From: Serinus canaria
Taxonomy: Eukaryota > Chordata > Aves > Passeriformes > Fringillidae
Direction of reading: 5' to 3'
NCBI RefSeq assembly: GCF_022539315.1
Contig: NC_066313.1
Span: 22,481,059-22,545,058 of the forward strand
Length of the DNA stretch: 64,000 nucleotides
The notes under the pieces are model-generated. The model was not told the DNA's origin, did not search any database, and was given only the letters and a program-made list of their open reading frames with translations. Positions 1 to 64,000 of this stretch are shown one piece after another; within the stretch, counting starts at the first letter, position 1, and every line of letters starts with the position of its first letter. A program made the translations under genes and the position numbers.

Positions 1-904
1 AGCACAGGAGTAAATATTTTCAGTGTCTTCTTGACCCATCCCATATGCTTGAGTAGTTATTTTCTTATTGTGTGGGAACACACTCAATATCAAACTTTGT
101 TTATAAAGAGGTGCTTTAATAAAGTTTTGCATAAAAGGAATAGAGGCAAAAAAAAAAGATTAAAAACTATATTCTGTCCACCTACCAGGACAGTTGATGA
201 GGACTTGAGGGTATGCTGGGCAGATCCATGCTCAGAAAAGCAGTGAGCAAACCAAAAATACTCTCCTCCAGGGCTGTCATGCCTGGCTCTCTCCACAGTC
301 AATGGAAAATGCTGCTGCTGCTATAGCACATGGAAAGCCTGAGTGTGCTGTACATACAGTGATTTAACAGAGGAATGGAACAAGGGAGCTCATTTTTTAG
401 AAGACCTGCATTTCCTAACAGGTAAAAATTTCCTGATGACGTGAAACACCATTCAACCTTTCCAAGTTAGTACAATGCTTTTCAAAGTGCCTCATTTTAA
501 TACTAAAAGTGTTCTGCTTTGAAAAACCTTATATGTACTGGGGAAGGGTGACTTAGAAGCTGTAGGAACACAGTTGTGCTCCCTTTCCCTCAATAGTAAG
601 TGTCAGTTAACACCCCATCACAGTAAGCATTGGGGTTATCTGATGATGGATATGCTGTGGTCAGGGTTCTTGGAGCAACTGGTTAAAGATTCAGAAGGAT
701 CTCTCAGAAGTGTAAACTTATAATGGCTGCTGTTCAGTGCAGTGATGTAAAATCAATGCAGATGCAAGCTTTAATACAAAGGTAATGGGGAAGCAAAGAC
801 ATAAATAAGGAAAACTATGAGTGAAGAAAGGGTTGGTAATAGAGGAAAGTGCAAAGTGAACATGAGTTGATGTCATTTTTGGTAAATAATTCTTAGGTAG
901 CTCT

Positions 905-1000
905 TGCACAGGGCTTTTCAGATATGCAGCCCAAAGTGCTCTAAACTAATATCTTTTTATGGCTGAGGAAACTGAGGCACAAAGAAGAGGTGCTGTTTAT
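905..1000 (+). repeat. MIR SINE remnant
   Basis: The stretch includes a copy of the MIR core phrase in which GAGGAAACTGAGGCAC is followed by AAGAAGAGG, preceded by a degenerate left half. MIR is an ancient amniote tRNA-derived SINE, and copies in birds are old and short. Boundaries are approximate. Confidence 0.6.
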
Positions 1001-2332
1001 ATAGGGTCATATGTTCCGTGCCAGATGCAAAAGCAAATGTCAGGATTCTCACCTTCCAATTTCAAGCCCCACCATGCTATGCTAAAATGATTTGTTCTTC
1101 CATTTCTTCAGCCTTTCTCCCAATATACTTTGTTGTTTAACAATAATCTCACCTTGCTGCTGAGGTATGGGTTTCCCTAGTCAGGAGGGCTATGTCTGTA
1201 TTGATGTACTCTTTTCCCACACTCCACCTTCTCTTTATTTTCAACATCTGCACAGGTACAATAAGGTTTGCTACCTAGTTCAATACCAGATACCTTTGCA
1301 TAGAGCACTTGTCACAGCTGAATGCACACTGGAAGGGCTTAGATACATATTCCAAAGAAGGAACATGTAGAAGTAAAGCATAATGTCTATTTCTGTCCTT
1401 TAACAGCTTTAAAGCCATTTTGTTCCCAGAATTACTGCAGCCTCTCAGGCCACAGAGAGTGCTTCATTGCCCTTGTTGTCCTCTAGAGCCAGACAAAATT
1501 CTTGAGCAGAAGGATACTCCTAAAAAACCTGATTTTCCACAGCTGATGTACTATCACTTGCATGATCTTTTTCCCGCAAGGAAAGCTATTTTGTTAGCAA
1601 ACTTGTTACAAGCTCAAAAGTATTTTTAAAAATATTCATTAAAAAATTGAAACATATCATTCTTGTATTTCTCTCTTTCCCTTTGCCCATCTTCCCATTC
1701 TATTTGATGCTGAATCGATAACACATCTATTTTTTACCTTTGCTTTTTCCTCCAACTCAAAAGTTTTGGTTTTAGCTTTCTAACTTCTTAACTTCTGAAG
1801 TTCTTGTATAATGAACAGTTTTTAGGTCATAAAGAAATAGAGATGTTCCCAGAAATTAGAGAGTGGAAAGTGTAAATATATACAAACACAGAACATACGT
1901 TCATTACTATTTTACCACATTAAATGATGAGGGAAATAAAAAGATGTATAGGAAAAAATATTATTCAAAGTTCCTTTTCAAAAGGAACCATTATAAAAAA
2001 TCTACTCCATTTTTAATTTTGCAAACCAGAAATAGCTTTTAAGAAAACAAATTAATCCTCTTAAAAGAAAACAAAAACAACCATAAAACCCCCAAACCAC
2101 AACAAAATACCTCTCCTGTACCTCTTAGGCTAAAATAAATATAAGTACCGCTTGTCATCAAGCATTGCTGCTGTTTCCAGCTTGCTGACAACCTGCTACA
2201 AGTCCCTTTTGTGTCCCTTTTGGGATTTTGCTTCTCTCTTGAAGCTAGGTAAGTGTTACTCTCCTGCTTCTCTTGGTACTTAATCCATTATTTCTGGATG
2301 GAAGACTTTACACTTTTCTCTCAATACCTGTC

Positions 2333-2354
2333 AAAAAAAAAAAAAAAAAAAAAA
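2333..2354 (+). repeat. Poly(A) run, 22 nt
   Basis: This is an uninterrupted run of 22 adenines. No recognisable retroposed sequence lies immediately upstream, so it is annotated only as a homopolymer. Confidence 0.9.
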
Positions 2355-2591
2355 GCCACCATCCTCTCTTCTCCAGTTAATCACTTTCATTCATTACCTA
2401 ATCATTCAACAAAAAATGCTGATTGCTTTCCTGGTGAGGCAGTGGTAGAAGTCCAGCTGGTTAGGAAAAAAGTAATCCATTAAACGTAAAGTTCCATGCC
2501 AAATACTAAGACCCATATTTGCCCAGACTCTCTAAGGTTCAGAGACTGAGCCTGAATAAAAACTAGTTTTTTTGGGATAGTACTGATAGTA

Positions 2592-2636
2592 CTGTGGGTA
2601 GACGATAAATTCTCAGAGTTTATCATCTACCCACAG
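2592..2636. repeat. Near-perfect inverted repeat, 18-bp stem
   Basis: Two 18-nt arms (2592-2609 and 2619-2636) are complementary except at one position and are separated by a 9-nt loop. On the minus strand the odd pair would be a G-U wobble, giving a fully paired RNA hairpin. The pairing does not extend beyond the 18 bp. That is short for a typical microRNA precursor, so no function is claimed. Confidence 0.75.
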
Positions 2637-5600
2637 CTTTAGAAAGTTATTGTTGGTACCTGAAGAGAAGGTGACTGTTTGCAAGAAATGTTCTGCTTCA
2701 AAGACCCAAAGGGTCTTTCTAATGCTGTCCTATCTAACAGCTACTGGTGCCATGGTTAGCTTTTGATTGATTACTCCCTTATCTAATTCTCACATAGTAA
2801 CTCTGATAACATTGAGAATCCCTTCAAATCATCAATTTCTTCCATTGTTCTTCCTTACTGTAGGACAGACACTTACAGTATGCTCCTGAGCAGTCTGAAT
2901 GCTTGTGGGAAATGCTCTTGCTGGAACATCTGTGGTCACACAGCAGGGGAAAAGTCCTCATGTCGGAATAGTGGCAGGCTTGCTCTATCCAAGTTGTTAA
3001 GCATTCTCCATCATGACTCAGTTATAGAAAACTATTTGCAGGACAGAGATTGTAAATCTCCATTTCACAAATATTACTCTAAATCAGGGAATACGTCTCA
3101 GCTATTTCTGCCCTTTTTATGTGAATGGTACAGTAAGATTATCTGTGGTCCACAAATATCATATTTTTTACCACTCGGATATCTTGCTCAAAGTCAGAAG
3201 AGGATCTGGGAGACAGGGAATGTACATATTTGACACTTGCTCTCTGTGTTGTTGGTATGGTAACATGCATCTCTCCTCGAACATCCTTTTCTACTTCTGA
3301 CTTTCAAAATAATTTGTCTAACTTGTGACAAGCCTATCCTTAATCCCAAATTTTAATATACTTGGAATCTTCAAAATAGATTAATTCTCAAATTTACTAA
3401 TGCCCCTAAAAATTCCAAATTAGCTAACAGTTTTGTATTAAGTCTATCCACTAAATTGCATTATCACGCAGTGAGAAAAATTACAGTATAAAACCTGAGA
3501 TTTAAACCTGCTTAAGGCAACACAGCTTATGTATTAAATGTGCCCATGTACAACTAGGCTTATCCAGATACATTTGCTTCAGTGTCTTCACTGTTTGTCC
3601 CATCAGGCTTAAACTGCCCACATAAATGCCAGCCCTGCTTCCTCCCATGAGGTCCACAGCACTTCCAGAATCCAGGGAATGACTGTAAGCACTAGTGGGA
3701 CTCCATGCTGGCTATGGGGAGATCATTCACATGCTTCAAGTGGAGCTGCCCCTTTGGAGCATCTCAAGTTCTAAAGGATAGCCATGAGCTTCATTTCATT
3801 TCCTTGCAGTTTTTCATACTGCTACCAAGGCAGCAGGATGTAGCTATGAAAAATAAACAGAATAGGTGGGATTTCTAAAAGACCACAACTCAGAGCTTCT
3901 CCTTGCTTCATACCAGCTGTGCTAGGTAGTGGGAGCATGCCCTGTCCAAGGGGCTTGGTCAGCATTAGATGGATGCAAGGGAACAATCCCTGCTTCCAGA
4001 GGCACAACAGAAACTTGTTGGACAGACACTCCTAATTTGGATAGAGCTGGATTTAGAATCAGAAATAATTAGCTCCCTGTCTCATGGATTAGCAGCCAGA
4101 CAGCACATTATTGTAAACCACTCTGAGATCCCTATATGATAAATAAATTGGTAGGCACAAAATAGTAGCAGTAAACTGTGACAATAGCAGTTTCTACCCA
4201 GTGACATTGCAGAAATCCAGTCAGATTTGCTCTGCCTTCTAGTGGTGTTCAACCCAAACATTCAGAAGGAAAGCTGCAAAGATTTTCAGAAGTCAGTACA
4301 CTTCACACTTTCAAAGAAGTGTTCCCTTTTTCAGGTTGCTGTGAGACAGGGAGATCCATGAGACCTTTGTGTACATGAGAGGATGCACCTTGGTCTCCAC
4401 TGTTCCACAAAAAAACAGACAATCCTGGCTCATAGAGGGCAAACAGCTGGGCAGCTCTGACAGATAAAGCTAAGTATGACAACCTAGAGCCATCTTTGGC
4501 TTTCCAGCATCAAATACTTTCCATACTTTCTAGTTGTTCCATTTCTTTAAGCAAGCTGGAGCAGGTATCAGCTGTGTCTGGTTGCACACAAATGAACATT
4601 TCTTCCAATGATCTAATATCAAATTTCTCTCCAACTTATGCAAAGCCTTCCTGCCTGTCCCCTTCTTGATGGAGCTCTTGATTTTTTCTGTTTGATCCAT
4701 TTTCCTGTGCACAGTCTGATCCCTGGCTCCTCAGGGCACAGCACACACCCACTTGCACTTTCTTTTCCAATTTCTATTTTATTGTTTGCAGCAGATCCCG
4801 CTGTTCTGAAGTTAGGATACAGGAAGATACGAAGTCAAGCTCTCATAAAATGCAGTGAAAGCCCAAAACACAACCAAATGCTCCCTTCAGAATGTTCTGT
4901 TTCCAGTTCCATTTAGTGTTCACCTAAAATACCCTCTGTTTGCTATATGGTACCCTCCTCAAGTCTAGGATTTCGTGACCTCACCTATTTGCAGGACTTA
5001 GTCCTCTCTCCCCAGAGTTACACCTGAAGTAGTAAAAATGAACAGCTTCCATGCTGGAGTGTTTGCAGTGGGACAGAAAGCTGTGCATTCCCAGGAACCA
5101 CTTGCTCATTTCCTCCTTACTGTCCACACTCTGACTTAAAGTGTTTCCCTGAACAGGCAAACTGCAAAAGGGTGCTTGGCTCCCCTTCAAGACCATGGAG
5201 AGGAAGCTGTCTGCACTTAAGCAGTCTCTGAATGCAAATGCTTTCCTTGGGTGAAGTGGATCCTCCCCAGTCCTTCAATTTGACAATGATGTCCTAAGTG
5301 CAGTGAAGTTGTTATGCGTCTCTCACCTAAGGCTCTCAAATCATGAGCATTTCAGTGGGGGAAAGGTGAGCCAGCTGGAGCCAGTTTGGAAGACAAATGA
5401 CAGCCCATCCCCAGAACCTGCTCTGAGCAGCTTGTGAGTGTGAAGGAGTGCTATGATTTTATTTTACATCATTAGCTTTCATTCCCCTGCTCTTCCATAC
5501 ATTCCACAGGTTGAGTGAAGTTCTCCATGGAAAGAAAACCTGGTTTGGAAGGGCAGAAGGCTATGCCTTTGGGATTAGTGGAGTCTGTTGAGAGGGGAAA

Positions 5601-7670
5601 CAGTGCTTGGGCACTCTCTTAGAGCATGCACAGGCCACAGAAAAGGGCCACAGTGGTGCCACCTACGCCCTTGTGAAAGATGGGCTGTTTTTCCAATGTA
5701 TGTTACGGGCTTGATAGAGAAATTGCCATGCCAGATCCTCCTGGACTGTGCTACTTGTGAAACCAAACTAGGTGATCCTTTCTGGCCTTAAAATTTAGCT
5801 ACAGCAAAATCTTATCAGATTTCCTTTTTTCCCCTCAATGGAAGGAGTATTTCTTCACAAAGCTCTGCCACATCCTTTTTTCAGTTCAAGAGATCTTTTT
5901 TTTTTTCCTGAGAAAATTCAGAGGTCATTTCTCTGCTCTGAGGTTTACTTCTTTTTGTTACTTGCTCTTTGAGCTGTGAGAAAAGAAAGTGTCTGTCTTA
6001 AAAGCTGCTCTCACTGACTGCAGCAAAAGCTATTCTGGGTGCCTTGTGATAATGGCTCCCAGCTTTTCTTTGGGCATCTGTGTCCATTTACAAACCAGAA
6101 ACCTTCTGTCTGTGTTGTTGCCTCCCCCTTTTTGAACCTGTTGGTTTTACTCAAGCAGCCTGAACAATGGCACTGGTGAGATCACACAGATTGTCTTTGA
6201 GACAGGAATTGGCATCATAGGTTATTCCTCACACAGGAGTTCAGCAGAAGCAGTGCAAATGCCTGGGAACCCATTTTAATGGGTCGGTGTTAATGATTTA
6301 TAGCATTACCACAGCTGTAGTCTCTCTGGAGCAAACAGTTGAGTGTGTTTTGCTAAAACTTTAATCAGCACAACTTCAGCCAGTTGTAATAACAGTCTCC
6401 ATTCTCATCCTCCTGTATGTGAGGAAGTCAGGTCATCCAGTCAAAGGTCAAGTAAAGGCTGACTGCTGAGAAAAAGTACATTATTCCATGAGGCAAAGGT
6501 GATTTGACACGAACCTTTGGCAGGCTGGTAAGGATGCAAATACCCAGCACAAAACCTTCCTTAGGCATGCTAGTGAGAGGAGCCATGACTAACAGACAGA
6601 CTGGCAGCCTTGCCTTTATCTCTGGGAGTCCAGACACAGTGACTGCCAACAGGAGAATATCTTGAGATCTCAGTGAGGGAGACCACCATCTCAAAGGGCT
6701 AAGGGGAATGGACCCCACAATTCCTCTATTTCCCAAATGGTGAAGAGGCCAGAACTTTGCTCTCATTTCATATGTGCAAACACAAACCAGATCCAATATG
6801 AACAATGGTGTCTACATAGCTAGTAGTTCACTGGAAGCCAGCTGGTCAGCTGAAGAGAGTTGGGAACCATGTTACACAATATCTATTTATTTGAGATACT
6901 TATTTATTCATTTTATACTGAGGACACTGTAATCTTTAAAAAAAATCATCTTCCCAGAAGCTGAAAAATACATTTTCCAGTCCTGTTGACCCTTTGGCTT
7001 TGTGGAATCACAGTCTGATGTATCACCTGATAATCACATTACATACCTGTACGCTGCCTTTCATCCATTCCCTTGTGTTGGTTGGTTACAAGTCACACGG
7101 AATGAATACCGAGAGGGTGGCATTTATACGCCAGGCATCCTCACTGGCCACACAGCAAGAGCATGAAGGTCACCCACTGAATTGGTTTGTGCTTCAGTCA
7201 ATATTGTCCCATGTGCTCCAGCAGTCCTGTTTTCAGAGAGCATTATCTAATTGAAAACCAAATCTCTGCATCTGAATGCCAGCCAGGAGGCTCACCCAGG
7301 TTCCTCTTTTTCTCTGTGCCACAACCACTTGTATTTGATACTAACGAGTCTCATCTTTTCCAGAAAAGAAAAAAATAATGAGAGCTTATTTGAGCACTGC
7401 ATGAGAGAGGTGGAAGCTGAAATGGCAAAGATGGGAGGGGTAAGAGTGGTTTCTAAGGAGTTGGAAAAAAAAAGCTGTGAAAAAGGGTAGCAACGAAAAA
7501 TAGTTCCATGAATATTGATGCAGATCTTTAAAAAATGCTTTTTTTCTGTTTGTGCTGTTTTTCTTGTGGCTTTTCAGACTTGTTCTTGTGCCTCAATTTG
7601 ACAAATGGAAGATCTGAAGTAAGCAAATTTTGTATTTTTACATGCATTTGCACCTGTGACCCCAAACTAA

Positions 7671-8187
7671 ACCACTGCTTTCAGTTTTGGGCCCCTCCCC
7701 TTAAAAAGGACAATGAGGTGCTGGAGCATGTCCAGTGAAGGGCAGGAACACTTGTGAAAGGCTTAGAAGACATTTTATGAGGAGTAGTTGAGGAGCTGGG
7801 TTTGTTCAGTCTTGACAAGAAGAGGCTCAGGGACCACCCTATCACTCTCCACAACTGCCTGAAAGGAGGCTGTAGCCAGGTCTCTCTCTGAAGCTGGTCT
7901 CTTCTACCATGCCTGCAGTAAGAGGATCAGTGGAAATGGCCTTAAACTGAGACAAGGAGGTTCAAATGAGACATTAGGAAAAAATACCAAAACAAACCAC
8001 TGTTAGGGTGGTCAGACATTGGAAAAGGTTGCCTAGGAAGGTGATGTAGTCATCATCCCTGGAGGTACCTGGATTTGGCAATGGGTGATATTGGTTTACT
8101 GGTGTAGGGGTTACAATGGTAGTGCTGGGTAGATGGCTAAATGATCTTAAAAGATCTCTTCCAACCTTGATGATTCTATGATTCTAT
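7671..8187 (+). mobile_element. CR1 LINE fragment with 3' end
   Basis: This is a 5'-truncated chicken-repeat 1 copy in plus orientation. Diagnostic blocks in order are a TTTTGGGCCCCTC-like start, a GTGCTGGAGCATGTCCAG block, the TTGTTCAGTCTTGACAAGAAGAGGCT-type block, a GTTGCCTAGG block, and the 3' terminus TTCCAACCTTGATGATTCTATGATTCTAT (cited here in two parts: TTCCAACCTTGATG, then ATTCTATGATTCTAT). It carries many substitutions, so it is not a recent insertion. It has no coding capacity left. Confidence 0.92.
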
Positions 8188-9184
8188 TTTTGTGCTCACT
8201 ATAAACACCTATCTGGTCCATCCCATCAAAAAAAAACATAAGTGCATTAGAAATACATTAAATCTGAAATTCTCATGACTGCTGGAGACATTTCTTTTGG
8301 GGAAGAGAAAAGGGTGCAGATAAAGATCCTTGGTTTATGCAGTGTTACACAGAAGGGCAGGGCTAGCCGTGAGCACTGACAGGACACGAGTGCCAGTGTT
8401 TCAGTGAAGGACCACAGAGGATTGCTTGCAAAATGGCCTTCAGTTACTAAGAAGAGTGGTGAACCCTGCCAAAGATCTGCCCACACACTTCTGCCTGAGC
8501 AGCCACAGCTCTCCCCTGTGCTTTGGCTAACCTCCCTGCAGCACAGCAAAGGCAGTGCTGTTCCAGCAATTGCCACTCAGCTTCCTCCCAGCCACAGCTG
8601 AGGGACAGAAATTATGGAGAGGAAATTTAACCATCTTCTCTGATTTCCTCTGTGTGGGGGTAAAAAATTGTGAGCCAGGAAACACAGATGAACACATAAT
8701 TGGTTATTGATAAGTGCCAAGGGCAGCAGCAACTGTTTGCACATCAGAGCAACATCTCTAACAGTGCATGATGTCAGCACTGATCTGCTTTACCAACAGA
8801 AGGAAACATTCTTTTGCCACAGCATCAGGCACTAGGGACAATTACCCAGCAAACACTGAACAGGGAAGTGCCTGGTCTGCCCAACCAAGAGATGCCTGCT
8901 GCTTTCCTTGCTGGGGTCATTCAATTGCCATGGTCGTACCCACAAAAAATCTGCCTGCTCTCTGCCATGGGCGGAGGGCCTGCAGTGCAGGGCCAAAAGA
9001 TTTTCCATCAAAATCAAACTCTGCTTACTCAAAAATGAAATACACTTCCCTGGAATTTACACTGGGATCCCAAGCAGCTGATGGGGACTGATGAAGCCTT
9101 GCAAAATTAGGTGCCATCAGGTTTCCAAACCCTGTTTGTGTCTCTGGTGAACTTTATTGGCAAAGATCTGGGGCTCTTCAACTT

Positions 9185-9610
9185 GCTCTTTAATTCTTTC
9201 TTTCACTTCTTTCTCCTTTCCTCCCTCTTTCTTAGGCCAAATATCTGGTTTTCTCTCCTTTCTCTACCCTGGTTCGGAGCTGTTCTGCTTTTCTTCCTCT
9301 GCCAATGCACAGGTCTCTCCCTTCTCTTCCCCTCTATGCCCCCCCAACTCCTGTTTTGTGCCTATTTTCTTTTGTTAAGTCCTTATAGCCATCCCCTCCA
9401 CTCTCTGCTTCACTCCCTACATCCACATCTTCCTTTCTCCATTTCATTCTCCATCTTTCATTCTCTTTCTTTGCCATCTGCCAGTTCCAAGCCTGTCTGT
9501 GCTTCCCAGTTCTTTTTTTCCCTGATGCCATTTCAATTATTGGCTGATTCTCTGCTCCCTTTCCTCTCACTCTCCCTTTTTTTTCCCCTTCTTCTCTCCC
9601 TTAGGGCCTC
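9185..9610 (+). repeat. Long pyrimidine-rich tract
   Basis: This stretch of more than 400 nt is dominated by C and T on the plus strand, with many TTTC, CTCC and TCTC runs. It keeps one long frame open by composition alone (9111-9662, rich in Leu, Ser, Phe and Pro). It could form triplex-type structure or act as a strong pyrimidine tract on the plus strand. It is purine-rich in the direction of LSAMP transcription. Confidence 0.75.
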
Positions 9611-12600
9611 GAGCTTGTCTCTCCACATTTGTTTCAGGGATGCCATCACTGTGGATTTTTAGACATTCGCAGGTTTGTTTGTTTTTATCATCATACCCCT
9701 CTCTTGCTGTTTAGCTGCTTGTCACTTCACTTTCCTCTTTCTGCCTACCCCCAGCCAGAGCATCATTATGTCCTTTCTCTGTCTCAGCCCATCATTTCCC
9801 ACAGAGGCCATTATTATTAACCATGCCGGGAGATGTATGAGCAGCGGTCAGCAGGGTCAGCAGGACTCTGTTTCAAACTGATGGGAATCAGAAATGGAAG
9901 TGGCACAGCAGGCAAAGGGACGCACCATGAGGAAAGGAAGCAATGGCACCTCGCAGGCTGAGCTGCAGAGGGAGAGCTGGCAGCTGAGCAAGAGGGGTCT
10001 CCAGCACCCACACCCTGACAGATGCACCTTAATTAACACCCCCCCTCCCTCAAAAAGCTGGATGAAGCCAGCGAGTGTGAAGGATTCTCACTGATCCAGA
10101 CGCTGCCTGTTGCACTGTAGATCAAGCCTCATTTTATAGAAACACGTCTCCGTCAGCCTCCTGACATCTTCAGGCCAGACAGAAATTCCTTTCAATTAAA
10201 GAGCTTGCAGGAGGATCCCATTACTGCAGCAGGTATCTCAAGTGCAGGAAGGGGGTGAGAGAACAGCTGCCAGCACTGAGCAGGGGAAAGGATGTAAGAG
10301 GCTATGAATACTGGTTTCTGATGTTGATATGAGGAGAAAAGACAAGTGCCAGAGCAGTGCTTATTTAATGACCTAAGAAAGCCGAAGCAGAGGGAGCCTC
10401 ATTCCTGGCGCCCTTGAGGATGCTGATTGTGAATTGCCATGTGTGGGGTTCCTCCTTGAGAGAGGCATCCTGCAGCAAAGCCTTCTTTCCCCCAGAGGTA
10501 TCAGCTCCAAGCTCTTCGACAATTATTGCGCCTTCACTTTCATAGCCCCAAAGCTTCCAGCTCCTGGCAAGAGAAGAGGTTCCAGCTACATTCCTGTCCC
10601 GAGCACCACATTTATAGGACACATGCTTTGGAGACTGCCAGACGCATTTAGGGAACAGCATCTTGAGGCAGCAAATGTTCTTATCTTCCTGTGCAACACC
10701 TCAATACAAGCTGCACTCTCTTTCAGATACTTAAGGGGGCTGCATGGTTTTAATAATCCTGCTTCTTCACACTCCTGCAAGTCCAGGAATTTAAAGTAAA
10801 GTTAGCTTTTAAAACGGCCTTCAGAACACTTGAAAAATGCATATGGGAAAGGATCGCTTAAAACTGCTCAGTCGGGCCTGTCTCTGTTGCCTTTCCCCAC
10901 AGGCATCATTTAGTTATTGCCTGCATATAAATGAGGCAGGCTTTGATGGAAGAGCTATCGACAAGGGTACCTCTCTCCATTTTCTTTTCCTGACATGGGG
11001 AACTCTGGAGAGGAAAGAGCCTACGTTACAAATGCTCAGAAAGGGAACAGCCAAATAACAGAGGGATAAGTTTGGTATTCCTCTGCTAGGTTGATGTCTA
11101 CTAAACAAGAGCTAGGAGGGGGGTGGTCTTTGAGTTTGCAGTCTATCTAGCTAAATTAATAGCCTTTGGTGTCGTTAGTATTTTGATGGTACTTTTATAC
11201 TTAAAGTCACTTTCAAAAAGTCTCTTCTGGACAGCTCTCCAGAACAAAGCTGTCTCCTTGTGAAGTTATTTCCAGCATCATAAAGACAATGCACACCATT
11301 TGCCACAGCAATGTGAAGACAAGTCCAAGTGGATTCTATTTACAACCTTAAAATTGAATTTCCAAGCTAGGATTTGACAGGTGGAAACAGGAATTTGCAA
11401 CATTCCTGCCGAGATTTATTGGCATTGTATAACCACTAGATTAAAACAGGAATTGCAAAATGGAGTGATGTGATAAATTTCAGCAAAATGACAGCAAATA
11501 TCAGTAAGACCACAGTCACAGGCAATGTTTGCCAATAGTATATTTAATTTGGGGCTGAAAACATGCAGCTTCCTTCATTAGGTACAATTCCCAGACACTG
11601 AAATCCTGGCCATGAAGGCTATAAACTTGGAGGAGGTCTTGAGGCCTTTCCAAATGATATGAAAATCTCTTTGGTTAAAAACCTGAGTTTCCCACACACA
11701 TATTTTTTTTCATCCAAGCCATCCTTATCAAGAGCAACTGATTACCATGCAGTTGGGGCTTACAGGCCATATTATAAGATCAAATATGCTGGGAAAAGGT
11801 CCCACATGTGAAATCCAGATCAGTTTTTGACTCATTCTCTCCTGCAGGCTCTCTAGTACATAACTTTGTGAAAAACTGGTCCCTGAACACAAATTAAGGC
11901 CTTCAAGGCATCTGGGCTATTTTTTTTTTTCCCCTGCAAAGAAGTGTTTTCACTGAGACAACATAACCCTCAAATGAGCTAGGTCCAGATACAAACACCC
12001 ATAGTGTCAAATTCATAGACAATGACGATCACAACCCTCTTATGACTTAGCATAAGCTAGGCCAATAACATGGAAAATTTAGACAAATTTATTCATGATT
12101 TCAGAGAAATTTGAATGTAGACATTTTAAAAAAGTCCCACAAGCTACTGTGTGAGCAAGAAACTTCATAGTGGTCACTGTGTTTTCTGAAAGAGAGCTGC
12201 AATAATGAAATACTTTTGCATTCCCATAAACAGTATTCATGGAAACATTCACCCCTACAGAGAATAATCTTTTCCTGTACAACTGTGGATTTAAGCCAGC
12301 AAGTTTGTGTAAATTGCAAGAAGCTGTGAAAAAAATTAGAAAAAAAATTAAAACATCTATGGATTGAAATCAAATCATTTTCACAACCTGTCCTCTTATC
12401 AGCACCTCAAGAGTGGTCTGAAACTTTTCAGGATGCATCTCACTCTGTTTAAATTAACTGAAGTAGATTTTATAGACAGGTCAGATTTGGCTGAATAGCA
12501 TTAGTTTGGAGGCACAGGTAGGTGCCAAGAGGAGTGTTACAACTCTATCTCTGTGAAGAAAGCAGCCCCTTCAAAAGGCAGAGATAGCTGGCTTTCGATT

Positions 12601-13728
12601 TAAGACACAGTACATTTTATTTTCACTATGGCAGCCACAGGAGTACTGAGGAAAACACAACTTTATATGGCAAATCAGCAGACTACTGGCCCGCACAATC
12701 TCACATTGATATGCAGATGACATTACTTGTCTTCTGGGATATGAATAATGCCATAAATGACACACAGAGAGTATTTTCTTAAAAGCAACTACAGCTTTAA
12801 ATGACACACTCTGATGCCAAGCAATGTCTGATCATTTTTTAAAGGCATTTGATCTACAAACAAATCAAGTTCCTGAAAGATACTCAACATCAGCTGTCAC
12901 ACGAGGAAGTAAGGTGTGCAGAGACAGACAGATGAGGGAGATGAATGGTCAGAAGAGTTTTGGGTATGATCTCCTAGTCCATTACATATCTCACACAGGA
13001 ATAATGGAATGTAAATACCAGCACATCCCCAGTGACCGCTTAGTTTCGACAAGAGAAACAAGGACTTGGCTCTGTGGCTCAGCAATTGCACACCTGGTGA
13101 GAAGCAGCAGCCCAAGGAGAACAGAGGGCCCCAGGGGCTGTACATAACTCAGAACCACTATTACTCTTTCTAAGGAGGCTATAAAACTCTTCTAGGGTTG
13201 GGTAGCACTAAAGAGGGAGAGAACTAAAAAGACAGTAAAATGAATGAATAAATAATCTATTCCTTCTGAAGGTCTGTGCAAACCAGGAACATCAGAATGT
13301 TAGGAAGTCTGGGTAGACTGAGCTGGGCGAGAGAACCCCTGTGCTTACCTTACCTTCTGCTCCGTGCCTGGTGCTATCTAGCCTTTTAATTGGAGAACAA
13401 CATCTGAGGGGTGCTCTGAAGCAACACCACTACAACACACTATGCTTAACAATGTGTGACAGCTCTGCAACTCTTTGTTCAATTCCCTTGCCCATCTGTA
13501 GAGAGTTCCATGGATACTCAGTGCCCCCTGCCCTCTTGTGTACAGTGACCAAAGCCTAACACTCAATTTTTGCAGCACATCTTTTTTAAACTGCCTCCTA
13601 GAAAGCCTCTCTCCATGGCATGGAGAAGAGCACTCTGGAACAGTTGAGGATTCTCTAGGAGTAGAAAACTCACCTGTGCCCATGCCAGCAGCACTGCCTG
13701 AGCTTGACACTTTGAGAATTTAAATCAA

Positions 13729-13748
13729 TCCCTCCCTCCCTCCCTCCC
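13729..13748 (+). repeat. (TCCC)5 microsatellite
   Basis: Five perfect TCCC units in tandem, a simple-sequence repeat. Confidence 0.9.
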
Positions 13749-16687
13749 AGAAAAGGCAAGAGTGCTTGATGTGCCAGGGTTAGCAAGGGAAGTTGTGCAC
13801 TGGACCTCACCTTAGCAAAGAGAGGGTAGAGACTAGACAATGAAACACATTCATGCAGAGAGTGGGACTTGGGACATTACATTCAGTCTCCAGCTTTTAT
13901 ATCTGCCTAGAGACTGGAAAAATACCTTCACATCCAAACACATTCATAATTTCCAGACTGTCAGGAGAAAGCCAGACAAGGGGCAACCCTTGGATGCTTT
14001 TAAAACATTTCTACATTGATTCCTTCTTGAGATACAAAACAGTGAGTGAGCTGAAATCTCCTCTTACTCAAACCTTATTTTTCATAATTATGCATCTTTA
14101 GTGTTTCATAATGACCAATTTAATCACTTTTGCCGTTTAGAGGGCTACAACAGCCAATCGTGGTAATGGGCTTGGTATTTGGTAGGAACCATTTAACGCC
14201 CAAGAGCCCTTGTTCTGGGCCACTCGATGCCACTTAAGTTTGACAGACAGACTCTCATTAGTACAAGTTGCAAAACCTCTCAGATGAAGCTCATTTCTTT
14301 TAAACAAACTCTGCTCAGTGATCCCCAAAGTCTCCGAGCAAGGAAATTTTTAGCTCACTTCAGATCTGTGCAGGTCTGTGGAAATTAATCAGCATATTTC
14401 ACCATACTATGGACTTTCGATGAAATTCCCTACCTTTCCTCCTCACAGTTGTTCTCTCATACTTTGCACATAAGATCTGTTCCTCCCATGGCCACCCAGC
14501 CTGTCTCCTGAAGGGCCACCTGGGCTTATGTGACCTTTCTTTTTCACATGTAACACTCTTGATGAGCTTCTGCTCCACTCTGACCAGCCTGCACCTCCCT
14601 CTAAGCGACAGCTCTCACAGCACAATTGTGTCTTGCTGAGGACAGACAAAACACATTTGGAAACCTTTAAAAATATCTACAGATCGCTAGCTGCTGCTAA
14701 AATTGCTGCCCTTGCCTTTGCCATCCCCATCTGTTCTTTAGATAGTGATCCAAAATGCAATAAATAAAGCTCAGGGCATCTGAACTGCTTTAGATGCTCT
14801 CAAACTCACATGCAAATTTTCACCCCAGCTCACATGATGCCCAACAGATTTGAAAAAACTCATAGTCCAACAATACTGACTATTCACTCCAAATGCAACC
14901 AAAGCAGGCCTCCCTACACAGCTGCAAAGAGGAGGAGTGGGATACAGTGGGATAACAGGAGTATTGCAGATCATGTTTGCTGAACACATGGATGATGACT
15001 TCTGAGAAATCTCAGGCTACTGCAGTAGGTGCATGCAGGGAAGGACAGGTTTTTGCTCGAGGACTTACACAGCAGAAGGTATGGCTTCTTCTCAAAGAAC
15101 TTTGTGTGCAATGGGCAGGCTTAAAAACTCAGCACTGCTGTTAAGCAAGGATGTTAGACCTACGATGTCTAGTTTAAAACCACTGAATCCGTTCACTTCT
15201 GCAATGCTCCCCAAGAACAAATTTGCCCTTTACATTTTATCTTTTTCCCATTATATCACAACCTTAGTACATGCAATAAGACTTGCAATTGTAAATGTAG
15301 GAATGTTGAATGGAAAACACGCTGATGTATATAACACTACCTCCTTGGTGATAGATGAAAGGCATTATTTTGTGGCACAGTCTGATGGGACAGACTACTA
15401 CCTCACCATGTGAACAGTCTGAGTGCTTCAGAAAGGAAAAAAAACCCACCATACTTTGAGCTAAAGGAGCAGAAATCACTCCTTAGAAAGGAAAGCTCCA
15501 TTTTCAACACAACTAATGTCAACATCTTCCATGACTACAGCTTTCTGACATGTGAAATGTTGACCTGAGAGAATGGGTGGTGGATTGCCCTGCATCTGAA
15601 CAGTCTAAATGGACCTCATGTTCTAAACCACCAAGCTTTGTTCCCGTACAACTAATGCAGTATGCTCAGTGCCACAATTAAAATGGACTCTTTTTCATCA
15701 GGCACACACTGACAAACCCACAATATTATGAGACACTGTGTGCACCTGTACAAAGCCAAAGAGAGCATTAAGTGATGTTATGATACATTACTTGAGGAAT
15801 AGCCCAATGCCCCTTAATTAGAGGCTGCCTGCTAAGGTACACTCAGCAGGAGAAGAGTTAAGGTTGCATCTGTAACCTTATATCTAACCTTACCAGGCTT
15901 GTGAGTGCTTAACGGTGCAACTTTAATGTGTTCTTATCAGAGCATTTTTATTGAGCCATTATTAACATTGGTTAGATACAATCTAGTGTTTCCCAGATCC
16001 CCCTCATCCCCAGCCATTACCTGAGCCACAGAGAACACAAGATTCAAAGGAAGCATTTAAGTCAACCTCTGCTATCGCTCTCCAGACACCCAGTGCTGCT
16101 AATTCCTTAGCAACTCCCTTAAATGGGACTTGAGTTTTAGTTGCTATCTTGCATGCCCTCGGCCAGGCTGCACACTGAAGGAAATCCTCTACTGATAATT
16201 AATAAGTTCCCCTGACATGCCTGCTCATTAATCTATTATTTTAGTCCTCTAATTACTTTTGTCTGTTCAAGTTAACAGTCTCCTTCCCTCATTTTCTCTG
16301 AGTCTCATGCAGGAGAAGCTGCACAGCAAATGTGACTTTTCTTTGTTCCCAAGTCCCTTACAGGCTCTGCTCTGTGCATGGACTCCCAAGACCCATCCCA
16401 GCCTCTTGCAAGGAGTGACTTGCCTCTTCATGGGTCTGTATTTCACTCAAGTTATGGTACATGCAGCTCCAGGCATCTCACGTGAAGCTTGCTGAAGAAA
16501 TATCTAGGGAACATGGGTATCCCTGTGTCATTCCCTGGAGAGCTCCCAAGAGCCACAAGGAATACTCCTCATAGCAGTCAAATGGTTGCAGATCTCCCCA
16601 CAGGAAATGGGGTCACTGAATTTCACAGCACAAGGACCATGTACCTTTATGTGCCCTGAGTTCCTTCTGTCACAGCAGCCTCTCCCC

Positions 16688-17270
16688 TGTAGTGGGTTTG
16701 GCTGAGATGGAGTTTATTTCCCCAGCAGCAGACCTCAGAGCGCTGTGCTTTGCACTGGGAGATAGAAAGGTGTTGGTAACACACTGGTATTTTGTACTGC
16801 TGAGGGGTGCTGGCACAGCATCAAGGCTGTCTCAACATTTCCCCCTCACCAGCTGGCTGAGGATGAGTGAGACCTCAGAAGGGGACACAGCCAGGACATC
16901 TGACCCAAACTGACCAAAGGAATATTCCACACCATTAGGCATTTTCCCAGCAATAATGCCAAGAGAAAGGGGTGGGGGCATTCATTATTATGATCTTTGT
17001 CTTTTGAAGTAACCACTACATGCACTAAAGCCCAGCTTCCTGAGAAGTGGCTGAAGATTGCCTGCTGGTGACAATTAGAGGGTAAAAATAAATATTTTGT
17101 TTTCCTTTGCTTCTGTGAGTGGCCTTTGCTTTTGCTTTCTCAAACTGCCTTTTCTTGACCCATGAGTTTTTTCTATCTTATTTTTTTCCCATGCCCCATC
17201 CTGCTGAGGAGGTAGAGCAATAGAGCGGCTTGGTGGATGTCTGGCATCCAGCCAAGGTCAACCCACCACA
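16688..17270 (+). mobile_element. Solo LTR of an ERVL-type avian endogenous retrovirus
   Basis: The element opens with TGTAGTGGGTTTGGCTGAG and closes with ACCCACCACA, giving the TG...CA ends of an LTR about 583 bp long. Internal landmarks that I recognise from a common songbird LTR family are GGACACAGCCAGGACATCTG, CTGACCAAAGGAATATTCCA, a GTAACC block, and an AATAAA about 180 bp before the end. The 5 bp before it (TCCCC) and after it (TACCC) match at four of five positions, consistent with a slightly decayed 5-bp target duplication. There is no internal gag or pol sequence on either side, so this is a solo LTR left by recombination. It lies antisense to LSAMP. The LTR call is firm; the ERVL assignment is from memory. 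Confidence 0.88.
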
Positions 17271-20200
17271 TACCCAAAGCCCAACAGTCAGCACAATTTA
17301 ACTTTAAGTCCCTTGGGCAGAAGGGGAGACAGAAGCAGGATCCAATTATTTATTTGCTTGGAAGATGCCCAAGTACAGCAGAGATAAATGCAGTAGATAA
17401 AAGCGAGCATGTCAGAGAGAGGCTGGAGTTGGAGAGTTTGGAGTCTGACCTGAGCTTCTGCAGTTCGGGGAACTTCTGAAATTTTGTCTCCTATCATGAT
17501 TGACTCTAAAAATACTAAATCTTTGACCCTGTCATGCAGCTGTAGTTTAGCATGTACAGCCAGGGATTGGACAGGTGTGTACAGAACCATGGCAGGTGCT
17601 CTGCTTTACTTTTCATGCTTACTGCTATGCTTCACAAAAGCATATCTGTGCAGCAAACTGCATGGACAGACACCAGCATGGTGAGCACACAAATAAACAC
17701 ACAGTCAAGTGCTCACAACTAATGCATGCTGCAGTGTGCACCTGCACACTCATGCAGCTTTTACAAATCTACAGGCTGCACAGCAGGTAAGGAGGGTGTC
17801 AGTGACATATGGCCAGCATTACAGTGCTCGTAATTAGGATGATCCTGCCAGCAGTTCTCAAACAGGCACATGCAACAGGGCAGTGACCATAGGAATCCTT
17901 ATGAGCAGCCTAAGGAGCCCCTGGGAGACTGCATCGCTCTCCTTTTGCCTTCCCTAGACTGCAGCAATCTTATTTCCCACCAGTGCCTTTTCTGGGATAC
18001 AAGCCCAGGCAAGGGGTGGGCTCTTTGAATGTGCTATATAGCGCCATAAATATGGTCCTGTCCTCATTCCATGACCCTTCCAATCTGCCACTGCCCTCAG
18101 CCAATACAAATGAAATCTCCCATGATCACTGCCTTTTCCAGACCATCAATACCTGCATTACCCTTTTTTACCTTGCAGATTGTACTGATCCTTTCACAGG
18201 ATACGCTCATCTTTCCAATGGCTTGAGTCACTCCAAACGGGGTGTGAAATTCAAAGGCTGGATCAGATCACACCTCTTGCTCCCCTGGATGGGCCTGCAC
18301 TCCCCATCCCCTCCCAGCCCCTCTGCTCTGCTCCTCTGCCGCAGTAACACTGCGAGTTTACGAGAAAGGATGATTTGCTCAGCCAGTGCATGAAAAAATA
18401 CAGAGTACATCAGAAGACTCGTATTTTTCAGGTGCTGTTCCAAAAGAAAAGAGGATATGAAGAAGAAATAAGAACAATCCTTTTGTACATGCACCTCCTA
18501 AGAAAAAAACAACCCCCTGAATCGTGTTTCCAGTCTCTCACACTTTTCTTCAGACAGGAAAGGGAGGGATGTTGTGAAGACATATTTCTGAAAGGCTCAG
18601 AAGGGAGGCTGACGAAGCAAACAGCACAAGTGTTCACAACACCAGGGTCTGTCACAGCCTGGCGTTACCAAAATAGCTCAGTGCCTTCAGCTGGGAGACT
18701 CCCACTTCCACTACAACTGTATTCAGGCCTGGGAGAAAAGCTCCACACTGCAGGAGGCTGAGTAACACCTGACCTTGCTGAAGCAGTCTCAGGATATCTT
18801 GCCCCTAAAGCTGGCTTTCTCTTTGCCCTAGGTTATCTACATATGCAGGAGACTCTTGCAAATAATTTGCTTTTCCCTACACCCTGCTCTTCTCTCACAC
18901 ACTATTTTCCAGCTATCTCTAGAGCTGGAATTTATAAGCAGCTTCACGATTGGGATTGGTGTGGAGGTGGAGACAGAGGCAAGAGACAGCAGGATATTTG
19001 TGCAAGAGATGCTTGAAGGGATGAAGGCTTTGGGGCTGTCTGGAGGGAAACTCCCTCCAAACATCCCGTCCTGGCAGGACCCGTGTGCTGCAGTAGATGC
19101 TGTCATCCATGCTCACTGTGGTCCTGAGATGAGACACTAGATCTGGCTCCAGTGCAGAATATATCACACACTGAAGTCAGTGCAGCCCCTGGGATCAGTT
19201 GTAGTCACATAGCAGCATAATAACAAAATGGTGGCCTCTTCCTTTAAATAGAAAAAAAACCAAAAAAAACCCAAAAAATCATGGACCAATCATAAGCTAC
19301 TACCTTAACTTTCCCTTTTTATTAGTGTGTCTCTCTCCTACTGTGAAGAGAGAGTGAAAAATATGCTTGCCTTAAGTGAAACTACATATAGATTACAGCT
19401 ACAAGGGAAAAAATTGCAGCCTCCTCATTTTCTTCTTAAGTCTAGCTTTCTTAAGGATGTTTGAATTGAAACTATTCCATTTAACATGCTATTAATTTTT
19501 TCTCTCTTTAAATCACAGTCAACCTATATGTATCTTTACATGCACATTTAAATTTCCAGATGTGAACTTGAGCAGCAAACACAGAGCTGCCAATGGGGAC
19601 TATGACCTCCAGATGGCAGGGGGAATGGGACCCAGCCCTAAAATACACACCTTTTACTCTGGTGAATCCAGGGAAGCTCTGTCCCCAAACCAGCAGCTCC
19701 AAGCACAAAGGACCCAATGCAGACTTGTGAGTTCAGATCACTAGAGGGAGACACAGCAATACACACATCCACACCTCATCAGCGTCCTGCACTCAGTAAC
19801 CCTCTCCTCAGACACTGTTTTACTGCAGTTGATTACCAAGTGCTAAATGGTGTTTGGAGAATGAGGAAGGCTGGTAGGGAAGGCAGCCACATGGACTGCA
19901 TCTACCAGTCTCAGAAGGGCAGGCCTAGGAGACCTCTCCTCTTTTTCTCCTAGTCAGAACAGAAAAGTCCCTTTATTTTAATGGGTCTGTGGAATGGGTA
20001 GGAATGATGGAGAAATGGAAAGTTCATTAAGCTGCTGTTGTGATCCTGCTTGTGAAAGCACATGGAGATTTCTTTTCCTGTCCTCATTAATTATGGGAGA
20101 TTTTGAATACTCATCTTCTGGGGTGCTCAGTTTTCACTCCCACATCTCAGCCCTCTGGGATCCTTCAAGATTGGCTCAAGAAGGTAGGGGAGGAAAAGCA

Positions 20201-21148
20201 GCTAGCTGTTCCTGGATGCCCCAGCTAAACAGGAGTGTCCCCACTGAGTATCACTAAGTTTGAGGGTAGAGGCACAGCACTGCAAAGACAGTAATATTAG
20301 AGCATGCAGTGAACTAGAAAAATGCTGCTTTTCTGTAGGTGGAGGAAAGTTTTCATATGGACACAATCCAGCTCAGCCTTTAAAATGCCATGGGAAAGAC
20401 TTTAACAGCGTGACCGACTAGAATTGGTACCCATCTGGGAGAAGATAAAAAGGAGGCAACTCCACCAGACTCCAACTTGCTACAAGGAGCAACATTTTTA
20501 TGTGGCAGGAAGGCAACTAACTTGGTACAAAACTGCCACATCTTGCCAGCAGCACAGAAAACCTTGCCAGAGGTGGAGCAGACAAGTACTGACCAGAAGA
20601 CTCCACATGTTCCTCTCCAACCACTGCTGTAAGGCAGCAGGGTGAATTTCCTCCTCACAACAGCTTTATTTGTCTATTTCCCTAGAAATACCAAAATACT
20701 CATGAGGCCTTACTCTTCCTCTCTGCCCTGGGATAGCAGAGAGAAATCAAAGCTGTTAAAAAAATGAACATTTCATGTATAAACAGTGTTTGTACTGAAA
20801 TATCATTACAGCCCACAGCAATAGAATGGGGCATTATTGCAAGGTGATTACAAGAGGAAGGATCTCTGTGCAGTGCATATGTTGCTGGACATAGAAGGAA
20901 GAAGATAAAGTGTGCTGGGAGAAAACCATCAAAACTTAAGTCTCTAAAAGGTAAGGAAGGAGGCAATGTGGATCTAGCTTGTGGGCCCTAGGAAAAACAG
21001 ACCTCTAAAAATATAAGAAATTTGGAGAAAGTGTTAGTGGGAAGCAAATAGAGGTTGAAACAACTTAAGATGCCTTCTGGAAAAGACCTGAAAAAGTTGA
21101 AAGTTTGGCTTGTTTCCCAGGCTCTTTATGAGCCAGCATCCTCTTCCC

Positions 21149-21165
21149 TTTTTTTTTTTTTTTTT
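21149..21165 (+). repeat. Poly(T) run, 17 nt
   Basis: This is a homopolymer of 17 thymines. It could be the tail of an old minus-strand retroposon, but nothing recognisable lies beside it. Confidence 0.85.
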
Positions 21166-24100
21166 CCCTACATATTGGATAAGATGAAGTCTAAATCAAA
21201 AGAAAAAGACATATCAGAAAGAGTGCTAAAACAAACTGGGAGTGTAGTAGAAGTAAAGTGAAAGGTCTCTGTGGAAGATGTTTTACCAGAAAGTATTTTG
21301 AACATGAAAGAAGGGAAAAAAAATGGAAGAAAAATGAGATCTGTTTAAAAAATCATCAGTTGCCTCAGTTGTTTTGTTTAACAAGTACCTTGTAAACCTC
21401 AAGTTTCCTGAGACAGTTTCATGGGGAGAAGGTTGTGAAATAAGAACTGGAACGGTAATGCCACAAAACCCCACCAAATCCAAACAAAAACCCCACCCCA
21501 TGCCTCCCAAAACAAGGCTGCTTTTCTCTACCACTGTTTTACTAAGGTTTTAGGAGAGCAGCAGAAAGATGGCTTAAATCCAAATGCTTCAGATAACCAG
21601 AAAATCTGCTCCCCACCACTACCTACTGACCACAGGGCTGACTTGCGGTGACTCTGGCTGAGGGTTTTCTGCTTGTTACTTTCTTTGGGCATAAACTGGG
21701 TTCTCCTGTGCAACACAAAGTGAAGCAACAAGGCTTTGGACTTAGGCAGCAATGAGAAGCAAGCAAACACAGGACATAATGATCAAAGTTGCCTATTGTG
21801 ACCAACATGGCCTTAACTCAAGCCTTCAGAAAGCTCTCTGTCTCTGCTTGCTTCAATGCTCAGCTCTACAAGGAGACTGGCATGCACTGAAGGAAAATAC
21901 ACAAGTGAGCGGGGGTGTGAGATCATCTGCCTCTTTCACTTTAGGTTTTATCCTGATCTCTGAACCCCAAAGCATGAAATTTAACATCCTTTTCAATATT
22001 TTATTGTAAATAACAAGAATATCCAGATTTGTTCACATTATCCTCAGGAATACACTAGCTGGTTGAGTCTTGCCAAGTTCTCATCTTTAAATAACTTTCC
22101 ATGGCAATGAGTTTTACAGCTGTTTATAAACATATTATATGTATACCATCTCAATTACACAGGGCATGCAGGCACATTTCTGTATTCTCTATCCCTCCTA
22201 AACTTCCCAGGCTACGGTAAATTCCCTAAGACTCAATGTGAATTTCTAGCACCCTCTAGGGAGAATCAGACTGGCATATTTGACAAGTCTTCTCATCTCC
22301 TTTCATTTTATGCTGTGACATGAAACTTGGGTGTTGCAATCAATACTTATCTGCTTTGCACTAGACTGGTTCTTCTTATGCTGTGATTACCACTGTAATA
22401 ACTAAGCTCTTTTTCTGAGCCAAAGTGGGTTTCTTTAGATTTTGGATGAATCCAGAGTGTTTTCTGGCCCATCAAGTGGCCTTGCTGGGCTGAGGCCAAG
22501 GAAGTTGGATCCAGAATGGGATACCTAGTGCCTTTATACAGGTTTCATACTCTGTAGCTTCTCTAGGAAAAGGGAATTGCTTGTTCCTCAGCTGGTAACT
22601 CAATTCCTCAAATTTAGTCAATATAGCTTTGTCTTCCTGTCACCAGCTCTCAGGCTGCCATCAGCATGGGCGCTAAAGGCACTTGCCAGAGCACCCCCAA
22701 GCAAGGCCCTTGGGAAGGTTTCAATCACTGATGCTTTGTGGCAAAGAAGCAGAAACAAGAATGGTACTGCTCTTGTGAGCTCTCAAGTACAAGCTTCTCA
22801 GGACAGGAGATGGCTTTTTCTTCTGCATTTGCCTGCCCATGCACAGCAAAAGGATTGGCAGTGAGATCTCTGGTAATCCTGAGACCTTGCAACAACTCTC
22901 TGTGTTCATATTGCTGCAAACCAATGCATGAGAAGCCGCTTCTTTAGGGCTTCCCTTGAGAGTTTATTGGTAAGGATATGAATGTACATTAATTTTTCTT
23001 TTTCCCAGAAAGCTCTTTTTCAGTCAACCAGGCATCTAGCTTGGCTCTGAATAAGACATAGAGATGAGAAATGATAAATTATACTCTGGACTGTGATCTC
23101 AGCAGCTTGCAGGCAGGAAGAAGACACATTAGCCTGAATAAACATAAGTCAGTAGAGATGTGAAGTAAAACTAAGATGGGCTTGAAAGCAGGCATTGGCT
23201 ACCATCTCTGAACTATTTCACTGGAGTCTTTTCTTGGCTGTGTTAGTTGTTATCCTGGTGCAAGGTACAGGGGAAACAGAGCTCCTTCTAACATAACTAC
23301 CCACAGACGGGTAGGCTGCCTGTGGTGTCCCTCACAGACCATGTAGGTGTGATAAGTGATAAATGGTCCTGTGTCCGGACTTCATCCAGGATGTGGTGCA
23401 GCTATGGGATATTTGAGATTATTGCATTCAGTGACAAAAAATAATCTATACCTTTGTGGGGCATGGATTAGGCAGGTTATGAGCTAATATAAAGGAGAAT
23501 AAAACAATAGGGTACCATCCACTCTTGGTACAAATAATCTGGGTTTTGTCCCTTTCAAGAGATAAGACTATGGAGTGTTCTCTAGTGAAGTATTCCTAAT
23601 GCTGACAACTGCTAATTCATGCAGACTTGCATAAGACACCATCAATACTCACCCCCACTCTAACTGAACACTTCACAATTTCCTGACAAATCCAGTTCAG
23701 ATCTTCAGTTTTGTGGACTTTGCCATGGCTTACCATCACAAACCAGGGTGGCAAAAGTCATCAGGTATGGCAGGCTTAACAAGCCTGCAGCTGTGTCCTG
23801 AATCATAGGAACAGGAATCAGAATAGGAGCAGGGAGGGATCTGCTGGCCTACTGCTGGAAGGTGTAGGTCAGAGATCCCAGAAAAGAGCTCTCCTGGCTG
23901 GAGGAGAAGAACTAATGAAGCTGTTTGTGCTCCCAGATAATGCCTGTTAAATTATCCACAAGTACTCAGAACAGGTTGCCAATGTCCTACAGAATAATGG
24001 CCTCTCAGGTGAAAAAGAGTAGGGTCTCAGTGACTCTCTCCACCTGCTCTGTTAAAATACAACCTGCCAGTCATCTGAAGAGGAATGTAAGAGGAGAGCG

Positions 24101-27100
24101 AGGATTAGCATTGTTCCAAGGAATGTCATTCCTTCTTTCATCAAATTAAAGCTGATCTGTATTGTCTTTTGCCATTGAATTATTAATGTATTTTTACCCT
24201 TACCTGCCTTCCTCCCAGGTGTCAGTGCTACAGTCATCAACCTCAGTCACCCTTTAGCTTTCTCACAGGGTTAGGAGAGGCTTTTTCCTGTGGGCTGCTT
24301 GAGAGGATCAGGACTTATAGCTGAAGTGAGAAAAATGTCTGGTTCAACTGCTCACTGAAGAATCAGAACAGGAAACAACACAGCAATTTATAATTTATTT
24401 TTTTTTTTAGCTTCCCAGATAGGCAGATAAGTAAGCTATGATTGCAGCATTTAAATGAACTATCACGTGCATCCCTACCTTCTCTGCCTAAGTACCAACA
24501 CTGCCTTCTCTTTGCATTTGTATCTTCCACTTCCCAGCCAACAAGAATACAATAATTTCTGTGATCCTAACTCAGGTAATTAGCCAACAAACTCTATTGA
24601 TGAATTCAATGAATGAAAGAAACGGCAGACAAAGTTGATAATGAATTCCTTTGAGGAGAGTGCACAAAGAAAAAGTAATGTGGCCCTCTCACCCCCTGAT
24701 ACGGGTTTAATTTCACTACCTGGCCATTCAAAACCTCCCACACAAGCTCAATAACACACTTTCTTCCAGTTCTGCAGTCGCAAGTTTAACCATGAAAAAA
24801 ATTGAAGGAGAGAGATATATTTTAGAAACCTTTACAATGATCTAAAATAGCTCTTTGATGCATAGCAGATGTCTTCAAAACTCGCATAAATGGAGCCAAA
24901 ATGCCTTGCAGTTCTGGAAAAGGGAGATTCCAAGATAAGACACGTTTCCAACTGCAGCAGCTCTGGAAGGGATTTGGAATTTATATTAATTGTCAACCTC
25001 AAGGAAAACATTTAAAAGAAGCCCTTCTGCCTCCCGTTTTGAGACAAGTGTCTTACTGGGCTTTATGCTGCTCAAAGACCTGATGTCTGCCTGAAAGCAG
25101 TTCCTCTGTATCTGTAAAAGACAGCAGATGGGTTCAGATGGGGAAAAAGAAAGCACCACAATCAGTAACACATGGAGGTGACAGACTGAGGACTGCCTGC
25201 CCTTCATCATAACCTCTAGTTTGTTACATAGGAGGTGCTTGGCAGGCTTCACTGTAGGGAGGAGGACTGAGGAGGAATTGGAAAGGAGTCAGTGAGATGG
25301 TGCTGAGGGATGCTAACAGGGCAACACCTCTGAGACACACAGCATGGGAGAAAAAATGTGAAGGGACATGCTGGCAAACTGAACAACAAAGGCAAGAAAA
25401 CTGTCGCCACGGTCAGAGTAGGGATGAGATTCTTCAGTTGTGTTGCTAACCAGAGGGGGTAGCCAGAGTGAGGATTTGTTATGTGGAGACTTTTGTAGAA
25501 AAGGGAATAAAAAAAATCTGTGTCTGATACAGTGAAATAGGTGGTACAAATGAAAAAAACCTCCCACAAAGCAGCAACGGCCAAAATGATGAGTCAGGAC
25601 AAGAATCTTCTCACTGCTCTGAAGAAAGCATCTCATGTGTACCAGGTCTTAGATTTCGTGAAGATTTAACGCCCTTAACTCAGTTTTAGGCTGTGCTCAC
25701 AGAGTAGATAGAAAGTATCTTTTAGTTGGATACAAGAAAGAGAATGAAAGACTGATGCAGCAGTAACATGGAAGATTTGATATGAAGTAAACCTTAAGAG
25801 CAAAAATACCAGAGCAAGAAGATTCTATATACATAATTAAAGATGAAAAAAAATAAGTTCTCTTCTCCTATGAATGCAAATGGCACCGTCATACTTAATT
25901 CTGAAAAAAAACAACAGAAAAGTCAGGTATTGATGATAATACCCACAGATGACTAGTGCTCCCCTAATTGGCCCTGCTCTCACCTCTTCTTGGCAGGCTT
26001 TCCCCATCTTTTTTCTCTTGGCATTGCAAGAAATGGGCCAGAAATACAGACTGCATATCTAGCTTTCATATACATGAAAGCTCAGGAGAACTTTGGTTTG
26101 GCTGAAGAGACAAGACAGGAAATTTAAGTAACCCCAATGTCAACCACAGGCTCCACATCCAGTGGGTTCTGGATGTAGCCCTTAGATTAAGCTCTGTTCC
26201 AATGTGTCATTCTACCTTTCTCCAACTTTCTTTCTGCAACACTTTCTGGCTTTTCTTCCCTTTTCTGGCTGTTGAACTGCAGTAGAAAGCTGGACTATCT
26301 GTAGCACATGCAGAATGTTTGCTCTCCGTCTTCCTCAAATCCTCTTTAACCCTTTACATATATGAGAGTATCACAGAAGATCATTCATATGGGGCTAATC
26401 AATGTTTCCCCCATGCATTTTAGATTAAAGAGTATCTGACAGGAAAAGAAATCAGCTAAAGAGTTTTTCTCTTCTCCAAGGACATGATATGGAAGGATAG
26501 AAACCTACCTCTTGTTCTCTTCCTACTGTTAAATCTTTAGGGTTTGAAGGTTTCCTTGCAACCCAAGCTGGCTAACCTGCTAACCCTACAGATTCTCCTA
26601 CTAAAAAGACATTCTCCTCCCAACCTTCCACACCCTTGAGCATGGAGGGCACAGTCAGATAGCAGAACAAAGATGGTGAGTTCTCCTTTATTCTGTTACC
26701 ATCCTGCTCTTCACTCATCTTTAAGATCAATTGCCTTCTTTACTTACCTCAGAAGACACAAGACTTCTGGCTTTCTGCCAAAGTGGAGAGCAGTATGAAA
26801 TAAACTGGGCCACTGTTTGCTTCTCCCTTTTAAGGCAAATCAGTAGGAAGCAAATCCCATGGTTTTCAGAAAGAACCACTTTTATGCAGTGTCTCAACAG
26901 AAATCCTTTTCCCTCTGTCTAGCACCAGCAGCATTTCATCTCCACCACTGTGCTGTGCATTACCAGCAGTAGAGACTGGGACAACTAGATGAAGACCTAA
27001 GCTAAATAGAATTACAGGTCCAATTCTGCAGAGCACCTATTGAAGTAATTTCATTTGTTCACTTGGAAAACCTGGTTATTGTGTCTGGGAATTCATACTG

Positions 27101-27237
27101 CAAAACAAGCCTGAAGTACATTTAAGATTCTTGCCACTTTTCTATAGCTGCCTATATTGCTACTGAAATTTTCTTTGATGCTGGAAGAGAAAGAACTACT
27201 GTACAGTTCACAAATAGAATCCAGTTGGATTTCTTAC

Positions 27238-27363
27238 CTGTAGGAGTGAGGTGCCTCCAGGTGATAACAGGCTCAGGACGCCCATTTGCCATGCAAACCA
27301 GGGTCACATTGCTGCCCTCATTCACGGTGATGTCCGAGGAGATATTGGAGATCTTTGGTGGAA
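27238..27363 (-). CDS. LSAMP: LSAMP internal exon, start of Ig domain 2
   Basis: This 126-bp exon is read on the minus strand. It is bounded by a pyrimidine-rich acceptor ending in CACAG just above 27363 and a GTAAGA donor just below 27238, and it is open throughout. It has 41 full codons with two bases before and one after, so both introns are phase 1. The peptide begins [16 protein letters not shown] and continues through [14 protein letters not shown] to ITWRHLTPT. This is the A-to-C strand part of an IgLON second Ig domain, with the B-strand cysteine, the C-strand tryptophan and two N-glycosylation sequons (NIS, NVT). The wording fits LSAMP rather than NTM, OPCML or NEGR1, from my memory of the family. 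LSAMP is a GPI-anchored neuronal surface protein that guides limbic axon growth through homophilic and IgLON-IgLON contacts. The neighbouring exons are not in this window, in keeping with the very long introns of this gene. Confidence 0.92.
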
Positions 27364-28609
27364 CTGTGAAGACAAAAGAAAGTTTGACCTTGTTATAAGC
27401 AGAATTATGGAGGGCAGCTTAATCCTCTACCTACCTATAAACCAGAGCCAGCCACAAACTCACCTCACAGGCTGCACCCCTCTCACTACTAGCTGCGTTT
27501 CTGAAATTACATCAGAGTGGTATGTACTGGTGTGCAGATTGTATTTCAAGGGTCTACAGCTAGAAATGGCTTGTGCTGCAACTGCAATGCTTTGTGTTTG
27601 GACAAGTTTGGGGCTCTTCATAAAATGACCTCTCAGAACTTGCCTGCCTCCCTCAAAGCTGCATGGAAGGGATCAGCAGGCTCAAAGTATCATCCCAGCT
27701 AATTTTACACTCCTGGGAGTCCCAGATGGAGTCCTGCAGGATGCCAGGCTTCAAGGCACTGACTCAAAGGGTGTATTAGTTACTGGTTTCTGTGACACCT
27801 TTCAGCCAAGAGGGATCCCCCATTGGCTACCTGCAGTAGGCAGCTTATGACTGCAACACACATGGCAAAGCACCAAAGGCACAGTAGAATCTTTACGATT
27901 CACAAGATCAGCCATGACTTGGACATTCAAGATCCTTAAAAACTTTCCAAGCTGAGTTTGTGTCATGGCACCAGAGTGACCATGAACTGAGACCAGAAAA
28001 GGAACTTCCAGGTGTGGAGTGTGCCATCTGTTGCAGTCTTTCCTCTCTCACACTCATGTCTTGCTTCCATGCTCCACACCCCATGTCAGGTGGTGAGGGA
28101 TTTTCACTAAAAAGGAATCCTCTAGTTTGTTTTTTTTTTTAATATATTTTCAGCTTCCAAATTTGTGTGTAGCGAGGAATGAAACAACATAATTTTCTGC
28201 TTTGCTTACCACAAAGTAAACAGACAGCAGCTTCCCCTTCCCCCTTCCTAGCAGGAGTGGCTGATGGTCCTTTTGAGGCAAGACTGCCTATAAGCTAGGT
28301 GGGGAAAAGGAAATGAAGCCTGAAGAGAGCAACTCACTACTTCCAGCTGTTTTGCTGGATTCACAGGAATGTTGTTTACAGCCCACAGCTTATTAGCCCC
28401 TCTCTGCAGGCCCCAAATTCATGGACAATGTGTGAGTATCTATGGCCATGGGAGCCCCATGAAGGAAGGGCACTGTGAAAACAGGACAGCTGGGGGCCCA
28501 CCTCAAATGCCTGTGTACCAGTGCAAGCATCATGGTGGAAAAACGGAATCAGATGTTCACATAGATTTACAGAGGGAACCATTGGGATTTCATTCACAAT
28601 GAAAAACCT

Positions 28610-28870
28610 TTGGGATGACAGAGTTGGGTGAAACAGCTCTTAGGACTGGCCTGTAACTCGGATACAGGCTTTCTAAGAAAGACAGGTGGGAAAGGAGAGG
28701 AAAAGAATTGCAAAGCAGTGGCTGGCATGTACCCAGCTCTGGATGGTGAACTAGCTCAAATGTAAGGATCAGAGGATATAACAGTATCACTCTTGTTCCT
28801 TGGTGGTTGTTACCAATTACTTGATTAAGAAGAGGCAATACTGCTTTAGACAGGTAGAATAAGCCTTACA
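28610..28870 (+). mobile_element. Probable CR1 LINE internal fragment
   Basis: The stretch contains a CTCGGATACAGGCTTTCTAAGAAAGACAGG-like block (GGATACAGGCTTT, then AGAAAGACAGG) that resembles the endonuclease-coding part of CR1. It lies just upstream of a second CR1 piece in the same orientation. It is heavily diverged and short, so assignment is moderate. Confidence 0.45.
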
Positions 28871-28949
28871 ATAACAGTCCCTCTTTAGGGACCAGCCACC
28901 TTGATATTTTCTGGAAGGGAAAAAGTTCTAGGCTCAAGCAGTCACACAT

Positions 28950-29395
28950 GGGGGTCCTTCAGGTTCAGCGTGAGTTAGCAGTATGCCCTTGCAGCAAAGA
29001 CCAAGCGTCCTGGGTTGTATTAGCAAGAGTAAAACCCCCCAGGTGGAAGGAAGTGTCTAAAACCCTTTACATGGTGCTTATTAGACAGCATCTCAGGCAT
29101 TAGATCAGTTTTGGGCTCCCCAGAACAAGAAGGACATAGACACATGGGAGCAAGTCCACTGGAAGGCTCCCAAGATTGGAGAACCTAAGAGAGATGGGTC
29201 TGTTCAGTCTGAAGAAGAGAAGGCTGAGGGAGATCTTATTGCTCTCTTAAAAAAGTGAGTGGAAATGAGCAGAAAAGACAGAGGCTGGCTTTTCTCAGAG
29301 GTGCACAGTGAACACTGAAAAGCAGCTAACATGAGCTGCAATGTAGGGAAAATTCTGACTCAAAATAAGGGGAAAGCTTTTACTTTCAAAAAGGG
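28950..29395 (+). mobile_element. CR1 LINE fragment
   Basis: Successive blocks match the 3' half of CR1 in plus orientation: a GTGAGTTAGCAGTATGCCC-like piece, then CCTGGGTTGTAT, TTTTGGGCTCCCCAGAACA, GAAGGACATAGACA, a GGGTCTGTTCAGTCTGAAGA block and GAGAAGGCTGAGGGAGA. It fades near 29395 before the CR1 3' terminus. It is an old, 3'-truncated or eroded copy. Confidence 0.85.
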
Positions 29396-32300
29396 CTCCT
29401 CAGAGAGAAGATGGAAACTTGTCCCCGGAGATACAGAAAACTCATTTCCTTTCTTTTCCAGTGAGAAGGAAAAGGATGTTCCAGGGGAACATCCTGTTCT
29501 ATGGCTCAGGACAGACCTGCCCATTGTTCCAGCTAGCAGATTTGCAGGCTGGCAGAGCCCTGAAAGTTCTGGTGCCAAAATCCAAACTGCTACTCTTACT
29601 TACTGGGAACAAAGCAACTTGGAGGGCCACCTCAGACCTGAGAGAAGACCAACATGCACAGGACGGGACAGAGGATCTTAGTCTGGGAAAGAACTTTAGA
29701 GGCAGCTCTTTATGCAAAAGTTGTGGCCCAGGTGTTCTGTCAGGGGACACAAGGACTGTCTGTGACTTTGGAGCATCCTCAACACAATTTCTCCATGGTG
29801 CATTGGCAAACCTCGGTAAGGAGAGCCCAGGAGTAAAACCAGTGGCCATACCACATTTTGGGAATATTATCATAACCTCAAGAGGTTAACATTTGCATAA
29901 GGAAAAAAAGCCATGCAACAAACCAAGAAGGACTAAATTAATGCAGGACCAGCAGGTGAAACTGTGGGCCAGTGTGAAGTCCTAGTAGAATGGTGCAATG
30001 CCAGCCAAAATGGCTGAGGAGAGAGCAGCAAGAGCCACTACAGGGCAGCAGCAGAGCTCCAGCTGGGACATGTATAAACTGCCACTCTCCAAAGCCATCA
30101 AGACATTTTACTTCACAGAAGATCAAGTAAACTCAGCCAGTACAAGTAGTTTTGACCATGCCTACCAAATGCCCAAGAGGAAGAACATGTGTCCAGATGG
30201 TCATAACTGTCTTGCCTCTATTTCAGATGAGGGTGAAAAGGACATCCAAGACTAAAATCCTGTTAGGAATATAATGGCTGGCTCCCTTCAGCTGGCACCT
30301 CGGTCAGAAGGCAAGGAAAGGCTAAGACAAGAGGGGAATAGGGCAGGAAATAATTTTCCTCTAAATTTAAAACCTGACTTGGCTGCATCTGTTTAGAATC
30401 CAAAGCCAGTGGACAATAATTTCATTCAGATAAAAAGTCAGAGACTTTTAATTTTCAGGGCATCAAGCCAGCATGTTAAAATGCCAAAACTGTCAGCACC
30501 AGCAACAGTTAGCATTGCCTTCTTGGCACTTGTCATTACTTTACACACACCTTTTTAGGACAACCTTAAAATGAGAAGCTTTGACCTTATTATTTTTGCC
30601 CATGTGTGGGTTGTATTATGTTTTCACAGGTCCCAGAGTGCTGAAAGAATGACTGCTGAGAATAAAATCTCCTGGGACCAGAATCTCCTGGGTGTCACAG
30701 CCTCCATTTGCCCAGCCATCTCCTGTTGACCCTCAAGTGGAAAATTCTTTTGTGACTGGTCTCTCCGAACCATTAGCAGGGGCAAACCCACAGGCTGCAG
30801 CCCCACAGCAGGGCAAATACTACAGCTCAACAGCACTTACAGGCATTTTCATAATTTGACTAACAGCTTTTTACTTCAGGGCAAAACAGGCTGCTGCTGG
30901 ACCCCTCTGTCTCCAAGGACCATGGGACTGCCAGGGTCTTAGGTACTGCTGAAAAAGAAAGATCGCCATATTTTTCTGCTCTTTCAGTGTAAATCATATT
31001 GAGTATCCATTACAATGTGCTTAGGATGCCCCTGGCTGGGATGGGGATCAGAGCCATGAAAGGAAGCACACTGTAGTATCCCACTCCTCCATCCCTAGAC
31101 AGGGAGGATGCCCCATCCACAGGAAGGACTGATTCTGGAGAGATGGGAATGAACACTGAGAGGAATAGCTTAAAACTCATATTTGTTTCTTCTACATTTC
31201 ACATCTACAGCACAAGGCTGATGCCAGCCCAGCATTTAATCTTCCATGTCACTGACAGCAAATAACAAATCCCAAAGTAACCAGCAGCCATTCTCCATGA
31301 GAGAAGCTTACATTGAAGAGAAGGAGAGCTGCAAGGCAGGAGCAAGACAAGGGGAGAGATACTGTAGGGTGCCCTGGACTGGGAGGGCAGCAGGGCAGGA
31401 GGAGTACAAGGTCAGAGCTGGTGTGGGAGATTTTAAGTCCCAAGAAAGATACAGTGACAGAGCTAGGTAGAACAGGCTTGTGCAGAAACAGCTTGCAGCG
31501 AGGCTGTTCAAGTTAATTGCCGTCAATCCTTCACTTCATGACAACTGCAACTCACATTAATTTAAATAATAAGAAAGACTGAGACATGAAAAATAGATCA
31601 TGCTCCCCCAGCACAATCACTGTTGCTCTCCAGATGAAAGCAGGTGATTTGTTTCCACAAAAACACCCGCTATAGCAGTTATTACAGACCAGGGGCTGCA
31701 TACGTGAGGCAGCAAGGAAACCACAAACAAGCAAACACACAAACATCTGCTGCTGTTATCCTTGCCTTTTATGACCAAAGCCCTTCAGAGCTCAAAACTC
31801 CTCCTGAGATATTACCCGGGATGGTGTGGGTGGGCTGGATCAGTGTTCTGATTCAAGGCTATGGAAGGAGGCAAGGAGCAGTGCTACATCCCTAATGTCA
31901 GTAAATGAGTGAGCCCAAAGGTTGAGAGACACGAGTTCACATGCAGGAGACAAGCTCATTAGTGCCTTTCCAGGAGTGCAATGGGGGATGGCACAAGAAA
32001 GCATCAAGGCCACCCTTGCTTAAGCACTGCTTCTAGAAATCTTTTCCTAATGTTTATGCTAAACCTGACATATGCCACAGCTCCCAAACAGTTCAGATCC
32101 CAGCTTTTAGATCAGAGCATCTGGACACAGCACAGGCACAAAGTGGCAGGAGTGGGAACCACTGCTTAGCAGAAGTTGTACAAGGGGGACTTACAGGCAG
32201 GGGACACTAGTCCCTGGCTCCTGCAGTGATGGCACTCTGCTTTCATGGTGCTTCACATGATACCTCAATGCAGCAGCAGGATGGGTTTGTGGGAAAAAGG

Positions 32301-33799
32301 AAGGAAGCACAGGACTAGGAACTCAGCTTGGGTATGACAACAAAAAATGCAAACAGAGGGAGAGTGGACACCTAGCCAGAACATTCTGAGCTGTGTAAAT
32401 GCACTCACACGAAATTCAGTTAGATGCCTGGACTCTTTCCTCTGGGTAAACAGTAAGACCATTGGATGGAGCTTTCCACTGTGGGGCAGCTACTCCCCAA
32501 TCTACAACTTGAAGACTACTCAACAGTACAGTATTTTGTCAATAAGTCACAAAATACATTAAAAAAAAAATACAGCTCTTATTCCCAGTACAGCCCTATA
32601 ATACAGCAAAAGCTATTTAATACCTCCAGTACACAGATGCAAACAGTATTGCAACTGCCTAAGAAAGCCCATAAGCTTCATTTAAATGGTCTAACTGCTT
32701 GTTCAAAAAAGGGCACCTTGGATACAAATGGAAAAATTCTCAATTCCTTCCATATATCCCCATTAGTTGCTTCCTCCAGCCTATTTCCTTCCTCTCTGTA
32801 GGCTAGTAGGACCCCCATCTGTTGGATAAAATTAAGAGTCCCACCCACTAATACACAGGAGTCACCAGCTCTCAGGGCAAAAAAGAAAACATCAGAACTT
32901 CTCTCCAAAGTCAAAGGAACTTTGCAGCCACTAAAACCCTCCCCAGGTGCCTATCAATTAGCCTTGAGAGTTCTTATTTCCTTGTCCCCAGATTCCAATT
33001 AACAGCGCTTTATATAAAACGCTAATAAGCCCCAAGGCAGAGGTAGGGGGGATGCTGACCATCATATGGTTCTTCAGTGCTTTAGAAAAGCCACCTTGCT
33101 CACCACAATTAGGGGTCCTTTCCTGGGGCAATTAATTGACAGCAAATTGGCCTCATTAGTCATTGTTTAGTTAAAGTGTTTAGTGGTGAAAAGAGAACCT
33201 GAAGAAGGGGCTGAGCTGCTAAACACAACTAAATGGTTTAATTTCGCTCTTATGCGTGCAGCAGGCTAATCACAGCTCTTCACAACCGTAACAAGAAACA
33301 GCTTGTTGATGCTAAAGTCCGCAAAGGGAGCAAGCTGAGGGCTGGAGAGTAAAATCCAGACACTCTTTGGGATGCGGCATGGTAATGTTTCTGAAGCATT
33401 CTACAGAAGAAATGCGACATCAGACCCAAGATGTGTTTTTTACGGTCTGATTCACGCTGCAGCCTCAGCCAGAGGGAGACGAAGCTGTCAGCAGAGTGAG
33501 AGGGCAGAGAGGGAAGTTGTTGAACTTCATTAAAGAGAGTGGACTCTGAAAGAGTGTTCTGACCTTCCACTCTGCCAATGCCTCGCTCAGCATTACAGCT
33601 TCTGTGAAGTAGAGGCAAACGCTGAAGGCTTGGTTTTGTTTTTTAATCCCCCGGGAAACAAAAACCTCTCAAAACACACTACAGAGTTTGAACAAGGTGT
33701 AAAAATTCCCTCTTTATACTGTCTGAAAGGGAGTGCCTCATCACGTGGCCTTTAGGGAAGAGTGTATGACAGCCAGAGCATGGAAACCACTTTAAAAGA

Positions 33800-33836
33800 T
33801 CTGCAGTTCCCAACCCGTAGTGTTGGGAACTGCAGA
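33800..33836. repeat. Perfect inverted repeat, 15-bp stem
   Basis: Arms at 33800-33814 and 33822-33836 (TCTGCAGTTCCCAAC and its exact complement) are separated by a 7-nt loop, CCGTAGT. Unlike the surrounding sequence the palindrome is unblemished. It could be a small hairpin or a palindromic end of an unrecognised element. Confidence 0.8.
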
Positions 33837-34498
33837 GCACCCCCACTGCTCTGCACCGCTGGAGCTGATCTCCATCAAGCATCACAGCTGATGCCCAGAG
33901 AGACCAGGCAGAAGGAGGCACAGGGGCCACTAGCTCCGGCCTTGCATCTTGGTGAGCTCCCCCCATGATGCAGCTGGAGCCTCACCCACTGAGACGCCAG
34001 GCAGGAAATTGTTTAAAATCCAGATGGGGACTGTGCATATCACACTGCCTCGGAGCAGAGAAGCAGACAGGATCCTGTAAATCAAAGCCATGTGCAAAGC
34101 TACCCATGAGTTGGGTAGCATGTCAGAGCACACCACACTGGAGAGTGAGAGCTTACAAGCCAAAACATTTTGTCTAAAGGAATGCTCTGCCTTATCCAAT
34201 AGTGTCTGGACTATTTTTTCCACATAACATTGCATGGGAAGCCCTTCTACTACATTCTTTCTTTCTTAGCAGAGAGCAGGACAGTGTGTGAACGTGTTGC
34301 ATTGTCCCATTCCTGAGCTGTTGGAAACGACAACACAGAACTGGGCTCAATTCCTTACACTCATTATCACTGATTTTACTTTTTATAAACTTGTCTCCAC
34401 TAAATTTTCAAGAGAGAAATTATTTAGCTTCCACACTGAGAGAAACACAGAAAAGAACATATTAAGTCTCAAGCCAGCTTTATTTATCAGTTCACTAA

Positions 34499-34555
34499 GG
34501 TGAGAGGATAGCTCAGCGTTAAAAGCAGTCTCGCTCCTGTTCGGAGCCCAGCACC
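34499..34555 (+). repeat. tRNA-like fragment, possible tRNA-derived SINE piece
   Basis: The stretch has an A-box-like GGATAGCTCAGCG followed 30 nt later by a B-box-like GTTCGGAGCC. Spacing between the boxes is shorter than in an intact tRNA (about 44 nt), and no cloverleaf closes. It could be a decayed tRNA-derived SINE head or a tRNA pseudogene with a deletion. Chance resemblance is possible. Confidence 0.3.
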
Positions 34556-36342
34556 TCCACTTGAGAACTGGATGCCATCCTGGCACTCTAAAGCACCTCC
34601 AGCTCTGAGCTTAAGCTCCAGCTTTTACCCAGTACTGACTGTATTTCACCCACACCTGGCTTTTTGGTGTGCCCTCTCCAAGCGCAGGTTTACAGAACCC
34701 ACATTTTTGGATCCTGATGCAGTCCAGGAGAGCAGGTTCTCAATTATGTGCTCAGCATGTAAATGAAAGCACAAAACACAAGCCAGGCATATGCCCAATA
34801 TCTGCTTATCACCAGATTTGCACCTCTGCATATGAAGTTCTTTGCTACAGCCCTTCCCTTTCTTTTCTATTAGCATACTGAATTTATGCCACTCATCTGC
34901 ATCTCCTGTCTTTAAAGCACTGCTCTGTGCACTTGCACTTGTTTGTGCTGCTATGGTTCTTTCCGCTTGCAAAACTGACTTCAAGAGCTTTATGGCTAAC
35001 CCTCCTAGAGGAGCCTGCTGTGACAACACAGCCTTCTTTACAGGACATGTGTAAACAACAACAGAAGTGCTTGCCATGCTAATCCCCAGGGATTAACTCT
35101 TGGAATGCCACCTAATCCCAAACATTTTAACGACTGCAGATGTACACAGCTTTTGGTCTTTGTTTCAAGTGTGTTTACATATTCCCTTAGACTGTTCTTT
35201 TTAAATCTGGTATTTACTTATGGGACAGAAACAATACAAAATCTTTCTTTCTGCAGACATAATCAGCCATCCTGGAAGAGAAATCCTATAAGAAAAGTTG
35301 TCCTTAGTGTTCAGGTTCTCCAAAGACATTTCTGTGAATTTTCTTAAGAAGAACTTTTTCACAGGAACATTAAGCATGTTGGATGTATATGGCACACAGC
35401 TGAGTCCTAATATGCAGCCTTTCTAAGGCTTGATTCAGAGCCAAGGGAGCTTCTCCTGTGATGTTGTTTACCTCTGGACAAGTCCTTTTACAGCAGGAAT
35501 GGGTGATGGCTTCAAGGAAATGCTGCAGCCAGAACAGAAATGCTTTATTAGTCAGCTGAGAAAAAAAAAAAAACAAAAAAACAAGATTATGAGTTTTCAA
35601 CTGAGACACAGCAGCCCTTGGCTCCTGCCTGTTAACTCCTTCTTTGGGACATGGACTAGGGAGCACTGGCTAGGTATGAGGAGGAAAAAATAACAGAGAA
35701 AAGCCTATGTCATTCCAGGGCAAGAGGTACAGGTCCAGAGAAGGTCCTGATAAGGCAAGTGGGGAAGTAATTTAATTTCAGCTAATACCCCACTCTGGCT
35801 AGACAAACAGAGCAAAATTTTTTGTTTATTTGTTTTCAGATCTTGTGCTGTTGCTTATATTCAGCTCATTGGGAACAGAGTACAACCAACAGAACAACCA
35901 TCATGAACCACTGATGAACATCCACACAGAGGCCATCTCTCTCCAAAGGCTGTTCTCAGATTCCCTTGACTGCCCATGGTTTATTCCACATCCTCTTTGA
36001 CAAGCCACGGTGTGATAAATATGGCTCTGAAGGTGCCTTGTGGATACCACATACCCAAGGATCTGGCTCCATTTCAACTGAGGCAGCTTCTCAGTGACAA
36101 GCCTCTCACTCAAATCCAATGCATGTGGTACATGTAGAATATTTTATATTAGCAGGCTTTCCTTTCTTACACATTGAAGTGAGCAAAATGGAGCAGGACA
36201 GCTTGCTGTAACCACCTTTCAAGATTGCTTTCAGGATTCTGGAAAAGCAGAAAGCTACAGCAGCACTTTGGAAATGCTGGGTTTGCTTTCAGTCAAAAGT
36301 ATGAAGAACAAAGATAATAATCCCATACTGGGACTTTTACAC

Positions 36343-36729
36343 AGAATCACAGAACGTCTCAGGTTGGAATAGATATTAAACCTAAAATCATCTAGTTCCA
36401 ACTCCCCTGCTGTGGCCAGGTACATCTTTTACTAGATCAGGTTTCTCAGAGCTTCATCCAACCTGGCCTTGAACATTTCCAGGGATGTGGCATCCACATC
36501 TCTTGGCAACCTGTTCCAGTGCCTCACCACTCTCACAGTGAACAATTTCTTTCTAACACCTAATCTAAACCTGACCTCTTTCAGTTTGAAGCCATTTCCC
36601 TATCTGTGACTTCATGCTCTTGATGATATTCTCCTCCATCTTTCTCAAAAGATTCCTTTAAGTACAAAAGGGCACTGGAAATTAGGTCACCTCGAAGCCT
36701 TCTGTTCTCCAGGATGAACAATCACAATT
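36343..36729 (-). mobile_element. CR1 LINE, 3' half, left of the insertion
   Basis: This is a minus-oriented CR1 beginning with the reverse complement of the CR1 3' end (AGAATCACAGAA, then CAGGTTGGAAT). It continues through CAACCTGGCCTTGAACA, GGCAACCTGTTCCAGTGCC, CTCACAGTGAACAATTTCTT and TCGAAGCCTTCTGTTCTCCA. It stops at CACAATT, exactly where the foreign DNA begins, and the same CR1 resumes at 38133-38135. Confidence 0.93.
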
Positions 36730-36781
36730 ATTTTGCCGGCAATAAATATTTCCCGGGTCCCCCTGGGGTCGCCCCCGTCGA

Positions 36782-36796
36782 GGGGCCGAAGGCCCC
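36782..36796 (+). repeat. GAA-loop GC hairpin, copy 1
   Basis: GGGGCC and GGCCCC pair perfectly over 6 bp around a GAA loop. The same hairpin is at 37766-37780 in the second copy. Confidence 0.8.
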
Positions 36797-36825
36797 GAAG
36801 AAAGTTATTCTGTCGGACTTTTTGT

Positions 36826-36845
36826 AATAAAGCTACGGTTTTATT
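36826..36845. terminator. Facing poly(A) signals of the circular element
   Basis: AATAAA at 36826-36831 (plus) is followed at once by TTTATT at 36840-36845, which is AATAAA on the minus strand. Convergent signals of this kind end two transcripts that leave the origin region in opposite directions, as in circoviruses. The pair is repeated at 37810-37829. Confidence 0.5.
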
Positions 36846-36882
36846 TTTTCGCTCGGTTCAGAGTTTTGCGTGGGTTCCAATG

Positions 36883-37022
36883 TCTCGCGAGAACTGTGTG
36901 CCGTGTGGGTGCCGTGTGGGTGCCGTGTGTGTGCCGGTGCGCGTGTGTGTGAGTCCGGCTGGGTGAGTGCAGCTGTCTCAGTGGCTGACGTCATCGTGGG
37001 TGGTGCTCGTGGGTCAACCAAT
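36883..37022. promoter_or_regulatory. Promoter-like motif cluster left of the origin
   Basis: The cluster holds TCTCGCGAGA (36883-36892, a vertebrate bidirectional core-promoter palindrome), a consensus CRE, TGACGTCA (36986-36993), and CCAAT (37018-37022). All recur 984 bp later. The motifs are vertebrate host factor sites, as expected of a replicon transcribed in animal cells. No TATA box was found. Activity is inferred. Confidence 0.5.
36898..36941 (+). repeat. 11-bp tandem repeat, four units
   Basis: Units of GTGCCGTGTGG follow one another at 36898, 36909 and 36920, with a degenerate fourth at 36931. The array recurs at 37882-37925. It could bind a host or viral factor; it is not placed like the origin iterons. 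Confidence 0.75.
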
Positions 37023-37084
37023 GACGGTGCGTGCGTGAAGCTGGTCGTCGCGCCCACTGTGTCTGCACGGCACTGATAAGGCCG

Positions 37085-37127
37085 TGGCTCCAAGTTGCCG
37101 TATAGTATTACCGGCAACTTGGAGCCA
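37085..37127 (+). other. Rolling-circle origin stem-loop, copy 1
   Basis: A perfect 16-bp inverted repeat (37085-37100 with 37112-37127) encloses an 11-nt loop that contains TAGTATTAC at 37103-37111. A wobble and two more pairs could lengthen the stem. TAGTATTAC in a hairpin loop is the conserved origin of circoviruses and several other CRESS-DNA families. Their Rep protein nicks between the seventh and eighth bases. The stem is longer than the roughly 10-12 bp usual in circoviruses. Confidence 0.9.
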
Positions 37128-37135
37128 TGGAGCCA
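37121..37135 (+). promoter_or_regulatory. Iteron-like GGAGCCA direct repeat beside origin
   Basis: GGAGCCA occurs at 37121-37127 (the outer part of the right stem arm) and again at 37129-37135, one base apart. In circoviruses, short tandem repeats just 3' of the stem-loop bind Rep. The layout here is the same. The pair is repeated at 38105-38119. Confidence 0.65.
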
Positions 37136-37143
37136 CCACCGAC

Positions 37144-37188
37144 TGCGCATGTGCAAAGGGGCGGAGCCTCAAAGTCTGCGCATGCGCA
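37144..37188. promoter_or_regulatory. NRF1 sites and GC box right of the origin
   Basis: An NRF1-like TGCGCATGTGCA (37144-37155), a GC box GGGGCGG (37158-37164) and a perfect NRF1 palindrome TGCGCATGCGCA (37177-37188) lie within 45 nt of each other, starting 9 nt after the iteron-like repeats. This is where a plus-sense promoter of a circovirus-like circle would be expected. Only the first copy is present, because the insertion ends before this block in copy 2. Confidence 0.55.
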
Positions 37189-37238
37189 TTCGCACTGGTG
37201 CGTCACGGTGCCGATCCCGTCAGATGGGGGCGCTGTGC

Positions 37239-37589
37239 TCACTGAACTGTGACATGAGTGAGTGACATGGATCGGACACGCCACTGGGGGGTCCCCCATC
37301 TGCACTTGTCGGTGCACGTGAAAAAGAACCAGTGCGGGGGTCCCACCACGGCTGGTCGGTGTTGTGTGAGTGAGGGGCTGTGTGACGGGTACCCGCATAC
37401 GGTACCTGTGTAAGTGTGGTCCATGGGTGCTCTCAAGAAGATAATCAGCCTGAGAATACCCACTTTGATCTGTTGACCAATGTGGGAAAATGCAATGTAC
37501 CTGCGTTGATGAGACCGATTAATAGATGGGTGTTCTGGGCTGTAATGGTCTTCCTGAGTGCACCAGAGTGTGTGAAAACACTCGACCAA
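37239..37589 (-). CDS. Minus-strand open frame in circular element, up to 116 aa
   Basis: This is the longest frame in the 984-bp unit on either strand, with a non-ATG start. It is rich in His, Thr, Ser and Pro, has no arginine-rich N-terminus such as circovirus capsids have, and no recognised domain. A second minus-strand frame (36833-37156) runs through the origin stem-loop. Both are probably chance. Confidence 0.15.
   Translation of the reverse strand: MVECFHTLWCTQEDHYSPEHPSINRSHQRRYIAFSHIGQQIKVGILRLIIFLRAPMDHTYTGTVCGYPSHSPSLTQHRPAVVGPPHWFFFTCTDKCRWGTPQWRVRSMSLTHVTVQ
37267..37413 (+). CDS. Short ATG-started open frame in circular element, 48 aa
   Basis: This is the longest ATG-initiated plus-strand frame soon after the NRF1 and GC-box block, in the place where a circovirus rep gene would start. 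It begins MDRTRHWGV and ends at a TAA embedded in a GTAAGT splice-donor-like hexamer (37410-37415). It shows no Rep motif set that I would accept. It may be a real small protein, the first exon of a spliced message, a relic, or chance. Confidence 0.2.
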   Translation: MDRTRHWGVPHLHLSVHVKKNQCGGPTTAGRCCVSEGLCDGYPHTVPV

Positions 37590-37688
37590 CTACAAACACT
37601 CAGCCCCGAGGAAAAGAGCGTCTCGGAGGTGATTAATAAAGAATGCGCGCGAAGCGCGCGGCGAAGGCCGAAGGCCGAAGCCGCCTGA
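37416..37688 (+). CDS. Open frame in circular element, up to 90 aa, non-ATG start
   Basis: The frame is open from a GTG at 37416 to a TGA at 37686, with its first ATG at codon 32. It is the least repetitive frame in the unit. Its C-terminal end is basic (ARSARRRPK) because it enters the GC hairpin cluster. It contains an RWVF tetrapeptide, which by itself is too weak to claim kinship with Rep motif I. No known family was recognised. Confidence 0.2.
   Translation: MVHGCSQEDNQPENTHFDLLTNVGKCNVPALMRPINRWVFWAVMVFLSAPECVKTLDQLQTLSPEEKSVSEVINKECARSARRRPKAEAA
37635..37640 (+). terminator. Plus-strand poly(A) signal before the hairpin cluster
   Basis: An AATAAA within GATTAATAAAGAATG lies just before the GC hairpin cluster. 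It could end a plus-strand transcript that starts near the origin. It lies inside the 37416-37688 frame, which argues against that frame being a normal terminal coding sequence. Confidence 0.4.
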
Positions 37689-37780
37689 GACCGCGCGAAG
37701 CGCGGCCAGGCGCGAGCGGCAGCGAGCGGGCAGACCCCGGGTCCCCCCGGGGTCGCCCCCGTCGAGGGGCCGAAGGCCCC
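37645..37780 (+). repeat. Cluster of GC hairpins, mostly with GAA loops
   Basis: Within 136 nt there are GCGCGC-GAA-GCGCGC (37645-37659), a GGCC-GAA-GGCC series (37660-37682), CCGCGC-GAA-GCGCGG (37691-37705), an 8-bp palindrome around GTCCCC (37733-37754) and GGGGCC-GAA-GGCCCC (37766-37780). The 7-mer GCGAAGC, present in the first and third, is known to form an unusually stable single-stranded DNA mini-hairpin. The cluster lies opposite the origin on the circle and suggests selection for structure in single-stranded DNA or RNA. Confidence 0.8.
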
Positions 37781-38132
37781 GAAGAAAGTTATTCTGTCGG
37801 ACTTTTTGTAATAAAGCTACGGTTTTATTTTTTCGCTCGGTTCAGAGTTTTGCGTGGGTTCCAATGTCTCGCGAGAACTGTGTGCCGTGTGGGTGCCGTG
37901 TGGGTGCCGTGTGTGTGCCGGTGCGCGTGTGTGTGAGTCCGGCTGGGTGAGTGCAGCTGTCTCAGTGGCTGACGTCATCGTGGGTGGTGCTCGTGGGTCA
38001 ACCAATGACGGTGCGTGCGTGAAGCTGGTCGCCGCGCCCACTGTGTCTGCACGGCACTGATAAGGCCGTGGCTCCAAGTTGCCGTATAGTATTACCGGCA
38101 ACTTGGAGCCATGGAGCCACCACCGACTGCGC
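37736..38132 (+). repeat. Second, partial copy of the 984-bp unit
   Basis: This is a 397-bp direct repeat of 36752-37148 with two C/T differences, one of them at a CpG (copy 1 has T at 36764). It runs from the GC palindrome through the origin and stops 37 nt beyond the end of the nonanucleotide, where CR1 sequence resumes. Confidence 0.9.
38069..38111 (+). other. Rolling-circle origin stem-loop, copy 2
   Basis: This is an exact duplicate of the 37085-37127 stem-loop, 984 bp downstream, with TAGTATTAC at 38087-38095. Both arms and loop are intact in both copies, so neither has been degraded since insertion. Confidence 0.9.
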
Positions 38133-38455
38133 CTCTCTCAGCCTTCCCTTGTAGAAGAGATGCTCCACCCCTCTAATCACCTTGGTATCCCTTCTCTGGG
38201 CTAACTCCAACAGGTCCATGTCCTTTCTGTGTTGAGGACTCCAGAGTTGGATGCAGCACTCCTGGTGAGGGTCTCGCAGAGCAGAGCAGAGCAGAGCAGA
38301 GCAGAGCAGAGCAGAGCAGAGCAGAGCAGAGGGGCAGAATCCCCTCTCTTGCCCTGCTGGCCATGCTGCTTTGGGTGCAGCCCAATACAATTGGCTTTCT
38401 GGGCTACAAGAACACATTGCTGGATTGCATTGTCACTATTTCTGGATCCAGAGAT
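38133..38455 (-). mobile_element. CR1 LINE, continuation right of the insertion
   Basis: CR1 resumes at CTCTCAGCCTTCCCTTGTAG and continues through GAGATGCTCCACCCCTCTAA, CAACAGGTCCATGTCCTT, GTTGGATGCAGCACTCC and CTTGCCCTGCTGGCCATGCT. It continues the 36343-36729 piece without loss or duplication of more than a base or two, showing that the foreign DNA was inserted into an existing CR1 copy. Confidence 0.92.
38276..38330 (+). repeat. (GCAGA)11 microsatellite within CR1
   Basis: Eleven perfect GCAGA units sit at the point where CR1 normally has only a couple of GCAGA-like units before GGGGCAGAATCCCC. The array therefore arose by expansion of the CR1's own sequence. Confidence 0.93.
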
Positions 38456-39186
38456 GTTGGCCTTTCCCACAACACACAGTTATGAAATGCCAGCTGTAAG
38501 ACCTTCATTTGGTAGCCATTGTTGAGCTTGGTGATAGTTTCAGCAGCCTCATTTCTAAAGGCCAGGGTGTTATCATCTGAGAAGGGAAAGCCAAAGAGTT
38601 CAAGGCAAAGAATCCCTCCTGCCAGAAACACTCATCTACACAAGTCTGATCCAGCAGAAAAGAAGAAAAAACAAATGCAGTACTCCTGAAGTAAAGGTAT
38701 CTTTGAACAAAGTAGGCAGCTGGCTAGAGCTGAGATGTGATAGTGGTGATCTCCTTCCCACAAAGCAACCAAGAGCCAAGATTTGTGAGAAGGACAGTTT
38801 CTGCATTTGGAGCTTCCCTGCCAAAAGAGAGCACTCTGTTTTGGTTCAGCTACGTGCAAGAACACCTTGACATCTTGGAATTTTCCTACTGTTTCCCTTT
38901 CCAAGCTTTGCTGTGTGGTAAAGATGTGCTGCATACATGCAGACAACCTTAAAGGGAGGGAAGGAATGAATCCCAAGAGCTTTGCTCTGTAACATATGAC
39001 ATTGAATTGGTGCCATTTCAATTAAAGGAGAATTTCTCCCAGACTGCCAGGAATGAGGCTTATTCCTTGTAGTCTGCGGCTTTACTAGGACACATAAAAC
39101 CACTGCCTTCTTCCCCCAGAGTGGTTCAAGGCTGCCCTTTTCAAAATTAATGGTTTGCTGGTCTCTCAGTGTTACAAACTGAGGGA

Positions 39187-39400
39187 ATCACAGAATGGAT
39201 AAGGTTGGAAGGGGTCACAATGGGTCATCTGGTCCAACCTTCCTGCTAAAGTATCATCCTAGACTACACTGTCCATTCAGGAGGATGAGGTTACATCCAG
39301 AAGGGTTGCCAGCACCTTTGTGTTCAGTGGGACAAAATCTTTACAGACAACTTTCATCTAAGGTTCTCCAACCAAATACTTGCCACCTCAGAAATCCAGT
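39187..39400 (-). mobile_element. CR1 LINE 3'-end fragment
   Basis: The sequence opens with ATCACAGAATGGATAAGGTT, followed by GGAAGGGGTCACAATGGGTC and ATCTGGTCCAACCTTCCTGC, the reverse complement of a CR1 3' end. It becomes unrecognisable after about 39400. Confidence 0.88.
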
Positions 39401-40916
39401 GCTACTGGCTGCAGGAATGAGGTATCTCCCTTGATTTTCAACAAAGAACACAAAGAAAAATCTGCAATCACTTCCACCTGCAATCGGGAATCAAAAACTA
39501 AGTCCTATGTAAAACACAAGCCATATCTCTCTACTGTGGCAGCGCATCCACATCTGAGCCTCTGTAAAAGCACAGCTATCAACTACTAAAAAACTGAAGG
39601 ATTCACTCAGGTGGTCTGGTACTCCGCATTCAGTGATTGTTCCACATACTTGTGCTCCACCTTTCTAAGGCTCAGCTCTCATTCTCACTCTTAGAGAACT
39701 AACGTGTGCAAGACATATGGCATCCCCAGAGACTGGTACCCTACTGGTGTCACAAGAGGTACGATGCCTTATCCATCAACAGCTCCAACAAGTGAGTAGG
39801 AGAGTAAGAGAAGAATATATGCAAAGCCCCACATGTTTTTTATGAGGAATTAACATGCTGCAAAGTTCCTTGGCAGAACACAAAGGGCAAATTTAAGACA
39901 GACAAAACAGGATTGATGCTTCACTGCTGGTATAAATTAAAGAGAACACAAAATACTCTTACATAAAAAGAAATGCAAAGAAGGAGAGAATCAGCCCTGT
40001 GGTTCATAAACCCAAGGTAAAAAGCTGGCCCCTCAAAATACTGTGCAATTGGAACAGGAATAGAAACGTAATCAATAGTTAGAGGTACTGATGAATGATA
40101 AAGATACACTCATACACTTTCCCTTCTGATGGTCATGATATACTGGAGTTTGCAAAAATTATTTCCCCAAAGCACAAAGAGTGATAAAAAATACAAAGAA
40201 ACTTTGCATCGGAACACAATTCTGAAAACTCTGCCAAAGCCTGAAGAAAAGCAGAGATATAGCTGAGATGGCATCACACGATGGATCAACCTGCCACTGG
40301 ATTGGGCGCAGACACTCATGACAAATAGGCACAAGGGATGCAGCACAAATACGGTGTGACACTATATCCTGGGCATATGCTTGATGTATGGAGGATTAAA
40401 TGCCACACACACACTGTCCTGGGTAGATTGTATCTAGTGCTGACAGATACCTGAGGGATCTGTCTCTTCCTTTATACACTTTGGCAATTGCCATGCCAAC
40501 AAAGGATTATGGGACTGAGGGGGTGAGAAGGAGAGATCATTTGCTACTCTGTTTAAAAGAGACTTTATCCTCTGGGGGGATTTTGTCAAGATGTTGGATT
40601 TCTTCTTAAATTATATTTCTACCTGCCTATACACATTTGAGGTTGATGGGCTTCTCTCCTTTCTTCTATCCCTCTAGCACAACACCTCATTTTTCTGGAG
40701 TCCCAAACAACACTAAAGCAATTGTGTCTTCTGTAAGTTGGTTTGAATACTGCAGCCCTCCTCAGCCCTTGCCTCCATGCAAGCTGCAAAGGCAAGAAAA
40801 CAGCCAACATGCTGTAGAGACCAATTCCTCTCTCTCTGTGGTGAGCCCTCTGATTGACGTCTCCGTTCGTTGAGAGAGACAGGCTGTCTTGAGTGTGAGA
40901 TAGCTAACTATCACCG

Positions 40917-41030
40917 GGGGAGGTGGTTAGAGAGGGAGGGAGGGAGACAGGGGGATGCAGCCAGACAGACAGAAAGGCAAAGAAAGACAGACAGAAAGGA
41001 GAGCTGAGGAGGGGGAAAGAGGAAAGGACT
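40917..41030 (+). repeat. Purine-rich (GGGA/CAGA) low-complexity tract
   Basis: This is a run of GGGAGG and ACAGACAGA-type units that is almost pure purine apart from scattered C, with a mixed simple-repeat origin. It produces a Ser/Leu-rich chance frame on the other strand. Confidence 0.75.
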
Positions 41031-42494
41031 GACAGTGTGGTGCAGATAAGAGAAAGACAGTAGCACTCGATGAATTAAGTTGTCAACTTTGGCATCACCT
41101 GTGTACCTTGTCATGCCAATAAATTCATTGAAGCTGAACTTGCACTGTGAGTCAAGAGTGAGAGAGTGCTGATGGAAGGAAGAAATAACAGCCCATTTAA
41201 AGACTCAGAGCAATTTATGAGTTACCTCAGGAGCAAAGTAGTGACAATGGGGAAGGAGAGGTGCTTCCCCATCATGCTGGGCAGGGAAGCTTGTTTTGGA
41301 TTCAAGCTGTCCACCCAGTCGTGCTGCAGACAGTAAAGAGATAGAGACAGAGACTTGATTCAAGAGAGAGAAAGGCAGTGGAGAGGCTTGCTGGGGGTCC
41401 AAGGGGGACAGGGTAAGCACATGCCTTGGCATATGTGCCTCAGGAATTCCCTTGAGGTGCTGAGGGAAGACATTGAGAACAAGAAGCCAGGTGCCCCGTT
41501 GTGAAAAGAGAAAAAGAGCATAGAACACAGCACCACAGCACTGAGGGAATGTGAAGGAAAGAGAAGGAAAGCAGAGCACAGCTCCGGCACAGAGGGGTGG
41601 CTGTGCTGGAAAGCCAGGAGGGACACAAAGTCCGCGGCTGACTCTGAAGTTGGAAGCATGGCGTTGAGAAGTGAACAGCTTTAACAGGCTGTACCAGGGA
41701 AGTACTGCACCAAGGTGCTTTCCTGCACAGCTAAGGAGATTCTCACTAACCTTTTCAAGGATTCCATGTATGTCTTAAGAGAGGAGCTCACAGGCTCCTT
41801 CCAATCCCTCAGAACTCCAGCAAAGTCTTCTGCATGTGACAGAGGAATAGGAAAACCAATGGTACAATGCCCTCACCCAATGCATTTTTCTCCTCCTGCA
41901 ACTACAGCTTCCTAAACTAAACAGTATCTGACCCAATTATTTGAGAAATGCATCTGCCTCTTTACTGCTTTCCTTCCTTTCCTCCAACTCACCATTTCTC
42001 ACACAGGAGCTTTTGCAACCCTTGTGGTCACGGATAATGGTCAGCTCCTAACAAAATCTCTCTGATCAGCCACAGGGACTGAGTGGCAGAGGCTGATTTC
42101 CAAAGCAACCTGAGACCCCCTGTGACCTCATTTGTAGCAATTCAAAGATGTTTACTTTCATGTGACAAGATGTGTTCACTGACCCTTGCAATGAGCTGAT
42201 CTCAACCAAGTTCCAGGCACAGCACCAGGAAAGAGAAGGACACCACCAGCTCTGAGATTCCTTCCTCCCATGGTCTCTGATGCTGTGTGCTCCACTGATG
42301 CCCCAAGCTTGAATGGAGAGGAGGGAAGGAAACAGAAAGGAAAACACCTAGATTTGTCCCTCAGGAGGAAGTATTGGTGGTATTCCTTCAATCAGGGAGA
42401 AATTCCGACTCAACCACACAAGTAGAAAAGCTAGTCTTTTCAGCCTGAAACACTGAAGATTTACAACTGTTCAGGGTGTTTGGAAAGTTTGGAT

Positions 42495-42670
42495 AGAAGT
42501 ATGTGTGTACATGCATAACATTTCACAAATCCATGCAGAGGAAATCATGCATATGGCATAAAACTAACTTATGTGGACATCTGTGTGCATACATATTAAA
42601 ACATAAACTCACTTAGAATGTGTATATGTTTATGGTTAGATGCATACTGATATTTGCACATATACAAATA
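42495..42670 (+). repeat. Degenerate alternating purine-pyrimidine tract
   Basis: The stretch is rich in TGTGTACATGCATA-type steps, CATATG and TGTATATG. It looks like an old CA/TG-TA microsatellite that has decayed. Confidence 0.45.
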
Positions 42671-45439
42671 CTGCCATTTGCTCCTGAAACCCCCAGCCTC
42701 TTTGAGAGCTCTTGTTTGGCTGCTGTTTTGTAAGCAGCCAGGCAGCCACGACACAGCTGTCCGGACTGGGGTCCCATGAGCTGTGTGGTGGAGCTCTGCT
42801 GGCTGCGTTCAATTTGACATCAAATGAGAGCAGGGATCTCGCTGAGCCAAGCTCCGTTCTGATCTGACTGGTGCCCAGATCAGCTCAGCTGTAGTGCCCT
42901 CAGGCTGTAGCACTGTATTGAAGTTGAGGGCAGCTTTAATCTGCTTCACCATTTGCACAGTGGAAGCTGTGCTTGGCCTACTGGGAAATTACGAGCATGT
43001 CCCTCGTTTGAGTAAAGTGGACAGTTCTTTTCCAGGAGTTGTGATCTAAGTGTTCGTGTAACTTAGTTTAAATGATCTAAGTTGGTGGCTTCCAACCATT
43101 CTCATTGTGAGGGTACCTAGCAATTTCCTGGGGAAGGTACATGTGCCGTACAGGGAATGTAACTCACCTAACAATAGGTTTGGTTTTCATGAAGTTTGCA
43201 GACTTCCTGAAAGTTACAGACTGTGATGGTCTGATGGATTTTCACTTACTATAGGAAAGAAGGAAAAGAGTCTCACAGTTCATAGTCTTCTTCTGTCAGG
43301 GGTATTGAGTTGATTATTGCCCCCTTAAGCAACAGGAATGGAAAGACAGAGCTGCAGATATGGGAACCTTTTGCCATGTGTAGGGGCCTGTGGTACACTT
43401 AAGCATCCCTGTCTTCTTGAAAGGTTACAGGGACATCTTGCCCCACAAGAAACCACTTCTAACCACACACATGCCCTCATGGACATGAATGCTCCTGAAG
43501 GAACCCCACTGACTCTGCATTGCCTAGACATCCCTCCCACAAGAGGACAATGGGACACGCAATGGGACACAGCCTGAATGCCAGGATGTCAGAGTACAAC
43601 AACACCTACACCATCAATAGTGTCCTGGCACCTGGACACTGGCCCTGGTGGCAGTGATCACAGCTGTAGGAGGGCTGCATTGCTTTTTAGAAAATTTCAT
43701 TTGCATGCAGGACACATTGCAGAAGAAACAGTATTATCCAAGAACATTCTCTTCCTCAAAAAGCCATTTAAAACCAACCATGAACCAATTCCTGGAACTG
43801 CTGAGGATCCCAGGACACCTCAAAGGTGGCTTGGTTTTATCTGTGTCTAACCAAGCAAGAAATAAAAGTATGGAAAGGAAGTATTTAGATCATGCTAAGG
43901 GCTACAGAAAGGAAGAATGACTTCTATTTGGAAAGACTGTTCAATAGAAGAGATACCAATTAATAAATAAATGAAAATAGGTGATATTCATTATGACATT
44001 TAAATGACTAGATGCCAAGTGTTTGTTAAAGTACCATGTGGTCTGGAAGAAGGCAATCAAAGAAAAAGGGCTTGGAAAAGCAGTGAGTAATGGTGACCCA
44101 ATCCATTTAACTATTGACAAAACACAGGTGAGGAAATGTGAAGGGGAAAAAATCTCTACGAATCATCAGCTAATGGATTAAATGCATCTGAGTGCGAGAT
44201 GGAAATTAACTGATCAATTCACTCAACAGCTGCTAATTACATGTGACAAGGCAGGCAGACTCCAGAAGTCTGTGGAGCTCAAAGGAAAACAGTGCTGGTA
44301 GAAAAATCTGAAGGCTGCCTCTTGCCACTGTGGGGTGTGACATTTGCCTCGGTGAGAGAATGTCACTGTCACTGAATAACATTTAACTCTGCAAATGTTT
44401 GAAGTCTGTATTTCAAAAGCACAGAAAGGGGGGGTTCTCTCTCATTGCTTTATAACAATTTGCAACATTAGGTATAAATATATGGTATCAAAATTAACAT
44501 GCCAATCTAAACAAAATTAAATGTAATGCTACAATCAAAATGAAACCTTTTTGCCTCATTTCCGTTAAATATTTTGACATTAGTGGATTGAAACTAGAAA
44601 GTTAAAAGGATTTGTTGTGACACTCATCGGTCCAAAATTTTTTTTGCATGTCCCATGCTCCTGCAAAATGCTTTCACGCCAAAAGAACTGATCTTCTGAT
44701 AGGAAGTAATCTCACATTTTCTGATCACTACTTTAACTATTTTATTTTGAATTTTCATTAGCAGTAATATTTTCCTGACCACTTCCATTTTGGCTTACAC
44801 CATTTAGGAAATGATCACAGAGATATTGACTACTTTTCCTCTCCCCTTAGGCTTACACTTTGCATATATTGATCCCTTGGGACTCTTTTAAAGTCATGTC
44901 TTTGGAGAGTCAGCAGATTGTAGGATATATAGAAAATAAATAAATACTAATGATGAATTAATTGATCACCAGGGAAAGATTAGTACCAAAGTGTGATTTT
45001 TCCTTGAATGAGATCAGAATGGGAACCTCATTTGTGCAATTCTCACCCTGCACTGTAGCATCAAGTTTTGAATCCACTTTTGGAGTAAGGATAAATGCTA
45101 AGCACGAATACCAGCAATTAAATTATTAATTCAAAGGGGAAAACCAGTGTGGCTTATAAACCTGGTGGAAATTTTAAATTAGGTATCTCAGGCCTGACAT
45201 TATGACACAAGCAATGTCATTTCTGGAGATGATGAGACCTGAGCCAAGGCAGTCTTCCAGATTCATCACCCCAACAGTATTTATTATCTATTTGCAAACC
45301 CCAACTCGGTAACTTGTGTGGGTCCAGCATGCTCTGTGCATGGGCTATGATACTATTTTTAGACTGTTTTTTAAATTCATGGTTGAAGGGAATTCGGTGG
45401 ATGCAATGTTTAATACAGTGCTTCATGAACTCCTGCTAG

Positions 45440-45760
45440 CAAATTTAATTCAATCTGTCTTGGGTTAGGAGCACTGTCACGGATTGGCAATTGCCTGAAG
45501 AACCATAAACAAGGGATAATGACAAAGGGCAGGAAAGAGCAAAGGTCTAAGCAGGTGTAAGCAAGGGGCTGTAGGAACCATGAGAGGTCGGTTTTCATTT
45601 AACATCTTCATTAATGAGCCTGAAGAGTAGCTTGCTAATGAGTGGTGGATGATGCTCAACTGGGAGGTGCTGCAAACATCCATAAGGGCAGATAAACATA
45701 AAGGGGTACACAGGGATTAGTCACAGGAGCAGGAAGAAAATAATGGAACAAATTCATTAC
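45440..45760 (+). mobile_element. Old CR1 LINE fragment
   Basis: The central block AACATCTTCATTAATGAGCC, followed by AAGAGTAGCTTGCTAATGA and CAACTGGGAGGTGCTGC, resembles the CR1 reverse-transcriptase region that encodes an IFIND-type motif and the segment after it. It is strongly diverged, and the limits are approximate. Confidence 0.5.
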
Positions 45761-46767
45761 CTCTACAGAAGAAAAGAAAACCAAACAGCTCATAGTAAGC
45801 AAAGATCATGGGGTTGAAGAGACCTGCACATCTTTTTAGACGGGATAGGAGTACAGCTTTGGATGAAATTACTCAAAGCACTGAAGAATGTAAAACTGTA
45901 GGTGGTCTAAACTCAAGACAAGAATAAATGGTAAAGCATACAGGCACTCTATTAACTACATGTAAATTCCATCTAAGGCCTAATCTAGAATACATCTGTA
46001 CTGGGGATGGCACATTAGCCCATATCTATCTTCACAGATAGGTTAAAATGTATTAATTAAGTATAACATTTGCCTCATTTAAGGGAAAATAAGCCACACT
46101 GAAGAAGAGGGAAGGAAAACACTGAAATTCCTTAATTTCAGTATGCTTAACAGTAATGCTGAAAATATAAAAGGTGACAGAAAACTCCCTAGGACCAAGA
46201 CAAATAACATCCTAGAAAACAAATTTCAGACAGAAAGATACCATGTGATAGAAGAATGGTCCTCCTTAGCATTGCTAAGAATACATATTCAACAGCACAA
46301 GTTATTCTGCTGCAGCACCCAAAAGATGTGGAAACAGGCAGGAGAGGCATTCCTTAGCTTGCTAAATCCTAAATGGGCAATACAGCACCTCCTGCACAAC
46401 ATCTCACTGCAACATGAAAAACTGACTTGATCAAGGTTCATTCCACACTATTCCACAATTTGGCTAAGATTTCATCTGAGGCTGATCTATACCACTTGCT
46501 GTTAGTCAGAGAAGAGTTTGGTATTTACCTCCCCAAGTAACCCAAAGCTGGAGTGTTCCCCCTGCACTCCTGAAAGCCTGGCCAGAATTTGCTGTCCTTG
46601 CTGTAAACACAGAAGGCCACAGGACTGCTTTTGAAGACATTAACTGTTCCATGGCTGTGAATTCTTGAAATTTTGCATTCCCATTAGAAGACCATGATAC
46701 TTAAAAGACTACCTTAAGACTACCTTATCCCTTACAGCAGCTGTGCTCCTTGACATTTAGTACCTGT

Positions 46768-46771
<4 letters not shown>

Positions 46772-46797
<26 letters not shown>
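46772..46797 (+). repeat. Poly(A) run, 26 nt
   Basis: This is the longest homopolymer in the window. No recognised retroposon precedes it. Confidence 0.9.
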
Positions 46798-46798
<1 letters not shown>

Positions 46799-49700
46799 TA
46801 AGGGAAGACAAACCAGAATGAGCAATCCAAAGAGAATTACTAATCAGGAATAAAAAAAAGTAAGTAATTTTATCTGTCCTTTTTTTCCCATCACCTGTGG
46901 TCCATCTGTGCCCATTCCAGGTCCTTAATTTAAGGTCTTTAAAACTTAACTGGGAAAAAAGAAGCAGAAAATGTATGTATGTTAAAAAATGTATGCTTAT
47001 GTATGCTAAAAAATTCTGAATGAATGGGGGTGTCAAGGGACAGAGAAGACAAGGAAGTTATCAAAAATAGAATATTCTACTGATTACAGCAGTTCAGAAC
47101 CAGGCCCTGCCACTCATCTGTTCTTATTCTGTGCAAGCTTCTATGTGCCTCAGCTCACTGGGAGTTACAATATTTTTTTGTACCACTCCCTTTTTATCAG
47201 GGCCATTTTAACTGTAGACTCTAGAGAGCAGAGACTTTCTTTCAGGCTTCATTTGCAACCTCATGCAGACTTACTAGAACCTGTGGTCACTACACTAATT
47301 GAAATTGGAATAAGCAAAATGGAATTATGTTCCTTAGTCTGCACCACAAAAATGTCAAATGCAAGGTTTAAAAAGAATATTTTTTTTTAAGTAAGAACTA
47401 AATAATGAACGTGAAGTATTCGGTCACTTGCAAAAGTATGGCTTTAACTCTGCATAGTGTTCATTGCAAAATGGCAAAATTATATATTAAACCATCACTA
47501 AAAAAAGTGCAACTGGGCTTCAGTAAAATGTGGCTACTCAGCCTAAAATATATTTTTCCCTCAGAAAATTATATACAGAATGAATAAAACAACCTTATTT
47601 AAGATAGGTCAGGATAGTTCCCTTTTTTAAAGTTGGTGAGATGAAGAAAGAAGAAGCAATGGAGTCCAGAGAATTTAAGAGACTTGCTGAAAACCACAAA
47701 GGACATAAGTGCTTTTGTCAGGAGGCCTCATGCTTTCAATTTTGGGCTTAGATCCCAGGGTCACAGAGTCTGAGAAGATGTACTTTTTGCACATTAAAAG
47801 TGTGACGCTATGAACTGAGTGCTTTAACACTCACAGAGAATACCCAGTACCAAATTCAAAGCGTAACACAAGGGGCCAGATTTCAGGCACACAAGCACTC
47901 CACAGGGCACCCAGCTGCAGTAAGTGGACAACTAGTTTTGATGCCTAAGGTTTTCTTCTTCTCAAGGTAGATTTCAAATTGAGCAGAACAGCTCTCCTTG
48001 TCCTGACAGGCAAACGTGCCTTGTCCCCTTTTCTGTTGACAGCAGAGGATTGGAGGAGGCGAGAAAGGTTCAGATGACTTCTTGGACAAAAGAGGTTTGT
48101 AGCTGCAGCCTGATGAACATCGGAGATAAGAGCAGCAACAGCAAATTGGCCCCAGTGGGAATGGCAGCAGCAATCTCTTCACCTAAAGGCAAGCCAGCAA
48201 TTACGCTTGCAGTGCCCAGTGTACGTCTGTCTGTTCCCATCACTGCCCTCCCATTGCTGCCCCCATGCCCCCCACTCACAGAGCAGGTGTACTCAAGGCT
48301 ACTGCTCTGTTATGCACAGCTTGAAAAAAAATTCCAGTCCTTTCTTTCTTCTGCTCTGTCTGAAGCCAGAGCTCTGAGCCTTATTGCACTGCATAACAAA
48401 ATGGAGAAGAGGGTTTGGGTAGAGAGGCAGGATAAGGAGTACATCACGTCAGCTGTACAGAACTGGGAGTAAGAAAGCTCAGATTCGCCATCCACAGCTG
48501 ACTTATAGACAAAAAATGGGCATTCCTGACAAGAAGCAGTTAAACCACCCAAGATTTCTGACAGCATAAATCCAGCAGCAGTATCTGAGGAGTATATGTC
48601 CTCTCAAGACAGCAGGGCTGCAGAGTTTGTTGACAAAGAGCTCTGTCCCAGCATCCAGCATAACTCCAAGGCCGACTGAATGCCTGTAGTGTCTCCCAGC
48701 ACACAAAAAGTTAATAAAAAGATTCTCAAAATTCTCTGCATGCTGTGAACCTCCTCCCTGAGCTCCTTCTTTTATCCCAGCTCCTTCCTTATTTTCCTGA
48801 GTCAGCATGGCTCATAGCACTCAGCTACAGGAAAAGGGCATAATAGGATGGCTGGACAAAATTAAAGGGGCGTTATTAATTTGACAGGTGCTGCTGCCTC
48901 GTGTCATGTCCCAAGTTTGTCCTATAGCTGTGCTGATTATTTTCTCTCCTTGGATCAGGGACATTTCATTTATTAGCACTGAACTTCCCCCTCACTGCCT
49001 GCAGCCACTGCTGCTCTGATCTCCCCAATTCACTTTGCAATTAAATTTTGTCCTCTTGTGAAACAACTGTGCAGGAAAGGTCTTGTGTTTTGTTTTCTTT
49101 TTTTCCCCCTTGACCAAGTTCTTCTTGGTCAAAACAGCCTCTGGAAATCCTAGCAGAATCCCAAACAGTGTATAACTAACTGGGGACAGTATAATATGAA
49201 AAGGAGTTTAGAAGCTGTAGTTTTATATACCTAAAATACTCATCTCAGAAAAGAAGAGGGAATGGGGGCACTGGAGGCCACTAAGTCTTAGCTGTAGAGG
49301 TATAAATCTTATGGAACCATGGAGCTGCTGGAGATTTACATGAGGATGGCTTGAAAGGAGACCCAAGAACTTTTGTGTTGGAAAATCTTGAGACGAGGAG
49401 CATCAAAATCATGACATCATTTCCTTTACAAACACTAGCAGTCAAACCCACTGATGGGCAGGAAGATTGGGGAACATGATTGCTCCCATTTAAGTGAGTT
49501 GCTTTATTTTCACTGCTGCTAACACTCGGTGGTTTGTTTATTTTTGTTTGTTTTTTTTTCCCCCGGGAATCACATTAACAGCTATAAAACTGCAAATTTA
49601 AATGAACTCTACTCGGGATCTGTTTTTGCTCCATAAAGCTCCGCATGGCTTTTTGTTTGTTTCCTCTCATCCCACTCCTACCCTTCATACAATTCCCCAG

Positions 49701-51644
49701 AAACCTTCATGTCATAAATTACTCCTTTGCTGTTTCCCCTTTTGAAGACAAATCTTCATGCCTCCCTTCTTTTTGCCTGCTTCTCCCCAGAAACGAAGAC
49801 CATCTTTCTCTGGACTACTCATGGCAACCCTTTCATTCACCCATTCCTGGGACTGTTAGCACATATATGTCATATATGTGTGACATTTCTGGTTTTGTGG
49901 AAGTGGACAACCTTTCATAAGCCCTAGATGTCACATGAACTTAATTTAAATGCAAAAACTTTTCTCTAGGCTTCCTTGCCATTCCCTAAGTTCCCATTCC
50001 CTTTCCTATCACTGAATATGTCAAAGGCTGAAGATAGTAGAACCAATATTACCCTTTCCTAGGAATGAATGCTTTTTTTTCCAGGACTGAGCTGGCCTGC
50101 ACTGATGCCAATTACACCGGCTTTTTTATGGCTTCATTACTGCTAGAGCCACTATAAAGCACAGCACTGAGAGGCTGGACCAGCCTTTTTAATTGCACAG
50201 AGGTACTGATCATCGTGTCTTTATGTACTTGAGATGTTCTTTCTGATCCTCCACTTCCCTGAGCCAGGGATAGCTCCCCAGGCTAGGCAGAACAGAATGA
50301 GGAAAAACTTGGATAAAGCAGCTGGTGAAAGTTGCCTCTCTCTGGAGATCTCCATGTGAGAAGTGCAGAGCACTTTGGGCTGTTTTAAGCATGACAGCTG
50401 GCCAAGCAGCAAAGGTCAAGACAGCAAGGAAAAAAAGGAGGAGAGAGCTCAGCATGAAGGATTTGTGGAGCATCACAGGATTTCTCTCCAGCACAGTGAT
50501 CTGGCCATTCCCAAAAGGCAGGGGGTCAAACTCTGCTCTTAAACATAGCAGCATGAACAGTGTTAAGATCCCTGACTGCTGCATAACACAATACTAAATA
50601 AGTGCTCAGGTGCTGCCTTGGGAGACAAACCAAAGGAACAGAAGGGAAATGCTTTATGAACCAGTTGACCACACTGGTCTCTTAACAAGGGTAGGTAAGA
50701 GAAAAAAATCCAGGGTGCCTGACACCAGCTGCCTGGGAGAAGAAGGGCTGAGAAGTTTCTCAAACTGTGGGGTATCCCCAGGACACAAGAATATGTGTCC
50801 TCCTGACTTGGGAGGGTGCATGGGAAGCAGCTGTCTCCTAGAAGCCATAGGAAATGATGCTGCTTCTTCATGTCACTGAGGCTGCTGTAAATAAGTTTGG
50901 CCAACCATAAGAGAGGTCTGTGACATGAGATATTGGAGCAGAAAGCAGTTCTGGGTGAACTCTCACTGGCATGGGCAATTCTCAGTATTGCAATGAAGTG
51001 CAGTTTTCTCTCTCCCTTCCCTATCTCCTTCCACTCAAGCTTGTCAGTGGGGAATAGCAAAGGGTTGTAGGAGCTCTAAATAAAGAGACTGTCTGACAAT
51101 GGAGTGAATGACACGGGGGCATCTCTTTGGTCTTGCACCTTGTCTAGCTAACCTTCCAGCTTCCTTTCTCATCTCCATCTTGAGTTCATCTCCAATTTTC
51201 ACCCCTCAGCCTTTACAGCAAGAGGAGCACCAGGTTTCTCCCAGCTTTGAAGCAGAGCCCAGAGGACAGGAAGAACCATTGGCAACAGAGGAGCACTCTA
51301 CCAACCCTGATACCAGGTCTGGAGGAAACAACTGGGGTGCTTGACATAGACGTGTCCTGCTGCTACTATTCTGTGTCCCCTCTGCCAACAATTTCACCTG
51401 CCTTATTATCTATTCCCAGCAGCTCCACTTTCTGTGTGCGTGCTTGTTTGGGTAATTCTTGTTTCCTCCCATTTAGCACATAAGAAAAAAGCATTAGCAA
51501 CAGTCTTGGTTTTAAATGAACCCTATTAATACTCAACTCTGCAAGGAACTGTGGGATAATTTTGATAAATGTGACTGGGAAGCCTGGCTGACAGAACCAA
51601 GTGCAATTCTAGTGAGTGTTCATAGCCCATCACTGCACACACAG

Positions 51645-51716
51645 AGGGGGGCAAGAGGTGGGCGCAGCATGGGACTGGGGGTGAGCCAGGCGGGAGGGAG
51701 AGCAGAGGCAGGGGGT
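51645..51716 (+). repeat. G-rich tract with quadruplex potential
   Basis: Seven runs of three or more G occur within about 72 nt, several separated by short loops. The pattern satisfies the usual G3+ quadruplex rule on the plus strand. It is a local GC island in AT-rich intron. Confidence 0.6.
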
Positions 51717-52300
51717 CTGTTCAACAGGGCAGCTACACTGCTGTAGCATAGGGTCCCCAAAAGATCAAAACAGGCTTAGTGAGATGTGGATGGTGAGAGA
51801 AAAAGGAAAACAAGATGCAGTTTGAAAAAAAAAAAAAACAGACTGGAAAAAAGTACGGAAACATAATTTGAAACACAGACACTTAACTGTGGAGAGGGGA
51901 GAAGAAAGCCAGGAAACTGTGATAGCAAAATGGAGTTAAAGGTGATACAAGGCAGGAAACCAGACACAAGCTTCCAGAGAAATGAAACAGGCTTGAGCGA
52001 GACCAAATGTACCTAGGCCACAGTTCAGCAGAGCACACAAATTATTTGAAGGCACTTCCTTTGGTCGATGTACTTACTCACTTAAAGTAAATACTTCTGT
52101 GGTTCACTGATTGGCAACCTCATGCAGCAACATCTTACAAGAAATGTATTGAAAAGCAAGAGGTAGGAGCAAGCAGAAATGCGTTCGTGAGGTATCAGCA
52201 GCTGAGATGAAGAATTACCTGTCAAAACTTTTCCTGTAAACTCTTAAGAACTATTTGGTCTCAAAAAGGAAGGCGCAGTAAAAGGAAAGTGGTTGAAACT

Positions 52301-52345
52301 AGAAAGGAGTTCAGAAAGAAACCAGAAAGGAGTTCAGAAAGACTC
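52301..52345 (+). repeat. 23-bp tandem duplication
   Basis: AGAAAGGAGTTCAGAAAGA occurs at 52301 and again at 52324. The spacing of 23 bp is a simple two-copy tandem duplication. Confidence 0.9.
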
Positions 52346-52624
52346 TGTGAATATGATAAGTACATGACTATTCTTGATGGTATGTGCTTTTGGACATCTC
52401 TGAAAAGGAATAGAGTCCATTGTTCATTTCTATAGTGAGTGCAAGTCATGTATTTCCACTTCATGCACAAGGTAAGTTCAGTCTGGAAAGAGACTGCTAG
52501 GCATCCTCAAAAATGCAGCTTAGCCTTCAGAAGCACACAGCAATGCCTGGAATATCCCACAATCTTTGGAGAAATGCAAGAATATACAAACTGCTATTGA
52601 GATGCCTTCAAATTAATAGGAAAA

Positions 52625-52679
52625 GGGGGGTTTTTTGTTTGTTGATTGGTTGGGGGGTTTTGTTTGTTTGTTTGTTTTA
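52625..52679 (+). repeat. G/T-only low-complexity tract with (GTTT)n
   Basis: The run is made almost wholly of G and T, with two G6 blocks and a terminal GTTTGTTTGTTTG stretch. Confidence 0.85.
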
Positions 52680-54484
52680 ACTCTGTGAAATTACAAGTTC
52701 ATACCCAGAAGATTTAAGTTTTATGGAAATCAGACATCTCTGGCCAGGAATATGCACTACAGCCAGATCTGGTCCTCAAACCTATGGCCAGCACCCAGGG
52801 TGGATTAATCTGATTCATCAATAGCTACTAGGAAGCTAGTCTTCATAGGAGAGTGAATGCTATGGAAGATCAATATATATCCCTACATACCCCTAAATTA
52901 ATCTCTATACATCTCAGTATTTCACTGGCAAACAACATTGCTTATTTTGGGCCTGTGACTCTGAATTTCTTTGAAAAGCACCATAGGAAACATGTTTAAT
53001 TAAAACCAAAGGCAAAACTTCCATGAGGCATCTGTAACTACCTGTCATGAGCTTTACTGAGAGGTCCTTGAAAAGACAGACTTCTGTCCCAGCACACAAT
53101 AGTGCCACAAAGAAGCACGCATCAGCAGGAGATCTTCTGTTGCCCAAGAAGTGTGGGAACTACATTTAAGGATTCATATCCTCTGCTTCCCAGCCTCTGC
53201 AAGAACTTTTCCCACAGAGGGCGAATCCCAGCCGTTTCAAGTACTTCTGAGCCAACACGCCTATGTGTGCCATACCCTGTTTTGAGCTGCAAAATGCTGC
53301 TCCACAAGTGGTTGATCCTGTAAAACTAATTTGCTTTCCCTGCAAAGCAGGCAAACACATGAAAAATGCCAGGATCGTTTAGCCGCCTCTGACGTGCCGG
53401 CTGTAGCCATGCTGCGAGGTTCTGGAGAAGCATGTACCTCTCCTTTTGGAGAGCAGCTGCTCTTCGCCTGCAGCTGGTGGAGCCAGCTCCATCTGGAGAC
53501 CAGATCAGACCCCATTAAGCACAGAGGTAGGAGACTGCTTGGAAGTGGAGTTTGCAAGGCAGGAAGGCAAGGGCTTGGCTGCAGAATTTCAGCTTTTGTA
53601 AAGAAAGGAAAAGAAAAGGGAAAAAAAAAAACAACCCGCACAGCCTATTGAGCAATTGTTCCTGCATAGCCTCTCCAGTCTAATTGATTTGGACACCACA
53701 GCTAATTTTCGCTCAGACATCTGTTAGCACACATTAGTGCAAGTCATTAGACAGGGAAGCACAAATCAGATGGAGGGGCAGAGCTCAAAGGCCCTGGTTT
53801 GGGATGCTAGAACAAGCGAGAGAAAGGATGAGAGGGAGAAGATGTTTGTGCAGGGCTGGAATAGTTGGAAGGAGCTAGGAGTGAAGGGGAAGGACTTGGC
53901 TTGCTCAGGACATCCCCACCAAACAGTCACATATGTTTCACTTGCTTACACAAGCTACAAGCACGCCTGTTTCATTTACAGGCATGTCTCAAAGGGCCTG
54001 GTCCTCACCAGCACACAGGCAATAAAGCCAGAGCTTCCACAAGGAGCCCTAACGTGTATTCATCCACATTTTTACTGTTTGCAGGTTCTTTGGTTATGAT
54101 TGGAGGTCTCAGAGACAAAAGAAAGAGACAAGAGAAAATTATCTTTCTCACCTCATTCCTGCGTGGTGTCAGGTTGCTGTGGACATATTCTATATTTAAA
54201 GCTTTACAGATATGATGAGTCCTTCCACTGGAGAAGCAGAACTGTATATGAAAGGTACCAGCTAGAAGCATGGGACAGTAGGACATCAGAAAACCCAATA
54301 ACCTTCACAACCTTCCTCAGAGCTCTTTTGCAGCAGTTCAGTGGCTGCAGTTCATTTAAAGCACCTGTAACACTAACAGGTCAGGCAGATGATAATTCCA
54401 GCCCAGCTACAACTGGGTGCACACCAAACACACCTCTTGATACAGCTTAACTTGTCCACCAGTGAGAAAACATTCTCCTACTCA

Positions 54485-54500
54485 TTTTTTTTTTTTTTTT
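54485..54500 (+). repeat. Poly(T) run, 16 nt
   Basis: This is a homopolymer of 16 thymines followed by AGGACCACTG. A T-tract plus AG resembles a splice acceptor by composition, but no exon is evident downstream. Confidence 0.85.
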
Positions 54501-57500
54501 AGGACCACTGTAAACCCTCTGCCTACAGTCACTGCAGCAATATGGAGGCGTGTGCTCAAATCCAAGTCCAGCCTGAATAAGCAATTCCCCAGTAAAGTCC
54601 CACAGTGCAATGTTCCTCTCAGGAGTGGCTGCTGCTGCAGTCATCCCGGTTTCTGCAGCGTACCAGGTGCTGCGACTCTGCTGGCAGCGCACCCTGGCAA
54701 CACCAGGGATCTGCATAACTGGGAAAGGAGTCATTTGGAGTTATATTTGCTCACGTACATGGAAGCAAAGGTAAAGATGAAGAGCATAATGAAGTTTCTT
54801 TGGGCATATTTCGTGTTTCCCACAGCTTTCCTGTGGGAAAGATGGAGTTTTTGTATTGATTTGCTGATGTCTGAAAAAGAACTGAGCTCATTCTTTCATG
54901 TTTTTGCTCCATGAAGGTAATAAAAGAACCTTTCTTTCCTTTTGAGTCATACTTTGCACAAAACACATGGGAGCCCTAGTAGCCTTGAGGCTTTAACTCC
55001 TCCACCAACTGTGGTGGAAATTAGCCAACAGGCTTTTGGGTTCAGAGGACTGACTGTCACCATGACCATGCAATATTAATTTTCTTTGAAACAACAAGCC
55101 AAAAGTTGATGAAACGGCCTTGTTTTTCTTGAACATGCTGCCTGGGAAGGAGGGAGAGGCAGGATTTGTCAACTGAAACTCCATTGATGGAGTGAAGAGG
55201 TCAACATCTATTACAGGGATGATACAGATGAAGGTAAGCCTGTCAGTCATAAGATAAAAAATGAAGCTCTCATCTCCCAGCTAGTTTATAGTACCTCTGC
55301 TTGCTCTCAGTGTGTCTCATCCTCTGTTCTCTTGCACTGTTTTTGCTTTGGCATAGCTCAGCTGACATTAGCAGAGTTGCTCCCACACCTTCCCAGGCAT
55401 CGTGCTCTGCCTGACTTTGACAGGCATGTCACTTCCACTTTGGAGAAGGACTGACACACTAACATCTGCACAGCCTTCTGCAAAACCGCCCTTCTCATGC
55501 AAGCATCTGCCAGCTGAGAAACTCCATCCCACTAGACAAAGCACTGATCAGGGTGGAAAAAGGGGAAAATAAAAGCTGATATTCCCACCTGAAAACAGTG
55601 ACTGCCTGCAAAATACAAAGCAAACAGCTCTCAGTCTAGGAAACTGCTGCAAAAGCACCTTGGTTTTGATTCTCTGATGAGAAAGAAAGCACATGGGAAG
55701 AGCTGCAAGAGGAACCATAGAACTGAGCAATTAGCCAGTGACCCACTCAGATTTGCTTTGTTTGCTCAGCAGCTGCACAGCACACACAGATATCTGTCTG
55801 CACCATTGGATTAAGCAGTTCTGGGCTAGCATCTTGTCCTTCTTTTTGCCATACACCCGTTTTGGCCCTAACAGTCAAGTTTTGGGTTTGGGGGAGGGCA
55901 CCAGGTTCCCCGGATGAAACAGGTCACCCCTCAGAAGTCCCAGTTTGTCCCATCAGCTCTACAACAGCCAACACTGATCCACTGCACCCCATTTCCATGG
56001 CCAGTCAGGGTAGTCCCAGCCCCATTTTCCTAGCAGGGATCAAGGAGGGTGGCACCACTGGGCCACAAGACTCCAGAGGGGACATACAGGGAAGTGTGAC
56101 AAGACAAGCAAGAGGAAGCATGGGAGAAGGTGTGAGAACGCACACAAGGAGACAGAGGATGGGATAGAGAAGCAGATACAGAAGGATCCAAGTGAAAGGG
56201 GATATTGCTGTGGAAAGGGCTGGGAACAGCTTCTAGATGTAGGCATGCTGTGCTGGGGGGTAATTTGGAGATACTGTGCTTATGGGAGACCCATGCAGGA
56301 GCAGTGGCATTTCTGAAGGGACTGCAGCCCATGAAGGACCCAGACAGGATCAGGAAAAGGGTAAGAAGGGAGGAGCAGGGAAAACAAGAGTAGGAAACCA
56401 GGAGCAGCAACAAGAAACTATCACATACCAACTCACTCTTCTGCACTGGCTGTTGTGTCAACCAAGGGAGATGGAGGGACTGAACATCAAGTGGTTGAAG
56501 AGGGCAAGAGTTGTCTCAAGGTAGAGGGAGAGGTGTTGGTGTGAGGTTTTCTGGTGTAGAAGCTGGAGCTTCCATTCATGTTCATAGCATTGTTTCTCTT
56601 CTTTTGTTTCTCAATAGCCAAACATTAAATTAAAAATTTGTGGTAATGGACATAAATTAATTTGCACACACCAACCCCCAGGCTGGCTTCTGAGAACCAG
56701 TTGGTGCTGACAAGAAGAAACTTCATGTGGCTGCTCAAAGAACAGTCAGGTGAGGAAAAGTCTGGGTTTGTTCCTCCCCCTTACATTATCTACTTGGACA
56801 CCATGGCTACTGAAATCTGTGAAGTCCATCATGAAAGGGAACTGAAAATGCGATTTGTTTTAGTTGGTGCCAGGGGCAGCCTTTATTGTACTGTGTGTCA
56901 TCCCACAGCCTGACTGCATGGGCTTCATTATCAGTGTTTATCAAGGACCTCAAAGTGTGCTGTTCAAGCCCTATAATTCCTGCACTGGTGAAACACCTAA
57001 TTATAATCCTAAATATATCCATGCAGAAATTCAAGCATTAATGAGATAGGGTAGGAAAAGTGACTTACTGTGGGTAATATGAATGACTGACACACTAGGA
57101 AGGGTACCCAGCAGCAAATCCCCTAGGCTTGTACTTCAGCAGAAGGTGAAAAAATAAAATGGATAACAGGAAGTGAGAAAAGGAAAAGGAAGAAATAAAT
57201 GCAAGATAAGAAGGAGAGAACACACAAAGCGAGGAAAGCTGTCAATGGTAAAAAAGGCTGCTTCAGTGCATGCCAAGCAAAAAATGGAAGTGACAGCCTG
57301 AGCTGCAGAGCAAGAATGCCCCAGACTAAATGGGAAATAGCCAGAGTGGCCTACCATGACTTCCACAGTAGAAAACACTTTGTATTTGGGATGCCTGTAG
57401 AGGAGGCAGGAGTCCCTCTGACATTTGCATGCCTCAGGGCTTCCCTGAAGGGCATGTTTCCATTGGCAAGGAGAGCAGTTGGGACAGTTGGATAAGATGC

Positions 57501-58135
57501 TGTGAACAAGGCTTGCAGCATTTAACCTGCATTAGGAAGTAACAATTTACTCACTCACTCCCAGTTACAAGGCACCAGGGCTCAATTACATGGGAGCCTT
57601 TAAAGGAAGGAGCGTCCATACATTATGACAGCAAACAAGTCAGTGCGACTTCATTCAAGGGTATCACCCACCCTGGAACCTATTTCACATCTCATTGGCC
57701 AGCTGAGTGAGAACTGATTGCACACACTCCCTTGTTTCTCTGTCTGTGTGTACGGTGGAGGAAGACCCCAATTCATTAAAGGAAACAGAGCGAGGTAAAG
57801 AGCAAAGCCTCTCCCTGTTAAAATCCCCTGGAAAAATATATTCCTACACAACCAAGAGCTTGTATCAGTGAGAGAAGGAAAAGCACTTTGTTTTTTCTCA
57901 CTCTTTACAGCATTACAGCATAGTAGTGACATCACAGGATCTTTGGTGTAACCCTCCTGCTCTTCAATTAAGATATAAAATGCAGAGATTTTCTCCACTG
58001 CCCCTCTGAACTGAAGGTGATTTTTCTGCTTCTTACCCCTGCACCATCCCCATCATCCCCATGACAGGGACTCTGGCTGCGTTTCCCAGGCACACAAAGC
58101 AGACTAGCTCCTCACCCCTTCCTTAGCTCCACCAC

Positions 58136-58760
58136 AGAATCATAAAATTGTTTAGGTTGGAAAAGGCCTCCAAGATCATGAAGTCCAACAATTAACCCAG
58201 CACTGCCAAGACCACTACTAAACCATGTCCCTCAACACTACATCTACAGGTTTTTTTAAATACCTCCAGGGATGGTGACCCAATCATTTCCCTGGGCAGC
58301 CTGTTCCAGGCATTGACAACTCTCACTCATGAAATATTATCCTAATATCCAATCCAAACCTTCCCTGGTGCAACTTGAGGCCATTTCCTCTTGTTGTACC
58401 GCTTGTTACCTGTGAGAAGAGTTTGACCCCAACCTCACTACAGCCTCCTTACAGATAGCTGTAAATAAGGTCTCACCTGAACATCCTTTTTTCTAGACTA
58501 AACAACCTCAGCTCCCTCAGCTGCTCCCCATCAGACTTGTGCTCCAGATCCTTCACCAACTCCACTGCCCTTCTCCTGGACATGACTGGGCACCCGAACA
58601 TCTTTCTGGTAGTGTGGGGTCCAAAACTGAACACAGAATTCAAGGTGCAGCCTCACCAGTGCCAAATACAGGGGAACAATCACTGCCCTCCTCACATCAT
58701 CATACAGCCTCTGGTTCCCTGTCCCCACCACACAAATAACAGCCTTAATACCAACAGCAC
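58136..58760 (-). mobile_element. CR1 LINE fragment with 3' end
   Basis: This is the longest CR1 piece in the window, in minus orientation. It starts at AGAATCATAAAATTGTTTAG and runs through CCTGGGCAGCCTGTTCCAG, CTTGAGGCCATTTCCTCTTG, ACAACCTCAGCTCCCTCAG, GGGTCCAAAACTGAACACAG and TGCAGCCTCACCAGTGCC to about 58760. Enough landmarks remain to order it against the CR1 consensus. No coding frame survives. Confidence 0.93.
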
Positions 58761-60842
58761 TTCTTCCCTGGGATGTTCTCCCAATTTGAATCTTTCTGGA
58801 GATAAAGAAAGTCAGAATAATGATGGAGATAAAGATAGTCAGGAACAAGGGGGTGGTATTTAAGCTGAAATTGGAAGGAGGTTGGCCATCAAACCCCTTT
58901 GTTTCTGCTGCAGTTTTCTAGTTTAGGCAGAAAACACCACCTGTTTGTGCAATGGGGCTTTGTATGTTCATTACCTGTGGTAACACAAGGTCACTTCTGA
59001 GAACCTGCCAGGAGCATGCCCCAACTCTGCAAGGTCTACAAGCCTTCTGCATGCAGCCTCACAAGTAAAGAGTTGAGAGTCAGAGAATTTACCACCAAAG
59101 CTATTTGGAAGCCTGATGCACAGCATAGTATTGGATCTAGAGATCCCCAGTAGGTACTAAACACAGGAGTGACCTTCCTCTCTACTCTGAAGGAGAGTAA
59201 ACTCTTCTTTCCCTCCTGCCTCCTTTGATCCAGTCAGTCAGGCTGGCCTCAGCTTTCCCACTGCTTTGTAACAGGAGCAGTTCCCCACTGAGGATTTAGC
59301 CGAAGGTGTGTTGACTGTTTGCCCATCACAAACATGTTTTTTCTGCTCCTAAACTGCCCTAGAGATGAGACAAAGCTCTCCCACAGATGGTGTGGTAAGA
59401 TGAGCCAGGGACAGCCTTGCTGACAGAGGAGCTCCTGCCTCACCTTCATGAGGTGATGGGAATGCAGTGCTAGGTAATGGGATGATAACAGCAGCTGGAA
59501 GCCAGCTGTGTGTGCTGCTCTCCTGGCTAGCCTGGGTACCTCTTCTCCAAATCCCACTGCTCACAGGAGGAGGTGTGCAGCCATTATGAGACATATTGTG
59601 ATGCCTTCAGGCAGAGAAACTCTGCCAACAACCAGCTACTTGCTCTGGAGGAACAGGGAGAATGTAACTTTCTTTTTTCTTTCCTTTTCTTTTATGCCCT
59701 GTGGATGAGGTGCAACCTATTTTTTTAACCTATTTAAAGACTTTGATTCTGCTGTCTGTCACAGTATTGCATTTGACTATCTTCCACAACAGGCAACAGT
59801 AATATGGAAGTCACCCACAGTTTTCTTGGGGCCCTAGACAGGTTAAGGCAAGCCTAACTTAAGAAAATATTTACTTCCTTCTCTTCTTTGCATTGGTTGT
59901 TGATCTTCAGCAGTTTTGGGAGCAAACACAATGTTTTTGAGTGTGTGCTGTTTACACCCCAAACAAGGCAGAAGTCAAACCTCTCAGAAGTTCAGCTCCA
60001 AAGGATAGCAAAAGAGGACTGAGAGCCTTGCATTGCCAAACACCAGAAGATCAGGCATTAGCAATCCAAAATCTCCTAGGGAAGTGGAAATGTGATACCA
60101 TAGTTGCTCAGAGAGCTATCTCCCTGATCATTCCTGAGCCTTACTACGCTGTAGTACTGTATGTAGAGAGCTCCAGTTAAGGGGCTGGAGACATCTTTCT
60201 TCTTTTGGCCAGGAGCTGCCTAGAGCTCTATTGGCTCAAGAAAGGGGATGCTTTTCATAACTAAAGAGTCAGAACCCTTTTAAACTCAAGAGATGGAATT
60301 TACAATCCAAATTTCTACCCTGACCTTCAACAGTGTAATAGTCAGACACTGAATAAAATCCCAACAGCATGCTAGAATCTCCTCCCTGTGGTGAATGTTC
60401 TGTGGGGAAACCCTGGAGGATGGACAGCAAAACAGAGAAAAATGCTTATAATAATTTCTTATAATACAAGAAGCAAGCTGCACCAATATGCAAGGTTCCC
60501 TCTGATGCTTAAAACTGAACTGGAATTTTAGTGCTTAGCCAAAGAAAGACTGGGAGGCCCACAAGCCCCTTATTAGTGACAGACAGTAATGTGAAAGAAG
60601 CTATTTTGTCTCAGGTTACTCAAAACCTTTAATGCTGATCCAGCTCTCCTCCTGCTTACACAAACATAACCCTATTTGCTCTTCCAGAGGTAATCACAAT
60701 CAGGCTGTCGGTAGAGGCATAAACACAATTTTCTTAAGAAAACAAACTACAGAAGAATTTACACATCAATTTTAAGCTGGTAAGGATGGTGGTTCAGTTA
60801 ATTTACTCTCCCAAAATAAAACATTTGATGTAAGCATTTCGG

Positions 60843-60975
60843 GAAGTATTTGAGGCCAGGCTGGATGGGGTTTTGAGCAACCTGGTCTAGTGGAAGTGCC
60901 TATGGCATGGGGGCTGGAACGAGATGATGTTTAAGGTCCCTTCCAACCCAAAACATTTGGATTCTATGATTCTAT
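60843..60975 (+). mobile_element. CR1 LINE 3'-terminal fragment
   Basis: This is the CR1 tail in plus orientation: GAGGCCAGGCTGGATGGGG, then GAGCAACCTGGTCTAGTGG, TAAGGTCCCTTCCAACCCA and ATTCTATGATTCTAT. It is well preserved, so it belongs to a younger subfamily than the 7671-8187 copy. Confidence 0.93.
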
Positions 60976-63900
60976 TATTTTTAACTTTACCCCATAGTCA
61001 ATAAATAGAGAGTGATTTTGAGAGGCAGATTCATTGCAAGAATTTCAGGACTTTCTCTGGTTAGATACCTTTTAAAAGGATACAGGTCAGTGAGGTAAGT
61101 CCCAGCCAAAATTTGCGCAGTCACATAGATTGTACTGGCAGTATGCTGGGGATGACTTCGGCCGTGTCACCACCAGTTCAACACAGTCCCCTAGGACCTG
61201 AAGAGCGTGGGCAATGCCAGATGCTGGTGTCATGGTTCATCAACAGCCCCAGAGGAACCTGAACCAGATCCAGGGCCTGCGCAGGAAAAGGAGGCCAGGG
61301 ATAAAGTTAGAGATATGCTACCTAGCACCAGGCCCAAGGTCCATCCAAGAGGTGGCACCAGAGACTCAGCTGAAGACGGTGACAGCTAATAAGCTGATCC
61401 AGACCTGAGCTTACATGGAGAGTAGGTGGATACCCCTGAAGAGACTGTTCAAAGTCCAGTAAGTGCACTCAGGGTTCTGGCAGACAATGTATTTCCTGAA
61501 GAAGTAAAAATGGCTCTCCATAGGAAGGAAGATGTTGCATCTGTCCAGAAGACCAAACAAGGCACATAACATCTCCATCACTAGCCCAACATTAACTTTG
61601 GTAGGAATAAAAATATCCAGAGGGGATGTATTTAGTTATACTAATGTCTTTCCTCTCTTAAAGTATAGTCACTGCAAGCACTTTATATGCAGAATGACTA
61701 ATTGGAATGAGCTGTGCAATTTTCAGCTTAAACCAGCTCCTTTATGCTCAATATCCGCCCAACATGTAATGACAGTTTATATTTTCATTGAGGATTCAGC
61801 ATCTGGGCAAAACAGAGAAAGCTTTACGAGTCTTCACTCTAAGTCAATTAGAATTTAAATGTAGGTCGAATGCTAGGGAGAAGAATGGGACCTGCAGCAA
61901 TTCAGATCTCAGATGTTCATGTACTCTAGAGACAGAAGAATCATTTGCACACTTATTCTATCTTCCAGGGCTGGGGGCATTCGGAAAGGCAGGTTTGTTC
62001 TCTGCTGCATATCTAATAGTGTTTTGGCCAACTAGTCTTTAAACTTTCTGGGAAATGACTCTTCTACCTTTGCCCTTGGGAGGCTATTTCACAGCTGAAT
62101 ACATCCCATTCCTGATTTGCTCTTGCTAGTCCTAGCTATGACCTCCACAAAGGACTACACACCTTCTTACTTGGTGAGTTTAACAGATGTTTGAGGGTGT
62201 TTTTGCACCAAGACCCAATCCAACACACCCCAGCACTGGTATGGAAAACATCAGGAGCAACTTCTGTGAAGTCAGTGAAATTGCACTGATACAAACCAGA
62301 TCTCAACTACTACGTGGACATATACATGCACACATGTATGTCTGTCACCCACTACCAGAAGTATCATTTCTAATCTAAACTTTCTTCTTTTTCCCCTCTC
62401 CACTCCCTCTGCTGCTCATTAAAACTTCTCTCTCCCACCTACAATGGTGAAAAGTCAGCAGGCTGCCCAGGTAGCATTAGCTAATGGGAACTGACAGCCT
62501 GCCACCATTTTCTGAAGGCTAATGTTTTGATACCTGTCTGTCTTCCAGCCTGACTGCTTCTATGGAAGACTTTTATCACAGGGAGATTGACCTCAGGCAG
62601 GAGACATTTTGTGTCACTGTGAACAATTGAAATGACGACACGATGGGGATGGCAAGGACTCACCAGCAGCAAAAGGCAAGGAGAAGAAAACTGACGAATA
62701 CCTGCTTTGCCATTGGCAGTGATTGGTCCTCTAATGAATGAATTCACTGAAGAACCTTCACTGTGGCATATTTTGAGACCCTCTAAGAGGCAACATTAAC
62801 TGATGATTAACTAAAATATCAGTCAAGTTATGAGAAGTATTTTCCCACTGATTTACAACAGTCTGGGATCCAATTAGAGCATTCTGCCAACTAGTGCCTT
62901 GTGAGGTTCATATGCTGCCTCACAATGGTTTATGGGGACACAGTCTGAATTACCTCTGATACTTGGGTTTTGGCACAGTAATTTTTACTACCTTTTACTG
63001 CAGAGATGTGGAAGAAAAAAAATAGTTAAAATGTTCACAGCATGGATACCTGTTCATACCTAAAGAAAGTAAACAATTTCATTACTGTACTTCCCTGCTG
63101 AGGTGCTGTGTTCCCCATGAACCTTAGTCCAGAGGACTTACTATTCTCTTTATTTCCCAAGCTCAATATTCCTGGCTGAACTATCTTAAAGATACACTTC
63201 AGTCTCCATTCCAACTGAAAGGCATATCCTTCTCAAGAATCATAATTTCTTCCCATTTGAGGTTTCTGAGGCTGCCATGAAAGGAAAAGGTATTCATCAA
63301 AAAAAGACCCCAAAACATTCCTTCCCTCCCTGCATGGTGTCAAGTGTGCCCCAGATATGCCTTGCAAAAAAATCAGGTCACTCTGCTTTTAGCTCTATAG
63401 TACTGGGTTGGAAAGCTTCTGAGAAGGCATGATTGTACACCTCCTAAGAGCTCAAGACTCCTCTTTCTATCAGTGGTCTGATCTTCCCCTCCCAGAACAT
63501 TCCAATGGCTGAATGTCCTAGATCAAGGAGGAACAGAACAAAAACAAAAAACTGGGAGGTATAGCATCCAAGACAATTTTCTATGTCATGTGTTCCCTTC
63601 ATGTCAGACACTGTCCATGCATTTTGCCTGGGTGCCCTCTCTATCCTTAAGAAGTCTTCCTGCATGTAAAACTTAAATATAGTCAAGCAACTGCCCCTTG
63701 TGGGGAGCTCCAGATCAAAAATTTCAATGAGAACTGATAGAAAGCTTTTATCTCCACAGACTTCTCCCCAGACTGATGAATGCTATTGCCACTTCCCTCC
63801 AAACAGAATGTGCCTTCACTGTACTTAACCCTTCTATTTGGAGATTCTTCTCTACATCAATTATTCTGCTTTGGCTTATCTGCTGGATTTACTACATTCC

Positions 63901-64000
63901 CTAGGAGACGCGATGCCTCTCAGGCAGTTTTCTGGCAGAAACGTACAAGAAATTTACCCTTATAGATTTTCTTCCTCAAATTGGGTGGCACAATATCAGT

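What the first reader, a model, noticed from the sequence alone, without database searches (positions are those of the whole stretch)
36730..38134. A small circular CRESS-DNA replicon integrated in a bird chromosome
A CpG-rich block unlike the rest of the window interrupts a CR1 copy and carries two intact circovirus-type rolling-circle origins spaced one unit (984 bp) apart. A unit of about 1 kb without a recognisable Rep or capsid gene does not fit any avian circovirus I know. It could be an animal satellite that borrows Rep from a helper, a defective subgenomic circle, or a new class of small circular element. Seen: the repeat structure, stem-loops and CR1 split. Known: TAGTATTAC hairpins mark CRESS-DNA origins. 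Inferred: a viral or satellite source.
Basis: partly seen in the sequence, partly recalled or inferred. Interest (0 to 1): 0.96.

Follow-up and report, generated by a model that had tools for sequence, protein, structure and literature searches.

The report
Gutted circovirus circle in bird chromosome
A chromosome of what is very likely a songbird carries a 1,405-base insert with two copies of a circovirus-type replication origin 984 bases apart and no recognisable viral gene; it is likely a recent germline capture of a stripped-down virus circle that would have needed a complete virus to copy it.

Summary
A 1,405-bp CpG-rich block (36730-38134) splits a CR1-type repeat, with no target-site duplication and no host loss. 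It spans 1.4 periods of 984: two 397-bp arms, differing at 2 sites, each with a TAGTATTAC hairpin, around a 587-bp middle present once. The origin has the published layout of songbird and pigeon circoviruses: 19-nt arms, tandem TGGAGCCA repeats at the stem base, the repeat reversed in the other arm, and 20 of 23 bases of a pigeon circovirus primer. Three pieces covering 36735-37640 occur at this locus only in the 1.05-Gb genome. Open frames are no longer than chance; 29 of 37 scanned frames reach no Pfam cut-off. The arms have hardly diverged (about 1 My, roughly 0.1-6, on recalled rates), so in-genome decay cannot explain the missing genes. Best reading: a Rep-less, Cap-less subgenomic circle of a circovirus, amplified by a helper's Rep in trans and joined to the germline as a 1.4-mer by end-joining. 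The free circle, the helper and any present activity are inferred. A true satellite, or part of the deletion happening after insertion, is not excluded. No circovirus genome or raw reads could be compared, so the parent is unknown.

The parts
36730..38134 (.). whole insert, 1,405 bp, between host-repeat bases AATT and CTCTCAGCC; no target-site duplication, no loss
36730..36751 (.). 22-nt left junction filler, neither host repeat nor the matching part of the unit; weak resemblance to the reversed hairpin is not significant (40 of 500 shuffles as good)
36752..37148 (+). repeat arm 1, 397 bp, with poly(A) signals on both strands, promoter-like motifs and origin 1
37736..38132 (+). repeat arm 2, 397 bp, 2 differences from arm 1
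37082..37130 (+). origin hairpin 1: arms 37082-37100 and 37112-37130, TAGTATTAC at 37103-37111
38066..38114 (+). origin hairpin 2: arms 38066-38084 and 38096-38114, TAGTATTAC at 38087-38095
37120..37135 (+). tandem TGGAGCCA repeats (putative Rep-binding iterons), the first inside the right arm; reverse complement in left arm at 37085-37092; also in copy 2 at +984
37149..37735 (+). single-copy middle of the unit, 587 bp, no open frame beyond chance
37143..37188 (+). two CTGCGCATG-type sites and a GC box (promoter-like; factor names recalled)
36826..36845 (.). back-to-back AATAAA signals (+ at 36826, - at 36845; second copy 37810/37829), like a bidirectional terminator
37386..37688 (+). 100-codon open frame; its tail reminded me of a Rep C-terminus, but no search supports that
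38133..38134 (.). 2-nt right junction filler (CT)

Best explanation
The insert is likely a germline capture, about 1.4 units long, of a Rep-less and Cap-less subgenomic circle of an avian circovirus, which would have been copied by rolling circle with the Rep of a complete helper virus. Shown: two circovirus-type origins one period apart, a clean break in a host repeat copy, hardly diverged arms, no coding frame beyond chance. Inferred: a deletion during infection left the origin, flanking promoter-like sequence and the terminator-like region; Rep bound the TGGAGCCA repeats, nicked TAGTATT/AC and made head-to-tail multimers; one broken multimer was joined to a chromosome break by end-joining, leaving 22-nt and 2-nt fillers. 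Also inferred: the locus is transmitted silently today.
For: Origin of songbird/pigeon circovirus layout: 19-nt arms, iterons in and beside the stem; raven, starling and finch circoviruses have 19-, 17- and 15-nt stems with a repeat at the stem base and its reverse on the opposite arm (PMC7659335); 20 of 23 bases of a pigeon circovirus primer (PMC8995411); GGAGCC direct repeat in pigeon circovirus (PMC11020411). Head-to-tail period 984. No target-site duplication. One locus for three pieces. 2 differences in 397 bp and CpG o/e 0.985, so about 2.5 (upper bound 9) changes per unit since insertion, too few to erase a 300-codon gene. In two published avian genomes cap starts on the opposite strand at the edge of a 100- or 128-nt intergenic region around the nonanucleotide (PMC8950603); here no Cap-like frame lies there in either arm, so that loss preceded the duplication. 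The period is about half of published avian circovirus genomes of 1,935-2,045 nt; about half size is what lets geminivirus subgenomics be packaged (PMC3187698).
Against: No parent sequence found: viral contigs gave nothing related, though that collection seems to hold few animal CRESS viruses. The 37386-37688 frame has no match to Rep. Pfam Viral_Rep and Circo_capsid found nothing in the genome, but the same search rang in none of 14 controls, so this is not informative. The review that I rely on reports small rearrangements near the origin for circoviruses, less obvious than the large deletions of geminiviruses, parvoviruses and anelloviruses. Half-size packaging is argued from geminate particles; circovirus particles are not geminate (recall). 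The middle 587 bp exist once only, so for rep the pre-insertion loss rests on the age estimate alone.
Confidence: 0.6

Rival explanations
1. The insert derives from a true animal ssDNA satellite: an independently maintained circle of about 1 kb that shares only the origin with its helper circovirus, like the non-coding deltasatellites of begomoviruses (recall).
For: No recognisable virus gene; origin of known kind and the rest unmatched; promoter-like motifs and poly(A) signals on both strands.
Against: No relative found that would show independent maintenance; one locus only. The retained terminator-like and promoter-like regions fit a deletion derivative equally well. The collections searched hold few animal ssDNA viruses, so the lack of matches outside the origin says little.
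Confidence: 0.2
2. A longer-than-unit piece of a full-length or less deleted circovirus inserted, and the middle was later deleted in the bird genome, so that 984 is not a circle size.
For: Only the 397-bp arms are duplicated; the middle is present once.
Against: Both arms lack the start of Cap at the same place, so at least that loss came first; the insertion looks young, leaving little time for a further large deletion inside it.
Confidence: 0.13
3. Assembly chimera: a circovirus-like sequence from an infected bird or contaminant wrongly joined into the chromosome.
For: No raw reads could be examined; low divergence between arms.
Against: A single break in a host repeat copy with both halves in register and nothing lost; no N in the window; contig C1 is 114.8 Mb.
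Confidence: 0.05
4. Ordinary host repeat or DNA transposon.
For: The flanks are a host repeat.
Against: Three pieces match one locus (the one extra match, L009, is a GTG-rich simple repeat); no target-site duplication; the repeat finder shows no inverted repeat joining the two ends.
Confidence: 0.02

Closest known systems
Endogenous circoviral elements (CVe) of birds (PMC6372831, passages and section 3.6 read)
   Same: Circovirus-derived DNA in bird germlines; whole genomes in tandem are reported there for cyprinid fish
   Different: The bird CVe in its table are Rep or Rep-Cap derived; this one has no recognisable gene, has two intact origins and looks young
Rearranged or subgenomic porcine circovirus, e.g. 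circovirus-like P1, 648 nt (PMC5857601, passages read)
   Same: Sub-kilobase circle related to a circovirus
   Different: P1 keeps a capsid-gene-like frame and is a free agent of pigs; here a 984 period in a bird genome with no Cap-like frame
Geminivirus subgenomic DNAs and satellites (PMC3187698, section 5 and passages read)
   Same: Shortened circles near half genome size that keep the origin and can presumably be copied in trans; plants with subgenomic transgenes have been made
   Different: Plant viruses with geminate particles; no natural vertebrate counterpart seen in my searches (listed under Tried and rejected)
Songbird circovirus origins (raven, starling, finch; PMC7659335, passages read)
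   Same: Stem length, repeat at stem base with its reverse on the opposite arm
   Different: Those belong to complete genomes; their sequences were not compared here

Membership tests
[quoted passage not shown]
   compared with published descriptions
Circovirus (as a genome) | rep gene of about 300 codons downstream of the origin | tested here: not met
   longest frame 136 codons, not beyond chance; no Pfam match at cut-off
Circovirus (as a genome) | cap gene on the opposite strand | tested here: not met
   no Pfam match at cut-off in the minus-strand frames scanned
Circovirus (as a genome) | circle of about 1.7-2.1 kb | tested here: not met
   period 984; that it was a circle is inferred
Endogenous viral element | viral DNA joined to host DNA at a defined break | tested here: met
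   (assembly only; no reads)
Endogenous viral element | fixed or shared in a species or its sisters | not testable with these tools
   one genome held
Subgenomic / defective circovirus DNA | sequence shared with a parent virus outside the origin | tested here: inconclusive
   no circovirus genome available to compare; indirect searches empty
ssDNA satellite | no similarity to helper outside the origin, own lineage | not testable with these tools
   no helper or relatives held
DNA transposon or host repeat | target-site duplication and multiple copies | tested here: not met
   37641-37735 was not searched on its own

The most novel reading that the evidence does not exclude
A vertebrate has captured a defective-interfering circovirus DNA as a two-origin cassette: an infecting songbird circovirus could nick both origins with its own Rep, copy the 984-nt circle out of the chromosome and be out-competed by it, making the locus an inherited, virus-triggered decoy, the natural counterpart of plants engineered with geminivirus subgenomic DNA.
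Probability: 0.1. Interest if true: 0.93.

Novelty: new variant of a known kind. Interest (0 to 1): 0.66.

Why it matters
The endogenous circoviral elements listed for birds are Rep or Rep-Cap derived (PMC6372831), and a 2024 vertebrate-wide screen searched with viral proteins by tblastn (PMC11521997, passages). A gene-less, origin-bearing insert is invisible to such screens. A 2026 study searched avian genomes with a complete BFDV genome and found matches covering 3-47% of it in 16 taxa (PMC13268160, abstract and one section); whether any is origin-only I did not see. If confirmed, this locus implies that Rep-less trans-replicated circles arise in circovirus infections of birds and reach the germline, and that origin-based searches could uncover a hidden layer of ssDNA-virus fossils, including possible satellites of animal viruses. 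It also gives a natural case for asking whether endogenous defective viral DNA protects its host.

Tried and rejected
Rep remnant: I first read the tail of the 37386-37688 frame as the end of a circovirus Rep (a memory of motifs). Pfam, PDB, viral contigs (15 stretches matched a pattern, none a relative), a back-translated pattern, phage records and the large protein set (8 and 1 candidates, none scoring) gave nothing, so it is not used as evidence. The own-genome search with this frame did not complete.

Filler at the left junction as a reversed hairpin copy: 40 of 500 shuffles matched as well; rejected.

Patterns in viral contigs: one hit in a 536-kb contig and two in 14- and 21-kb contigs, taken as chance and not studied; the full hairpin gave none. 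A generic Rep-motif pattern found none, so this collection looks like a poor place for animal CRESS viruses and its silence means little. Distant DNA search of 37060-37640 in phage and plasmid records: none. Rfam over the window at gathering scores: none. tRNA: none.

CTTGGAGCCA in PCV3 papers: in the one paper checked it lies in a PCV3 ORF2 primer, not the origin; taken as chance. A bat circovirus-like stem-loop in PMC4331541 (passages) shares only GTATAGTATTACC; not used.

Draupnirviridae as source: the EVEs reported are Rep- and Cap-like, the krikovirus ones in snakes, lizards, turtles and insects (PMC10193959, abstract and section 7 read); nothing here ties to it.

Host identity: contigs C1 114.8 Mb and C2 72.1 Mb in a 1.05-Gb genome fit songbird chromosomes 1 and 1A by recall; not tested otherwise.

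Pfam scans covered 29 of the 37 frames; the other 8 are arm-2 counterparts or mostly host sequence. Four matches were below the curated cut-offs (GH-E 0.049, DUF997 0.17, DUF3824 0.031, DUF4719 0.27) and were set aside.

Novelty searches of the open library. No report of a gene-less endogenous circovirus-type replicon was seen in the listings, but searches returned nothing at all, most listed papers were not opened, and most subscription papers are not held.
Full report
WHAT IS THERE. The window lies at G000:C1:22481059-22545058 of a 1.05-Gb genome in 684 contigs. Between 36730 and 38134 a CpG-rich block interrupts an interspersed repeat. GC is 58.9% against 43.6%, and CpG o/e 0.985 against 0.108 in the rest of the window; the highest other 1.4-kb stretch reaches 0.296. 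A direct repeat with spacing 984 runs from 36752 to 37148 and from 37736 to 38132; 395 of 397 positions agree. Each arm holds a hairpin with 19-nt arms (95% complementary) and TAGTATTAC in an 11-nt loop. Hairpin 1 folds at -23 kcal/mol, with 0 of 200 shuffles as good. A scan for perfect stems of 12 or more with loops of 3-15 over the window found these two and one other place, 33800-33836.

BREAKPOINTS. I joined the host flanks and searched the genome. Of 41 matches, 38 run across the join, two are the flanks themselves and one is a 41-bp piece (40 of 2,181 candidates were scored). Of 18 copies aligned, 17 are three bases shorter than my join within about ten columns of the break, 12 of them exactly at the AATT/CTCTC position; one, L013, differs. 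The three bases are 36730 and 38133-38134, so the empty site reads AATT/CTCTCAGCC and the insert is 36730-38134. There is no target-site duplication and no lost host base. The left end carries 22 nt of unexplained filler and the right end CT. The right end lies 39 nt past the nick site, the left end about 350 nt before the first hairpin, so neither end is a Rep cut at the origin. Clean joins with fillers are what non-homologous end-joining gives (established knowledge), not what retrotransposition or a cut-and-paste transposon gives.

COPY NUMBER. Three pieces (37060-37250, 37240-37640, 36735-37060) match this locus; 37641-37735 was not searched alone. The minus-strand rows are the hairpins against themselves; one further match on C2 (83%) is a GTG-rich simple repeat (sequence). 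The tool warns that counts are lower bounds.

WHOSE ORIGIN. Next to the nonanucleotide, TGGAGCCA occurs twice in tandem (37120, 37128), the first inside the right arm and with its reverse complement in the left arm (37085-37092, read). In print, raven, starling and finch circoviruses have stems of 19, 17 and 15 nt with a repeat at the stem base and its reverse on the opposite arm (PMC7659335, passages; [quoted passage not shown] Pigeon circovirus has TAGTATTAC, an inverted repeat around GGAGCCAC and a direct repeat GGAGCC (PMC11020411, passages). A pigeon circovirus primer (PMC8995411, passages) agrees with the insert at 20 of 23 positions, in register with the end of the nonanucleotide. The window's only matches of 15 or more of 23 are these two places and, at 17, the opposite arms of the same hairpins. 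So the origin is of the pigeon/songbird circovirus kind. Contig sizes of 114.8 and 72.1 Mb suggest a songbird host; that link is recall.

WHAT IS MISSING. The longest stop-to-stop frame in 36752-38132 is 136 codons and the longest from ATG 105; 274 and 225 of 300 dinucleotide shuffles have frames at least as long. Of 37 frames of 30 codons or more, 29 were scanned against Pfam; three of these gave four matches, all below the curated cut-offs and none viral by name. The 100-codon frame 37386-37688 has no homologue in any answered search. Neither gene is recognisable here.

WHY THE LOSS CAME FIRST. The arms differ at 2 of 397 sites. With 1.5-3.3e-9 changes per site per year (recalled range) this is 0.8-1.7 My, 95% limits 0.09-6.1 My over these rates, and 2.5 (upper bound 9) changes per unit. 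Unconverted CpG supports youth. Gene conversion between arms, or an unmethylated state, could make it look younger than it is. A few changes cannot erase two genes, and the stretch 5' of the hairpin, where cap should begin, has no Cap-like frame in either arm, so the donor already lacked it. For rep the argument rests on age alone, since that side is present once.

MECHANISM. Shown: origins, tandem period, insertion. Inferred: a deletion during circovirus infection left a circle of 984 nt, about half of 1,935-2,045 nt. Rep of the full virus recognised the retained repeats and copied it in multimers. One linear multimer was captured at a break in the germline. [quoted passage not shown] The same section says that rearrangements in circoviruses are small and less obvious, which counts against my reading. 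A porcine circovirus Rep can act in trans on another ssDNA virus (PMC10844557, abstract), and a 648-nt circovirus-like agent is known from pigs (PMC5857601, passages). Some metagenomic cruciviral circles without a clear rep but with an origin may be subgenomic or parts of multipartite genomes (PMC7468197, passage). Of ten promoter- and signal-type patterns tried, five (two NRF1-type patterns, TCTCGCGAGA, TGACGTCA, GGGGCGG) occur in the window only inside the insert, which its CpG richness alone would favour. AATAAA lies on both strands at 36826/36845 and 37810/37829, but it occurs 72 times in the window. Factor names and use are recall and inference.

AGAINST. No parent or helper sequence was found, and the collections within reach seem to hold few animal CRESS viruses (one search found no generic Rep motif). 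Pfam Rep and capsid searches of the genome were empty but rang in no control either. No reads, no related bird genomes. A satellite and a partial later deletion remain open.

VERDICT. Present in the assembly, at one locus for all pieces searched, probably young, and unlike the listed endogenous circoviral elements of birds in having origins but no recognisable genes. New variant of a known kind.

Noticed in passing
38276-38331: perfect GCAGA pentamer repeat (11.2 copies) in the host flank right after the insert
   Followed up: no
33800-33836: the only other long perfect stem found in the window (15 bp, loop 7), outside the insert
   Followed up: no
36898-36936 and 37882-37920: GTGCCGTGTGG repeats, 3.5 copies in each arm; a similar GTG-rich array on contig C2 (L009) gave the only cross-match elsewhere in the genome
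   Followed up: partly
C31 of G000 (loci L012, L018, L019, L024, L025, L027): matches to this host repeat cluster on contig C31 (6 of the 18 fetched copies from elsewhere); perhaps a repeat-rich sex chromosome
   Followed up: no
52295-52342: short 23-bp tandem repeat, 2.1 copies
   Followed up: no
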